Shown here: positions 1 through 64,000 of the stretch, in pieces
Position numbering within the stretch: the stretch's first letter is position 1
Layout: each line of letters starts with the position of its first letter
Assembly: GCF_000004825.1 (NCBI RefSeq)
Contig: NW_008805085.1
Span: 930,001-994,000, forward strand
Length of the DNA: 64,000 nt
Source of the DNA: Heterostelium album PN500
Lineage: Eukaryota; Evosea; Eumycetozoa; Acytosteliales; Acytosteliaceae
Direction of reading: 5' to 3'
Translations under genes and position numbers: made by a program
Notes under the pieces: generated by a model
Database searches by the model: none
The model's input: the letters and a program-made list of their open reading frames with translations, nothing else
What the model was told of the DNA's origin: nothing

Positions 1-203
1 TTGATTCACATCCACATCTTGGTATCAGTTTCGCCTATATTCATCCATGCAGACATGCCTCTGTCATGAAAAAGTTGATCACCAAACAATCTGAAAACGG
101 AAAAGAACCAAGAGTCGATCAATATTTATTCTTGTTCCTTAAATTTATCTCTGTTGTCATCCCAACCATCGAATATGATTTCACTTTGGAGTTTGATACA
201 TAA
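1..203 (+). CDS. atg3: Autophagy E2-like enzyme Atg3, C-terminal fragment
   Basis: The reading frame is open from base 3 to a TAA at 201-203; the rest of the gene lies outside the window. Atg3 is the E2-like enzyme that transfers Atg8/LC3 to phosphatidylethanolamine during autophagosome formation. The visible 66 residues contain the segment around [17 protein letters not shown], then [11 protein letters not shown] and [15 protein letters not shown]. These closely match the extreme C-terminus of Atg3 in animals and fungi, including the hydrophobic FLFLKF helix and the IPTIEYD tail. The catalytic cysteine region is upstream and not visible. No intron is seen in this part. The identification rests on motif recall, but the match is unusually strong for such a short piece. 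Confidence 0.9.
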
Positions 204-451
204 TTGAACGGCATTACCACCTCATCATCCCACCAGTGATGGATGCCAACAATAAATATAATTTTATATAAAAATTCAAAAAAACTATCATAACAACAAA
301 AACAAACAAACAAACAAACAACTAAATAAATAAAAAATAAAAAAAGATTAATAAATAAATCTTTGTTTGTTTTTTAATTTATTTTTGCATTAAAATTTTC
401 GATGAAATCGTGATCACGTTTGATCAACTGCATTTTTAATCTTTTACAAAA

Positions 452-2802
452 ATGAATAGATTTACCTATTCTCTAAATAATTATTATAAATCAACATCAT
501 CATCATCACTAAAATGTTATAATAATATATTAGTTGGTAGTCTAAGATTTTATAGTACAACTCATTATCATGGAATAAAATTGGCTGGTAATAATAATAA
601 TAACAACAGCAGCAGCAATAATAGAGATGGTGTTTCAGAAAGAAGAAACTATCTATTGGGATTATCAGATGATCAATTAGCAGATAGATTGATAGAGATG
701 AGAAAGTCTTTGGAGAAAAGTAAAGAGCACTTGGATGAGATTGAAAAGATATCAAAGTTTTTAAATATACCGCTGGCCGATGTTGTTTCTTCACCTTTTA
801 ATCTTAGATCGTCGATTTTAGCAATGAATGCAGGTGTTTCTTTTAGTCATCACGAGCTTCGTAAAGTGATTACGCCAATGGATGACTATGAGAGGTTGAA
901 GCGCAAAGAGCAGTTGGAGCGACAATCAAAGTCACCGACTAGATCACGTGGTATGACAGCTTCCACCGAACAAGAGCTGGCGGTAAAGGCAGAGCAGGAT
1001 GAACGTACCTGCCAAGAGTTGATGAAAACAGCACCTCAATGGGTGATGGGTGAGTTGGAAATGCCGAAATACTCAAGTTTCCACCAGGAGGATCAGCTCG
1101 CCACCTACAATCCTGCCCACGTGTCAAAGTGGACCGCACATGAAATGATTCACAGATGGTGTCGTTTCTATTGGTGTTCCGATCAGACAAAGTATCAGAT
1201 GTATTTGGGTGCGAAGCTGAACGAACTGCTGCCAGTTATTCATTGGCATGCGTTGGAATTGTTGGATTGGTCCGATGACGCTAATGTGAAGGATGTTGCC
1301 AAGCGAATTAAAGGAGCAATTAGCTATTTCAATGGCGAATTGGAGTTGTTGGAACAAGAGATTTTCAAAGGATTGAATTCGTTAGACAAACATGGAGTGG
1401 AGGCAGACGACCTTATGCATCATCCAACGGCTGTTCTCGATTGGAGCCAATTGAACTCTGTCACCGACACAATGCTATACGTGAAATCACATCACTCCAG
1501 ATTGCAATCGGAGCCATTCGTTACAGTATTGGAGGCACTCTCGAAAATCAATGGAAATCAACAACAATACTTCATCGATACGATCAGAGGCTATCGAGCA
1601 TACATTGAAAAGTGTTTCGACCAATTGCTATTCGACACACTGGAGCTGGATACAAAGTTATCGTTACAAAACAGAGATAATAGGTTGAAGGTTGATTTAC
1701 TGATGAGAGAAGCAAATCGTCAGTTCCAGGTGTACTATCAATATGGTATGAGTGGTGACAAGTCGGCAGCGAGTGACCTTTCACGGTTGGAACATCTCTG
1801 TAGATCACTCCAAAAGAAACCGACCAAAGAATTCATGCTGGAGGCGAAAAACTATTTAAATCCGTCTATGCTCGCCAACGGTTTCAATATCAATCAAGAT
1901 CCAAAAGCAGAGTTGCTCTCATCGAAACAGGTTCACGAAGGTCTGATATCATGTATTCCTGCTACAGCCACAATGATAGAATATTGTATTGAAAGAAAGC
2001 TTTTAATGTTGCCAAACATCCAATCAATGGATGAACTTATACTTCATTTTTCCAACTCAACCTTTTTCTACCAGAGAAAGTCGATTTCCAACAGATTTAA
2101 TCAATTTTTAAACTCTCTAACAGATACATTACCAATTATTTTTAAACATTTAATAGATTTTGAAAATGTATGTATCTAACTAATCAATTACGAAAATATC
2201 ATTTATATAACTAACATATAATTATGTATCACTTATTAAAGTTAATAGTTCAACAAACAAAAGATTCAATGGATTATTGGATTGAAGAATTGTCTGTTTC
2301 CATAGATGAGGAGTTAGATAGTGATGAAATGGCTTTGTTTACATTCATTCCATCGAGATCTTACAGAATTATTGAAATCAATCATTCATTACTCTCACAA
2401 CTACATAAAACATTTTCAGAGGATATCGATGCCAAGATTCAAGAGTTGGAAGTATCGTATAATAACAAAAAAATCATTGAGAGAGAAATTCAAAAGTTAC
2501 ACGATGGTCTTGAAAAGTTGGTTTCACAGTCATTCAACCAGGAAATATATGACCATCCAACGATTTATTTGGTTGGATTGTTCGACGGTCAGTTCTACTC
2601 ACTGGACATGCTTTTCGAGTGGAAAAAGATATGGAATTTCTTGAAATCCAATGAGAATGGATTGAAGTACAACGATCTTAAATCACATTCCATCAAACTA
2701 TTCGAAGAGTCTGGCAAGAAGTTCAACGAAAAAGAATTTATATCAACACTACTCGAGTTAAATCAATATGGTGCAGTTGGAATGTTTCCAGAGATAGAGT
2801 AG
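452..2802 (+). CDS. Mitochondrially targeted protein of unknown function with an HEMIH motif
   Basis: Two exons, 452-2167 and 2242-2802, are joined by a 74-bp phase-0 intron (GTATGT donor, TTAAAG acceptor), giving 758 residues. The start is the first ATG and begins an Arg/Ser/Tyr-rich, acid-poor leader of about 40 residues, like a mitochondrial presequence; an Asn/Ser run follows. From about residue 65 the protein looks globular and helical. At residues 230-234 it reads HEMIH, an HExxH pattern, with an HWH at 264-266 that could supply a third metal ligand, but I do not recognise a peptidase family. The region after it is rich in charged helices, and exon 2 has a predicted coiled coil. I cannot assign a function; mitochondrial location is an inference from the N-terminus. 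Confidence 0.8.
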
Positions 2803-2923
2803 ATTAGAATTACAATACATTAGAATAGAATAAATAATTGATGATTTGATTTGATTTGATTTGTTTTTTTTAAATTAAATATTTTAATTATTTTTGTTGA
2901 ATACAAGAAAGAATAAAAAAACA

Positions 2924-4988
2924 CTAATCACTTTGTTGTTGATCAATCTCTTTTTTCTTCTCTCTAATCCACTCATTTGCCAGCTCTCTGTCAGGAATCG
3001 ATAATGAGTACCAAGTTTGTCCTGAATGTTTTTCCCACTGGAAAATGAAATAGATACACTCGTTTATTAACATCAAAAAATAAAATAAAATACTTTAATA
3101 TATTATAACTTACCATTCTGACATCTTTCACTGAAAACATTCTAGGTTCATAACTAGATTTATTAAACTTTTTATTATGTTGGGCTTTAAAAATATTGGT
3201 ATACCAATTAAATAAAAGTCAGTTAATTTAATAATTTAATCAATTCATTCTTTTTAAGAATAGAATAGCTTTGCAAAAACTTACCAAGTAATGCTTTCAA
3301 ACTATCATCCATATCATCGTCTTTTTTAGATGATTTCGAAGTTGTTGTTGTTGTTTTCTTGGGTTTAATTACAGGTGGTTTATTGGCAGTGGTGGTGGTT
3401 GTTGTTTGTGTTGCTATTGGTTTGTGTAATGTTGTAGGTTTTAAAAGAGGTTTTGCTGAAAATGGTGGTTTTGTTATTGTTGATGTTGTTGTCGTAGAAC
3501 AATGTGAATTCGAATCTTCCTTCTTTGAGGATAGTGTTGTTGTTGTTGTTGATACAATGTTAATATTATTTTCCTTATTATTTAAACTAAATCTCTTGGT
3601 TCTATCACTATTTATATTTAAACTTGATCTCTTTAAAGTTGTTGTTGATTTATTGGTTGTTCCAACACCACCACTATATATTGGCTTTAATAAAGATGAT
3701 GATGTTGTTGATGATGATGATGGTGTAGTTGAGTTTGGTGGTGTTAAAATTTTAGAAGATCTTCTTATACTACTAATTCTCTTTCCCATACTATTCTTTG
3801 GTGTTATATTATTATTATTATTATTGTTGGTATGAGTATTGCTACCTAAATCATTCTCATTACCTATATTACTACTATTATTATTATTGCTATTACTATT
3901 ATTACTATCTAATATTCGTTGTTTTTCGTGTAATGGATGTGTGAGAGAAAACCAATCATTCAGTTCACTCTCTACTTTTTCATCGTATGTAAATGTATCA
4001 CCTTTCAGTAGATTGATTTGCTCAGACCAATTGACACTAGTATTGCTGCTGGCTTCGCTATAACTATTTTGTTGGTCATCGATGTTTGATATTTGGAAAT
4101 CAAAGAACTGTGGTGCATCAAACTCGAATGCATTATCCATATTCTCTGTATTGGAAGAGGAGGTGGAAGAGGAGGTGATAGTACTACCAGAGCCAGAACC
4201 AGAACTGCCAACACTACTACTACTACTTCCTCTTCTCCTAATACTATTTAAACTACTATATTTACTCTGACTACCACCACCACCACCAGTCATAGTACTA
4301 GTATTGATCTGACTATGATGATTGCTACTATTAATATTTGGTTTATTCTTTGTAACTATGGTGGTTGTACTACTGCTGCTACTATTGGTAGTTGTAGTTG
4401 GAATAACATTTGATTTCATTTCATTTATAAAATTCCAATGACTTTGCAAAGTACTAACTAATATAATAAATAAATAAATATTTAAATTTCAAATAAATAT
4501 AAATATTGTAAATAAAGGTAATATTTAATAATGTGATTGATCAGAACATCACTCACTGTGTCAAAGGCAAATTAAAAAATCATTTTAATTTTTAAAAAAA
4601 CATGAATGAACCGTTACAAAAATTTTAAATTCAAAAAAAAATTTGAAAAAGGGCGTCAAACCAACTAACATTATTGAATTGACTGACTGTGAAGCTCCTC
4701 AAACCAAATAAAATAAAATAAAATAAAAGATGAGCCAATATCACTGCAACTTCAAAATAAATACATACTTTAAATTTGTTTCTTAAAAAGATCTTTATCT
4801 AATAAAACAATTTTTTTTTCAAATTCATTACAAAACTAATATTAATTGCTCCTCAATGGCACCATTATATTGTTGGTCTTATTTAAAATAAAACTATAAC
4901 CCGATTGGCTATTTTAATTGTATATATATTCAAATTACATTAATCAAATAGAAAATGAGATATGAATGAAATCTTACCATTGTCTCAT
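2924..4988 (-). CDS. Low-complexity protein with a conserved C-terminal segment, function unknown
   Basis: Model on the minus strand: exons 4988-4978, 4453-3285, 3184-3114 and 3037-2924 (454 residues). The last three exons join in frame with good consensus sites. The 11-nt first exon and the 524-bp first intron are the weakest part; translation could instead start at the internal ATG at 4419. Residues up to about 380 are dominated by Ser, Thr and Asn runs and are probably disordered. The last 80 or so residues are different: a DDSLKALL helix, then HNKKF, SYEPR, SVKDVRMWE, WYSLS and ANEWI elements, which look like a small conserved eukaryotic domain I cannot name with certainty. No signal peptide or membrane segment is seen. 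Confidence 0.65.
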
Positions 4989-5365
4989 TTCAAAACGATT
5001 CAGAAAAAAAAATCATTTAAAAAAAAACAAGAAAAAATACAAAAAAAATTATAAAAAGGGAAAAAAATGTTGCTATTAATTTTTTTATCAATTGTGCTTT
5101 TTTTTTTTTTTACCAAACAACGTTTGTTTAATTGCAATACTACATTTTGCGTGTTGTTTCTATTGTATTTGTGTTGTTAATTCATCAAAAATTCAGATAG
5201 ATTAATTATTTTACCAAAAAATAAATCAAAAAACATACAAATAATATCAAAAAACAAAACAAAATTTTGACGATTTTAGTAAAATAATAATAATAATAAT
5301 AAAAAGATAGATTTGTTGAATTCAACTCAACAATCATTTAATATATATATATATAGAAAATAATC
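4989..5365. other. Divergent intergenic region
   Basis: The gap lies between the minus-strand low-complexity gene and the plus-strand membrane-protein gene. It is almost pure A+T with A and T homopolymers, an AAT repeat at 5285-5302 and a TA run just before the ATG at 5366. It presumably holds both promoters, but I see no specific motif in it. Confidence 0.5.
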
Positions 5366-6468
5366 ATGGATAATGATGTTAAATATTTAGCAAACAGTTT
5401 GAATATTGTGGTGGATGACGATGAAATCATAGAGGAGAACTTGCGATATGAAGTACAACAACAACAACAGAAACTAAAGATGACACCCTTGCATCAACAA
5501 CAGATGCAATCGAAGGACATCAACGATCCACAACGTGTGGTTGACACAGTGTTGAAGACGGTGGTCGATGTGTTCCGCGATTGTATCGAGCGTATCGATA
5601 ATGGCGCGGCGAAAGACGCCATCGATCTGTTCCAACCATATATTTCAGAGGAGCAATTCCGTTCGCTGCGTGACATGTCACAGAAGATCAGTGGCGATGC
5701 CGCACAGCAACTCGATTGCGTCAACGAGACGATGCTCGCCGCCAACCTCAACAACTACTTGATGCCACAGGGTGTCGCTGCCAAGCTCACCAAGCTCAAA
5801 GCCGCCAAGTCGCTGCCACGTCAGGCTGCACCGATCCACATTAATAAAGCTGCATCGTACAACTCCAATGGACAGCCAGCAACTGGTGGTGGTAGCAGCG
5901 GTGGTTCGTCTTCGCGTCGTCGTGAGAGCAAAGAAGGATTCCCTCTCAATATGGGTGCGATCATTGGAATGGCAGCCAACATGAATCTCGATCAGATCAA
6001 ATCGATGATGAACGTACTGATCATGATCCTCACACACACACCAATCCCAGTGATTCTCAGAGAGTTCCACCGATTCCGTATGCTCACCTCTGTATTTTTC
6101 GATCTCATTGTAGCGATCTACCGTTTCGACGTCAAAGAAATCGCATCACTCTTAATCATCACCATACTCAACGTAATCTCATTCATGAACAAGAAAGATA
6201 AAAATTTAATCACTGGTAAGATCGATCGCTCAGACATAACTAATTGTAAAAACAACTAACTAACTATCATTCATTTATAACAAACGAAATAGCGGTCTCT
6301 GTTGCTAAATATATTCATAGTTTTGGAAATAAGAAGAGATTTGGATTTTTGAGATTGTCAACTCTTATTCTCTATCTTTCATACCTCTACAAAGTAATCA
6401 ATCCACCACCCATGACACCATCAGATCTTATTAACTTTGCAAAAGCTTACATGGCATCAAAACTATAA
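5366..6468 (+). CDS. Multi-pass membrane protein, function unknown
   Basis: Exons 5366-6215 and 6293-6468 join in phase 1 (GTAAGA donor, AATAG acceptor) to give 341 residues. The first 55 residues are acidic and then Gln-rich. Residues 55-160 form soluble helices, followed by a Gly/Ser and Arg/Glu linker. From about residue 205 come several hydrophobic stretches: one with MNVLIMIL, one with VFFDLIVAIY, one with SLLIITILNVI, and in exon 2 one with STLILYLSYLY. This suggests a membrane-embedded C-terminal half. The central exon has a noticeably higher GC content and C-ending codons, typical of conserved dictyostelid coding sequence. I do not recognise the family; a peroxisomal or ER membrane protein is possible but unsupported. 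Confidence 0.8.
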
Positions 6469-6492
6469 AGTATTCAAAGAAAATATTATAGC

Positions 6493-6580
6493 TAATAATA
6501 ATAATAATTAAAAAGAGATTAGAAACGTAACTAGTCTCTACATTATGAATAATAATAATAATAATAATAATAGAAGTTAA

Positions 6581-6611
<31 letters not shown>

Positions 6612-6680
6612 CTAAAAAAAATATATCATTTTTTTGTAATTTTGTTTAATAAATAATAAATAATAATAATAATAATAGAT
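6493..6680. repeat. AAT trinucleotide repeats between convergent genes
   Basis: Several blocks of AAT/ATA repeats (6493-6508, 6548-6572, 6582-6611, 6660-6677) fill most of the 343-bp gap between two convergent genes. They look like ordinary dictyostelid microsatellites lying in 3' untranslated or intergenic DNA. Confidence 0.85.
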
Positions 6681-6811
6681 AGATCTATCTCCAATTTTAA
6701 AGAAAAAAAGAAAAGAAAAAAAGAAAGAGAATTGATTTGATTCTATATAATCTCTATATATATATTTATTGTTGATTACTTTTTATTTACATTTTATATT
6801 ATATTAATTAT

Positions 6812-7608
6812 TTATTGTATTATCTTTAAACCTTGAATGATATCAGGATTCTTTAAAGTACCTCTTTTATATTCCTCGAGTGATATCATACCATCACCAT
6901 TGTCATCCATCTTCTCGAAAAAGTCATCGATCATATCTTGTTGATCGAGTCGCTTTCCACTGCATGTTACGAACGGTCCAACCAACCTGTACATACTCTC
7001 CAATATTGATTCCATCTCCTTCTTTGTTATATATCCATTACCATCTAAATCGTACAATGAAAATGCAACTAATTATCAAATGTAATTTTTAATAAGTACT
7101 TATTCATTTCATTTTCATTGTCATTTAATAAGTTAAACTTACACTCTATTTTCTCTTCTGGAGTACCTCTTGTTATAACTGATAATCCACAAACTAATAA
7201 TAATAAAGTTTAAAGAGTTAGTTAATCATTTTTCTCTTTTTGATTATTATAGGTATAAACTTACCAAACTCTTGAAAATTGATTGTATTATCTTTGTTTT
7301 TATCGAAAACATTGAATAGTAGTTCGTGTAAGAATGTATCAGCAATACCCATTTGTGTCATGATGTCTCTAAACTCTGTTTTACCGATGACACCACCACC
7401 AGGTGAATCCTTTTTAAAGTCTTTAAACAATGATTTCAATTCTTTGGCATCAACTAAATGATCATCAAGAATACACACATTCAATAGTTAGTTTTGTATT
7501 GTTTATACTATCTCTTGGAATGAATTAACAAACTAAATACATACAATGTGAGGATGATACAAGTTGTTCGACCTCCTCTTTCTTTAGACTGCCTATATGA
7601 TTTCCCAT
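6812..7608 (-). CDS. Neuronal calcium sensor-1-like EF-hand protein
   Basis: Minus-strand exons 7608-7545, 7453-7265, 7193-7143 and 7068-6812 join with three phase-1 introns to give 186 residues, close to the 190 of NCS-1/frequenin. The protein starts MGNHIGS, a typical N-myristoylation signal, followed by a KKEEVEQL helix. Three calcium loops look functional: DKNKDNTINFQE, DLDGNGYITKKE and DDNGDGMISLEE. The segment between the second and third hands (VCGLSVITRGTPEEKIEFAFSLYD) and the tail GTLKNPDIIQGL match the recoverin/NCS group rather than calcineurin B. The first EF-hand region is degenerate, as usual in this family. Likely role: a membrane-associated calcium switch regulating partners such as phosphatidylinositol 4-kinase; the partner is inferred from the family only. 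Confidence 0.88.
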
Positions 7609-10504
7609 GATTAACTTTTCAAAGTATTTTAGAAGCATTTGATTGATTGATTGTTTGATTGTTTAGTTTAGATAATATGTAAATAATAATCAAGAGTTAA
7701 ATAAGAGAGAGAGAAAAGAGAAATAAATAATGAAATACAATGAATTTGAAAATAAAAATAAAAAAAAGGTAGTGTGAGAAATAGCTAGCTAATTTAACTA
7801 ATCTTTCTGAATAACTATTATTATTAACAATTGTTATTTCATTTGTATTTAAATACTTTTTATTTTTATAAGTGTTTGGTTATATTTATTTGTTTTTTAT
7901 TATTGTATTGTTGTTTAATTTATAACCATAGTTTTTTATTTAACACTGGTTATATTTATTGATTAGTTTCGTTTACTTGTTAATCTTTGTTTATTAAGCT
8001 GTTTTACAAAAATAGACAACCCAAAATAACTATGCTCAAAATTGCTAAACCTTATCATTAATATTCACATTTTTTTAATTTTTAATTTCAATAAAAAAAA
8101 ACTGAATGTCTTTCAGACTTTAACTCCTGACTTGATATTTGCTTTTTATAACAAATAGAAAGATATATTTTATTGATTGAACAATCAATTATAATTTATA
8201 AAAAAATTGAAAGACAACAAGTTTGTTTTTGTTTCAATAGTGGATATGTTTGATTTTAAATCATTCGAATATGGAGATTAATATGAACATTTTTGATAAA
8301 TGGTAACTCTCCTTTCCTGAGAAACATGATATGGTCGAGATTGTGTCAAAAGGAATTGATTCTATTTTAAAAAAATGCTTTTGGAAAAATCAAATTAAAT
8401 TATCCAAGTCTTCTTGACTTGATAAATATCTTCAAACTTTATTTTTTCTTAAAATATCATTGGCATGAGTTAGAAGCTATCCAATTTTAGAAAGAATTCT
8501 TTTGAATTGAAATGTTAAAATTTGTTCATAATAAACCAAAATTGAAAACATGTGGCATCTTATTTAAATTGTTTGGAACTTATTAAATTATTTAAGTTCC
8601 CCCATCCTTCCATGGAACATCTTGTCCCCCAAAATGGTCTATTTTTTGAAAATTTTAATACATAAAATAATTGAATATTCCTCAAATTAATCAATTTTAA
8701 TAATTGTTCCCTATTTAGGTAAAAAAGATTTTGGAGAAAAAATAAAAAAATGTTTTGACTAATATATCTAAGCACTGAGCATCTTCCATATATTATAAAT
8801 ACAATATTAATTAACACCTCAAAGCAATAACAATCAAAAATACTTGAAAAATTAATATTTATAAACAAAATAGTATTATTATAATAATTAAAAAAAAATA
8901 GATTATATAATAAATAAAATAATTTGTAAATAATAAATATTTATATATATTTATATTGATAGGACAGAGAGGTAGTTAGATATACTTTTATTTCTCTGAA
9001 GAAAGGGTAATATTATAAAATAATTATTTGTTTTATTAGTCATTTTGTAGATTCACTATTAAATCCATTTTCTATTTATATATTATTTATTTTTTTTTAT
9101 ATAAATTATATTTTTTTCGGGAAGTCATCTAAAATAAATTTATATTTCAATTTAATCTAAATCTATTTGGTTTTAAATAATCTATGATTCAGTCATTAAT
9201 GCAATAACACACTGTTGACAATCATCTCATTTCACCTGTCAATTAATAATAACAATGAATTTTTAATTTTCCCTAGTGTCATAATAATTGATTCTATTGT
9301 TCAATACCTATCTACTATCGAGATAGCATCTTTATTTTAACAATTACTCGCTATTCATTCGTTGATAGTTTACAAATATCTATATTTAAAATAAAGACAT
9401 ACATCTGTTAAAAACAAAAAAGATGATTCATACATTCAATCATTTTTAGAAATATATGTTATATAACTTTCATTACTACTACTACTGTTATTATTTTAAA
9501 ATTATTTTATTTACGAAAAAAAAAATGAACAGTTCACCTTATACACACAACTTTTATATTTTTCCATAAAAGATTAACATTCCCACACTTACACTACCAC
9601 CACATACACACACTCTTACACCACCAACACTATTCTTGAAAGAGTGTTCAATAACTCTTTTCATAATTAACATAAAAAGTTCATTTTTCATATATCCAAT
9701 GATTTTCAAGTACCTTTTACATTCATTCATCTATTTATTTTTAATATAAATTGTAAAAATATTTATACCCAATTTAATTAAAGCGAGTGAAAACATTTAA
9801 TTAAGTAAGGATAACATCAAACACTAACACCAACGAAACAAACATTTAGACACCAGAATTAAAGAAAGGATATTACTTCAACACTACTTTTGTGAGTAAC
9901 AACTAATTGTATTGAATTTAACTTAAGTTCAACAAAAGTGTAGTCATCCATTAGTGAAAAAACAACAAAACTAAATTGGCAGCATCAGGCAAGAAACCAA
10001 ATAATATACATATCAACAACAACAACAACAATAAGCAACTTTTGTAAATAATATTCTAGTGAGGAGTGAGTCGCCACCTTCTTGCTTATTACACAAACAA
10101 CAAACAACAACAACAACAATTAATAATTAAAATTATTTTTTTATTAATTAAAATAATATTCTGAAATAAGAAGTAAATTGATCTAAAATCTTTTCTATTA
10201 CCATATTTATAATAATAATCATTCATTTACTTTAACCTTTCGCTTTTCTCTAAATTAATAATTCAAAACATCTTATTATAAAACTTTTATTTACAAATTA
10301 AGTTTGACTATAAAAAGATAACTTTTGTAGGTATTCTTACATCATTATATTCTAAATATATATAAACAAAACTAGAAACAAAAACAACTAAAACTAATTT
10401 ATTTAATCTTTTTATTAATATTTATAATAATATATATAAACTTCTATCTTTTCATTTTTCTTTTTCTTTTTTTAAAATTTCAAAGAAATAATTCTTTTTC
10501 GAAA
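7609..10504. other. 2.9 kb gene-poor region
   Basis: No intact gene is seen between the calcium sensor and the small mitochondrial-type gene. Most of the DNA is A+T-rich homopolymer and CAA/ACA-rich sequence. A stretch at about 8230-8700 has short coding-like pieces and is listed separately. At 9570-9630 there is a CACA/CACC-rich block. The last 700 bp probably contain the promoter of the downstream gene. Confidence 0.6.
8230..8700 (+). pseudogene. Possible decayed coding stretch, family unknown
   Basis: Within otherwise simple A+T-rich DNA this stretch has mixed composition and several short protein-like runs in different plus-strand frames, for example PEKHDMVEIV, PSLLDLINIFKLYF, and a later run containing MEHLVPQNG. 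The pieces are separated by stops and frame changes and no run exceeds about 35 codons. It may be a remnant of a member of one of the large dictyostelid gene families, but I cannot name it. It could equally be chance. Confidence 0.25.
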
Positions 10505-10864
10505 ATGAATTCACTTAATAAATCTGTATTTGGTTCAATTAGAACATATGTCACTGGAAGACAAACATTAAAGAATATAGGACAAAAGAGAGGAAAAGGT
10601 AGATATTGAAAAAATAAATATTTGTTATCCAATAAAAATAACATTTTACTAATACATTATTATTTGTAATAATACATTTTGAAAATAGATGGAAGATTAT
10701 TCACTGTACCACCAAAGGCATGGGATGAGTCACTGTCCTCTCAAAGTGAAGCCATTATTAAAGCTGAGCAAAGTGGACACCAATCATTTGAACAAATGCA
10801 AAAGATGAGTGTCAAAAAGATTCAAGAGGAATTCAAACCAAGAAGAACCAATTTGAATGCTTAG
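10505..10864 (+). CDS. Small basic protein, probably mitochondrial, function unknown
   Basis: Exons 10505-10598 and 10689-10864 join in phase 1 across a 90-bp intron (GTAGAT donor, AAATAG acceptor), giving 89 residues. The N-terminal 30 residues (MNSLNKSVFGSIRTYVTGRQ...) lack acidic residues and are rich in Arg, Lys, Ser and Thr, like a mitochondrial presequence. The remainder is soluble and ends in a basic EFKPRRTNLNA tail. There is no membrane segment. The size and charge would suit a mitochondrial ribosomal or assembly factor, but I do not recognise the family and make no assignment. Confidence 0.72.
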
Positions 10865-11283
10865 TTGTAAATAAAAATCCTTTAAATTTTTTGTATAGTA
10901 CCTTAAAAAAAAAAAAAAAGTTTTAAAAACTAAATTATTTTTTAATAATCTTTATCTGTTATTAGTAATTGTGATATCACACCATTCTTTTTTTGTTTTA
11001 GAACAAAACAACAATCAATTCAATGTTGTTTTTGGTAAAAAAAAACCAAATAAAAAATAAAATAAAAAATCAAAAATTTGTTTTTGTTTAATTCAATTCC
11101 CCTTTTTTCGTGAACATCATTATTAAACTGCTGCTGTAAAATATAATACATATAACTATTTCACAGGTTAACTTTTTGAATTTATAATTATAACAAATTC
11201 GTCATTATTATTATTGTTTATTTATTTATATCATTAATATTTGTAATCTAGTTTTTGATAATATTGTAAAAAAGTAGTACTTT

Positions 11284-11314
<31 letters not shown>

Positions 11315-11335
11315 TATTATCTATAATATATATAA
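10865..11335. other. Intergenic region
   Basis: A 471-bp A+T-rich gap between tandem genes. It has A tracts, a TTTTA repeat at about 11282-11303 and nothing gene-like. It should contain the terminator of the small gene and the promoter of IBA57. Confidence 0.5.
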
Positions 11336-12620
11336 ATGATAAATATAAGTAGAATTAGAGATTTGAAGAAATGTGTTATACCTTTAACATCTAGATCCAT
11401 CTTAAAAGTAAGTGGACCGGATGCTGTGAAGTTGGTTCAAGGATTAACTACCAATAATATGGGTAGATTGGTGGACAGTCAAGCACCGTCGCCTACCTCA
11501 CTCTATACAGGATTTCTCTCGTCGACCGGACGTCTCTTGTTTGATGCAGTGGTTTTCCATCAGCAAAATGTGGAGGTGATCTCTTCTTCGGCGTCGAGAG
11601 TCGCTAAATCCGATGGCAGCAGCGGTGAGCAGCAACTCTTTATCGATGTCGACTCGGAGGTGGCATCACGAGCAATCGAGCATCTTCACTACTACAAAAT
11701 CAGAAACAAGGCAACAATAGAAAATGTCACTGAGGAGTTCGCACTGTTCTCAGTGCTCGACAAGACATACAAATCCGTGAGAAACGACCAACTCTTTGAG
11801 CATCTCAAACAACAGAAATGCACCGTAATGATGGATCCAAGACACGACGCAATGGGTCTAAGAATTTTAGTTCCATCATCAAAGAATTCAAGTATGTAGA
11901 AAAATATATATAATGATAAGAAAGAAATATTTATCAAGATAAACAATTTGTGATTAATGGTTTGTTTTATTTTGTTTCACTTAAGTGAAAAATGAAGTTT
12001 TGTCAAACTACCCAGAAGAGAAAGAAGATGTTTATAATCTCTATCGTGTACAGAATGGTATCCCACAGGGTGTAAAAGATTACTCCTATGATAAGGTTAT
12101 TCCATTGGAATATAATTTCGATCTTCTGAATGGTGTTGACTTCCATAAGGGTTGCTATTTGGGTCAGGAGTTGACGTCGAGAACTCACTACACCGGTTTG
12201 ATCAGAAAGAGACTGTTCCCAGTGGTTATGTCGTCCGATTCTCCTAAAGAACACTCTGTCAAAAAAGAACATCATCTGCTTTTCTCACAGAGTGTAGTTG
12301 ATTCTCTCGATGTCCAGGCACCACCAGCCGATACAGAGTTGAAGATTACCATCCTCACCGGATCGACTTCACCATTCAACGAAAAGCAACCACATCAACA
12401 TAGCAACACACCACCTCCACCACCATCAAGAACAACAGAGAAAGTTATCTCATCATACAACAACATCGGTTTGGCTATTGTCAAAGTTGACCATATTGAT
12501 TCAGCATCGTTCAAATCCACCAACATCAAAGATCCTAAAGGAAGATCATTGGAGCTATTGGAACCATGTTGGTGGTCAAAAGTTGTTGGTATTCAAGTGC
12601 CAACCCAACAGGTTAGCTGA
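11336..12620 (+). CDS. iba57: Mitochondrial iron-sulfur cluster assembly factor IBA57
   Basis: Exons 11336-11891 and 11986-12620 join in phase 1 (GTATGT donor, CTTAAG acceptor) to give 396 residues. IBA57 is a folate-dependent GcvT/YgfZ-family protein that works with ISCA1/ISCA2 to make [4Fe-4S] clusters in mitochondria. The family signature is clear: KGCYLGQE at residues 240-247, with the conserved cysteine at 242, followed by LTSRTHYTG. The N-terminus has the expected SRSILKVSGPDAVKLVQGLTTN and the TGFLSSTGRLLFDAVVF segment of the substrate-binding fold. The start gives a short basic leader (MINISRIRDLKKC) consistent with mitochondrial import. A Pro/His-rich low-complexity insertion lies near residues 315-335, just before the terminal barrel domain; such insertions are common in dictyostelid proteins. 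Confidence 0.92.
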
Positions 12621-13207
12621 GGAATTAGGTAGATGAAAGAGAATGATTCAACCAATACCATACCAATTATCCAATTAATGTATTACATTAATAAAATAAC
12701 ACATTAAAACCATTTAACATCATATTGTCGCACAATAATATTATTTACTTATTTGTTTGTTGAAATGATCATTTTTATTTTGTTTTCATTAGATATACAG
12801 ACTTTTTGAGAAATTTACAACACTTCTAAATAAGTTCAATCAAAAAAATATGTTTTAAAACAATATATTGTTGTGTGGTCAATAATTCTAGTGTTGAAAG
12901 AAAAGTGTAGAATGAAAATAACACACCATTCTATTCAAAAAGGAAATTTTATTAGAATTCAACAGTAATATGATTATCCATTTAAAATCTAACCAAAATA
13001 TTATTGGATATATCTAGACCCCATATATTTTATTGGAACTAATATGGGTTCCGTTGAATTTATCTTTAAGAAAATTAAAAACAAGAAAACTATAAATAGT
13101 GAATCATTTGTTGGAAAGATATCAAATCAAAAACAAAATCAAACAACAAGACAAATTTAAATAATTGTACTTATAAATCTTTGTAAACTATTAATAAATT
13201 CTAAAAA
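12621..13207. other. Intergenic region upstream of the hssA-like gene
   Basis: A 587-bp gap. It is A+T-rich and includes a small imperfect palindrome near 13010-13045 around CCATATATTTTATTGG. No gene is seen. The last 100 bp should be the promoter and leader of the hssA-like gene. Confidence 0.45.
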
Positions 13208-13521
13208 ATGACTTTAATCAGTAAGTTAATTAAAAAAATAATATTGTCCAAAAATAAAAAATTAATAAATAAAAATAAACAGAGGCTATTTCTTTTTTGG
13301 GTAACTCTTTCTCTTTGAAATCATCCACCACAAGTTTAATTTCCTCTTCTGGATCGAATGGTGCTTCTCAAGGATCAAACCAAGTTAGCTGTGGTGGATA
13401 CTCTGGATGTTCAGGATGCTACGGATGCCCAGGTTGCCCAGGTTGCTGTGGTCAACAACAATTTGGAAACGGTGGTGGATTCTATGGAAACAATTGTGGA
13501 CCATGGGGATGTGGTAATTAA
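13208..13521 (+). CDS. hssA-like small Ser/Gly/Cys-rich protein
   Basis: A 13-bp first exon (13208-13220) encodes MTLI plus one base; a 62-bp intron follows, and exon 2 is 13283-13521. The product has 83 residues: MTLIKAISFLGNS, a Ser/Thr-rich segment, SNQVSCGGYSG, then repeats of the form GCxGCPGC and a Gly/Asn tail ending WGCGN. The MTL-x-x-(S/A)IS start, the intron after the fourth codon and the SxxCGG block match the dictyostelid hssA/2C/7E family of small, developmentally regulated proteins, whose biochemical role is unknown. The regularly spaced cysteine pairs are more collagen- or metallothionein-like than in most family members. Assignment to the family is by architecture, not alignment. 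Confidence 0.82.
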
Positions 13522-13729
13522 ATTGTGAACGAACCAGCAACAAAACTAAAACTCATCAGCTTTATTCAATTCACTCTACACCAATAACCACAACAACAAC
13601 TGGGATGTCATAATTAAGTAAATTGTAAATTAATAAAATATGTATTCTACCCAAATATTGTTCCTTTTTTGTCTGTTATTGATTTGTTTAATTATTTATG
13701 TATTATTTATGTCTAACTTTTTTTTTTTT

Positions 13730-14574
13730 TTAAAGTTTCTTTTCAGCCTTTAATTTTTCATATAAAAACAATGAGGATAGTGTCTTTCCATCTGGACTCT
13801 TCTTCCAGAGATCTTCAAGTGGAACGATGTCGAGAGTGATCGATTCATTTTCCTCAAGTGCACCAGTGCATTTGTTTTGAAGTTCGTCGATCTTTGATTG
13901 CTCCAAGGTGTCACGGAAGAGGAACAAACGAATGAATTCGTCGCATCCACCTGGTGATGGGTACATTCCCTCTGCAGTGTCACCATAGGCCAGCTGAGTG
14001 AGATCTACCAGCTTGTCTTCGGTTACTTCGATACCGGTCTCTTCTTTCATCTCCTTGGCAGCGACACCAACGAAATGACCGCTACCGTCCAACATACCGG
14101 CTGGAATCTCACTGTAAGCGAATCTAGCTACTGGTACACGAGATTGAACAGTGAGAACACTGTACTGACGACCTGTCTCTTTTGAGGTGAGGATAACTAA
14201 GATAGCTACCGAACCACCTCTACAAAAGATGATTCCTGGTACTGGTCTGTTCTCTGGCAAAGCTACAACTTCAGCTTTGAACTTGAGGAAACCAACATTC
14301 TTACCAAACATATCGATCGATTGCACTTGAATTGAATTTACTTTAAGTTTATCTTGTGTTTCCATTCTTTTGGTCCATTTTACAAAGTTTGGTGCGCTGA
14401 GTGCCTAATTAATAAGTGATGTATATACATACAATAGTACTATCAGCATCAATCAACCAAACAAACATTCGAAAAATTAAAAAAACAACAACAATTTATA
14501 CATACAGTTTCAGCAGGTATATCAGATGCAAATGTAACAGGTACTGTATTACCTCTAATTGTAATTGTTGACAT
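13730..14574 (-). CDS. Nudix hydrolase, NUDT14-type ADP/UDP-sugar diphosphatase
   Basis: Minus-strand exons 14574-14506 and 14404-13730 join in phase 0 to give 247 residues. The protein resembles the plant NUDT14-type ADP-sugar diphosphatase, which cleaves nucleotide sugars to NMP and sugar phosphate. Diagnostic segments are SEIPAGMLD, GHFVGVAAKEM, EETGIEV, YPSPGGCDEF and IRLFLF, then PLEDLWKKSPDGKTLSSL near the end. The Nudix box is the variant form of this subfamily: the loop after GMLD is one residue longer than the standard G-x5-E-x7-REUxEExGU pattern, and K replaces the usual R before EM-EE. The catalytic EE pair is kept. No targeting signal is evident, so it is probably cytosolic. Confidence 0.86.
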
Positions 14575-15053
14575 TATTGATCTATAATTATTTATCTTCT
14601 TAAAATATTTTAACATATAACAGAATATATTAATTTAATCTATATTTAAATCTTCACCAACAACCATGATCTAAAAATTTGTGCAAAAAAAAATCACAAA
14701 TTTATTTAAATTTTAATTAAAATTTGGGTCACTGTTTTCTCAGAATTAAAAAAGAATTACACCTAAAATAAAACATAATCAAGTGATAATATCTGTTAAC
14801 AGATAAAGATTGTTAAGTAATAGAATTAAATTAAGTGATCCTTGGTCATAGCAGAAAGAACAAGCTTTTTTTGACCATTGTTTAATAGAAGAGTTCTTTT
14901 TTTTTTTTTCGTTTCTAAGTTTGATATCTTGATTTATTTAGTTATTTGTTATTTTTTTCATTATTATATAGTGAATCTACAATTTAGTGGTTGTTATACT
15001 TAATTATTTGTTTTGAATATCCAAATGTGAGTGGTTTATAACTGAATATTGAT
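14575..15053. other. Intergenic region between tandem minus-strand genes
   Basis: A 479-bp gap holding the promoter of the Nudix gene and the 3' end region of psmD6. It has T tracts and short repeats of GATAA/TTATC type at 14780-14830. No gene or structured RNA is seen. Confidence 0.45.
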
Positions 15054-15950
15054 TTAAACATTGATGACACGAGATAACTTTTGGACTCTGTTTAATAAAT
15101 TATCACTTTGTTGCAATGTTTGTTTATACATGGAGTTCTTTGAATCTGATCTTGTTGTCTCTACAACACCAGAGACTCTATCGATTTTACAACTGATTCT
15201 TCCTGCAGAGATGAAACGTGATAACTCTCTGTTAAAAACGAGTTGATTTAAATTGTTATTAGTTATTTGTAAATTCAATCAAACAATCAACAAATCATTA
15301 TTTACCTATCAATAAAATCAAAAGATACACCGAATTGATTGGACATTGATTCTAAACGTACACTAGAGTATGACTCCAAGTATTGGTTGTAACTGAGGAT
15401 TCTGAGTTCTCTGGTCAAGAAACGAGAGTGAGCGGCGAGATAACGGTCGTTCTTGGTCGATTCGGAAAAGTGTGCCAAGTGTACAAAGTATTGGTTGTAC
15501 TCACCGTCGTAGTAGCTGTGGAGCAGCTCACTGAGGTGTGGAACGTCGCCAATCACCGAGAGTACGTCGGGCGAATCGATGACCTTGGTCTTCAACGAGA
15601 CACGATCCAAATGCAACATCGAGGTCAACACGAGATACTCTACAAAGATCGGGTAGTCGATGAACTCGACCGAGGTGAACGATGCCAGTGTATCCAAGTA
15701 CAACTCGGAGGCCTCCTTGAATTTACGAATCGACATTAAATATACAGCTTCATAGGTCTTCAAACGGTTCTTACGGTCCCAGTCACCGCCTTCCTCCACC
15801 AACGATTTGGCCTTCTCCAAGTTACGTGTGATAATATCGTGATCCATCCAGAAGATACCCATACGAATCACTGTAAATATCAAATCCAACTTCTGACCGA
15901 GTGGTACTGTCTTTTCATAGGTTTGTCTATAACTTGAGTATGCTTTATCC

Positions 15951-15981
<31 letters not shown>

Positions 15982-16488
15982 AAAAATGGCAATATAATAT
16001 TAGAAATCATCGTTATAACTTTTTAAAATATTGATCAATAAGTCTGGTATGATTATTTACTTTATCACCAATTCTACAATAGTAATCAGATTTCGCTAGG
16101 AATGCTTCTCTGATTTCAGACTCACCAAAGTTTTCTTCGGCATCTTTTATCTTGAAATTCAACTCTGTCAACTCCTTTTCGTTTTCCACTCTTAATTTCT
16201 CTGATAACTGACGATCCTCTTCCCATTTCAATTGTTCAACTAATTTCTTATAAAGTGGTAACATTTCTAAAAAAATAATTATTAAAAAAAAATAATAACA
16301 AATTAACTTTCAATGATTCTATTCTACTCTATTCCATTTCAATAATAAAATAGCCTGTAGTACATACGATATTTTTCAATCTCTACAAGTAAATCTTTCT
16401 TTACTACAGCATTACTTGGTTGTTGTGTTGCAAGGAATACCAATTCAGATACACGCAAATCTGGTAACTTTTTAATCTCTTCTTCCAT
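15054..16488 (-). CDS. psmD6: 26S proteasome regulatory subunit Rpn7 (PSMD6)
   Basis: Minus-strand exons 16488-16368, 16266-16061, 15949-15306 and 15228-15054 give 381 residues, against 389 in human PSMD6. Rpn7 is a scaffold subunit of the proteasome lid. The N-terminus ([19 protein letters not shown]) and the [30 protein letters not shown] and [14 protein letters not shown] segments are typical of the Rpn7 helical repeats. The C-terminal PCI domain follows, with [35 protein letters not shown] and the winged-helix end [18 protein letters not shown]. Splice phases (1, 0, 2) close the frame exactly. A second proteasome gene, Rpt3, lies about 9 kb away, which looks like coincidence. Confidence 0.95.
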
Positions 16489-17184
16489 TTCTATTTTGTT
16501 GTTTTATTTTAAATAAAAACAACTATAATAATAATATTGAAAAACAAACTTTTTTGAAAAAATAATATAACTGACTAATATTAATAATAATATATAAATT
16601 AAAATGTACACAAAAAATAAAATAAAAATGGATGTGATGTTGATCTTCACTTGGAAGAAAAAAAACTAAAATCAAATTAAAAAAAAAAAATTAATTAAAA
16701 TTTTTAAAAAAAATTAAAAAAATTTGATCAGTTTAATTAAAAACTGTGTGTAGCAAAAAAAGTAGAAAATAATACTACTTTAAAGACTACATTTAATACA
16801 CAAATATTCTAAACTATTCTTTTTACTTTGATGTTGATTTGTTAGAGTATGACAAGTTTGCTTTATTGTCCTTGAATTTATAAAGAGAGAAAGGATAATA
16901 AAATATTAAAAGTGAAGTCAAAATTTTTTTCAATAAAACAGTTGTTTGTTGTCGAAAGAAAGATGACTTTCTTTATTTTCAATGAGAACAAGTTATCAAG
17001 TATTAAAGAGATACTTACTCTCTTCAAAAATGTGTTCTTTGTTATTCACAATTTTTTATCAAAAAAAAAAAAATTTTAATTTTAAATTAAATTTTTTGTA
17101 ATATATTTTTTCATTTGTTTGCAAAACCAGTTCAGTTATTTATAAATAAGTTTATTTCAGAATATTTAAAGATAAATATATTTG
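16489..17184. other. Divergent intergenic region between psmD6 and GDP-fucose synthase
   Basis: A 696-bp gap between divergently transcribed genes, with A and T tracts. A purine-rich AAAGAAAGATGACTTTC segment at about 16956-16972 is partly self-complementary. It should carry both promoters. No coding potential is seen. Confidence 0.5.
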
Positions 17185-18513
<1,329 letters not shown>

Positions 18514-18848
18514 ACATTTTAAAACAAAATACAATCAAACTTATAATTATATGACTTTTTTTTAATATTGAAAGATAATTATTAACTAAAGACATAAGAA
18601 AATGAGGTGAGTCACCCCCTTTTTTAGCATTTTCTCATTTTTTTGTTTTTTTTTTTTTTGAAAAAATAAAATAAAAAACAAAGGTTTATTATTTATTTTT
18701 ATTTTTATTTATTTATTTTTGTTTTTTTTTTTTTGAATTAATTAATAGTAGTAATATCCTCTATAAGATCTTATCATTGTATAATCTATAATCGAGAATA
18801 AGATTTCTTTATCGATTTTGATTTACTATAGATTAAATCTAATTAGCT
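18514..18848. other. Intergenic region upstream of the selenoprotein K gene
   Basis: A 335-bp gap. It contains a short inverted repeat around 18600-18645 (AATGAGGTGAGTC and GCATTTTCTCATT arms) followed by T and A tracts; this may be the 3' processing region of the fucose synthase gene. The part from 18740 is the likely selK promoter and leader. Confidence 0.45.
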
Positions 18849-19320
18849 ATGGATAACTCTTATATTACCAGTAAGCTATTACATTACAACTCATAATTAT
18901 GAATCGGTTACAGTATACTAATAATTTCGATTTTCATTAACTATCTAGAGGATGGTAGGGTAGCACAGAAGACAAATTGGAGGCTATCGATCATTTCCGA
19001 CTATTTTTGGTATTTTTTAAATCAAATCGTATTTTTGTAAGTATTTTTGTTGAATCTAACAAACAAAACCAACAAAAGATCTATATTCTCATTTTATTAT
19101 TACGTCTATTAAACATTACTATAGTTTTGAAACACTCTTTTCGGACCCTGCAACTGAAAAATATAAAAAGAAGCATGGCGATAGAGATAGAAACTATTTA
19201 GGTTGGAATAATGGAAATGGTGGTGGAGGAAACGGAGGAGGTGGTGGAGGTGGCCCTAGAATAAGAACACTTAATCAAGTCGGAAAGGCATGTAGTCCGA
19301 CTGTAGGGTGAGCCAGATAA
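18849..19320 (+). CDS. selk: Selenoprotein K, with an in-frame TGA read as selenocysteine
   Basis: Exons 18849-18870, 18949-19036 and 19125-19320 join in phases 1 and 2. The product has 101 residues with TGA at 19309-19311 read as Sec99, followed by Ala-Arg and TAA. SelK is a small single-pass ER membrane protein involved in ER-associated degradation and palmitoylation. Supporting features, in order: a short luminal start MDNSYITKDGRV; WRLSIISDYFW, which matches the SelK signature WRLS-x-I-x-D-FFW; a membrane span of about residues 21-42; a charged segment; and a long Gly-rich tail with PRIRTLNQVGKACSPTVG then U-A-R. Human SelK likewise has Sec two residues from its end. A SECIS-like hairpin lies downstream at 19552-19596. 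Read as a stop, TGA would remove only three residues. Confidence 0.9.
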
Positions 19321-19323
19321 ACA

Positions 19324-19429
19324 GTCTAGTGCTTAATTAAGCAATTACATTATTGATGTCAAAATTGAACTACTCGTCGTTTTAAATACCGGTACTGACA
19401 ATACAAACTTCAATAATGATGCACTAGAC
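19324..19429 (+). other. Two-stem inverted repeat directly after the SelK stop codon
   Basis: Two perfect 9-bp arms nest here. GTCTAGTGC at 19324-19332 pairs with GCACTAGAC at 19421-19429, and CATTATTGA at 19348-19356 pairs with TCAATAATG at 19410-19418. A further TGTCA at 19357-19361 can pair with TGACA at 19396-19400. It begins three bases after the stop codon of SelK. It lacks an obvious ATGA/GA SECIS core, so it may be a separate structured element in the 3' untranslated region, possibly helping Sec recoding or mRNA stability. Confidence 0.5.
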
Positions 19430-19551
19430 ATTTCGGTAGTTTCGACTTAGTTGATTTCTGGTGGTAAAAGAGCGATCGATATCATTCAACTGACAACAAC
19501 ACAAAACAACTTGTTATCAAATGCAATCAATCAAACTTTACAACTAGAGTG

Positions 19552-19596
19552 ATGATATTTAATATCTTAACCTCAAACAGGCGATATTAGATTGAA
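19552..19596 (+). promoter_or_regulatory. SECIS-like element in the SelK 3' untranslated region
   Basis: ATGA (19552-19555) and TGA (19593-19595) flank a 10-bp helix, 19557-19566 with 19583-19592, containing one G-T wobble. The base of the helix can form the SECIS quartet: T53-A96, G54-A95, A55-G94 and T56-T93 (last two digits of 195xx). An AA at 19569-19570 lies unpaired on the 5' side. CCT (19571-19573) can pair with AGG (19579-19581) to make a short upper stem, as in form 2 SECIS elements. The distance from ATGA to AA (13 nt) and from the TGA codon (about 240 nt) are in the usual range. Helix I below the core is weak as drawn by eye. Confidence 0.8.
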
Positions 19597-19876
19597 AAAT
19601 TCATCTAATCGAACTATCAAATTCACAACTCCCACGATTCACATATGTAAATGAAAATCAATCAAATGAATACATAGTAAAAACAATTATTATTTCTTTC
19701 TAAAGCAAATAAATCTGAAAAAAGATAAATGTAATTAAATATTATATATATATATAAACAAATTTGTCATATGACATCTAATAATTTATTGATCAAATGC
19801 CAACTATATTAATTTATATTAAATTTTAAGATAAAAAGAAAATAAAAAGATAAATTAGATTAGATTAGATTTCTAT

Positions 19877-20621
19877 TTAGTTAGAAGTTGTACAATAGTT
19901 TTGAATACTTACAGAAAATACACTCTCTGATTGATCACCAGAAACTGTTATATCGGATGGATCACCAAATTGTGATGAATATGTTTTCTGTAAAGATCAA
20001 TTTAAAAATCAATTGATTAGTTTTTGAATGAAAATTAATGATATCATTAATATAAAGTAACTGACACATACCAGTAAACATTTGTTATAGTGTGTCAATA
20101 TCGCCAGTTTTGATTGAAAGTGTGGTCTGACCATGTTACAGTAATATTCATAGCCAATAGTCGATGTTGCTTTTTTGTCGTACTTTTTCAATATCTTTCT
20201 TATACCCTCTTGATTCAATTCTACAAAACTCAATAATCTCTCTAAATCTTTCATTGTTGCCACAATTCCAGTTGCATCTTGTGTCTACAATAGATATTAT
20301 ATTAATATCATAATACCAAAATCTATAGATTTCATCATCATCATCCATTCCGTTCATTTGATTTCATACCTTTTCTAAATGTTTAACTTTTCCGGCAATA
20401 TCACGCTCGTTGTCCGTAATGAATTTATCTATCTTTTGAAACTGCTTCCATAAGGATCGCAGAAATGTGGAATTTCTGTCTGTTCTGTGTACTGGTGTGG
20501 TTTGTTTGTTGTTCTTGTCGTCGCACAACTCCATCAATAGTTTCTTTAGCTCTTTATAATCTACATAGTTTGCTTCCCACTCCTCAGTCATATTATTTCT
20601 AAGATATTTTCCATACTTCAT
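19877..20621 (-). CDS. SPX-domain protein
   Basis: Minus-strand exons 20621-20370, 20284-20072 and 19987-19877, all phase 0, give 191 residues. SPX domains bind inositol pyrophosphates and sense phosphate status. The N-terminus MKYGKYLRNNMTEEWEANYVDYKELKKLL is the canonical first SPX helix pair. Later, LEKVTQDATGIVATMKDLERLL, ELNQEGIRKILKKYDK and GYEYYCNMVRPHF are the second and third conserved SPX blocks, including the Lys-rich KKYDK helix. No transporter, EXS, RING or VTC domain follows, so this looks like a stand-alone SPX protein. The last exon can either read through to the stop at 19877 or splice at a GTAAGT (19912-19907) to an unidentified further exon, so the C-terminus is uncertain. 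Confidence 0.85.
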
Positions 20622-21800
20622 TTTCGATGTTGTTACTTGTTTACTATATTACTATTATACTATATATTATATATATTTATATCGTTATTTACACAAAAGA
20701 GAAAAAAAATTAAAAAATTAAATGATTTAAATTACAAAAATAAAATAAAAATAATTGCAAATATTAAAAATTAAAAAAAAAAAGAGTAATTTTAAAAAAT
20801 AAATATATAAATATAACTTGAAAAATGCGATAACTACAATGATTTGAATAAAAAAGGGGGTGAACGTATATGTTGTGTGTGTTGTTTTGTTTTGTTTTGT
20901 TTTGCCGAGTTTACAAAAGTTTGATGATGATTTTTATAAATATATTTATTTTTTTTTAAAACAAATAATATTATAAAAAAATAATAATAACAACAATAAA
21001 TAAGAAAGTTATGTGATGTATATATGTGATATAAATAAATAGTGGTAATATAATAAAAAAGGAAAGAAAAAAAAAAAGAGTTGATTGATTGATTATCGTT
21101 AGGAATCCTTTTGCTATGATTCTTGTTCTTTAAAGTCGATAAGCAAATAAACAAAAACAAACCAGCTAATGTTATTTGGTAGTTGTTATTATTATTTCTT
21201 TTTTTCTGTTCAATGGAGTTTTGTTATTAAGTCGGTTATAAAAATCAAAAAAAAAAAAAGATAGTTTTATTAAATTTATTTATATTTCAATTTTTTGGGT
21301 GGGTTTTTCACCACAACAATATATTTCGGATTAATTTTCCCAAGTTAAAAAAAAAACTTTCTTTCTAATCACAAGTCCAGATTAACAATGATTCCAATTC
21401 CTTGAGTTGAGTCAGCACCACTTTTATTCTGGTTTGTTTTGATTTGTTTTCGTTTGGTTTGCCTACCTATTCTTATCTAGATATTTATCGGTATTGATCA
21501 ACATAATAACAATAAATAATATTAAATGAGAATTCATTATCTAAAAGTAAAGTAAATTTCCTTGAAAAACTGAAAAAAAAAAAAAAAAGTTGTTATGATT
21601 TTAACATTATATATAATTATATTATTATTTTATTTAATTTTTAATTTTAATTTATTTTGTTTTGTTTTTTAGAGCAAACACTCTACATCTCTTTCTTAAT
21701 TAGAGTTAGAGTTATGATTGAATTCATTTGGTTGGTTGTTTTTTGTTTTTTTCTTTAATATTACTTCTTCGACTCGTGTGTTTCGCTTCGTTTCTTTTGA
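20622..21800. other. 1.2 kb intergenic region
   Basis: Extremely A+T-rich with TTTTG and A runs. It holds the promoter of the SPX gene on its left. A short segment at 21370-21430 has mixed composition and codes for about 19 residues ending in a stop on the minus strand, but no matching upstream exon was found. Nothing else is supported. Confidence 0.5.
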
Positions 21801-24800
21801 TTATTGTTCTTTTGGTGTTGTTGTTGATGACGATGATGATTGTTGTAGTAATGAGAAATTAAAGGATCCAGATTGGTAGTCTGGAAGCAACTGTTTGAAA
21901 AATTCAGATTTTGAAGTCAAGTCAGAGATGATACGTGAGAAGTTAAAGGTGGTACGATCTTCGTGTGGCAAAGTTACAGTGGCGCGACTATTTTCGGCGT
22001 TGGTGAATTTGATGTCATAGCTCTTACCACCGATGACAATATCTACATGTGGTCCGACGGTCTTGATTGATTTGAGGTCGGTCGACAAGAATACAATGTT
22101 CTTGAAGAAGCTGGCCGATTCGAATTGCTGTGCCAATAATGGAACGGCGTTGGCGTTGATCTTTATGCTGGCGAGCTCCGACTTTTCCAATGTTTGCTTG
22201 ACGAGTGTTTCGATCGCTTGAAGTTCAACAACCTTTTGAGTTTGTCCCATCACTGGGTTGTAGAACTCCTTCTGGATCAATGCGATCTTGTCGTAGTGCG
22301 AGTTGAGGAAGAGCATCAACTCCTCTTCACGGAAGTTGAGTGGAATGAAAATATAAGCAACATCGTCATCCTTTGACATAATGAATTGATAGTGATCCGA
22401 GAGTACCAAGTTGATGTTGGCCCAACCGAAATCGGCCAACTTTTGATTGGCTGTGGCCATTTGGAAGTTGGCTGCAGACATTGCCGGTGTTGATGATGTT
22501 GAATCGGCGGATTCAGAGATGGCCGATTCAGCCGATAGTTTATCTTTAATTACCTTGTCGACCTTTGAATCGTGTTTTGATTCGCCAGCAGCAGCGGTAG
22601 TGGCGTCGCCACCGAATGCAGGCACACCAAAGTCAGTGACCAAGTTTGCCTTGGTGTTGGAATTCAAATCGATCGCGAGTGGAGCAATGTTTGGACGGTC
22701 GGTAAGTAAGTCAATGGTACGCTCTGGGTCGTCGAATACAAGCACCTGTGATTTGGCTTTGCTCGATTGATCGTCGCTCTTCATGTTGTTCGGGAAGAGC
22801 ATACGCACTGGTGTCTCTGTTTCGATCATCTTGCTCAAACGATTTACACACTCCATTGCTGTGCTAACGAATGGTGCCGATTGAATGTAGTTGAATTGAT
22901 TGGGATCGACGATTGTCAGTGGTTTCTCACGTGTGTCTGAGCTGGTTGTGGCGACCTCGCTCGAGGCAACCATCGACTCTACTTTGGCCTTTTGTTCGGC
23001 TTTGCTCAATCTTGGGTATTTCTCCTTGACGATCGATTGTGCAATGGAACGCTTCTCTGCTTCGTCCATCTTTACATTGTTCAACTTCCAACTGTTCATC
23101 GCTGAATTCTCAAGACGTGACTCTGGCAGTGAAATCCAACGATTGGCACGAACCTGCTCGAGAATCTTTATCATTGGAATATTCAACTTGGAAATGGTTG
23201 TCTGTGAACGATTGAATTGATCTCTTACACTTCTCATTGATCTTTGATTTACAGAGAATAGATTTTCAATAACAACACTATTTGCACCCAATGTCCTGGA
23301 AGTTTGATGGAAAATTAAATAATAATTAGTCAAATGGAAAACTCAATCGACAAAAAAGAGAGTTATAATAACTTACTTTTCAAGTTGAATAGTCGATTTC
23401 TCTAACATTGTAATATTGTTTTTGGAGATGGAATAGAGATCTTTGAAATTCTTTACAACTCTTGGTACTTTTTGCTTGATGTATGGGAGTACGTGGAGTG
23501 GATCAAAGTCTTTGTTGAGGATGACAAAACTCTGAGCTGCGGCAGAGTTGGCGAGTTTCTCATAGAATTGTGGTGAGGTGATGAGAATTGGAAGTTGGTG
23601 CCACTCACGGAACTCCAAAGACTGTAGTTGCGACTTCAAGTGAAGGATTTGACGTTCTGCCTCCTCACGGTATCCGAGTGTACGCATCACGTTGACGTCA
23701 CCCTTGATCTGCTCGCCAAAGTAGAAGAACACCTTGTCCTCGTTGAACAACTGGAGTAGCGAGGTCTGCTCGAGCGACAACTCGGCGAATTGACGGTGCT
23801 CACTGACGTTGTTCTGCACGATGAATTCATCGAGGATACGAGTCAACGCAAACTCGGACTCACCGTCTTTCGGTGCGTCAAAGTACTCCTCCCAGGGGTC
23901 GTCAACGAGCTGGTCGACCTCGTTGGTTGGACGGGTGAGTTGGTCGAGCTCGATCTGCGGAATGCTGATATCGGCCTTTCTAAACAACTCGTAGAGTTGA
24001 CGGTGAACGGCGAAACGCAGCTCGGTGACGTAGCTGACCAATGCCGACTTGGAGGTGGCGATGGTTGGCGCTGGCTCCTCAAAGATGAGTTCGTGCTCGA
24101 GGAATCCCTGGGTGCCTTCGAGGGTGTGGTGATGGAAGGCGAGTGACAGGGTGGTTGGAATCTTGTCGAGTTTCAACTCTTCGGACGATCCTTCGGCGAC
24201 CTTCACGTAGGAGTCACGTGTGCGCAACAAGTTGTTGAGTGCGGTGAGCGATCGCTGATTGACCTGTGATTTCGATGGATCCTGATGGAAGTTATCGGGG
24301 TGAACCTTTGCCAGGAACTTCTTGAGATGCGAACGTAACAGTCCTTCGAGTTCACGTGATGAATAGTGATAGGGCATCATCTTTTCCACTGGTTGTCTCT
24401 TGTTGACCTTGACTTCACGCTCTGCCTCACGGACATTTTCATATCCCTCGGCAATGTTGACGTTGATGTCCAATCCATCGAACAACTTCTCGTCGATATT
24501 CTCAAAGTTGTCTTCCTCTGCTTCTTCGTCCTCATCAAACTCCTCATCGAAATCCTCAGCAACATCGTCTTGGTTATCTTGATCATTACTGTTAATGCTA
24601 TTGTTGTTGTTGTTGCTATTCTTATTATTCAATTCGTTGGAGGCAGCAGCAAATGCATTAGCAGCAGGTGAATCTGACTTTTTAGTGAATGATTGATTGA
24701 ATGATGATCCAGCAACATTTTGTTGTTGATGTTGTCTGTTGTTTTGATTTTGATTCGAATGATGTGGTCTCTGTACAATTTGTGGACGTTGTTGACGTGA

Positions 24801-25079
24801 TTGAATATTTGTAGCCATATCTTGTTGTTGCTGTTGTTGCTGTTGTTGTGGTTGTTGATTTTGTTGTTGTTGTTGTTGTTTATTGTGTTGTTTATTATGT
24901 TGTTTCTTTTTTGGCTGTTGTTGTGGTGGTTGTTGTTGTTGTTCATTCTTATCTTTGTTATCAGTCGAATATTTCAATGACTGAGAACACAATCTGACCA
25001 ATGAAAGATTGCTAGAAGTGGTAGCACCACTCACCAATGCAGTATTCGAGGGTTTAATTAACCCGATCAGTCTATTCAT
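21801..25079 (-). CDS. TCAIM-like mitochondrial protein with DUF4460-type J-like domain
   Basis: Minus-strand exons 25079-23377 and 23295-21801 join in phase 2 to give 1065 residues. The N-terminus (MNRLIGLIKPSNTALVSGATTSSNLSLVRLCSQ, shown here only as its general character: basic and acid-free) looks like a mitochondrial presequence. Residues 45-165 are long Gln, Asn and His runs; 170-200 are highly acidic. From about residue 234, a PYHYSSRELEGLLRSHLKKF helix is followed by KVHPDNF with an HPD at 260-262 and by SLTALNNLL. This is the pattern of the DUF4460 region of TCAIM (T-cell activation inhibitor, mitochondrial), which resembles a J domain. The rest is helical and probably includes the DUF4461-type part. 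The function is not established; family assignment is by pattern. Confidence 0.75.
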
Positions 25080-25543
25080 TCTCTACTTTCAACTAACTAT
25101 ATAAATTAATATAAATATTTGAAAAAAGAAGAAAGAAAAACAAACAAAGTAGAATCGTCAAAATCGACTTAACAATGAAAAAACTTTACTCTCTCAATGA
25201 TCTACATAATGTAATTCGTTATTCAAAAAAATAAAATTTTGAAAAATCATTTTTTTTCATTCATTTTTTCCAACAAAATTTTTGCCCGTGATCAATCAAA
25301 GACAATACAATCAAAAGGTAGTTAACTGATCTAGATGTTTAAGATTACATTGTCATTGTTTGTTTGTTTTTTTTTATTAATTTGATTCAATATTATCTGT
25401 TTTGTTTTGTTTTGATCAATTTAGTTGGATTGGTTGAATGAAGAGTTTATTTATGAATATAATATATATAGATCAAACAATTAAGTGGTAGTGGATGAGA
25501 GGTGAGAGTGTATATTATTACTATTATTATTAAATGTTTACAT
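25080..25543. other. Intergenic region between tandem minus-strand genes
   Basis: A 464-bp gap with the promoter of the TCAIM-like gene and the 3' region of Rpt3. Short T-rich and TTTTG repeats occur at 25350-25420. No gene is seen. Confidence 0.45.
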
Positions 25544-27173
25544 TTAAATTTGATAGAATCCAAATTCGTGAGTGTTCTTTTTGATTGCTGACTTATAACC
25601 TTTTTCAAAGTCTTTCGATAGAATAACATAACGGTTCTTTCTGATTGCGTGCATACCGGCTTCTTGACAAATCGATTGAATTTCAGCACCACTTAGCTTA
25701 TCTGGTCTTGATACAACTGTTGTTTTAAAATGATAAATGGAGTAGTAATTTGTGATTTGTGTTGTTAGTATAAATTATATGATAATTAAAATTACTAATA
25801 TTTAGCAAACTTACAATCTTCTAAATCAACTTCATCTGATAAATTCATCTTTGATGTGATAACTTGGAAAATAAGTCTCTTTTGACGACGATCTGGTAGT
25901 GGGAATTCAATCTTACGATCGAGACGACCTGGACGCAAAAGTGCTGGATCAAGTGTGTCCTGTCTGTTGGTTGCCATAATTACTTTTACATTTACAGATA
26001 CATCGAAACCGTCCATCTGATTGAGCAGCTCCATGAGAATTCTTTGAACTTCACGATCAGCACCGGTCTGCGCGTCGAAACGCTTGGTGGCGATAGCGTC
26101 GATTTCGTCGATGAAAATGATGGCCGGTGCATTCTCACGGGCCAGTCTGAAGACGTCACGCACCAAACGCGGTCCCTCACCTAAATATTTCTGTACAAAC
26201 TCCGAGCCGACGACACGGATGAACGATGCACTGGTGTGGTGTGCAACGGCCTTGGCCAACATGGTCTTTCCGGTGCCCGGTGGACCGTACAGCAGCACAC
26301 CTCTTGGTGGATCGATACCGATCTGCTTATAAAGATTGTGGTGAGTGAGTGGCAACTCGACGGCTTCACGCATTTCTTGCTTCTGAATGTCGCTACCACC
26401 AATGTCAGAGTAACTCTCGGATGGTTTCTCGTCGGCGCCCAACAAATGGATGCTCGAATCCGATTCTGGTGGGAGTGTATCGACCAATGCATTTGAATGA
26501 CGTTGGAGAGCAACCGATGCCGATGGTTTCAATAACTCTCTATCGATTGTACTTAAAATACGAACACATAATGTTGATCCTGATGTTGATTGAACAATAC
26601 TTTTTGTATTGTTAAAAAATAAAAAGAAATAATAAATTAATAAAAATAAACATTATTATGATTATTATTATTTTTTAATATTATTACATACCCATTGTTG
26701 GTATCTACCATTTCTAATAATTGACCAATCAACAATGGAACGGAACGAATACGCTTAACTTCCTCTTGTGCATGTAAAAGCTCTCTCTTTAAGTTTTTAT
26801 ACTCATATTTGATGTATTCCTCTTGAATGTTGAAAAAGTCCAATTTACTCTCTAGATTCTTCATCTTGATATAGAGATCTTGTTCTGAATGATGGTGTTC
26901 ATGTTTTGATACTGTAAGGGGCTATAAATAAATAAATTAATTAATTATTACTATTCTTTTTTAATTTTACAAAATTTCTATCTTTTTTTTTTTTTTTTTT
27001 GGTGTTTTTATCTATAGTATTATTGATATTCATATTATTATTCTTATTCTTATTCTTCTAATCTACTACAACTTTTCTCTTTCTTTTCTCTCTCAATCTC
27101 TGCTTTTAAATGTTTAAAACTTTAATTTCTATAGATACTATACCTTTGATGGTAATAAGCCTAATTCCTCCAT
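25544..27173 (-). CDS. psmC4: 26S proteasome ATPase Rpt3 (PSMC4)
   Basis: Minus-strand exons 27173-27144, 26921-26692, 26599-25815 and 25716-25544 give 405 residues. Rpt3 is one of six AAA+ ATPases of the proteasome base that unfold substrates. An N-terminal coiled coil ([19 protein letters not shown]) is followed by the OB segment with [20 protein letters not shown]. The AAA domain has Walker A GPPGTGKT at about 192-199, Walker B IIFIDE at about 247-252, the [14 protein letters not shown] pore region and the [20 protein letters not shown] arginine-finger segment. [21 protein letters not shown] and SALVDTLPP-like linkers place it in Rpt3 rather than another Rpt. The C-terminal HbYX position reads FYQI rather than the usual FYK-type end; small changes here are normal. 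Confidence 0.95.
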
Positions 27174-27572
27174 CTTATCAATCTACTAACAAAAAAAAAT
27201 AATAAAGTCTATAAACAATAAAAAAATATATAAAACAACAGATAAATTAATAATATATAACAAAAAAAATATAAAATAGATTGGGTTTAATTAAAATGAA
27301 CATCACTCAATCAAAATAAAGTTTTAACTTTTTTCATTTTTTTTTTAATTTTTCAATTTTTTATTATTTTTTTTTGTGTGACATGACTTGAATCGAAGTT
27401 CTACAATCTACCCTATCAAATTCGGTGTTTATTTATTTATTTATAAACAATTAAAAGATATTATTACTATTGAACATTGCAAACATACAGAATATAATTA
27501 GAATAAAATAAAATAAAACAATTATTTAGAATCTATAAACATTTATAAATATTAAAAAAAAAAAAAAAAGAG
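27174..27572. other. Divergent promoter region, Rpt3 and RAB5IF-like genes
   Basis: A 399-bp gap separates the start codons of two divergent genes. It is A+T-rich apart from 27378-27425 (GTGACATGACTTGAATCG and following), which stands out by its mixed composition about midway between the two starts and is the best place for a shared regulatory site. Confidence 0.45.
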
Positions 27573-28198
27573 ATGTCTGATAAACCAACAACAGAGAGAA
27601 GTCAATTGTTTCTATATAAGAATGCATTCAATCCGAGTGTTAAATTCACACATGTGTGTAAACAACTATGTTGTTTGTTTGTTTTTCTTGATATTCTTAG
27701 AGAGGAAATGTATGAATAGTGATTACTAATACTTTGTTCGATCGATATTTTTAGAAAGAGATGTTATTGAATGTATATTGGTTAAGACAAACCATTAGTT
27801 TGTTGCTGGGTGTTGTTTGTGGTGCTATACCATTAATGGGAATGGTTGGACTTATTACGTATGTATATTGCAAACAACAACAACAACAATAGAAGAAATA
27901 CGTGGTGGTTACCTGTTACTAACAACAACTCAAATTCAAATAATTTAAATACATACAGATTTTTCATTGTAAATGCAGGTTTCACAACAGTATATTATTC
28001 AAAAGTTTTAGAGGTTGAAGATGGCGATGTAAAGTGGGAATTATTCCAAGAAGGTTTCTTACCGTCGTTTGCTGCTTTCTTAGTATGTTTATTATTTCAT
28101 TTTATTTAATTAACTAATTATTAACAAAAGTTATTAATGTTTATTCAACAAACAAACAGGTATCTTGGATTTTATTTTATAATATGCTTCATGTTTAA
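27573..28198 (+). CDS. RAB5IF/OPTI-like ER membrane protein
   Basis: Exons 27573-27653, 27755-27858, 27959-28082 and 28160-28198 give 115 residues. The first donor (GTGTGT) is weaker than the others but is the only one keeping frame. The protein resembles RAB5IF (C20orf24, also called OPTI), a subunit of the GEL complex of the multipass translocon in the ER. Similar features are KEMLLNVYWLRQ before the first membrane span, GVVCGAIPLMGMVGLI, the second hydrophobic block FFIVNAGFTTVYYSKVL, and the tail VKWELFQEGFLPSFAAFLVSWILFYNMLH. The WELFQEGF-SFA-F pattern is typical of the Rab5-interacting/EMC6-like superfamily. The adjacent gene starts only 74 bp downstream. Confidence 0.83.
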
Positions 28199-28272
28199 AA
28201 AAGAATAATTATAGTAATAAAGTTTAGATACAGATATAGATAAAAACAGATATTATAGATTTTAAAGATAAA

Positions 28273-28807
28273 ATGGATAGTTTAAAGAGAAAATTTGTAA
28301 ATGAACAACAGCAACAAACTTTGACAGGAATATCTATAAATGAAAAATCTATTCAAAAGTGATAACTATGAATTTAAACGATCAAAAATGATTAATATCT
28401 TATATTTAAATTAATTAATTATAATTTAGCAATGAAAAGAAATTGAAAGCCAATGATAATAATACTGATTTGTACAAATCATAACTTAATGTATACTAAT
28501 TGATGAATCTTAGATTGATTAACCAGTATTTTTTTCTTTTAAAAACAAAAGAGAATCAATAGGAGATATTAGTTATTTTCTTAAAAGTGCTGAATTTAAA
28601 AGAGACGTTGATTCATTGAATTCCCAGCTGAAAGAAAAGATTGAAAAACTCAGAAAACTATCTTTGGAGATGGTAATCATCGAGACGAGAATGAAGAATT
28701 ATTTGAATTCCGGTACTCTTGCCGAGATTAAAGCCATCAACCAATCATTACAAGAAACAAAAATTCACAATGTCTTTGTGAAAGAAAATGTTGTTAGAGA
28801 TAATTGA
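28273..28807 (+). CDS. Small coiled-coil protein, function unknown
   Basis: Exons 28273-28358, 28430-28471 and 28552-28807 join in phase 2 each time, giving 127 residues. Exon 3 is clear coding sequence: SYFLKSAEFKRDVDSLNSQLKEKIEKLRKLSLE begins a long amphipathic helix with heptad-like Leu spacing. The 42-bp middle exon and the first exon are chosen because they alone give an open frame with GT-AG ends; they are Gln- and Asn-rich. The gene is in the same direction and 74 bp after the RAB5IF-like gene. I do not recognise a family; a subunit of a multi-protein complex is a guess from size and coiled coil only. Confidence 0.62.
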
Positions 28808-29407
28808 TCAAAGAATGAATAAAATAATAAAACTTGAAGATTTTTTTTTTTTTTTAATTTTTTCTTTATTTATTTAAAAAATTTACATAAAAAATATTTT
28901 TACTTTATGTGTGACGAAAGCATTTGAGGTTTAAGTTTAAGTTTATAAGGATTGTTGCTAATATAACTACTTTTGTGCAAAAAAAAAGTAGGAATAAGAG
29001 TGGAAAAAATCAAAAGATTGATAAAACATCTGATGATTGGTGGTGGAAGAAAAACAAGTTGTTTCTAGATAGGCAATATTAATATAATAGGATGTTATAT
29101 ATGTCGATATATATAATAAATATATAGGTGTTAATATATATATGAATAGGATTGGTTGTTGTTGTTGTTACTATTGTTGATTTGGAAAAAATGATTATAT
29201 ATTGGTTTCGATTGTTTGAGTGATGAATGGAGGTGATGATGGTGAGTGTTTGTTTGAGGGAAGGCGTCGGTAAACGGAACTGGAAAAATCGTTATACCAA
29301 GTCGTACATCGTTGTTATTGTGGAAAAAATATGGATTTCGAAATTCAAAAGCGATTGATGAATTTGTAGAGAAAGTTGGTTGGTTGGCACTGCTTGAGTT
29401 GTGTTGA
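28808..29407. other. Intergenic region between convergent genes
   Basis: About 600 bp between the coiled-coil gene and the end of the cyclin gene on the other strand. There is a T tract at 28841-28856. Sequence from 29130 is read by an open minus-strand frame of about 180 codons overlapping the end of the cyclin gene, but that frame is Asn/His/Ser-rich out-of-frame sequence and I do not regard it as a gene. Confidence 0.5.
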
Positions 29408-30327
29408 TTAACACATTGGCGATACCATCTGGTTCGATTGGTAAAGTTGTTGTTGGGCAGCGTAGGAAGAGTCGATGGTATAGACTTGTTGTCTGGATTT
29501 TGAGGATTGATAATATTGGAGTTGTTGTTGGTGGAGTTGCTGTTGGAGTTGTTGTTGTTGCAAGAGGAACAACTTGTCTTGTTGTTGTTGGTATTGGATG
29601 AGCTCGAATGGCTTTCTAACGAGTTGTGGTGGGTTTTCAAATGGGTGTTTGAATGAGGATAAAAAGATTTGTTGATTTTCATAGAGGCTGAGAAGGTAGG
29701 AAGTAACTTCGTCGGTAGTCAAGAAGAGGTTGTAGTCAACACCAGTGAGGAATCTTCTCTCCATGAGATTCATATCCTTCAAGGAGAAGTTGAAGATTTC
29801 AGCAATGATAGCATTGTTGACTTGAGTAGATTCCGACCAGAATTTCAATGTTACAACGGAGCTGTAAAAAAAGAAAAGAAAAGAATATTGAAAAGAATAG
29901 AAATAGAATATTAATATTTTATGTTTTTCTAAGAATGCAATGGAATGTTATAACTCTATAATTACCTTGTTAAGAGTAAATTGAAAAGTTGGTTATGTTT
30001 AATACCACTTCTATGTACAAACTTGTCGGCGTAGATGATGATTGGAATCAAAAGATTAGATGAGCACTTCATCATATCCAAGATTGCCAAAACAATATCA
30101 AAGATTTCGTCGATTGCAATGAGAACTTCTCTTCTGAAGGCAGTCGATTCGTAGGCTGGATCATGTTGGATCAACCATCCGTATACTTTGTAGGAGGCAA
30201 CAATTCTTTCTGGAATCATTGGTTTTTGTTGAAGTGAACGACTTTGGAGAAGACGTTTGAACATTCTTTGATAGCCATTTGCTCTTTGAGTGGCTTGTTG
30301 TTGTTGTTGAACTTGTTGGTTTTGCAT
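29408..30327 (-). CDS. Pho80/PCL-type cyclin-domain protein
   Basis: Minus-strand exons 30327-29966 and 29861-29408 join in phase 2 to give 271 residues. After a Gln-rich start comes a helical domain: RIVASYKVYGWLI, a charged helix, CSSNLLIPIIIYADKFVHRSGIKH, then across the intron FNLLLTSSVVTLKFWSESTQVNN, IFNFSLKDMNLMERRFLTGVDYNLF. This is the layout of the Pho80/PCL cyclin box, where a first helix pair is followed by a VAxKFxxD-like helix and the MN-LE--FL-ll-fnL helix. Such cyclins partner CDKs in nutrient or cell-cycle control. The C-terminal 90 residues are Gln-rich and low complexity. A very long upstream region (5.3 kb) may carry its control sequences. Confidence 0.83.
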
Positions 30328-33300
30328 TGTGTAATTATTTATATAAAAAAGAAATGAATGATTGTTGTAGTGATGTCGAAAACAGTGATTGTTTGTTTGC
30401 TTAAATGAAAAACAAATGTTGATTGATGTTTAAAAAATTATTGGAACTTTGATATGTCTCAGTATATCAAACTGTGAGTCCTGGTACAAATTAAAATTGT
30501 ATTTTTAGTGGGAAGATTGTTGGAGAAGACAGCTTTGAATTTGGTTAGGCTGTAGTGATAGGAAAGTTATATATAAAGTGATAGAAGTTTAAAAAATTAG
30601 TAAATGATGGTCATCAAATTTGAAAAAGATAAACAAATGTTTAGGAAATGTGATTCGGTTTGATTGGGTTGTGGTGTGAGGGTGTGTGTGATAGAGAAGG
30701 ATATTGGAAATATTTTTATAATATCAAAAAAGAATTGTTGATACTATAAATTTTAGGATAGATATTTGTTTTTGAGCAAAAAGTTGGAAAACAATATATC
30801 TTTGTTTGTGTAAGAGATAGAATAGGATAGTAGAGAAAGAAAATAGGAATGAAAAATATTATAATAAGAAATACTGGGTTGCTTATTATTATTATATTTC
30901 AAAAAATAAAAAATAAAACAAAAAATATATATTGTAGAGTATGTGTATTGGAAAATTATTAAAGTGCCTGTCAGAGTTGAAGGCTTTATAGAAAAAATAA
31001 AAATAAAATTATTAAATATATATTTTAGTGGTTGTTGGTGAGAGGAATCAAAACTTTCATGAAATATCTTAACTTGTCGTGTCTTGATATTGAATAGTGA
31101 AAAAGCCTTGATGGCGGCATGGCAATGCCAATAGTAATGGGGTGGGCTTGATAGTTGTAAACACAAAAATCCAAAATAAAGCAAACCAACCCAAGAACAA
31201 TAGTTTTTAGTTGGAGTGTGATCAGATTTTGTTAGTTGTGTTACAGGAAGGTCAAAAAACCTAGTCGTTAAGAAATCACCCATTACGCAAAGAAAAAAAA
31301 AAAAAAAAAAAAAAAACCTAAATTTTTTGCAAAACTTTTTAAAAATCCACCACCACACCCAATTCCATTCATGGCTGATCGTCACTTTGGGCTCTAAAAA
31401 TGAGCACCAAGATATGCGCATAAAATAGTCGATCTCGGGAAAAATTTAAATAAATTTATATGGTGGTGGGTGGTGTTGTTTTTAAAAAGTTGTACACACT
31501 TTTTCGCATGGTATGATTTTTGACAACTCTCGTTGTTATTGTTGTTGATATGTATGATTTTTTGTGATTGGTGAGATGCATAGAGCTGCATATGATGGGC
31601 TTGCTTGTGAGATAATTTTAACTTTGATTAAACGACAACAAAAAAATAAAATAAAATAAAACAAATCTTGTTTTTCAACACAACCATTCAATATGATATT
31701 TTAGTCAAAACAACAAGAATCCAAATCACCAATATCACAACAAAAGAAACCAAAAATCCAAATAAACTATTTAATAAAATATAAATCTCGAATTTTCATT
31801 TAGACTTTATTTTGATAAATCTATTGAGGATTTTTGGTTTTGTTTTTTTTTTTTTTTTAATTTATTTTTATTGGTCATTGGTTTGCATTATTGTTCATTG
31901 TTTTTTTGAGTTGCAAACATTGTTATTATTTAAATTATAATTATTATTAATATTATTATTTTAATTGATTTTGAGTTATTTATCCCATTCGGAGTTATTG
32001 CATGTTTTTAATTAGAATAAAGGCATAATTAAACAAATCAATTGAATTGTAGAATTAGGACCAAAACCAAACTAAAATTAAATGATAAACCCGTTTGTCG
32101 GAATAGGTAATTTATAAATTGCAAATGACACAATAAATTGATTGTTTGTGTGTTGAAATAAAATTTTTATTATTATTTTAAAATGAACAAATGAAAATGA
32201 AAGTAAAAGTGAAAGTAAAAGTAGTTAAAAAATTACTTACATTAATCATATAGTGTTTATCAAATAGACGGTATTGATTTATTTATTATTATTAAAATTT
32301 AATATATAAAATATAATTATTATAAGAATAATGAAGTAAAAAGATAATCGATTGTTTGGATGATGATTTATTATAGGTATAGAATTACAGAAAAACAACA
32401 CAGGAATATGAGTTGTTTGTGAAGGTTTATTATAAGGGAAAAGATAAGATAAAAGATTATAGTAAATAGTTATAAATATAACAAAGATATTATTTTACAA
32501 TTGTTTGGAAGTAGTGAACTATAGAACTGATAAGTATAATTAAAGAGTTGTATTTATATCTCTTTGGAATGTTGAGAAAATATAAAAGGGATATGATGTT
32601 GCCAATCGGTAAAGAAGCACTTTTAATTTATAGTTTTAGTGTTGCTCATGCCTTTGGTAGTTTGATTGGTAATCTAGCCCAGATCAGTTAGAAAATGGTA
32701 TTCTCAATGGAAGATGGCTTTCTGTGTCATACAGTTACACCCATTGTCATGTCTTCACATGCATCATATTCTCTCTTCTTAAACAACAACAGCAACAAAA
32801 CAACAACAACAACACACAACTAAACAAACACACAGATCTTTCAAGATCGCGCACCGATAGTCTTTTGACTAGCTGTAAAAAAATGTGTGAAAATTTTTGT
32901 TTTTTTTTTGTTCATTTAAAAAAAATGTTAACAACCACAACTGACACCACCACCCACAAAAATTTTTTTTTACCACCTTTAACTTTTTTGCAATACCAAA
33001 TCTATCAAATAGACGGGAGCTCATGAACTAGAAAATTAGTATTGGTTGGCATGTCCATAGTACAACGAGCTGATATTAAGTTATCATGAGAATTGATTGT
33101 TCTATGTTAATCCATTTTAAGATTATTGCAAAAAAAAAAATCAAGTGAAAAAAAACAATAACAACATCAGTTTAAAATTTTCGGGGCAATTGCAAATATC
33201 TTAAGATTCATATGATTTCGCTCCAAGTTGAGAACAGTGTTTGTGCTACTTATCTTTTATGCGAGATCCATTAATGCACAATGGCACACTGACATATGGT

Positions 33301-35598
33301 GTTTTTTGTTTTCATTTTTAATCGTATGAACACTTCAAGACAAACCACTACATACATACAGGTCCCTCATTTTTATGTCTTGAACTTTATTATATGCTAT
33401 TAAAAGCAATTTTTTTTTGGTATTTTTTTTTTATTTTTTTAAGATCTAGCAAAGACATCAAAATCACTATTAAATCCTGTGATGGGTTTCATTGAAATGG
33501 GTGGGTCAAAGTTCAACCAAACCATGACATGATTCAGATTTTTTGTTTCTGGAGTCTTTTTTTTGCAATGGTATTGGGCTCCTGGGCGAAAACCTTAATT
33601 TAGAATCACACACGACTTTTCGGACTTGCAAAATCCAAAAACAATTTTTTTACTTTAAAAGTTATACAACAGTTCAAATTTTAATTTTTTTTAATTTTTT
33701 TTTCAAAAATACCAATCAACCATTAATGTTAAGTATGGCATACCAATGAATTAATCTTGAAATTTCAAAATATTTTATTAATTTTAATTGAAAGAAACTG
33801 ACTGGTTTGTTGAAATTCAACCAAAATGTTGTGTGGTTGGTTATTATTTAATAAAATTAATTTAAAAATAGATTATTTTTTAATGGGGGTGATTTGGTTG
33901 GTTTATTGGGGTTGTTTGCAGTGTGTGAATAAAATCCAAATTGGATCAATGATGATCTCATTATAATACTGAGACAACAAGTCTCACAGAGCTATAACCT
34001 CTAAAACTGAAATTGATTGGACCCATTTTACTTTAAAACTTTATCATATTTTCTCTTTCCATAAAATATCACAACAGGTTTACTCTAAAGAAGTGTGTGT
34101 TTGTTTAAAATTGAAATATCACATTATATCTAAATAAAATTGACCATATCATCCCAACCTACACCCAACTTGAAATTGGATTGGTTAAATTATATTAGAT
34201 TTCATTTGAAATTTAGAAAGTTGGTTATTATTTGTGGATGGATTAGAGAGTTAGTTTTCTTTTAATATTGAGTGTGTGATTTTAATATATTTTTTCTTAT
34301 ATCATTACAATTCAAGTCATATCTGATTATTCAGTGTGAGTTGGTTTGTTAGATTATTATGATGAATAGATTTAACTACGTTAGTACGTATATACGTAGA
34401 GTAGTGGTACTTTTAAAATATTTTATATATATCCAATGGTATTATCTTATCTTTATCTTTTAGAACCAAGATAATCACACATCTGAGGTTACTCTGTTAA
34501 AGTTCGACACAAACATGACTCCGATTTGTCTTTTAATTTCGTCATTGAACGCGCATTCAACTCTGGACAGATACTTATTTTTTTAAAAAGACAAATGTAG
34601 AATCAAGTAACAAAACAACTTAACAACCAGGAGTCAACACATACACACATACACACATACACACACACACACACACACATAAACTAAAATATCAAGTGAA
34701 TATTTAAATTAACAGATTCGGTTGCTTGTTGTTCTTCTTTGAAAGAATTGTGTGTAGAATATTCTATACTTTTTAAAAAAAGATACCTAAGCACACAAAC
34801 AAACACACAACACACAAAACACACAATATATGTTGAACTTTTGTGTTGTGTCTATGTGTGTTGTTGTTGTGTGTTGTTCATTTGTATCCGTTCAACCAAC
34901 CAAACAATAGAATTTATAAAAAAGGAATGAAATACACTGAGAATCCAATCAAAAAGCTGTTGAGATAACACTGTGATATAAAGATCATGTTGGTATGGTT
35001 GTTTAGGATGACGATTATGTGTTTTTAAGTGTTGTTTTAGTTGTTTTTGTTGTTGTTGTTTTTGTATTTGATGTCGACGACAATTCCCTATCTCTTTTGA
35101 ATCTTTAGATAATCAAAAAACCATGATCTAATTCAAAGCACCAATCTGTGATAAAAATGAAATTTTTTTAATTGTTGGGGGATCATCTTTTTGTGGGGTT
35201 TTTACCCCCTTTGGATATCAATGTTGATAAAAGTAATAGATAACATTGAATACTATATATAGATTATATTAGCAAACAATCAAGTTTGTTTGTCGGTTAC
35301 ATGCAATTCAAACTTAAATTTTTTTTGATCGAACAGATCTCTTATAATTCATGAACATTATTGTCAACTGACAGATCAGGAAATATCTTTTGCAAATTCA
35401 ATCAATTTCAATTTACAGTTCATTGTTGTTTGTTCTAGAACCATTTGGAAATGTCGTTGTTTAATTTTCAATCCTGGGGATCTAATAATTTAATATTAAT
35501 ATTCAAATATAATTATTTTTAATTGTTTGTTCAATTTTGAATTGCTAGTTAAAAAAAGACTACATTATTATTTTCCAATTTATTTATTTAGGTTTATT
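30328..35598. other. 5.3 kb gene desert upstream of the cyclin gene
   Basis: The longest gap in an otherwise tight gene array. No open frame with coding character or splice-consistent gene was found on either strand. It has A and T tracts (for example 31290-31316), a CA repeat at 34637-34680 and several G/C-rich boxes: GTGGTGTGAGGGTGTGTGTG near 30671-30690, CCACCACCACACCCAATTCC near 31349-31368, GGTGGTGGGTGGTG near 31461, ACCACCACCCACAAA near 32946 and GGGTGGGTCAAAG near 33499. These resemble the G-box sites bound by GBF in Dictyostelium. Segments at 32580-32720, 33180-33300 and 34470-34570 also have mixed composition. Confidence 0.55.
34637..34680. repeat. CA dinucleotide microsatellite
   Basis: A run of ACAT/CACA units that becomes pure CA at its right end, in the gene desert. 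A further ACACA-rich patch lies at 34795-34828. Confidence 0.9.
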
Positions 35599-36437
35599 TT
35601 AAATTAAATTTTGGAAATTTGAATGTGTCCTATGTTTTGAATGAAGATCTCGTCGCTCTCCTCCTAGGCTATGTGTACCAATGGGCATGTATTTATTGAG
35701 GTAGTGGTAAACTAAATAGAAGAATACTAATAGTGTAGATAGAAATAGAATGAAACGTTTGGAAGCTGCCGCTGTACTGTCGTTGCCAGAGGATTGCTCT
35801 TTCTCCTGTAAGTAGTTTTTCAGCTTCACATCTAGCTTTTTTGCAATTTCATCTATCACCAACAGGTCTTTTTCATTTATCTCCACTCTATGATCCAATT
35901 CCAAAAGCAATTCATCTCTACAACTAGATTTTAATTTTAATTTTATCTAAAAACAAAATATAATAAAATAACTATATTAATATTGTTATTTTCGAACAAA
36001 ATTATATTAACATTGTTATGCACATACCTCTTTGGTAAATGATTGTATATTTAATATTCTTTCTTGTACATTCTCTGAAATATATTCTAATTCATTGAGA
36101 AGGCTATGAATGTTATTGAAATGTGTTGTATTTTCAATCTTTGAAAAGTTACTGGATCTAACGTAGAGTTGTTGACACTTTATTTAGGTAAGAAAGTAAG
36201 TAAGAGTAAAATTAATATTAATTAATAGATATATTAGATAGTTTGTTAATAATTACTACATACAATATGAAACTCTTCATAGAGATTATCTAAAGATTGG
36301 TCTGTTTCCTCAGAGTGCTTCTTGAAGAGCTTGATCGAATCGTCCACTGATTGGAACGCATTCTTTAAGAATCTCTCGAAATCAAATGAATTGCCATTGG
36401 TTGGTAGAGTATAGTTAACACTCTTTATATCATCCAT
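35599..36437 (-). CDS. Coiled-coil protein with one C-terminal membrane span, function unknown
   Basis: Minus-strand exons 36437-36264, 36177-36028 and 35946-35599, all phase 0, give 223 residues. The first 165 residues are helical with heptad-like repeats (ERFLKNAFQSVDDSIKLFKKHSEE; LLNELEYISENVQERILNIQ; IDEIAKKLDVKLKNYL). A single hydrophobic span, FILFLSTLLVFFYLVYHYL, sits at about residues 172-190, followed by a basic tail of about 33 residues rich in Arg and His. This is a syntaxin- or tether-like layout, but the tail after the span is long for a tail-anchored SNARE and I see no zero-layer Gln or Arg I can defend. Function is unassigned. Confidence 0.75.
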
Positions 36438-37199
36438 TTAATTTAAAAGTGTAGAGAGGATTCGAATAGTTCATTGATATCTACACACCTTATCAATGTA
36501 TAAGATTTTTTTTTTTTTCGCTTTGTACAATAAGGAATATTTGTATAAAGTTAGTTGTCCAGCTAATTATCTGCTGCTGCCTACAACTTAAAACTTTAAA
36601 ATAACAAAAACAAAAAATTAAAAAAATTAAATAATTCGTTATAATAATATTATAAAAATAAGAAAAGAATCACACATTAGATTTATTGTTTAAACCAATT
36701 GAAAAAAAAAAATAAAAAAAATGAAAATAAAATGAAAATACAATTTTCAATGATTTAATTTCTATCTATATACACACACACAGATATATCTGGGTGATGA
36801 TTTTGCTTTGAAAAACAAATAATAATAATATCAAAAAAACAAAAAAAAAAATATTCTATAAATAAAAAAAAAATCAATTTATATAATATTAGTTTGGATG
36901 TTTTGGGAGGATACAAAAAAAATATAAAAAAAATAAAATAAAATAAAAAATAATAATCCCGTCAAATGTAACGACTAATTAAAAAAGGAGGTAGTCAGAT
37001 CAACAAAGAACTTTGAATTTTTAAAAAAGTTTTTCAAATTTTTTTTTTTTTTATTATTATTATTATTAATGTTTAATTTATTATCTTTTCTTACAAAGAG
37101 AGAGAGAGAGAGATTCATAGTCAAATATTTATTAGTTTTGTTTTAGTTTTAACTAAAACAAAAAAAAAAAAAAAGGACAGATAGATAAATAAAATCAAT
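36438..37199. other. Divergent intergenic region upstream of SMC6
   Basis: A 762-bp gap between the membrane-protein gene and smc6. It is dominated by A and T tracts, with an AG repeat at 37097-37112. A mixed-composition piece at 36955-36995 (CCCGTCAAATGTAACGACTAATT) is the best candidate for a regulatory site. Both promoters should be here. Confidence 0.45.
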
Positions 37200-40100
37200 A
37201 TGGTTGTTGGAAAGAGAAAACAAGAAGAGGAATTCGAAGAGGAACTCGCTGATAATACAAAGAATCTAAAGAGACAAAGAAAACCAGTAAACAATATACA
37301 GATAGTTCAAAGCGATGACGATGAAGAGATAGAGGAGAGTGGCGATGACAGCAGCGACGGCGACGACGACGACAGCAGCAGTGGCGGTGACAGTGATATG
37401 TCGGATATCGAACAATCTCAACCGATTTCACCGATTGCCAAAGGCAAAGGAAGAAGAGCTGCTGTTGCCAATGGACATGCTGCTAAAACCAATGGAAATG
37501 GCAATGGCAATGGCAATGGAGTCAATCATCACAATAATAAAAACAATAATAATAATAATAATAATATACAACAGAATGGTAATGCTCCTATGTCTCGGCG
37601 GAACATAACAGAGGATGGCAATGAAGAGGAAGAAGACGAGCTGAGTGAAGACGAAGAGGAAGTGGCAAGATCGCTACACGAATCAGAGTTGGGAATCATC
37701 GAGAAGATCACTCTCGAGAACTTTATGTGTCACAAGCATTTCGAGATTGTTCTCGGTCCAAACGTAAACTTTATCTCTGGTGAGAACGGTAGTGGAAAGT
37801 CGGCACTGCTCGTCGCTCTCATGGTTTGTCTCGGTGCCAAAGCAGGTACAACCAATCGTGGTCATAAACTAGCGGATCTAGTTAAAACTGATTCACAGTA
37901 TGTATTAACAATCGCGATCGTAGTAATATGTTATTATTATTGCGTGGTGCTATTGCATTGTTACTAACATGTTTTCATCTATTTCCATTTACTACTACTA
38001 TGAATGACTATGAATGACGATGTCAAACAATGAAGAGCAGCAACAATATCTGTTAAACTTAGAAATAGAGGAAACGAAGCGTATAGACATAAGGAGTTTG
38101 GTGATTCTATCATTATTGAGAGAAAGATATATAAGAGTGGAACTAGTGGTGGATATAAAATCAAAGATGCTACCGGTAAAAAGACAATCTCAACAAAACA
38201 CGACGATATCCTACTGATATTGGAGCAATTCAACATTCAAATCGACAATCCAATGGCCATTCTAATGCAAGATACATCCAGAGAGTTTCTTAATGAATCG
38301 ACTCCACAAGCAAAATACAATGTAACTATAACTATTCACTACAATAGTAATAATAATAACTATCAACTTATCAACTTTTGCTAACCAACCTTACTTCCTT
38401 TTAGTTATTCTTAACAGCAACACAACTGGATCAAATGAAGAAAGATTTTAATTTTATTGACGATAATATAAAAGAAATCAATTCTATATTGGAGAAAAAG
38501 AACTATGTAAGTAGACAACGTAGAGTTAGTTAAGCACTATAATATGATGACTAATAATAATAATAATAATAATCGATTGTTTGTGTCTATGATAGATTAT
38601 TGATGAGATGGAAAAGAAAGTGGCGGAATATACAAAGGAATATAAAGAGTTACAGAAGGTGTTTAATTTGGAGACTAGTGTGCAAGAGTTGAAGGAGAAG
38701 TTGGCTTGGTCTTATGTGGTGGAGATAGAACGTTCGATTGCCACGCTGACTTCAGAGTTGGAGGCGTGCGACAAGGGTGCAAGTGACAGTCAGCAGAGGG
38801 TGGACGAGCTACAACAAAGCATCACCAATGTCACTCAGGAGATTGTGAGGCTGCGCGCTGAGAATGCCGCGCTTGTAGAGTCGACCAGAACGTTTGACGA
38901 TCGTCGTCAAGCCAATCAGCTGCAACTCAACGAGATTCACAAGGAGGAAGCAAAAGTGACTGCGAAAATCAGCGATTTCCAAAAGAGAATGGAAATCATT
39001 CAGAACAAAAAAGCGCGTCAGTTGCGTACGATCAATGAACACCGTCAGAAGAACTCACTCTCACAGAACAACCAGGCGAAATACGACCAGATCGAACAGA
39101 AGAAACAGGAGATTGAAAAGATTGAGCATGCGCTCGAAGGCGCTACACAGGCGCGTGATCATCTCAAGGGCGAATCGATGGAGGCACAGCGTAATACTCA
39201 GGAGACAGCGAAGGCACTCTCTGACATCCGATACCATGTATCGAAGCTGGAGAAGCAGATTCAGGGTCTACAAAATTCAAAGGGTGATCTGTCGCGTGTC
39301 TATGGCGACAAGATGCCAGCGCTCCTCAAAAAGATCAGAGACAACCAACGTAGATTCACTGGAAAAACACCGATCGGTCCAATCGGTATGAACATCAAAG
39401 TACGACAAGAGAAATGGGCATACGCCATAGAGTCGTGTATCACAAAGAAATCACTGCGTGGATTCATCGTTGAAACGTTTGCAGACGGTGATCTTCTATC
39501 TGCATTTGCCAAAGATCTTGGTATTCCGTAAGTGTTTCAATACATAATAATAATCATCATAGCCAGTATTAATTGATTTGATTTAATTGATTATTTTCAT
39601 ACACATATATACAGTGATTTCGAAGTGACATGTGTTCAGAAATTCCAGGATCGTGTTTATCGTGAGATTAGAGATGATTTCGATCCAAAGTATTTAACTG
39701 TTTTGCGAGCGATCGAATCGGATACACCGCATGTTCTCAACTTTTTGATTGATACAAAGAAGATTCACACTACACTTTTGGAGGAGGACAGACACAAAGC
39801 AGAGTATATCATTTATCAAGAGAGACCGGCGTTTTTGAAGGATGCTTACACGTTAATTGGTGATAAGATCTACATGAAGGGTAACACACAGGGTATCACC
39901 ACCGGTATGAAAGGTCAGGCCACAATGTTGCAGGCCAACGTCGAAGACATCATCCATTCCTATCAAGCACAGATCGACCAGATGCGTCCGGATCTCGACC
40001 AGAAGATCCAACAGGACAATTCCGCCAAGCAACTGCAGCGTACTCTTCAGAACGAAGAGTCAAAGAAATCTAGCGAAATCAACAAGATGAACAAGTCGAT

Positions 40101-41250
40101 TTGGGACCTGAGGAACGAAATCAGGTCGATCGAAGACACAATCGTCGAAGTCACCGACGATCCTACAGAGGAGTGGGAGCGTGGTATCCAGCAGATGGAT
40201 ATCGAGTTCAACGAATACCGTGAGTCTATCAAACAGCAAGACGAAGAGAAAGCTTTGATCATCGCTAAGCGACTGCCGATTCTCGCGTCAAACAAAGAGC
40301 TGGACGCCGAAGTCGGAAAGATCAACCGACAGATCAATGCTGCCGATCAAAAGATTGGCGCGCTGGCGAAGCAAGAGCGTGAGCTGCGACAGAACGAAGG
40401 TAAACTTCTCATGACGTCAACCAAGCACTCTACACAGCGCGCAACCATCGCGCAGCAACTCGAAGCACAGAAGCAGTCGTTGATTCAACAGCAGGAGAAA
40501 GCCGAGCAGTTTTGTGGACGTGTCGAAGTGCTCGAGAAGGAAACACCGGACCACTTGACGCGTGATATCAATAAGCACAAGGCGGCAATCGAGCGTGAAA
40601 CCAAGGGTCGTCGTAGTCGAGCGGAAGTAATCAACTCGCTGCGAGACACCCAGGCGTCGCTCCACGAAGCCACCGACAAGCGTGACACCCTGAAAAAGCT
40701 CTGTCAAAGCGCCAAAGTGCGTCTGGACGACCGTTTCCAAAACTGGCAAAAGTTCCGTACCAAGATTTCGCGTCGTACCGCGCTCTTTTTCAATATTTTC
40801 TTGTCGCGTAAGGGTTACTCCGGTAACATCCAGTTTGACCACACCCAGAAGCGTCTCGAAGTCAACGTTCAGCTCAATAAGATGGCACCGGCCAACCAAC
40901 AGTCCAGCGCCATTCAGGCGGCAAAGGGTCAGGCCAAAGGCAAAGGTGACACCAAGACACTGTCGGGTGGTGAGCGTTCGTTCTCGACGGTCTCACTGCT
41001 ACTCTCGCTCTGGGAGGCAATGGAGTGTCCGTTCCGTGCGATGGACGAATTCGACGTATTCATGGACGAAGTGAACCGTCGTATTTCAATCGATCTTCTC
41101 CTGAGCAAAGCCAAAGAGAACCGCAACCGACAATATATTTTTGTAACACCGCTTCCACTCAACTCGATTACGCCATCACCACACATTTTCATACACAAAG
41201 TGAGACCACCGGTAAGAGGACAAAGGACCATAGTAGAACAACAAACATAA
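37200..41250 (+). CDS. smc6: Structural maintenance of chromosomes protein 6 (SMC6)
   Basis: Exons 37200-37897, 38036-38321, 38405-38506, 38596-39527 and 39615-41250 give 1217 residues. SMC6 pairs with SMC5 in the complex that resolves recombination intermediates and replication stress. An acidic, Asn-rich N-terminus of about 165 residues precedes GIIEKITLENFMCHKHFEIVLGPNVNFISGENGSGKSA-type ATPase sequence, with Walker A GENGSGKS at 194-201. QDTSREFLN, AILMQ and ATQLDQM segments, then long coiled coils, flank the hinge region around 38-39.9 kb. The C-terminal half has the ABC signature LSGGERS at about 1123 and the Walker B region MDEFDVFMDEVNRR about 24 residues later. FMCH and FDVFMD are SMC6 rather than SMC5 hallmarks. 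Codon GC rises in the conserved heads. Confidence 0.95.
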
Positions 41251-41621
41251 TACAATACAACCCAAATACAAAATCCAATAACATAACAATTGAACACAAA
41301 ACAACAAACTCTCAAACAAATTTGTATATCAAAATATTATTTTTTTTTCCAAATAAACAAAACAAAACAAAAGAAAACAAAAAAAAAAAAACAATAACAA
41401 AACAAAACAAAATAAACAATCAAAATCTTTAAATTATTAAGATGTAGGATGAATGAATTAATTTATTTGAAGTTTTGCAAATTTTCAAACAAAAAATCTT
41501 TCTTTTTTTTTTTTTTTTTTTTTTTTTCAAAAATATCAACATTTTTTTTTAAAAAAGTTTTAATAATTGTTATTTATAAATTTGTTTATTATTTATTTGT
41601 TTCATTAATAAGAGTATAAAG
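41251..41621. other. Intergenic region between smc6 and mycbp
   Basis: A 371-bp gap with AACAAAA repeats and a 27-base T run at 41501-41527. The smc6 3' end and the mycbp promoter lie here; no further feature is seen. Confidence 0.5.
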
Positions 41622-42230
41622 ATGCAAGTATGTAAAGATTACTTGATATTTTGTAGAAAGATTGGTAGATTGACAGATTGATTTTATTATTATTATTATT
41701 TTTAGAACACTGCCGAAAAAGAAGAATTCAAGAACTATCTTGAAAAATGTGGTGTTGTAGACGCTATCACAAAGGTTTTAGTAGGTCTTTATGAAGAATC
41801 AGAGAAGCCATCAGATGCTTTAGAGTATGTATTCTATAACCAATAGAACAGTAGTAGCAACAAAACAAAGAAGAATGACATTTAATGATATTAACATTTA
41901 CACTCTCAAAAAAAAAAAAAAAAAAAAAAAAGATTCATTAAGAGACACCTTGGTAATTCTGCAGGTATTGATGTCGAAGCTTTGAAACAAGAGAATGCTG
42001 AATTAAAAGCTGAAGTTGGTGCACTTACTCAAAGAATAGAAGAACTTTCTAAAAAGGTATGAAAATGAAAATCGAAAGATTTAGTTGGTTCGAACACAAC
42101 TAAATTATCATGAAAACGATAATGACTTTGTTAACAATCTAACACTTTCTTCCTTTCCCTCTCAACTCAATCATCATTCAACAATTTCAAATTAATATAG
42201 TTGGAGGCTGTCCAAAAAGCTCAAGTTTAA
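41622..42230 (+). CDS. mycbp: c-Myc-binding protein homologue (MYCBP/AMY-1)
   Basis: Exons 41622-41627, 41706-41824, 41933-42056 and 42201-42230 give 92 residues, against 103 in human MYCBP. The first exon is only six bases (Met-Gln) before a GTATGT donor. The core EEFKNYLEKCGVVDAITKVLVGLYEE, followed by EKPSDALEFIKRHLGN, matches human segments FRRYLEKSGVLDTLTKVLVALYEEPEKPNSALDFLKHHLG almost position for position. A C-terminal coiled coil (LKQENAELKAEVGALTQRIEEL) follows. In animals the protein binds AKAPs and is found in cilia and flagella; an amoeba without cilia should use it otherwise, so the role here is open. Confidence 0.9.
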
Positions 42231-43140
42231 ATAAATCATTGTGTTTACCAATAATAATGATGATACTAGTATAATCAATCAACAATCAACCAACACATCA
42301 CCAGCAGAAATAAGAATAACATTTGAATATATATTTTAATAGAACTCTACTGCTACTACCACAACAACAACGAGAATAGTAATAGAGTTTTATTTTGTTA
42401 TTTTAATAAACTGGATTGTACAATACAAATCTACAACTACTGTAAATGGATGAAAAGACAAAAAAAAATTTGATATTTGATATTTCAAATTGGAACAAAT
42501 CAATCTATCAATCAATCAAGTTTACTCTGATAAGTTGAAGTGGTGCTTTTTGGGAACAAAAACAAATATCAATGTCCGAATCTGGTTGAGTTGATGATGT
42601 AGTTTTTGACAGGTAAGTGTGATAGATGACAACAAACAACGCCCCAAAAAAACCACGTAAAAACATCAAACTAGTTTTCAAAGTAATTTTTTGATCGCAG
42701 TCAGAATGGAAATTTTTTAAAAATTTTCATTTTTTTGTTTTAAAATTTTTTAAAATTTTTGTCCTGATTTTTGTTTCTTCAACCTCCTATCTTTTATTTT
42801 GATGGGTATTTAATTATTGGCACACAATTAATTAAATATATATAATATATTACCAAATTAGATATCTAATATAAATTAATTCATTTGCATCATTTTTATC
42901 TAATTTTATTATATTTTATATATTTAATTTACCAACACAACAACAACCACCACCCTCTTTATTTTAGATTTTATTATTATTATTTTATTATTATCATTTA
43001 TTTTATTATAATTTGTATAGTTTAGTTAGTATTTATACTTTGTATTTTTATTATTAGTTAGTTTGCTCAATATATTGTTGAAAGGTTAAAAGAAAAGAAA
43101 AGAGTTTAATACATATATATAGAAGAGATAGAGATAGACA
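42231..43140. other. Intergenic region upstream of the CDP-diacylglycerol synthase gene
   Basis: A 910-bp gap. The first 400 bp are the mycbp 3' region, with CAACCA- and ATCAATCA-type repeats. 42530-42700 has mixed composition. From 42830 it is nearly pure A+T. No gene or RNA is recognised. Confidence 0.5.
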
Positions 43141-44793
43141 ATGGATACAACAACTAGAAATAGAATGAATGGAAACAAGAAGAAGAAGGAAGATGAAGTA
43201 GTTAGTCCTTCAATCGGTTCGCCAGGTTTGGTCAACAAGGCACTGAGTAAAGCGAGTAGTCGAGACGATTTCGACTCGAGCAAAGACGAGACCTCGTCGG
43301 ACGACGACTCCCAAGCCGTTGCCAACGCCACCAACAACGCAGACAACGCCAAGCCCACAGATCCACCCGAATCGAAATACAAAAAGTTGGCAGTGCGTTC
43401 GGTGATCGGTGCCATGATGATTGCCTTCTTCACACTGATCCTATCGACCGATCATTTCATAGTTTCGCTATTCGTTATTGCCCTTCAACTACTGGTTTTC
43501 AAAGAGATGGTCTCGCTTCGTTACATCGAGGCCAAGGAGAAGAAGATCCCACGTTTCAGAACACTGGCTTGGTTCTTCTTGCTTTCCGCCTTCTTTTTCT
43601 TCTATGCCAAGCCAATTCTAGTGAAGCTTGCAACCTACTACCCCGATATTTTCCAACATTTCGTACACTATCATCTCTGGCATTCATTCTCACTTTATTG
43701 TATTGGTAGGTTAATATATATATTAACATCATATTTTCTATAACATATATACTAATCTTTTTTAATTATTTATGCTTTCTCATTTCTTTTTTCTATTCCT
43801 TTTCCTTACTTTTTAATAGGATTTGTATCTTTTATTTTCACACTTAGAAAAGGAGTTTATAGATACCAATTCTCACAGTTCACATGGATTCTCATGATTT
43901 TGATGATGGTCGTCGTTCAATCGAATTTCATTATCTCGAATATCTATCAAGGATTCATTTGGTTCATTCTCCCAGTGGCAATCATTGTTTGCAATGATAT
44001 CTTTGCCTATTTCAATGGTTTCTTCCTTGGAAAGAAGTTTATTCAAAAGCCATTAATGAAAATCTCACCAAACAAGACATGGGAAGGTTTCATTGGTGCA
44101 ACCATCTGGACATTGGTCTTTGCGTATTATGTAGGTTTATTTTATAAATTGGAAAGAAAATACAATTCGAATCAATTCATATTAATAATTCATTATTTAT
44201 TTTCTATTAGTTTGCTGGATTTTTAACACAATTCCAATGGTGTATTTGTCCAAAGGGTTCCAGTGGATTCATGGAAACACTCACCTGTGTTCCAGACCCA
44301 GTATTCGTCGAGAAGGATTACGTTCTTCCAGTTGAAGTATCAGCTTTCCTTTCAAAATACGTATGTATACAAAAATATATTCTTACTTTATAGTGATGAT
44401 TAACTAATTTTTTTTTTTTTTGGTTTATTTTAGATTGGTATTCAAATGACACATTTCTCATATGTACCAATTCAATATCATGCTTTAGTTTTGGCATTGT
44501 TTGGATCATTGATTGCACCATTCGGTGGATTCTTTGCTTCAGGTATCAAGAGAGCCTACAAGATCAAGGACTTCGATAATATTTTCCCCGGTCACGGTGG
44601 TGTTACCGATAGAACAGATTGCCAATTCATCATGGGATTGTTTATTCATGTCTATTATCTCACTTTCATCAAGACCAACGACTTGGATGCCAATCAAATC
44701 TGGCAAGGTCTATTGATGCTTCCAATCGATCAACAAGTTCAAATCTATCAAAAATTACAAACCACCATCGAATCTGTATTGATCAAAGCTTAA
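43141..44793 (+). CDS. cdsA: CDP-diacylglycerol synthase (phosphatidate cytidylyltransferase)
   Basis: Exons 43141-43705, 43820-44130, 44211-44360 and 44434-44793 give 461 residues. The enzyme makes CDP-diacylglycerol from phosphatidate and CTP in the ER membrane, feeding phosphatidylinositol and cardiolipin synthesis. A charged cytosolic N-terminus of about 80 residues precedes multiple membrane spans (GAMMIAFFTLIL, SLFVIALQLLVF, LAWFFLLSAFFFFYA, and more). CNDIFAYFNGFFLGKKF and SPNKTWEGFIG are the conserved family blocks. The C-terminal signature SGIKRAYKIKDFDNIFPGHGG followed by VTDRTD fits the cytidylyltransferase pattern S-x-x-K-R-x4-K-D-x-G/F-x2-x-P-x-H-G-G-x-x-D-R-x-D. Its stop is 105 bp from the convergent GH3 gene. 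Confidence 0.94.
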
Positions 44794-44898
44794 AATAGTA
44801 ATAAAATAAATAAATAAAATATATATTAAAAACACATATTCTTTTTCATTTTTTTATATTTGTCTTTTTTTTTATTTAATTGTTTTATATATTTTATT

Positions 44899-47478
44899 TT
44901 AAGCTAGATAATAGGTCATTGATTGACTACCAATGTTAATAAAGAATTGTCCAGTTTCAGCTGTTATTTGATTATCTATTCCAATGAATGTGAACTCTCT
45001 TGGTGTTAAAACGAAATCTACACGTTGTGAATCACCTGGATTCAACAAAATCTTACGGAATCCCTTGAGCATTCTGACCTCTGGTGTGATTTGGGCATAC
45101 TCTTTTCCGAGGAACAACATTGCTGTTTCCTTTCCTGTCATCTTTCCAACGTTGGTAATGGAAACAGAGATTCTTACGTAGTCACCGACGTTTCCAGTGA
45201 AATTGGTTGGGCCGAATCTGGTGGCGTTACAATTGATATCAGAGTATTCGAATTGAGTGTAGCTGAGACCGTGTCCAAAGTCAAAGAGTGGAGTGTGAAT
45301 TCCTTCCATCGAGTATTTGTAGTAGTATGGACTGATATCACCGGTCGAGGCGGGGTAGGTAATTGGAAGACGTCCAGATGGATTGATGTCTCCGAAAATA
45401 ATTTCAGCAATTGGCTTACCAGCTTCCGAACCTGGAAGATAGGCCATGAGAACGGCACCCAATTGGGCGACGAGAGCTGGTGGAAGAACACGTGGACGTG
45501 CTTCAATCAAAACGAGAATGATTGGTGCTTTGGTAGATTGCACCAATGTTTCCAAAAGAAAAACTTGAGCTTCGTCCATTGATAGATCATTGATATCACC
45601 GGCACCCTCTGATTCTGGGAGTTCACCAAGAACGACAACAACAGCATCGGACTCGGAAGCAGCGTTGGCAGCTTGTTCCAACAATGTTTGATTAATGACA
45701 CCATATTCAGTACCTTGTTCGAAAACAACTTCGGCATTTGTTTGGTTCAAGTATTGTTGAATACCCGATAGAATAGTAGTTCCAAATGGGAATTCAGAGT
45801 TGTATTTAGCACCTTGCCAGTGGAATGTCCAACCACCGTTTTGATTTGGTAGAGAGTCAGCCGATGGACCAGTTACTAAAATCTTTGAGATTTGACTTGG
45901 ATTCAATGGTAGGACTTGGTTGTTTTGGAGGAGTGTGACAGACTCTGCAACGGCGTTGGCAGCAACTTCACGATCTTCCAATTGACCGATCGATTCAATC
46001 AACTCTGGGTCGGTAACTGGATATGGGTTATCAAATAGACCGGTGGCATATTTGAGGTTGAGAATACGACGAACCGACATATCAAGACGACTCTCGGGAA
46101 TACGACCGTTTTGAACCATACGCAACAACAATCTTGGGAATGAGAAATCGTCGGCAACCATCGACATATCGATACCGGCATTCAAAGCCAACTCGATAGC
46201 TTGTACCATGGTTGGTGCAATCTTGTGGAAAAAGTGGAGTTTCTCTATGTCTTGCCAATCGGAGACGGCAAGACCGTCGAATTGCAATTCCTCTCTCAAA
46301 ACACCGGCGATATACTTCTCAGAGGCATGCATTGGGATACCGTTGATCTCTGCAGAGTTAACCATGACAGTACCGGCAAAACCTTTGTTCAAAGCTTGGG
46401 CAAAAGAAGGAAGGAAATAGTGACGCATCATACGCTCTGGAATCCAAGCTGGAGTTCTATCCTTTCCATTGACTGGATTGGAGTATCCAAAGTAGTGCTT
46501 GGCGGTACCAACTACAGCTGGAGAGCTGATATTTCCGGTGAATGGATTCGAATCTCTTTGGAGTCCTCTTACAGAGGCTTCACCGAGTTGACTAGCAACG
46601 AATGGATCTTCACTGAAGGTCTCATACATACGCGACCACATTGGTTGAACACCAAGTCCAAGAACAGGTGAGAAAACCCATGGGAAACCACAGGCAGCTG
46701 AATCTTTACCAGAGATAGTTTGTCCTTGATAGACCAAATCTGGATTAAAAGTAGCACCCATACCAGTTCCCTAAAAACAAAATAGATAAAATTAGTAAAT
46801 TTCTTTAATTTTACACCTTTAAATTAGATATTATAACTTACATGTGGGAAAAGTGTTGATTTTTCAATATAGGTACCACCATGAATACTGTCAATACCAT
46901 AGATCATTGGAATAGAATTTGGTTGATTCTTTACAGTGATTCTCTGTAAGGTTGTCAAGAGATCGATCCATTGAGTAGCATTGAGCGAAGAGTAACCTTG
47001 AACGATTCCACCAGTGGTTGGTGAATTTAAAAACGATCCAATTTGGAATTCCTTGGTAATTTCATCTACATAGGTTTCATTCAATTGAACTGTATTTGGA
47101 TATACCAACTTATTAACATCAATCTAAAAAAAAAAATATAAAAAAATAAATTTAAACTATTAATAATTTGGGTTTTATTTAAATTTATAATAAAATATAT
47201 ACTTGTGTCATTTGTCCAACTTTCTCTACGATTGACATCTTTCCTAACAAAGCAGTAACGAAATCATCTCTATTCTTAATATATTGTTTTTGTTGTTCTG
47301 TTAACTCTGGTTTTGGGTACATTTCAGAGATTTTGTATTTCTTTTGTTTATAGATAGGTTCGTCATCTTCTTCACCATAAGAGTATGGTTGATTGTTAAT
47401 ATTGACTTTCTCAGTTGCAGCAATAGCAAATGCTACAAAAGATACTAACAATAAAGATAATAAAACGATCTTCATCAT
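44899..47478 (-). CDS. gluA: Glycoside hydrolase family 3 beta-glucosidase, gluA type
   Basis: Minus-strand exons 47478-47203, 47123-46842 and 46770-44899, phase 0 throughout, give 809 residues, near the 821 of Dictyostelium lysosomal beta-glucosidase. A signal peptide (MMKIVLLSLLLVSFVAFAIA) is followed by the GH3 domain: IPMIYGIDSIHGG, GTAKHYFGYSNP, and the nucleophile motif GLAVSDW with Asp at about residue 357. The second domain has LPLNPSQISKILVTGPSAD and the DAVVVVLGE and PSGRLPITYP segments. A C-terminal fibronectin type III-like domain follows (FDFGHGLSYTQFEYSD, VSITNVGKMTGKETAMLFL). The product should be secreted or lysosomal and degrade glucosides, for example from bacterial or plant food. 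Start is the first of two adjacent ATGs. Confidence 0.94.
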
Positions 47479-47956
47479 TATTTGTATGAATAAATAAATA
47501 TAAAGTTATTAGTTTGTTGGAACTAAAATAAAACAACAACACAATTGCAATTAAAAGAAATAACAATTCAAAATTTAAACACCTTAAAAACCAACCTCGT
47601 AAACATTCCAAAGGTTTTCGGTAAAGCTCAAAAAAAAGACCCCCTTCAATTTAAAAAATCTTCCCAAAAAGAAAAATCCACAATCTACAAAAAAAAAAAA
47701 TATCTGACCATTGTTGATGTCATCTTAAAATAATCAAAAATATTGATTACCAGTGAATAATTGATTTCTTACTGGTTATTTCGTTAAATGACGAAATTTG
47801 ATGATCTAATATATATATATATATATTAGAATAATAATATTTATAAAATAAAAAAATGGAAATATAGATACAAGTATTTTATTTGAATAAAAAATATATA
47901 AAAATATATTATTTGTGAATTTCGTTCAGTATTGACTTTTTTAGTTTTAGATTAAT
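47479..47956. other. Intergenic region between GH3 and the first ComC-like gene
   Basis: A 478-bp gap between tandem minus-strand genes. It has an AT dinucleotide run at 47808-47826 and a small inverted repeat GAAATTTGATGATC near 47790. It presumably carries the gluA promoter and the 3' end region of the ComC-like gene. No coding sequence is seen. Confidence 0.45.
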
Positions 47957-50900
47957 TTACAAAGAACCTCTTTTCTTGAGTTTAATAACATCGATTACTC
48001 TTCTACCGGCTAGTTGTTTCTTGATGACTACTGCCGAGATAGTAATGACTAGCATTGCACCTACTACACTGCAGACAACAATGACTGGTAGTTTCCATTT
48101 GTTTTTGTCGGAACCACATAGGTTATCTTGGTCGGAAGTGACCAACAATCCAAAATTTGGATCAACAATACATCCCTTATCGAAATGTGGAACCTCCACT
48201 GCCGAGAGAAGTCTGAATGCTTTTTTATCGTCGGTGTTGCTACCGTTGTTGATATTCTGATAGAGACTGTCTGTGTTGTCCAATACTTTGATGCTACTCT
48301 TTGTTATTCTATCGTCAATGTAGAGATAGTGTGCAAATCTCGCAGAGACAATGGTTCCTCCTGATTTAATTTCGAGCCACGATGCATTGTCGGTTGTTGT
48401 TGTTGGTACTTCACAAAGAGAATCCGAGTCAACGTTGATCTCGGTAGCAAAAACTAATTGAAGTATGCTCAGACGCGAAGAGAATGTCCAGTTGCTAACG
48501 TGAATTTGGAACTTTACTGAATTTGCTGCCAATTCAATATATTCACCAGCGAATTCAATGATTTTCTTCTCTTTAACAATGTCTACGTACAGTTGAAGTT
48601 GACAACCATCGTTGTCGAAATCACCATGATATTCCAACGAATCTTCACTCTGATTGACTATTTTCCATTTGATATTGGCAGTGTCCAATGTCTTCTTGGT
48701 TACACTATCCTCTAGTTCTCTTAGGTACTTCACATTGATCTCGAATTTCAACTTGTCAGAGGTAGAAGGAAGGACAACACCACCCTCGTCATTGGGGGTT
48801 GGGACGGGAGTTGGTGTTATGACATCCACTTTCTGAGAGCAGTCTATAGAAGTATACCCTTCGGCACATGTACACTGACCGTTTGGACGACAAATACCAT
48901 TTCCGCTGCATTCTGTCCGTCCAGGACAAACAAATCTAGTTGTATAATAAAATATGCTTCTTGTTGCATTTAGTTTGTTCATGTTACTTGTCATTGAAAT
49001 AATGTTGATTGGAAGTGCATCGCCTTGTGCATTGATATCTTCGTTCAAGAGAGTATCACAAATCACCAGAGATGTATTAATAAAATAATTGTTTGTACAA
49101 GATGTTTTGCCAATTGTAATATTCAAATAGCCTGGAGTAAAGTTTGATCCGAAAATAGTTACATTTCCACGTACTCCTTTATCGATAGATGTACATCTGT
49201 CTATAACAATATTTTCAAAGTAGACAAACGTATTCGATCTTTGACCTCCAACTTCGACAAATAAGGCATCGGGAGCCACTTTAGAAGGTATAGTCGCAAC
49301 AATTCTGTTATAACTTGCAGATGTTATAGTTATGGTAAGTATGGTGTTCACTGGAAGAATATTAATGGTAGAAATGTTTGTATGAAAGTTTTCTCCGTTG
49401 ATCTGAATCTCAGTAGGAGAAAGTCGGTCAATTGACGTGATGTTGGGTAGCATATAACTATAAGTGTAAAGGTTTGAAGTTATATCATCGATCAACACAG
49501 CAAACGGTATACCTGTACCGACACCCGCTGGGAAAGTAACATCAAGTTGAGAAGATGTTGGCCGAGGATTGCTAACTGTGCACCCTGCTATGGAACAGGT
49601 AAATTTACTATAATAGAATCCCTTATTAGAAAAATCAAGAGAAAGTGTACCGCCACTCGTTGGAAGTAGTGATATTCTTCCGGGAATACTCGGTTCTAAA
49701 AAATTTGGAAATAAATTATTAATTAAAATCTTTGTTTTATATAAGGAATAGTTATTATGATTCATTCTTACTTGGTCCATAAAATTCATTAAATACTGCG
49801 TATGGCAAAGTCGGGGAACCAACTGTCAAAGAGATATTGTAGTTTAGAATCATTGGTGGGGGACCATACGTTGGAAAATTTGCAGGCAAATATGGTGTTA
49901 CCTCTTGTCCTGAATACGGAGCATTGGTGTAGATCCAAGTTTTTGAAGAGCTCACAAAGTCTAATCCTTGAGCCATCTTTTGGTAGTAGATGCTTGAACT
50001 GATGATTTTTTGAATTGCAAAAACAAATGAAGAATCAGCCACTACAGACACAAATGAGTTTCTTTCGGCCACTACATTAAGATGACTTACTTTGGAGACC
50101 ATAATTTTATAACCAATATTACGATATGCTATTTGACATGGTTTTAAGTTTGGTAAAACTAAACAGAAAAAGTTTAAATAATTTGATTAAAATAAAATTC
50201 ACAATAATAATAGTTTTAAAAACTTACTAAATGGTGGTTGATATGCTAGATATTGTAATTGACCAACGGTTAGTTTCAAAGGAAGAATTCGTCCAGGATA
50301 AGTACGAGAGACTTTACATCTAATTGAAGTATGAGGTACCAATACTTCAACGTCGGGACATTCATTATTGGTTTTTTCAAATAATACCGACTTGTCCATT
50401 GTACTATTGCCCAAGTTATCACCAACTATGGTCAACCATTGATTCGCTGTTGTTGGTGGGTAGATGTATTGTATTGATGGTGGCATATATTGACTATATA
50501 CTGAATTATTCAAGCTTGGATATTGAAGAGTCAAATAAAATCCTAGAATTATTTATTATATTAGAAAACTATATTGTATTTTAAAATATATAGATATATA
50601 TATATTTTATACATACTTCCTGATCCTTCCGGTATTGTCACCATTATGATTGGATAGCTGTAGGAAAAGCTAACAACTATTGTGGATGATCCAATAGCAT
50701 ATAAAATGTTTGTAGGTTTTTCATCTCTGTCAATTGTCAGTGCTAATTGTCCGCCTCTGGTAGGAACTACACTAGACACAAACACTGGTGGCGTTGGATT
50801 CTGTTCGCAAAAATAATATAACTCATTTGTTGGATCGCGCGCCGACATCATTGCACTACCGTTGGAGTAAAAAAAAGCTGTCTGGTTCACATAGGTTGGT

Positions 50901-51295
50901 GTTCTCGGCATATCATCCCAATTCCAAGGACAATAAGTAGTGCAAAGATCGATTGTGGTTTGATAAAAGATAAGGTTGGCTTCATCTTTATTATTGTTGT
51001 TTGTTGCATACCGCCAAGAATCGTAGTTTACATTGTCTAGCATGTTAGATCCACTGATCCAACCTTCAGCTGAAGCACCAAACTCATTGACTATCCAATC
51101 TGCTTCAGCCCTAGTCAGAATCGTTGCCAAGTATCCACCATCAGTCAAACACTGACTAGCAGCATCATCGTATGATTTTGCATCCATCTTAAAATCGTAC
51201 CAATGAAGTGTGGAGGGATTTTGTTTTCCGCGACTCTCTACCAAACTATGGTGTAATAAAATACAACTTATTATTATAATTATTATATATTTCAT
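47957..51295 (-). CDS. ComC-like receptor A: lectin-like, IPT/TIG, EGF, membrane span
   Basis: Minus-strand exons 51295-50617, 50542-50228, 50158-49772 and 49695-47957, all phase 1, give 1039 residues. A signal peptide (IIIIIISCILLHHSL) is followed by a C-type-lectin-like domain: SYDDAASQCLTDGGYLATI, GWISGSN, and a late YYFCEQNP cysteine. Several IPT/TIG Ig-like repeats follow, recognised by PTRGGQL, LTIVGDNLGN, SGGTLSLDFSN and GNVTIFGSNFTPG. An EGF-like module (CPGRTECSGNGICRPNGQCTC) lies at about 712-745. Then comes a ComC-supersandwich-like region and a membrane span (VIVVCSVVGAMLVITISAVVI) at about 996-1018. The basic cytoplasmic tail is about 21 residues. In D. discoideum related proteins (ComC, Tgr family) act in cell-cell signalling; the role here is inferred. 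Confidence 0.87.
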
Positions 51296-51416
51296 TGTAA
51301 TTATTTATAAAAATAGTTTTGTTGTCAAAAACAAATATTTAAAGATGTTTAAAGAAAAATTTAAAAATCATCAGAAAATATCTTTGATCTCAAAAAAAAA
51401 AACAAACAAATTTGGG

Positions 51417-54400
51417 TCAGACCAAGAAAAAGAAGAAGTTGTTTTTGCCATGATTTACGAAAAATATTTTTTCATTGATTTTTAGAAATAAAAAAGATTG
51501 ATAAAGTTTTTGGAATTTATTCTTTATTCGATCGATTATATTTAATAATTTTACAATTTTTAATTTTTTTGATTTACGCTTTTTCAATTTATATGAAATT
51601 ACATCTGAAATTCTACGACCTTGTAATCGCTTCTTTACAAGGAAAACAGTGGCTAAAACCAAGATTGTGGCACCGACAACACTGCAAACAACAATGACTG
51701 GAAGTCGCCATTTGTTATTGTCTTCGTCTCCGCAAGTAAGTTTCTCATCATTTCCTGTTAGAAGCAGTGAATAGTTTGGATCTATTGTACAGTAGGTGGA
51801 GAATGAAGGTGAAACCACTGCTGTCAGAAGGTTATATTCACCTTTGGAGCTGATAATATCTTTGTAGAGTGCATCGTTCAAGTCGAGTTGACGGACCACG
51901 CTCTTGGTGATTCTCGATTCCAAAATGAGACGACTTGCAAATTTAGCTTGAAGAATACTGTTTGGTGTTCGAACTTGGTAGTAGCTAAGCGAAGATTGCT
52001 GTTGATCCGATTCCTCAACTGGATTTGTGCATAGATCATCAGTGTTTGATGCCGATGCCTTTGTTATGTAGATAATTTCCAGAGTGTTGAGAGGTGATTT
52101 GAATGTCCATTGAGTGATATTCACTGTGAATTTCACACTGTTGGCATCAAGCAGTATAGTTTCACCGGCGAATGTATGGTTGGTAGCATTGACGATAATG
52201 TCAACATTCAGTTGGATACGACAACTGTTTTCTTTGAAAGTACCAATATAAGTACCATTGGATGGTTGTTGCCAAGAAATATTTTTCATGGAAACTTGAT
52301 TGTGTACTTGAGCGCTGTCGTCTACCTCTCGAATATGATAGAGTCCAATACTGAAATCCAAAGATGATTCACCCGAGAGAATGGTTACTCCTTCATCGGT
52401 TGTTACTGGTGGAAGAGGCGGTGGTTGCGGTTTATTAACTGGTTGTTGGAATGAACAATCTCTGAGTGACCAACCAGATTGACAAATACAAGTACCAGTT
52501 GTCTTTTGGCAATCACCATGACCGGAACATTTGTTTGGACACTCGTAATCTGTGATATAATAGAATATCTGTTGTGAAAGAACAACTATTTGATCGAGGA
52601 ATGCTTTGATTTCAATGGTGAGAGCATCTCCATTTTTATTGCTTGGCACCGATGCTTTGTAATTACACACCAACTCGGTTGTACTTATGAAAAAGATTTG
52701 ATCGCAAGCCAATCCACCAATAGTAATTGAAAGTAAGTCATTATAAAATCCAGAACCGATCAGAGTAACATTTCCAGGTTGTTGGAATCGTACCGATCGA
52801 TAGGAATCGATTTTGAAATGAGTTGGAAGATTTTGATAGGTGATTCCATTCGATATTCTATCATTGACATACAGGTGAAGGAAGTATTGTCTATCACCAG
52901 CAGGCATCTTTACAATGGTTTCATTCGATGAGACGATTTCAAAGATTGGTATAACTTGTTTGGCAATGTCATCGTACAAAGTGATATTGGCATTAGGAGA
53001 AATATTCACCATATAGAAATGAACATATCCATGGGATTTAGATGTGGCATTGGTCAAGTAGTCACCAACAAACACTGGTGTTTCATAGATGACAAATTTA
53101 TCACCACGATACTGAGTTTGTATATATAGCATAGCATCTTTCCCCTCTACTGGTACTGTTACCGCAATAGCTGTCGAATTGATTAAAGTAGCTATAGTGA
53201 GGGCATTGCTACCCAATATAGCATTTTGGAAACCTTGGAAATTATATCCGTAGATTATCAAGCTGGTTTCGCGACTACTCACAGCATATCTACTGACGGA
53301 GTTGATGATTGGGATAGGATCTTGAGCCAATGCCACTACATCATCCACTGTGATAATACACTCTGACATTTGATATAAAGGACTCTCCAAAATAACAGAC
53401 CTTTGGCTGATGTATTGTGTAAGTGAAACGGATGCCGGATTTCCGTTTGGTTGAATAACTTTGATTACACTGAAATACGATCCATAGTTTCCAATATCCA
53501 ATGTGAACGTCGTACCTTGTACGTTGAGAACACGATACTTTGGAACAGGATTAAAATATCTAATCAGCGTCGTGCAGTTTACTTGTTGATCTTGAATAGC
53601 ACTTGTCAGCTCCATGGTGTTGATATTAAACTTATAACTCAAACCTTCAACTAAGAGAGCGGGGTCGATATTAGCTCGTGTATATGGTATGGTAGAACTT
53701 CTAATATTTGGTCCATCTGTATAAATAAATGAATCAACAGTGTTGTTCCATGCAATTCCTTCCATGAAATTCTCTGGAAAAACGGAAGGATAGATCAATT
53801 TAACTTCATTGACCTCTGGTATGCTGGTAACTACTCCAATGTATGCTTTGAAAGTTCCAACTGTCATTAATCTTGCTAATTTGATAGAACTTGTATAGTT
53901 TGAGGAAAATGATATCAATTGGAGAAATGATTTTGTCGATTGAGAATCTACAAAGATTAATAATTTTGATTAGTAACATTGGTTATATTATTTCATGGAC
54001 ACTTTTAAAATTAAAAATAATACCTACAATATGGTAAACTATAGACTGTTGTAGTAATCGAACTAACATTGACAGTTATTGGGAAAAAGTGATCTACAGA
54101 GGAAGCAAGCTGACAAGAAATGGCAAAATTATCCAAATCCGTTATATCTAAACATTGAATTGGTCCTACCTTTATTTGAATATCAGTTACAGTGTTTCCA
54201 AAATTCTCACCCACAATTGTCACTATGTCTCCAGTACCAACTGAGAAATAAGATAGTAAAGGAGCTAGAAATATTATTAAATAAATATTTAAATAAGTTT
54301 TAAAAGTTAAAAAAAAATAGAATACTAAATATTTGGTGTCTTATACATACGTTCATATACAATACTTGTTGAACTATTAATTTTTTCGCCATCTGTTGCT

Positions 54401-55164
54401 TTGTAGCTTGATGAGATTGGGATTGAATTTATACCACCTGGAACGGAATAAGTATAAAGGTCCACAGAAGAATTGTCACTAAAAGCAAGAAAAAGTCCTT
54501 GCCAAGTCACCTCTGGAACAGTCACAGGGATATCATCTGTATCTTCTACTTTAAAGAAAATTCTAAGTTGTCCTCCGGTGGTTGGCACTGTGTTTGTCGG
54601 ATACATATGAGCCTTTGAAACTGTGTCATTAACGAATTGACAGATAAATGGAAGTTGTTTATCGACGTCTGTTGCGTAGTGAGTGATGTTGTTGGCGCTG
54701 TTTCCTTCCACTGCAACACCTTTGTTCGAAGTTGATGGATAGATCATTGATTCCGGGGCAAAAAAACATGTGGTCTTGCACTGTTGAGTCAGGTAGTTGT
54801 AGAATTGCATTCCGAGATATGGCGAATCCGCTGAATACGAGTAATCTAGTGATCCAACTTGGTTGAAACCATTCACAAACGAACGGCTAGTGAGAAATCC
54901 AGAGTTGGCCAATTGTGCAAATTCCAGGTGGTTCGGAGTTGCAAGCCAACCTCCGTTACCTTTACATACACTGATTGCATCGGCATAGGATTTCGTCTCG
55001 GAATTCCACTCGAATATACGGTCGCCAATATAGAGTTTCCATCCATCCGAAACCTGTGCTGGCATTGGTGTCTTATCGTCATCACGGTCCATTACCGCAG
55101 ACACCAACACCACTGCCAAGCTCAAACAACAAAAAACAAAAGAAAAAAAATAATTTATTTTCAT
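51417..55164 (-). CDS. ComC-like receptor B, tandem paralogue of receptor A
   Basis: Minus-strand exons 55164-54351, 54264-54028 and 53947-51417, phase 1, give 1193 residues. It has the same order as its neighbour 122 bp downstream: signal peptide (FFSFVFCCLSLAVVLVSA), lectin-like domain with SYADAISVCKGNGGWLATP, SFVNGFNQVG and a late FICQF cysteine, IPT/TIG repeats (PTTGGQLRI, VTIVGENFGN, SLIIYGYNFQG, NVTLIGSGF), an EGF module (CPNKCSGHGDCQKTTGTCIC) at about 816-850, a ComC-supersandwich-like region and a membrane span near 1099-1121 (VIVVCSVVGATILVLATVF). It differs from A by an extra IPT/TIG region, one intron fewer and a 72-residue Lys-, Ile- and Phe-rich tail that may come from former 3' untranslated sequence. 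Adhesion or kin-recognition use is possible but not shown. Confidence 0.86.
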
Positions 55165-55838
55165 ACAAAAAAAAAACTGTATCTTCTCGAAAAAGCTATA
55201 ACATATATATATTTAAAAATAAATAACAAATATAGATCTATAATTATATCGAATTTAAAAATAATATGTTCTTGAGACTTTCTCACTACGACCCAAAGAT
55301 CAGCAAGCACTCCAATCCAACTTTTTTTGTATTTTTGTTAAAAAATCTTTTTCCTAAACTTTTAAAAAAAAAAAAAAAAAAACAATTTTAATCACTTTTC
55401 TTGGGTTTAACAGAATTTTTAAATATAGAGACAAGTGTCACTTTTACCGATGGCAAGCAACCATCTTATTTTAAGATCTAGATCTGAAAATTATTAGATT
55501 ACAAGAAAACTATTTTTGATAAGAAAAAAAAAATGTTTATGTTTGCAACAATAAATGAAAAATATTCCCAGCTGTATTCGAACAGGAGAAGAAACTAAAG
55601 TTTATAATATACTATAAATGATTAATCATTTTTAATTAAAGAATCTCAGGTGTCATACAAATAAATAAAAATATTAAAAATATTTAAAAATATTATCAGT
55701 TTTAAATTTTGTTTTTTAAATATTTACAAAAAATTTTGAATAAAGGCGCAATGATGTTCATTTTTTTTGATTAACATTTGCAAAAATTGATGATCATGTG
55801 TTTTTTTTTTAATCAAAGGATATATTTAAAGTATTATT
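55165..55838. other. Divergent intergenic region, receptor B and GAS2-like gene
   Basis: A 674-bp gap between divergent starts. 55262-55330 (TTGAGACTTTCTCACTACGACC...) and 55430-55490 have mixed composition; the rest is A+T tracts, including an 18-base A run at about 55365-55382. An AGATCTAGATCT palindrome lies at 55474-55485. Both promoters should be here. Confidence 0.5.
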
Positions 55839-58800
55839 ATGTTACCAAACAATAATTACTATACTCCTTACCAAAATCAAAAGTTTAATAACAGTAGTAG
55901 CAGCAATAATAGAACGTATAACAGCAGCAACACTGATACTACCACAGGAGTTACTAATGAAAATAATATAATGAGTGGTAATACTAGAGCTGGATTAGTC
56001 AGTGATAGTGGAATCGATAATATTCCACTCACTCCCATTAGAAGTCAGAATAATAATGGTAGTATTAGTAGTAACACTGGTACCGGTGCCACTCAACAAC
56101 AACAACAACAACAACAACAAAATCAAAAACATCAACAACAGCAACAACATCATTATCAACAACAACAACAAACAACTGTAACATCAAATACTACAACGAC
56201 AACAGGATCCTCAAGAGCACAATCATCACCAAATTTATATGATAGAATGTTATCCTCTCATAATAACAGTAATCAGAGTAGTAATAGGTCATCGTTACAT
56301 AATATGTCACAACCTAATATTCCAGGTCAGGTCATATTAGAAGAGGTGATATCCGACGAAGAAGATACATCATATCCTCAAACACCATTCTCAAGATACA
56401 GTAGTAGTCAACATTCATCTCCATCACAAAAGCAGCAACAACAACAACAACAGAGTTCATCATCATTCATAGATGACGACTCACCCTTAACTCCCTCCAA
56501 ATTCAAGACAACCAAGACACCCAGACGTTGGAGATTAGTACCTGCTCATTGTACATGTATTATAGTATGTTAATTAATACAAATGCTAATGATCAATAAC
56601 TACTATTATTATAAATTACTAATATTTTATTTTTATCTTCTTTTTGATAACTAACTTATTTTATTAGCATGATACTGAAGATGGCCAACAACATCAACAA
56701 CATGATATTAATTGTAATACACAACAACAACAACAACAACAGCAACAACAAAACAAAACAAATACCACTACTCCTACTTCTACTTCCACAAATAATAATA
56801 TACATTCTACAACATCAACAACAAACTATACACCTTCAACACCGATATCGGGATCTAAACCACCAATAATGACACCAAACCATCATCTTATGAATAGTCA
56901 ACAGCAGCAACAACAACAACAACAACGTATGAATTATGATACTCCTACATCCGCTGCAAACAATAGCAACAGCAATATATCACCAAGCAGATATCAATCA
57001 CAACCACAACAACAATATCAACATCATTACAACCAGCAACAACAACAAACATTTTCAACACCATCAAGTACATCTTTTTCTAGTCGTACAAGTAGTAGTC
57101 CAAGAAAGAGACCCGACTACAACGTCTATTCCAGTGGAAACTACGCTCAGGAGTTGAATCTTCTAAAGAAAGAATCGAAATCACTCGAAGATGATTTCAA
57201 CAACTCACAAATCTCACAGCCATATTTCACGCCAGTGTCAACCGCTTCACAGTATCATCATCAACAACAACAACAACAACAACCAACCTCTAGATTCTTT
57301 AATTCATCAACAACTACACCATCCAATTATCAAATGATGAACTTCTCAGAGTATGATGTTGAATATAACGATAGACCAGACAACAATAGCAATAATAGAT
57401 CACGTGAGATGTTGGAGCAAGAGATTCTCGGTACTCAAGAGACTGTCGCCGACAAGATCGACCAACTGAAACAGAAGCTGGTAATGGCTGAACATGCATT
57501 GACTTCCGCTGAATCGAGATACAACACGATCGAGGATGAATCGAGACGAACCGGTCGCGTCAATGTAGAGCTACTCGGCCGTGTCAATCAGCTGACGGCA
57601 GAGCGCGACAAGCTGGCAAACGCCATGCACTCGAACCTCGACAACTCGAACTTGATCAACGAAAACAACAAGCTGCGACGTGTTATCGACGACCAAGAAC
57701 GTATCATCGCAGAGAAGAGTGTCGACGATGCACTCATCTCCGATCTGGTACAGGAGATATCGCAGCTATCGTCCGTCATCGATCAGAAGCTGCTAGAGGC
57801 AGACCAAAAGGATGCGTACATTCGCGAGAGACGCGAGGAAATAGTGATGCTTGGCGAGCGACTGCGCAACATGCAAGAGGATCATTCCAACCAATCGAAA
57901 GTCGAGCTACTCCTACATGAACTGGTCGCGCTACGGCAACAGAGCGAGGAACTCGACCGATTTGCAAACGCCAAGATCAACCAGGAGCGAAACAAATCGC
58001 AGCAATCCGATGTACAACGACGCCACGCCGAAACGAAGCTACAACAACTCGCCATTGAGATGAGCGAACTAAAGAGAACGAATGAGATGCTGCAAGGCTC
58101 CGATAGGGAGGAGCGCGAACGTCGTGTAATCAGTGAGAACCAAGTTGTCTTGCTTCGAGAGACGATCGATCGGATGACAAAGAATGAGCTGTCGGTCAAA
58201 GAGGAGTTGGCGCAGTCCAAGAAGGAGTGTCAATCTCAGAGTGAAGAGTTGCAACGTAGTCAGGGAACCATTGAAGAGCTGAACCGAATGTTGGAGCATC
58301 TGATGGCAGAGAACGACGATATGAAAGAACGACTATCGAAGGTGCATGTAGTCATCGAGAACTCGCCAAGAGTACAGCTTTCCGACCAACAAATTCAAGT
58401 TCTTACACCTTCGCGTGTGAGAAGAACAACTTTCGATTCGTTGTACCAAAGTCTCTATAAATCAACTTCAGCGGTACCCACTGGAAACAACCATCATTCG
58501 AATACCAATAGTTCAGCAACAGCATCAGCAACAGCAACAACATCACTATCTTCTTCTTACAGTAGTACCTACAGACCATTCTCATATACACATCAACATC
58601 AACAACCACCAGTATTCTCTAGTTCCTCCTCAAACAAAAACACTCAGAATAATAATAGTAGTAGCAGTAATAACAACATCTTTGGTACCAACTCATTCTT
58701 TGATAAGTATCGTGAGATGGACGACGAAAATGGTGACGACGAAGACATCATCGTCAACAACAATCAAAAAGAACTGACACAAGAAGAACTCGCTCAAACA

Positions 58801-60009
58801 CTTACTAGCAACAGCAGTGGTATAAATACAGACTCTGGGGAGATGCACGAAGAGTTGAACGAAGAAGAAGAAGAGGAGGAAGTAGAGGAAGAGGAAGTAG
58901 AATATGAGGAACAAGGAGAAGATGAGGAACAACAAGTGTCCAGGTTAAATGAAGGAAGTGACCAAGAGGATGATATTACATCCAAAGAGAGTCAACTCAA
59001 CAATTATCATACAAACGATATAGAGGATGATGGTGAAAGTGATATTTTAGACAACGATTATGATGGTTTGGAATTTGAAGATGAAAAAGTAGATGTAGAG
59101 CAACATGCTAGCAACTCTGTTTTCGATCAGACCCACAATATGTTGAATGACCTTGAACTTGAAGATGACCCTGTCGATATGTTTATGGTAGCTTCTCCAT
59201 CAACTGACAACACTAAACAATCGATTCTGACCAAGTCAAAAGAAAACCATAAGACAGCACCACCACCCAATGTAGTAGAAAGAAAAAAATTGAATCTACG
59301 TGTAAACTCTGGTGAACTATGTGGTATGTATCAGTCAATCAATCAATCAATCAATCTCCTAAAACAAACCAAATGATGGTTTGTTTATTTGTTTTTTTTA
59401 TTATTATTATTTTTTGCTGTTATTTTGTGTTTTGCGTTTTGTGGTTGTTGTGGTGACTATCCACAAATCCAATCAATTTATCTTTTTTTGGAAATTTGTT
59501 TTGTTTTTCTTCATATACTTTGTTTAAAGTCTGAAATTATAAATGTGGATATGTTTTTTTTTAAACGGTCAAACATTAAAAAAAAGAAAATTATTTTTAA
59601 AAAAAAAATATAGACAAGCAAAGGTTAGATTTACTAATTGTTTTTTTGTAATAAAAAAAAATGGTATATAGTGAGAGTTGGTGGGGGATACGAGAAACTT
59701 GAGGACTTTGTTAATAAGGGTAACCAGAATATCAAGTGGCAAAAAGATGGAAAATCAATATCGCAGAATGAGTATGGTAAGTGTAAAGAAAATAAAAAAA
59801 TAGTGAATAAATTCACAATAATATCGAACACGTTTTCGACCAAAAAAAAAACAACAGTCACTCATATAATCTATAAATCATCACTAAATATAGTAAAAGA
59901 AATCGGTAACATAAAGGAACTGGTGCGAAAATCATCACCAAACATACCTGATATGACTCTTGTCCGTTGTGGATCAGAGAGAATCTTGCACATACAATCA
60001 GTAAAATGA
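55839..60009 (+). CDS. Long coiled-coil protein with a C-terminal GAS2/GAR-like domain
   Basis: Exons 55839-56564, 56668-59323, 59672-59776 and 59894-60009 give 1200 residues. The first 500 residues are Asn-, Ser- and Gln-rich low complexity with long CAA-coded Gln runs. Residues of about 530-815 form a strongly charged coiled coil (LEQEILGTQETVADKIDQLKQKL onward, with ELLGRVNQLTAERDKL and LRRVIDDQERIIAEK). A Ser-rich linker and a very acidic stretch (EEEEEEEVEEEE region) follow. The end, from GELC across the intron into VRVGGGYEKLEDFVNK, resembles the GAS2-related (GAR) domain that binds microtubules, whose core is VRVGGGW-x-LDEFL. A cytoskeletal linker role is inferred. The last intron is 117 bp, a multiple of three, and open, so a retained-intron form is possible. 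Confidence 0.75.
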
Positions 60010-60829
60010 CAACAATCAGAAAAAAAATCGTGAAAAAACCTGAAATATTGATAATAAAAAACAACAACACACCCACACGGAATTAGACATCATTCTGCAA
60101 CACAAAAAAAAAAAACGAAAACCATAGAACGTCCAAATTTCGAGATGGTTTTGTTTTGTTCTCGTTTTTTTTTTTCAAACTGTTCTGATTTTGGTTTTTT
60201 TTGATTACTTTTTCAGTGGTGTTTTGATGAATTCTGTGGACCATCTCTATACCAATGGTAGATCAATTCCACAAAACGATCAACAGTTGTTTTGTTTGCA
60301 TGTTTGGTGAATTTGTTTTTTAATTTCAACCATTGAGCACTACTTTTATGATATCAACAGGCCAACTTAATACTCCTCATCATCAACTGGGAACAATAAT
60401 TCAATGCATACAGCACTACTGAAAGATTGGTGATGGCTTATAAGAGTGTTTCAAAACATGAAACCAAGTAGTTTGTCTAGATTTTTTTTATTCTACACTT
60501 TAAAATTTATACAAGGATGGTTTGGTTTTTTTATTCAATATTAAAAGTAGTGGCCATTCAATGGCAGTGAACTGAATGATGGTTTTCAGTTAAATCTGAA
60601 AATGCAAATGAATGGCTAGTTCTATATTTATTTTATTTTAATATTAGTTTATTTTTTTGTTTTTTTCTTCTTTTGTCGATTGCTGTTGTTGTGTTTATAA
60701 ATGTTCTTTGCAAAAACAGCTCATTGTTTTTATATCTAGATATACATATTGATATTCATACATAATAAAAACAAAAAAAAAAGAAAAAAGAAAAAGACAA
60801 ATTATTAATTGTAATTGTTGTCCTGAATA
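60010..60829. other. Intergenic region
   Basis: An 820-bp gap between tandem plus-strand genes. It has an ACACACCCACACGG box at 60066-60079 that resembles a GBF-type G-box on the opposite strand, just downstream of the GAS2-like gene, and a mixed-composition segment at 60220-60470. No gene is recognised. Confidence 0.45.
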
Positions 60830-61378
60830 ATGGATGAACAAGAACAATGGAAAATGGTAAAATATATTAATTATAATTAATTATTATTGTTGTTTGGTTT
60901 GAAAAAAAAAACTATGTTCTTGCGATAAAAAAAAAATATTGATCAACAGCAACGAAAATCATTGAGACTTTTCTTTAAAAACCAAAACATTCTTGCTTTT
61001 TATTTTTTATTTTGTTTAAATGTTTGATTTTTACGTTATAGCTATGTTTGTTTATTGTTATCTATTTTCTTAAGATACAAAATCTTTGATTATTATTATT
61101 TTATCCTTATTATTTATGAATATCTTTAAAATATAATTTTTTTTTTTTGAAAAATAAGAAAAGTAATTAGAACTAACAATTTACAATGTCTATAGATTGC
61201 TGAAATTGCTGATTTACTTTCGAAACAAGCCAAAATTGTTCAAGCTGGAGGTGACAACAATAATAGTGTTGAGATAATAGAAGCAAAACAACTAGCGAGA
61301 GAAACTTGTACCACTCTACAACATCTTATTCAAAACACTAAAGTGTCTACCAACAATCCCCCTCCAAAACAAGAATGA
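60830..61378 (+). CDS. 69-residue helical protein, function unknown
   Basis: Exons 60830-60856 and 61196-61378 join in phase 0 across a 339-bp intron (GTAAAA donor, TATAG acceptor). The product is MDEQEQWKM followed by IAEIADLLSKQAKIVQAGG, an Asn-containing loop, a second helix EIIEAKQLARETCTTLQHLIQ and a Pro-rich end. It is short but the second exon has coding-like composition and both exons are in frame, starting at the only nearby ATG. Two helices with a loop suggest a helical hairpin subunit of a larger complex; no family is recognised. The donor is weaker than usual here and the intron longer, so the first exon is less certain. Confidence 0.55.
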
Positions 61379-63000
61379 TCCCAATGTCACAAACCAAACC
61401 CATTCAAAACCATTTATTTTGTAAGCTCACAAGCCAAGATATTCATATGTGAAATGATATCGTATGCATTTTTGAAACTTATATTGGTTTTTGATGTCTC
61501 TTACAAAAATAAATCATTTATTCAAAAAAGATGAAAATAGGCTACCAATCATAAGGCAACCTTGTTGTTGTTCTTAAAAAAAACAATACTTATTTAGTAA
61601 AAAAAGAAAATTGTTATTTTTTATCATTAAAAAAAAACTTTTCTGTTTTCATATGTTCTATGGTAATTGTCAAAGTGAACTTGCGAAATGGATCAAAGGA
61701 TTGAAAGTTTGTTTTTTTAATCGGATCTTTCATATGCCACGTAGGAACTTTTTTCAAGTTCATCAAAAATTATTGTAAATCTCCTTTTTTAGATAAAAAA
61801 AAGTGACGATGTAAAAAGAATTTTCATGTTTGCATCTAAAAATCAAAAATAAAACTAAATTTTAATCAAATTAATAAAATCATCTAGCGAGATATTACAA
61901 ATTTAATAAAAAGCAAATGAAAGTTTTATTTTTCACACAAACAAAATTAGTCGATTGAGAAAAACACAACACAGCTGTGGTTTAACTACATTGAAATTTT
62001 TTGTTAAAAGAATCCAAGTGTTTCATTGATATAATTTGTAATGGTGACACTACAAAACCCATTTTTAAATCGAAAATTACAGTATATGCCCCAATCAGTG
62101 GGATAAATGATCAAATCACAACAAAAACAGATGATTTTTCTTTTTTTTTTTTTAGAAAAATAAACCCAGTTTTAAATCATGAAAATAATTTTTCAAATCT
62201 CAAAAAAAACCCTTGTTTTGAAAGAAAAAAACTAAAAAAATTTTAGTGATTTGAGTGATTGTTTTTCGATAATCAAAGAAAGTGATCCTGCTGTTTAGTG
62301 TGATAACTTAGTTTGTTGAGTGATTTCTTACGTAAATCAATACATTTCAAGGTTTACACTTAGGAATGTAAAAAATTAGTGATAATTTACTGAGAATGAA
62401 TGACAGATTTCTTGATAGCCACTGGAGACAAGGATAGTTCGTAGGAAATAGAGTGATTTTAATACAAATGATTGACTTAAATCACTAATTATAAAGACTC
62501 TCTTGCTAGACTAAACAAAAATACCTTGATTTTTTTTTTGTAGACTTTTGATCGTGATCCAAAATTTTTTTTTTGACTTTTATGGCAAAAAAAAGTTTTG
62601 CAAAACTTTTTTTTATGAATACAAACTTTTCCTTATGTGGACGTGGTGGTTTCCCTCATGTGGAATTTAGTAGTATCAGGCGGTCATAGTGCCAATGGAG
62701 TTAACAATCAATCAACTGTAGCATAAATCACCTTTCAAAAAGAGTGTCCTTTAAAAGCACAAGCATTTAAATACCAATTCAGTTTAAAGTATATACAAAT
62801 ATATATCTATCTTAAATATATATAATCATATAGTTATATATAGCTCATATAATATTATTCATAATATAAAATTAAAAGTTAAGAACTACAAACTTATCTT
62901 AGTTTTAATAAATATATAAATAGTACAATAGTTATTTTATCTTTATCTTTCTCATCTTGTTAATTATTTAATATAATATATAAAAATTCAAAAAAAAAAA
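61379..63000. other. 1.6 kb region upstream of the E2F-like gene
   Basis: A+T-rich DNA with scattered mixed-composition segments (61660-61760, 62240-62460, 62640-62760). No coding frame of note: an 81-codon frame at 62001-62246 is Lys- and Phe-rich and looks like chance. The last 200 bp, including an A run before 63001, are the leader of the E2F-like gene. Confidence 0.5.
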
Positions 63001-64000
63001 ATGAATAATCAAAACAATAACAGTCACAATAATAATAGTCAATCACAATATCACAATTTATTTGGTAATAGTAATTTAACTCTCACAGACAATACACAAC
63101 AAAATCAATATTATTTAAATCAATACCAACAAGATGGTAATCAACACAATTTCTTTTATCAAAATCAAAATCAAAATCAATATCAAAATAATAATGAGTC
63201 ATATTACAGCAACGACAATAATAATATTTATTATAGTGAACATTCTACTACTACTACTACTACAAATAATTCAGATTTTGAAAATATAAATAATAATAAT
63301 GTCAATAATAGTCAATATGTATTCTCAGAGATTGTCAACTACGATCAATACAATTGGGAATATAACTCAAATCAATCAAATAATCACCAACACTACCAAC
63401 ACCACCAACATTCAAATTATCAATCACCATGTTCAAGCCCACCAACCTCACTTGTAGAGTTCACCTCAGAGGAGAATCTTTCAGAAGGCCACTCCGATTC
63501 CGAATGGTCTTCACCTTTGGCAATCAATTTTCATTTTTCACCTGACAGCGACGAGTCAATCGACCCAACTTCATCTCCACTTCCAGCCTATTCACTTATG
63601 TCACCTGTAAATCCATCATCTTCCGACAGCTCTCACGTCTCTAGAAACCAAAAGTCACCAAAGCAACAACTAAAGAAGAATAAAGCCAAGCCTTTAGTTT
63701 CACCACCATCATCATCCAACCCAGGTACTCCAGTCGTCCGTACCAACAAATCACTCAAGAGTATCTGCGACTCCTTCCTTGAAGAGTACGAAGGAAACAC
63801 TAGAAAGCGTATCAAAATCGAGATGCTCTCTCAGAAAATAGCAGTTGACAACCGTCGTTTCTATGAAATTATCAAGGTTATGCAATGTCTTGGATTGGTA
63901 GAGAAAGAAGGCAAGAACGAGTACTACTGGGTCGGGCGTGACAACGTAACCAACAACATCAACAATATTTTCCATTCTTCGAGAAACTATATCACAGACG
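63001..64000 (+). CDS. E2F/DP-type winged-helix transcription factor, partial
   Basis: The frame starts at the ATG at 63001 and is open to the end of the window (333 codons), so the C-terminus is missing. The first 160 residues are Asn-, Gln- and Tyr-rich. Residues 160-240 are Ser- and Pro-rich with several acidic SP/TP-type sites (SPDSDE, SSPLPAYSL). From about residue 243 a winged-helix DNA-binding domain appears: KSLKSICDSFLEEYEG, RIKIEMLSQKIAVDNRRFYEII, VMQCLGLVEKEGKNEYYWVG. The RRFYEI element corresponds to the RRIYDI DNA-contact motif of E2F and the G-V-x-K-x-x-K-x-x-x-x-W-x-G ending also fits. Whether it is an E2F, DP or atypical E2F7/8 member cannot be decided without the rest. Confidence 0.87.
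   Translation, partial: MNNQNNNSHNNNSQSQYHNLFGNSNLTLTDNTQQNQYYLNQYQQDGNQHNFFYQNQNQNQYQNNNESYYSNDNNNIYYSEHSTTTTTTNNSDFENINNNNVNNSQYVFSEIVNYDQYNWEYNSNQSNNHQHYQHHQHSNYQSPCSSPPTSLVEFTSEENLSEGHSDSEWSSPLAINFHFSPDSDESIDPTSSPLPAYSLMSPVNPSSSDSSHVSRNQKSPKQQLKKNKAKPLVSPPSSSNPGTPVVRTNKSLKSICDSFLEEYEGNTRKRIKIEMLSQKIAVDNRRFYEIIKVMQCLGLVEKEGKNEYYWVGRDNVTNNINNIFHSSRNYITD

Follow-up and report, generated by a model that had tools for sequence, protein, structure and literature searches.

The window analysed here is a 64-kb stretch of DNA (C24:930001-994000) within a 32.9-Mb assembly of 39 contigs, and has a G+C content of 32.5%. Its plus strand carries a gene of three exons and two GT-AG introns, as read by splicing and translation of the sequence, which is flanked upstream by an NAD-dependent epimerase/dehydratase gene and downstream by an SPX-domain gene on the opposite strand. 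The spliced frame, MDNSYITKDGRV...TVG-TGA-AR-TAA, is open up to an in-frame TGA at 19309-19311, after which it continues with GCC AGA TAA (Ala-Arg-stop), and its product has 101 residues when the TGA is counted as residue 99. Using Cys typed in place of the TGA, the protein matches the Pfam profile SelK_SelG (PF10961) with 67.4 bits (cut-off 23.3; E 1.8e-18) over residues 5-80, i.e. across both exon joins, and this locus accounts for the one PF10961 match reported in the assembly. A prior reading of the same DNA, made from its letters alone (the sequence-only reading), had described a three-exon plus-strand selenoprotein K (SelK) gene with an in-frame TGA ahead of Ala-Arg-TAA, and its exons, introns and frame are as found here. 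The coordinates of these and other features are collected in Table 1.

Table 1. Features of the SelK locus (window positions) and of the two glutathione peroxidase genes (positions in locus L061).
Feature	Position	Strand	Details and evidence
SelK exon 1	18849..18870	+	22 bp, start ATG; MDNSYIT + 1 nt; splice and translation
Intron 1, GTAAGC...CTATCTAG	18871..18948	+	GT-AG, inferred from sequence
SelK exon 2 (KDGRVAQKTNWRLSIISDYFWYFLNQIVF..), hydrophobic span	18949..19036	+	translation, profile match
Intron 2, GTAAGT...CTATAG	19037..19124	+	GT-AG, inferred from sequence
SelK exon 3 with Gly-rich tail, predicted Sec codon and stop TAA 19318-19320	19125..19320	+	translation
In-frame TGA, predicted Sec codon (residue 99/101)	19309..19311	+	translation
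Inverted repeat / long branched hairpin	19324..19429	+	arms 19324-19339/19414-19429, 88% complementary
Type II SECIS element	19546..19600	+	structural pattern, R1 covariance model, alignments
SECIS core 5' strand AUGA	19552..19555	+	pattern, R1 alignment
Helix II, 10 bp, 19557-19566/19583-19592	19557..19592	+	model, RNAfold
SECIS apical loop UUAA, unpaired	19567-19570	+	enclosed by helix II
SECIS mini-stem CCU/AGG, 3 bp	19571-19573/19579-19581	+	model, RNAfold
SECIS core 3' strand UGA	19593..19595	+	U19556.U19593 mismatch, tandem G.A
AATAAA, possible poly(A) signal	19708..19713	+	3' of SECIS
GPx1	about 3214-4081 of L061; SECIS 4197-4257		TGA at active-site codon, NTASF-U-GMT
GPx2	about 5255-6133 of L061; SECIS 6241-6302		TGA at active-site codon, NTATF-U-GMT

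The protein has a single, modest hydrophobic stretch at residues 18-47, whose best 19-mer averages 1.25 by Kyte-Doolittle hydropathy. Its tail is rich in Gly and Asn, with 13 Gly within residues 59-83, and at the codon level the predicted Sec lies two residues from the end, which is the layout of the family. A PDB search with the protein returned 48 weak matches, the best at 0.008 and none of them named SelK; by name these range from viral glycoproteins, antibodies and receptors to further proteins with no relation to it, and they were set aside.

The sequence-only reading had also pointed to a hairpin about 240 nt past the TGA. This hairpin has the right geometry for a type II SECIS element: AUGA, which is 243 nt from the TGA codon, stands opposite a GA core, and beyond it come a helix of about 10 bp, an AA-containing loop and a mini-stem, with one C between the mini-stem and the 3' strand of helix II. 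RNAfold returns the same helix and mini-stem as well as a four-pair helix I, GAGU/AUUC. The U-U mismatch of the Dictyostelium type is present right after the core (U19556/U19593), while the Dictyostelium-type UGUA is absent and AUGA is preceded by GAGUG. The 3-bp mini-stem went unmentioned in the sequence-only reading.

In order to gauge this hairpin statistically, a type II SECIS pattern and a covariance model were used. The pattern, which was written after the hairpin had been seen, has one match on the two strands of the window, namely the SelK hairpin; it finds none in 2000 shuffled copies of the 1-kb 3' region and on average 0.0067 per shuffled window strand (150 shuffles), and it recovers 4 of the 6 SECIS found in the genome. 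The covariance model, R1, was built from the Sep15 SECIS alone, one sequence entered twice, with SelK held out. When R1 is run unfiltered on both window strands, the SelK hairpin ranks first of 35 matches (E up to 10) with 21.2 bits, ahead of a runner-up at 16.4 bits; its E of 0.0039 is rough, as it comes from a one-sequence model. A top match placed at random among the 128,000 strand positions would fall inside plus-strand 19312-19750 with a chance of about 0.0034. The absence of any SECIS from the 3' region, one of four outcomes that the sequence-only reading had named as refuting it, did not occur.

Some results are less strong or point the other way. On short stretches, R1 gives 21.2 bits to SelK, 12.7 to the SPS2 SECIS and 11.8 to the deiodinase-like (DI) SECIS; since an antisense match to Sep15 outscores the latter two with 13.8 bits, R1 scores near 12-14 mean little, with SelK at 21.2. 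R1 with its default speed filters does not report the SelK hairpin. Rfam gives no SECIS match at this hairpin, lists no SECIS family among the matches for SPS2, Sep15 or DI, and at the gathering threshold places no SECIS in the loci holding the SPS2, Sep15, DI and glutathione peroxidase (GPx) genes. The folding energy of the SelK hairpin lends the element no strong support: it is mildly low, with z -1.89, and 12 of 200 shuffled sequences fold as well.

Several further genes in the genome carry in-frame TGA codons. The SPS2 gene (L019, C14:553500-559500) reads KG-TGA-GCKIPQ and has a SECIS at 3564, so that selenophosphate synthetase SPS2 is predicted to be a selenoprotein itself. The Sep15 gene likewise has an in-frame TGA. 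Two tandem deiodinase-like genes lie on the minus strand of L018 (C39:88000-96500) at 4233-4898 and 5673-6359, one with TGA (CGSYT-U-PPFR) and the other with Cys (CGSFTCIPFR) at the same place. In SPS2, Sep15 and DI, the TGA gene is in each case followed by a type II SECIS starting UGUA-AUGA-C. Finally, L061 (C15:62500-70500) holds a tandem pair of GPx genes (Table 1), both with an apparent signal peptide as judged by eye; the four pieces reported in a genome search with PF00255 all fall within this pair, and each gene is followed by a type II SECIS. These two elements, neither of which had gone into the model used to score them, reach 47.2 and 44.2 bits. At 0.01, Pfam gives no match for the SPS2 and Sep15 N-terminal fragments or for one GPx C-terminal fragment, and the identity of the SPS2, Sep15 and GPx fragments lacking a Pfam match rests on other searches made here.

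The six SECIS were compared on a common structure. MAFFT misplaced the helices of these short sequences, and for this reason the model was built from Sep15 alone and the other SECIS were aligned to it; being fitted to the Sep15-model structure, the resulting alignments (A8 and A9) give pair counts that lean towards that structure. With this leaning, 96.2% of cells are paired among the SelK, SPS2, Sep15 and DI elements, and 11 of the 13 pairs are changed on both sides; once the two GPx elements, which were not used in the model, are added, all 13 pairs are changed on both sides, and sliding the partners by 1-3 columns lowers pairing to 37-43%. The SelK element shares with those of SPS2, Sep15, DI and GPx the AUGA/UGA core, a helix of 10-11 bp, the NUAA apical loop (6/6) and the mini-stem. 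It differs from them in lacking UGUA, which precedes the core in the other five, and in that the core is followed by U.U where they have C.U. The UGUA count is biased: the pattern that located both GPx SECIS requires UGUA, and DI was picked out through a TGTA listing; the structural scan that yielded SPS2 and Sep15 had no such requirement. Further SECIS lacking UGUA would thus have been missed.

Other scans of the genome gave the following. Looser structural scans produced many chance matches around other genes. The pattern TGTAATGAC... has 21 matches, 17 of them distinct and scored for helix pairing; the five with at least 8 of 11 pairs are Sep15, SPS2, DI and the two GPx, and the rest have at most 7. 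The pattern TGTAATGAT... gave 79 rows, of which 67 were scored; the 12 left out were one row that overlapped another and copies that were identical or nearly so. With a one-base offset, 4/67 reach 8 or 9 of 10 pairs, and by eye none of these was taken for a SECIS. As a separate observation, five identical 58-base matches to the SECIS pattern occur on one contig (C5:955467, 1057034, 1064777, 1072220 and 1076224); they have only 4 of 11 helix pairs and represent repeated sequence, not SECIS.

The machinery for Sec insertion is encoded in the same genome. A tRNA-Sec gene at C29:51810-51895 scores 66.5 bits with RF01852 (cut-off 47), a model that also matches in 14/14 control genomes and exceeds the cut-off in 5 of them; its anticodon, read by eye, is UCA. 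SepSecS is found in two pieces (1.1e-62 and 5.8e-56). The eEFSec gene (L017, on C14) has two frames that match EFSec chain 5izk_A at 1.8e-30 and 3.3e-52, and in both this chain ranks ahead of SelB chain 4ac9_A. The SBP2 gene (L035, on C28) matches chain 7zjw_B, SECIS binding protein 2, at 6.9e-25, with no second PDB match at an E of 0.01 or less. The SelB profile has no match over the genome at its own cut-off; its best match, L010, is probably a mitochondrial EF-Tu and was rejected in favour of L017 as the eEFSec gene. PF08433, which PSTK shares with KTI12, has 8 matches in the genome and does not separate the two. With tRNA-Sec, SepSecS, eEFSec, SBP2 and SPS2 found, the genome can be expected to insert Sec. 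The sequence-only reading had called for a search of the genome for tRNA-Sec, SBP2, EFSec and SPS2, and had named a missing tRNA-Sec as an outcome that would count against it; all four are there, SPS2 with a UGA codon of its own.

Taken together, the SelK identity, the position of the TGA, the SECIS geometry and the machinery genes support the recoding of this TGA as first proposed, and we consider it highly probable (roughly 0.92) that the locus is a SELENOK gene of the SelK/SelG family, in a dictyostelid-like amoeba, whose UGA is decoded as Sec by means of a type II SECIS in the 3' UTR. Genome size, base composition and the SECIS signature all suit a dictyostelid. According to this reading, the mRNA would be spliced from three exons, and the SECIS, about 240 nt downstream of the UGA, would bind SBP2, which would bring eEFSec with Sec-tRNA-Sec to the codon. 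The ribosome would then insert Sec99 instead of stopping, and translation would end two residues later at TAA, leaving a chain end of Sec-Ala-Arg. The product would be a small single-span membrane protein of the ER with a disordered, Gly-rich cytosolic tail. Sec insertion, residence in the ER and a part in its quality control are attributed to the product by analogy with the known families.

A second structure lies near the codon. The inverted repeat begins 12 nt past the TGA, directly after the stop codon, and the folding of 19312-19440 is of marginal significance (z -2.19; 4 of 200 shuffles as good); the repeat may serve to enhance recoding or may have arisen by chance. Together with the absence of UGUA, this separate hairpin makes it conceivable that decoding of SelK is controlled differently from that of the other selenoproteins of this amoeba, and Sec insertion here may be conditional, under separate control through a weaker SECIS and a local recoding hairpin, which we regard as rather unlikely.

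The absence of UGUA also bears on a reading in which Sec has been lost from SelK: translation would truly stop at the UGA, the protein would have 98 residues and end in SPTVG, and the hairpin would be the remnant of a SECIS in decay. UGA does serve as a normal stop codon, decay of the element would account for the missing UGUA, and SelK alone lacks it among the 6 SECIS found by a search biased to that motif; however, the core, the 10-bp helix with all its pairs, the UAA loop and the mini-stem are intact, the Ala-Arg-TAA end fits the family's layout of Sec plus two residues, and the remaining Sec machinery is present, all of which makes such a loss very improbable. Least probable of all is that the hairpin arose by chance because the 3' sequence is AT-rich, and that SelK uses another SECIS or none: the small folding z and the rough E of a model made from one doubled sequence would allow it, but the first rank of the hairpin at that low chance of random placement, the lack of any other match to the strict pattern in the window and the architecture shared with five other SECIS argue against it.

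Human SELENOK ends in Sec-Gly-Arg. The amoeba protein, read as a Sec-containing SelK, would differ from the animal one in its last residues, Sec-Ala-Arg, and in its Gly/Asn-rich tail. One account (PMC6555942) presents SELENOK as a small protein of the ER that crosses the membrane once, carries Sec close to its C-terminus and belongs to the ERAD complex; the predicted amoeba product would likewise be small, probably with one span and with Sec close to its end, and it matches Pfam SelK_SelG. When UGA decoding fails, truncated SelK is reported to end in di-Gly and to be destroyed through KLHDC2 (PMC10767929). A UGA-terminated product of the present gene would instead end in Val-Gly, and so the KLHDC2 route need not apply to it.

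Closer comparisons come from D. discoideum, for which SelK, SPS2, Sep15, MSP and DI were listed as selenoproteins in 2007 (Lobanov et al., PMC2375036). All SECIS of that species are described there as having UGUA before the core, a U-U mismatch after it and AAA in the bulge. The present gene is like D. discoideum SelK in being a social-amoeba SelK selenoprotein gene with a type II SECIS and the U-U mismatch, and differs from the SECIS as reported, by description and not by sequence, in having GAGUG before AUGA and a UUAA loop. The same paper states that D. discoideum SelK was undetected by 75Se labelling (PMC2375036), and in another study the only tRNA-Sec gene of that species seemed to be under constitutive repression throughout the social cycle (PMC13063481); strong expression in this relative is on both counts less to be expected.

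In the literature covered, in which subscription journals are mostly missing, we found no published description of this SelK gene or of a dictyostelid Sec-GPx. Since SelK has been known as a social-amoeba selenoprotein since 2007, the present gene is well supported as a further predicted example with one small variation, the missing UGUA. The tandem pair of Sec-GPx genes is the more surprising by-product: GPx is outside the five selenoproteins reported for D. discoideum, and the table published in 2007 has no mark for it under that species (PMC2375036). The locus adds another amoeba SelK, found beside the main genes for Sec insertion. With two Sec GPx present, the selenoproteome of this lineage would not simply be the D. 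discoideum set, and a natural SECIS without UGUA, in a genome whose other SECIS found here keep it, would make the role of this motif testable.
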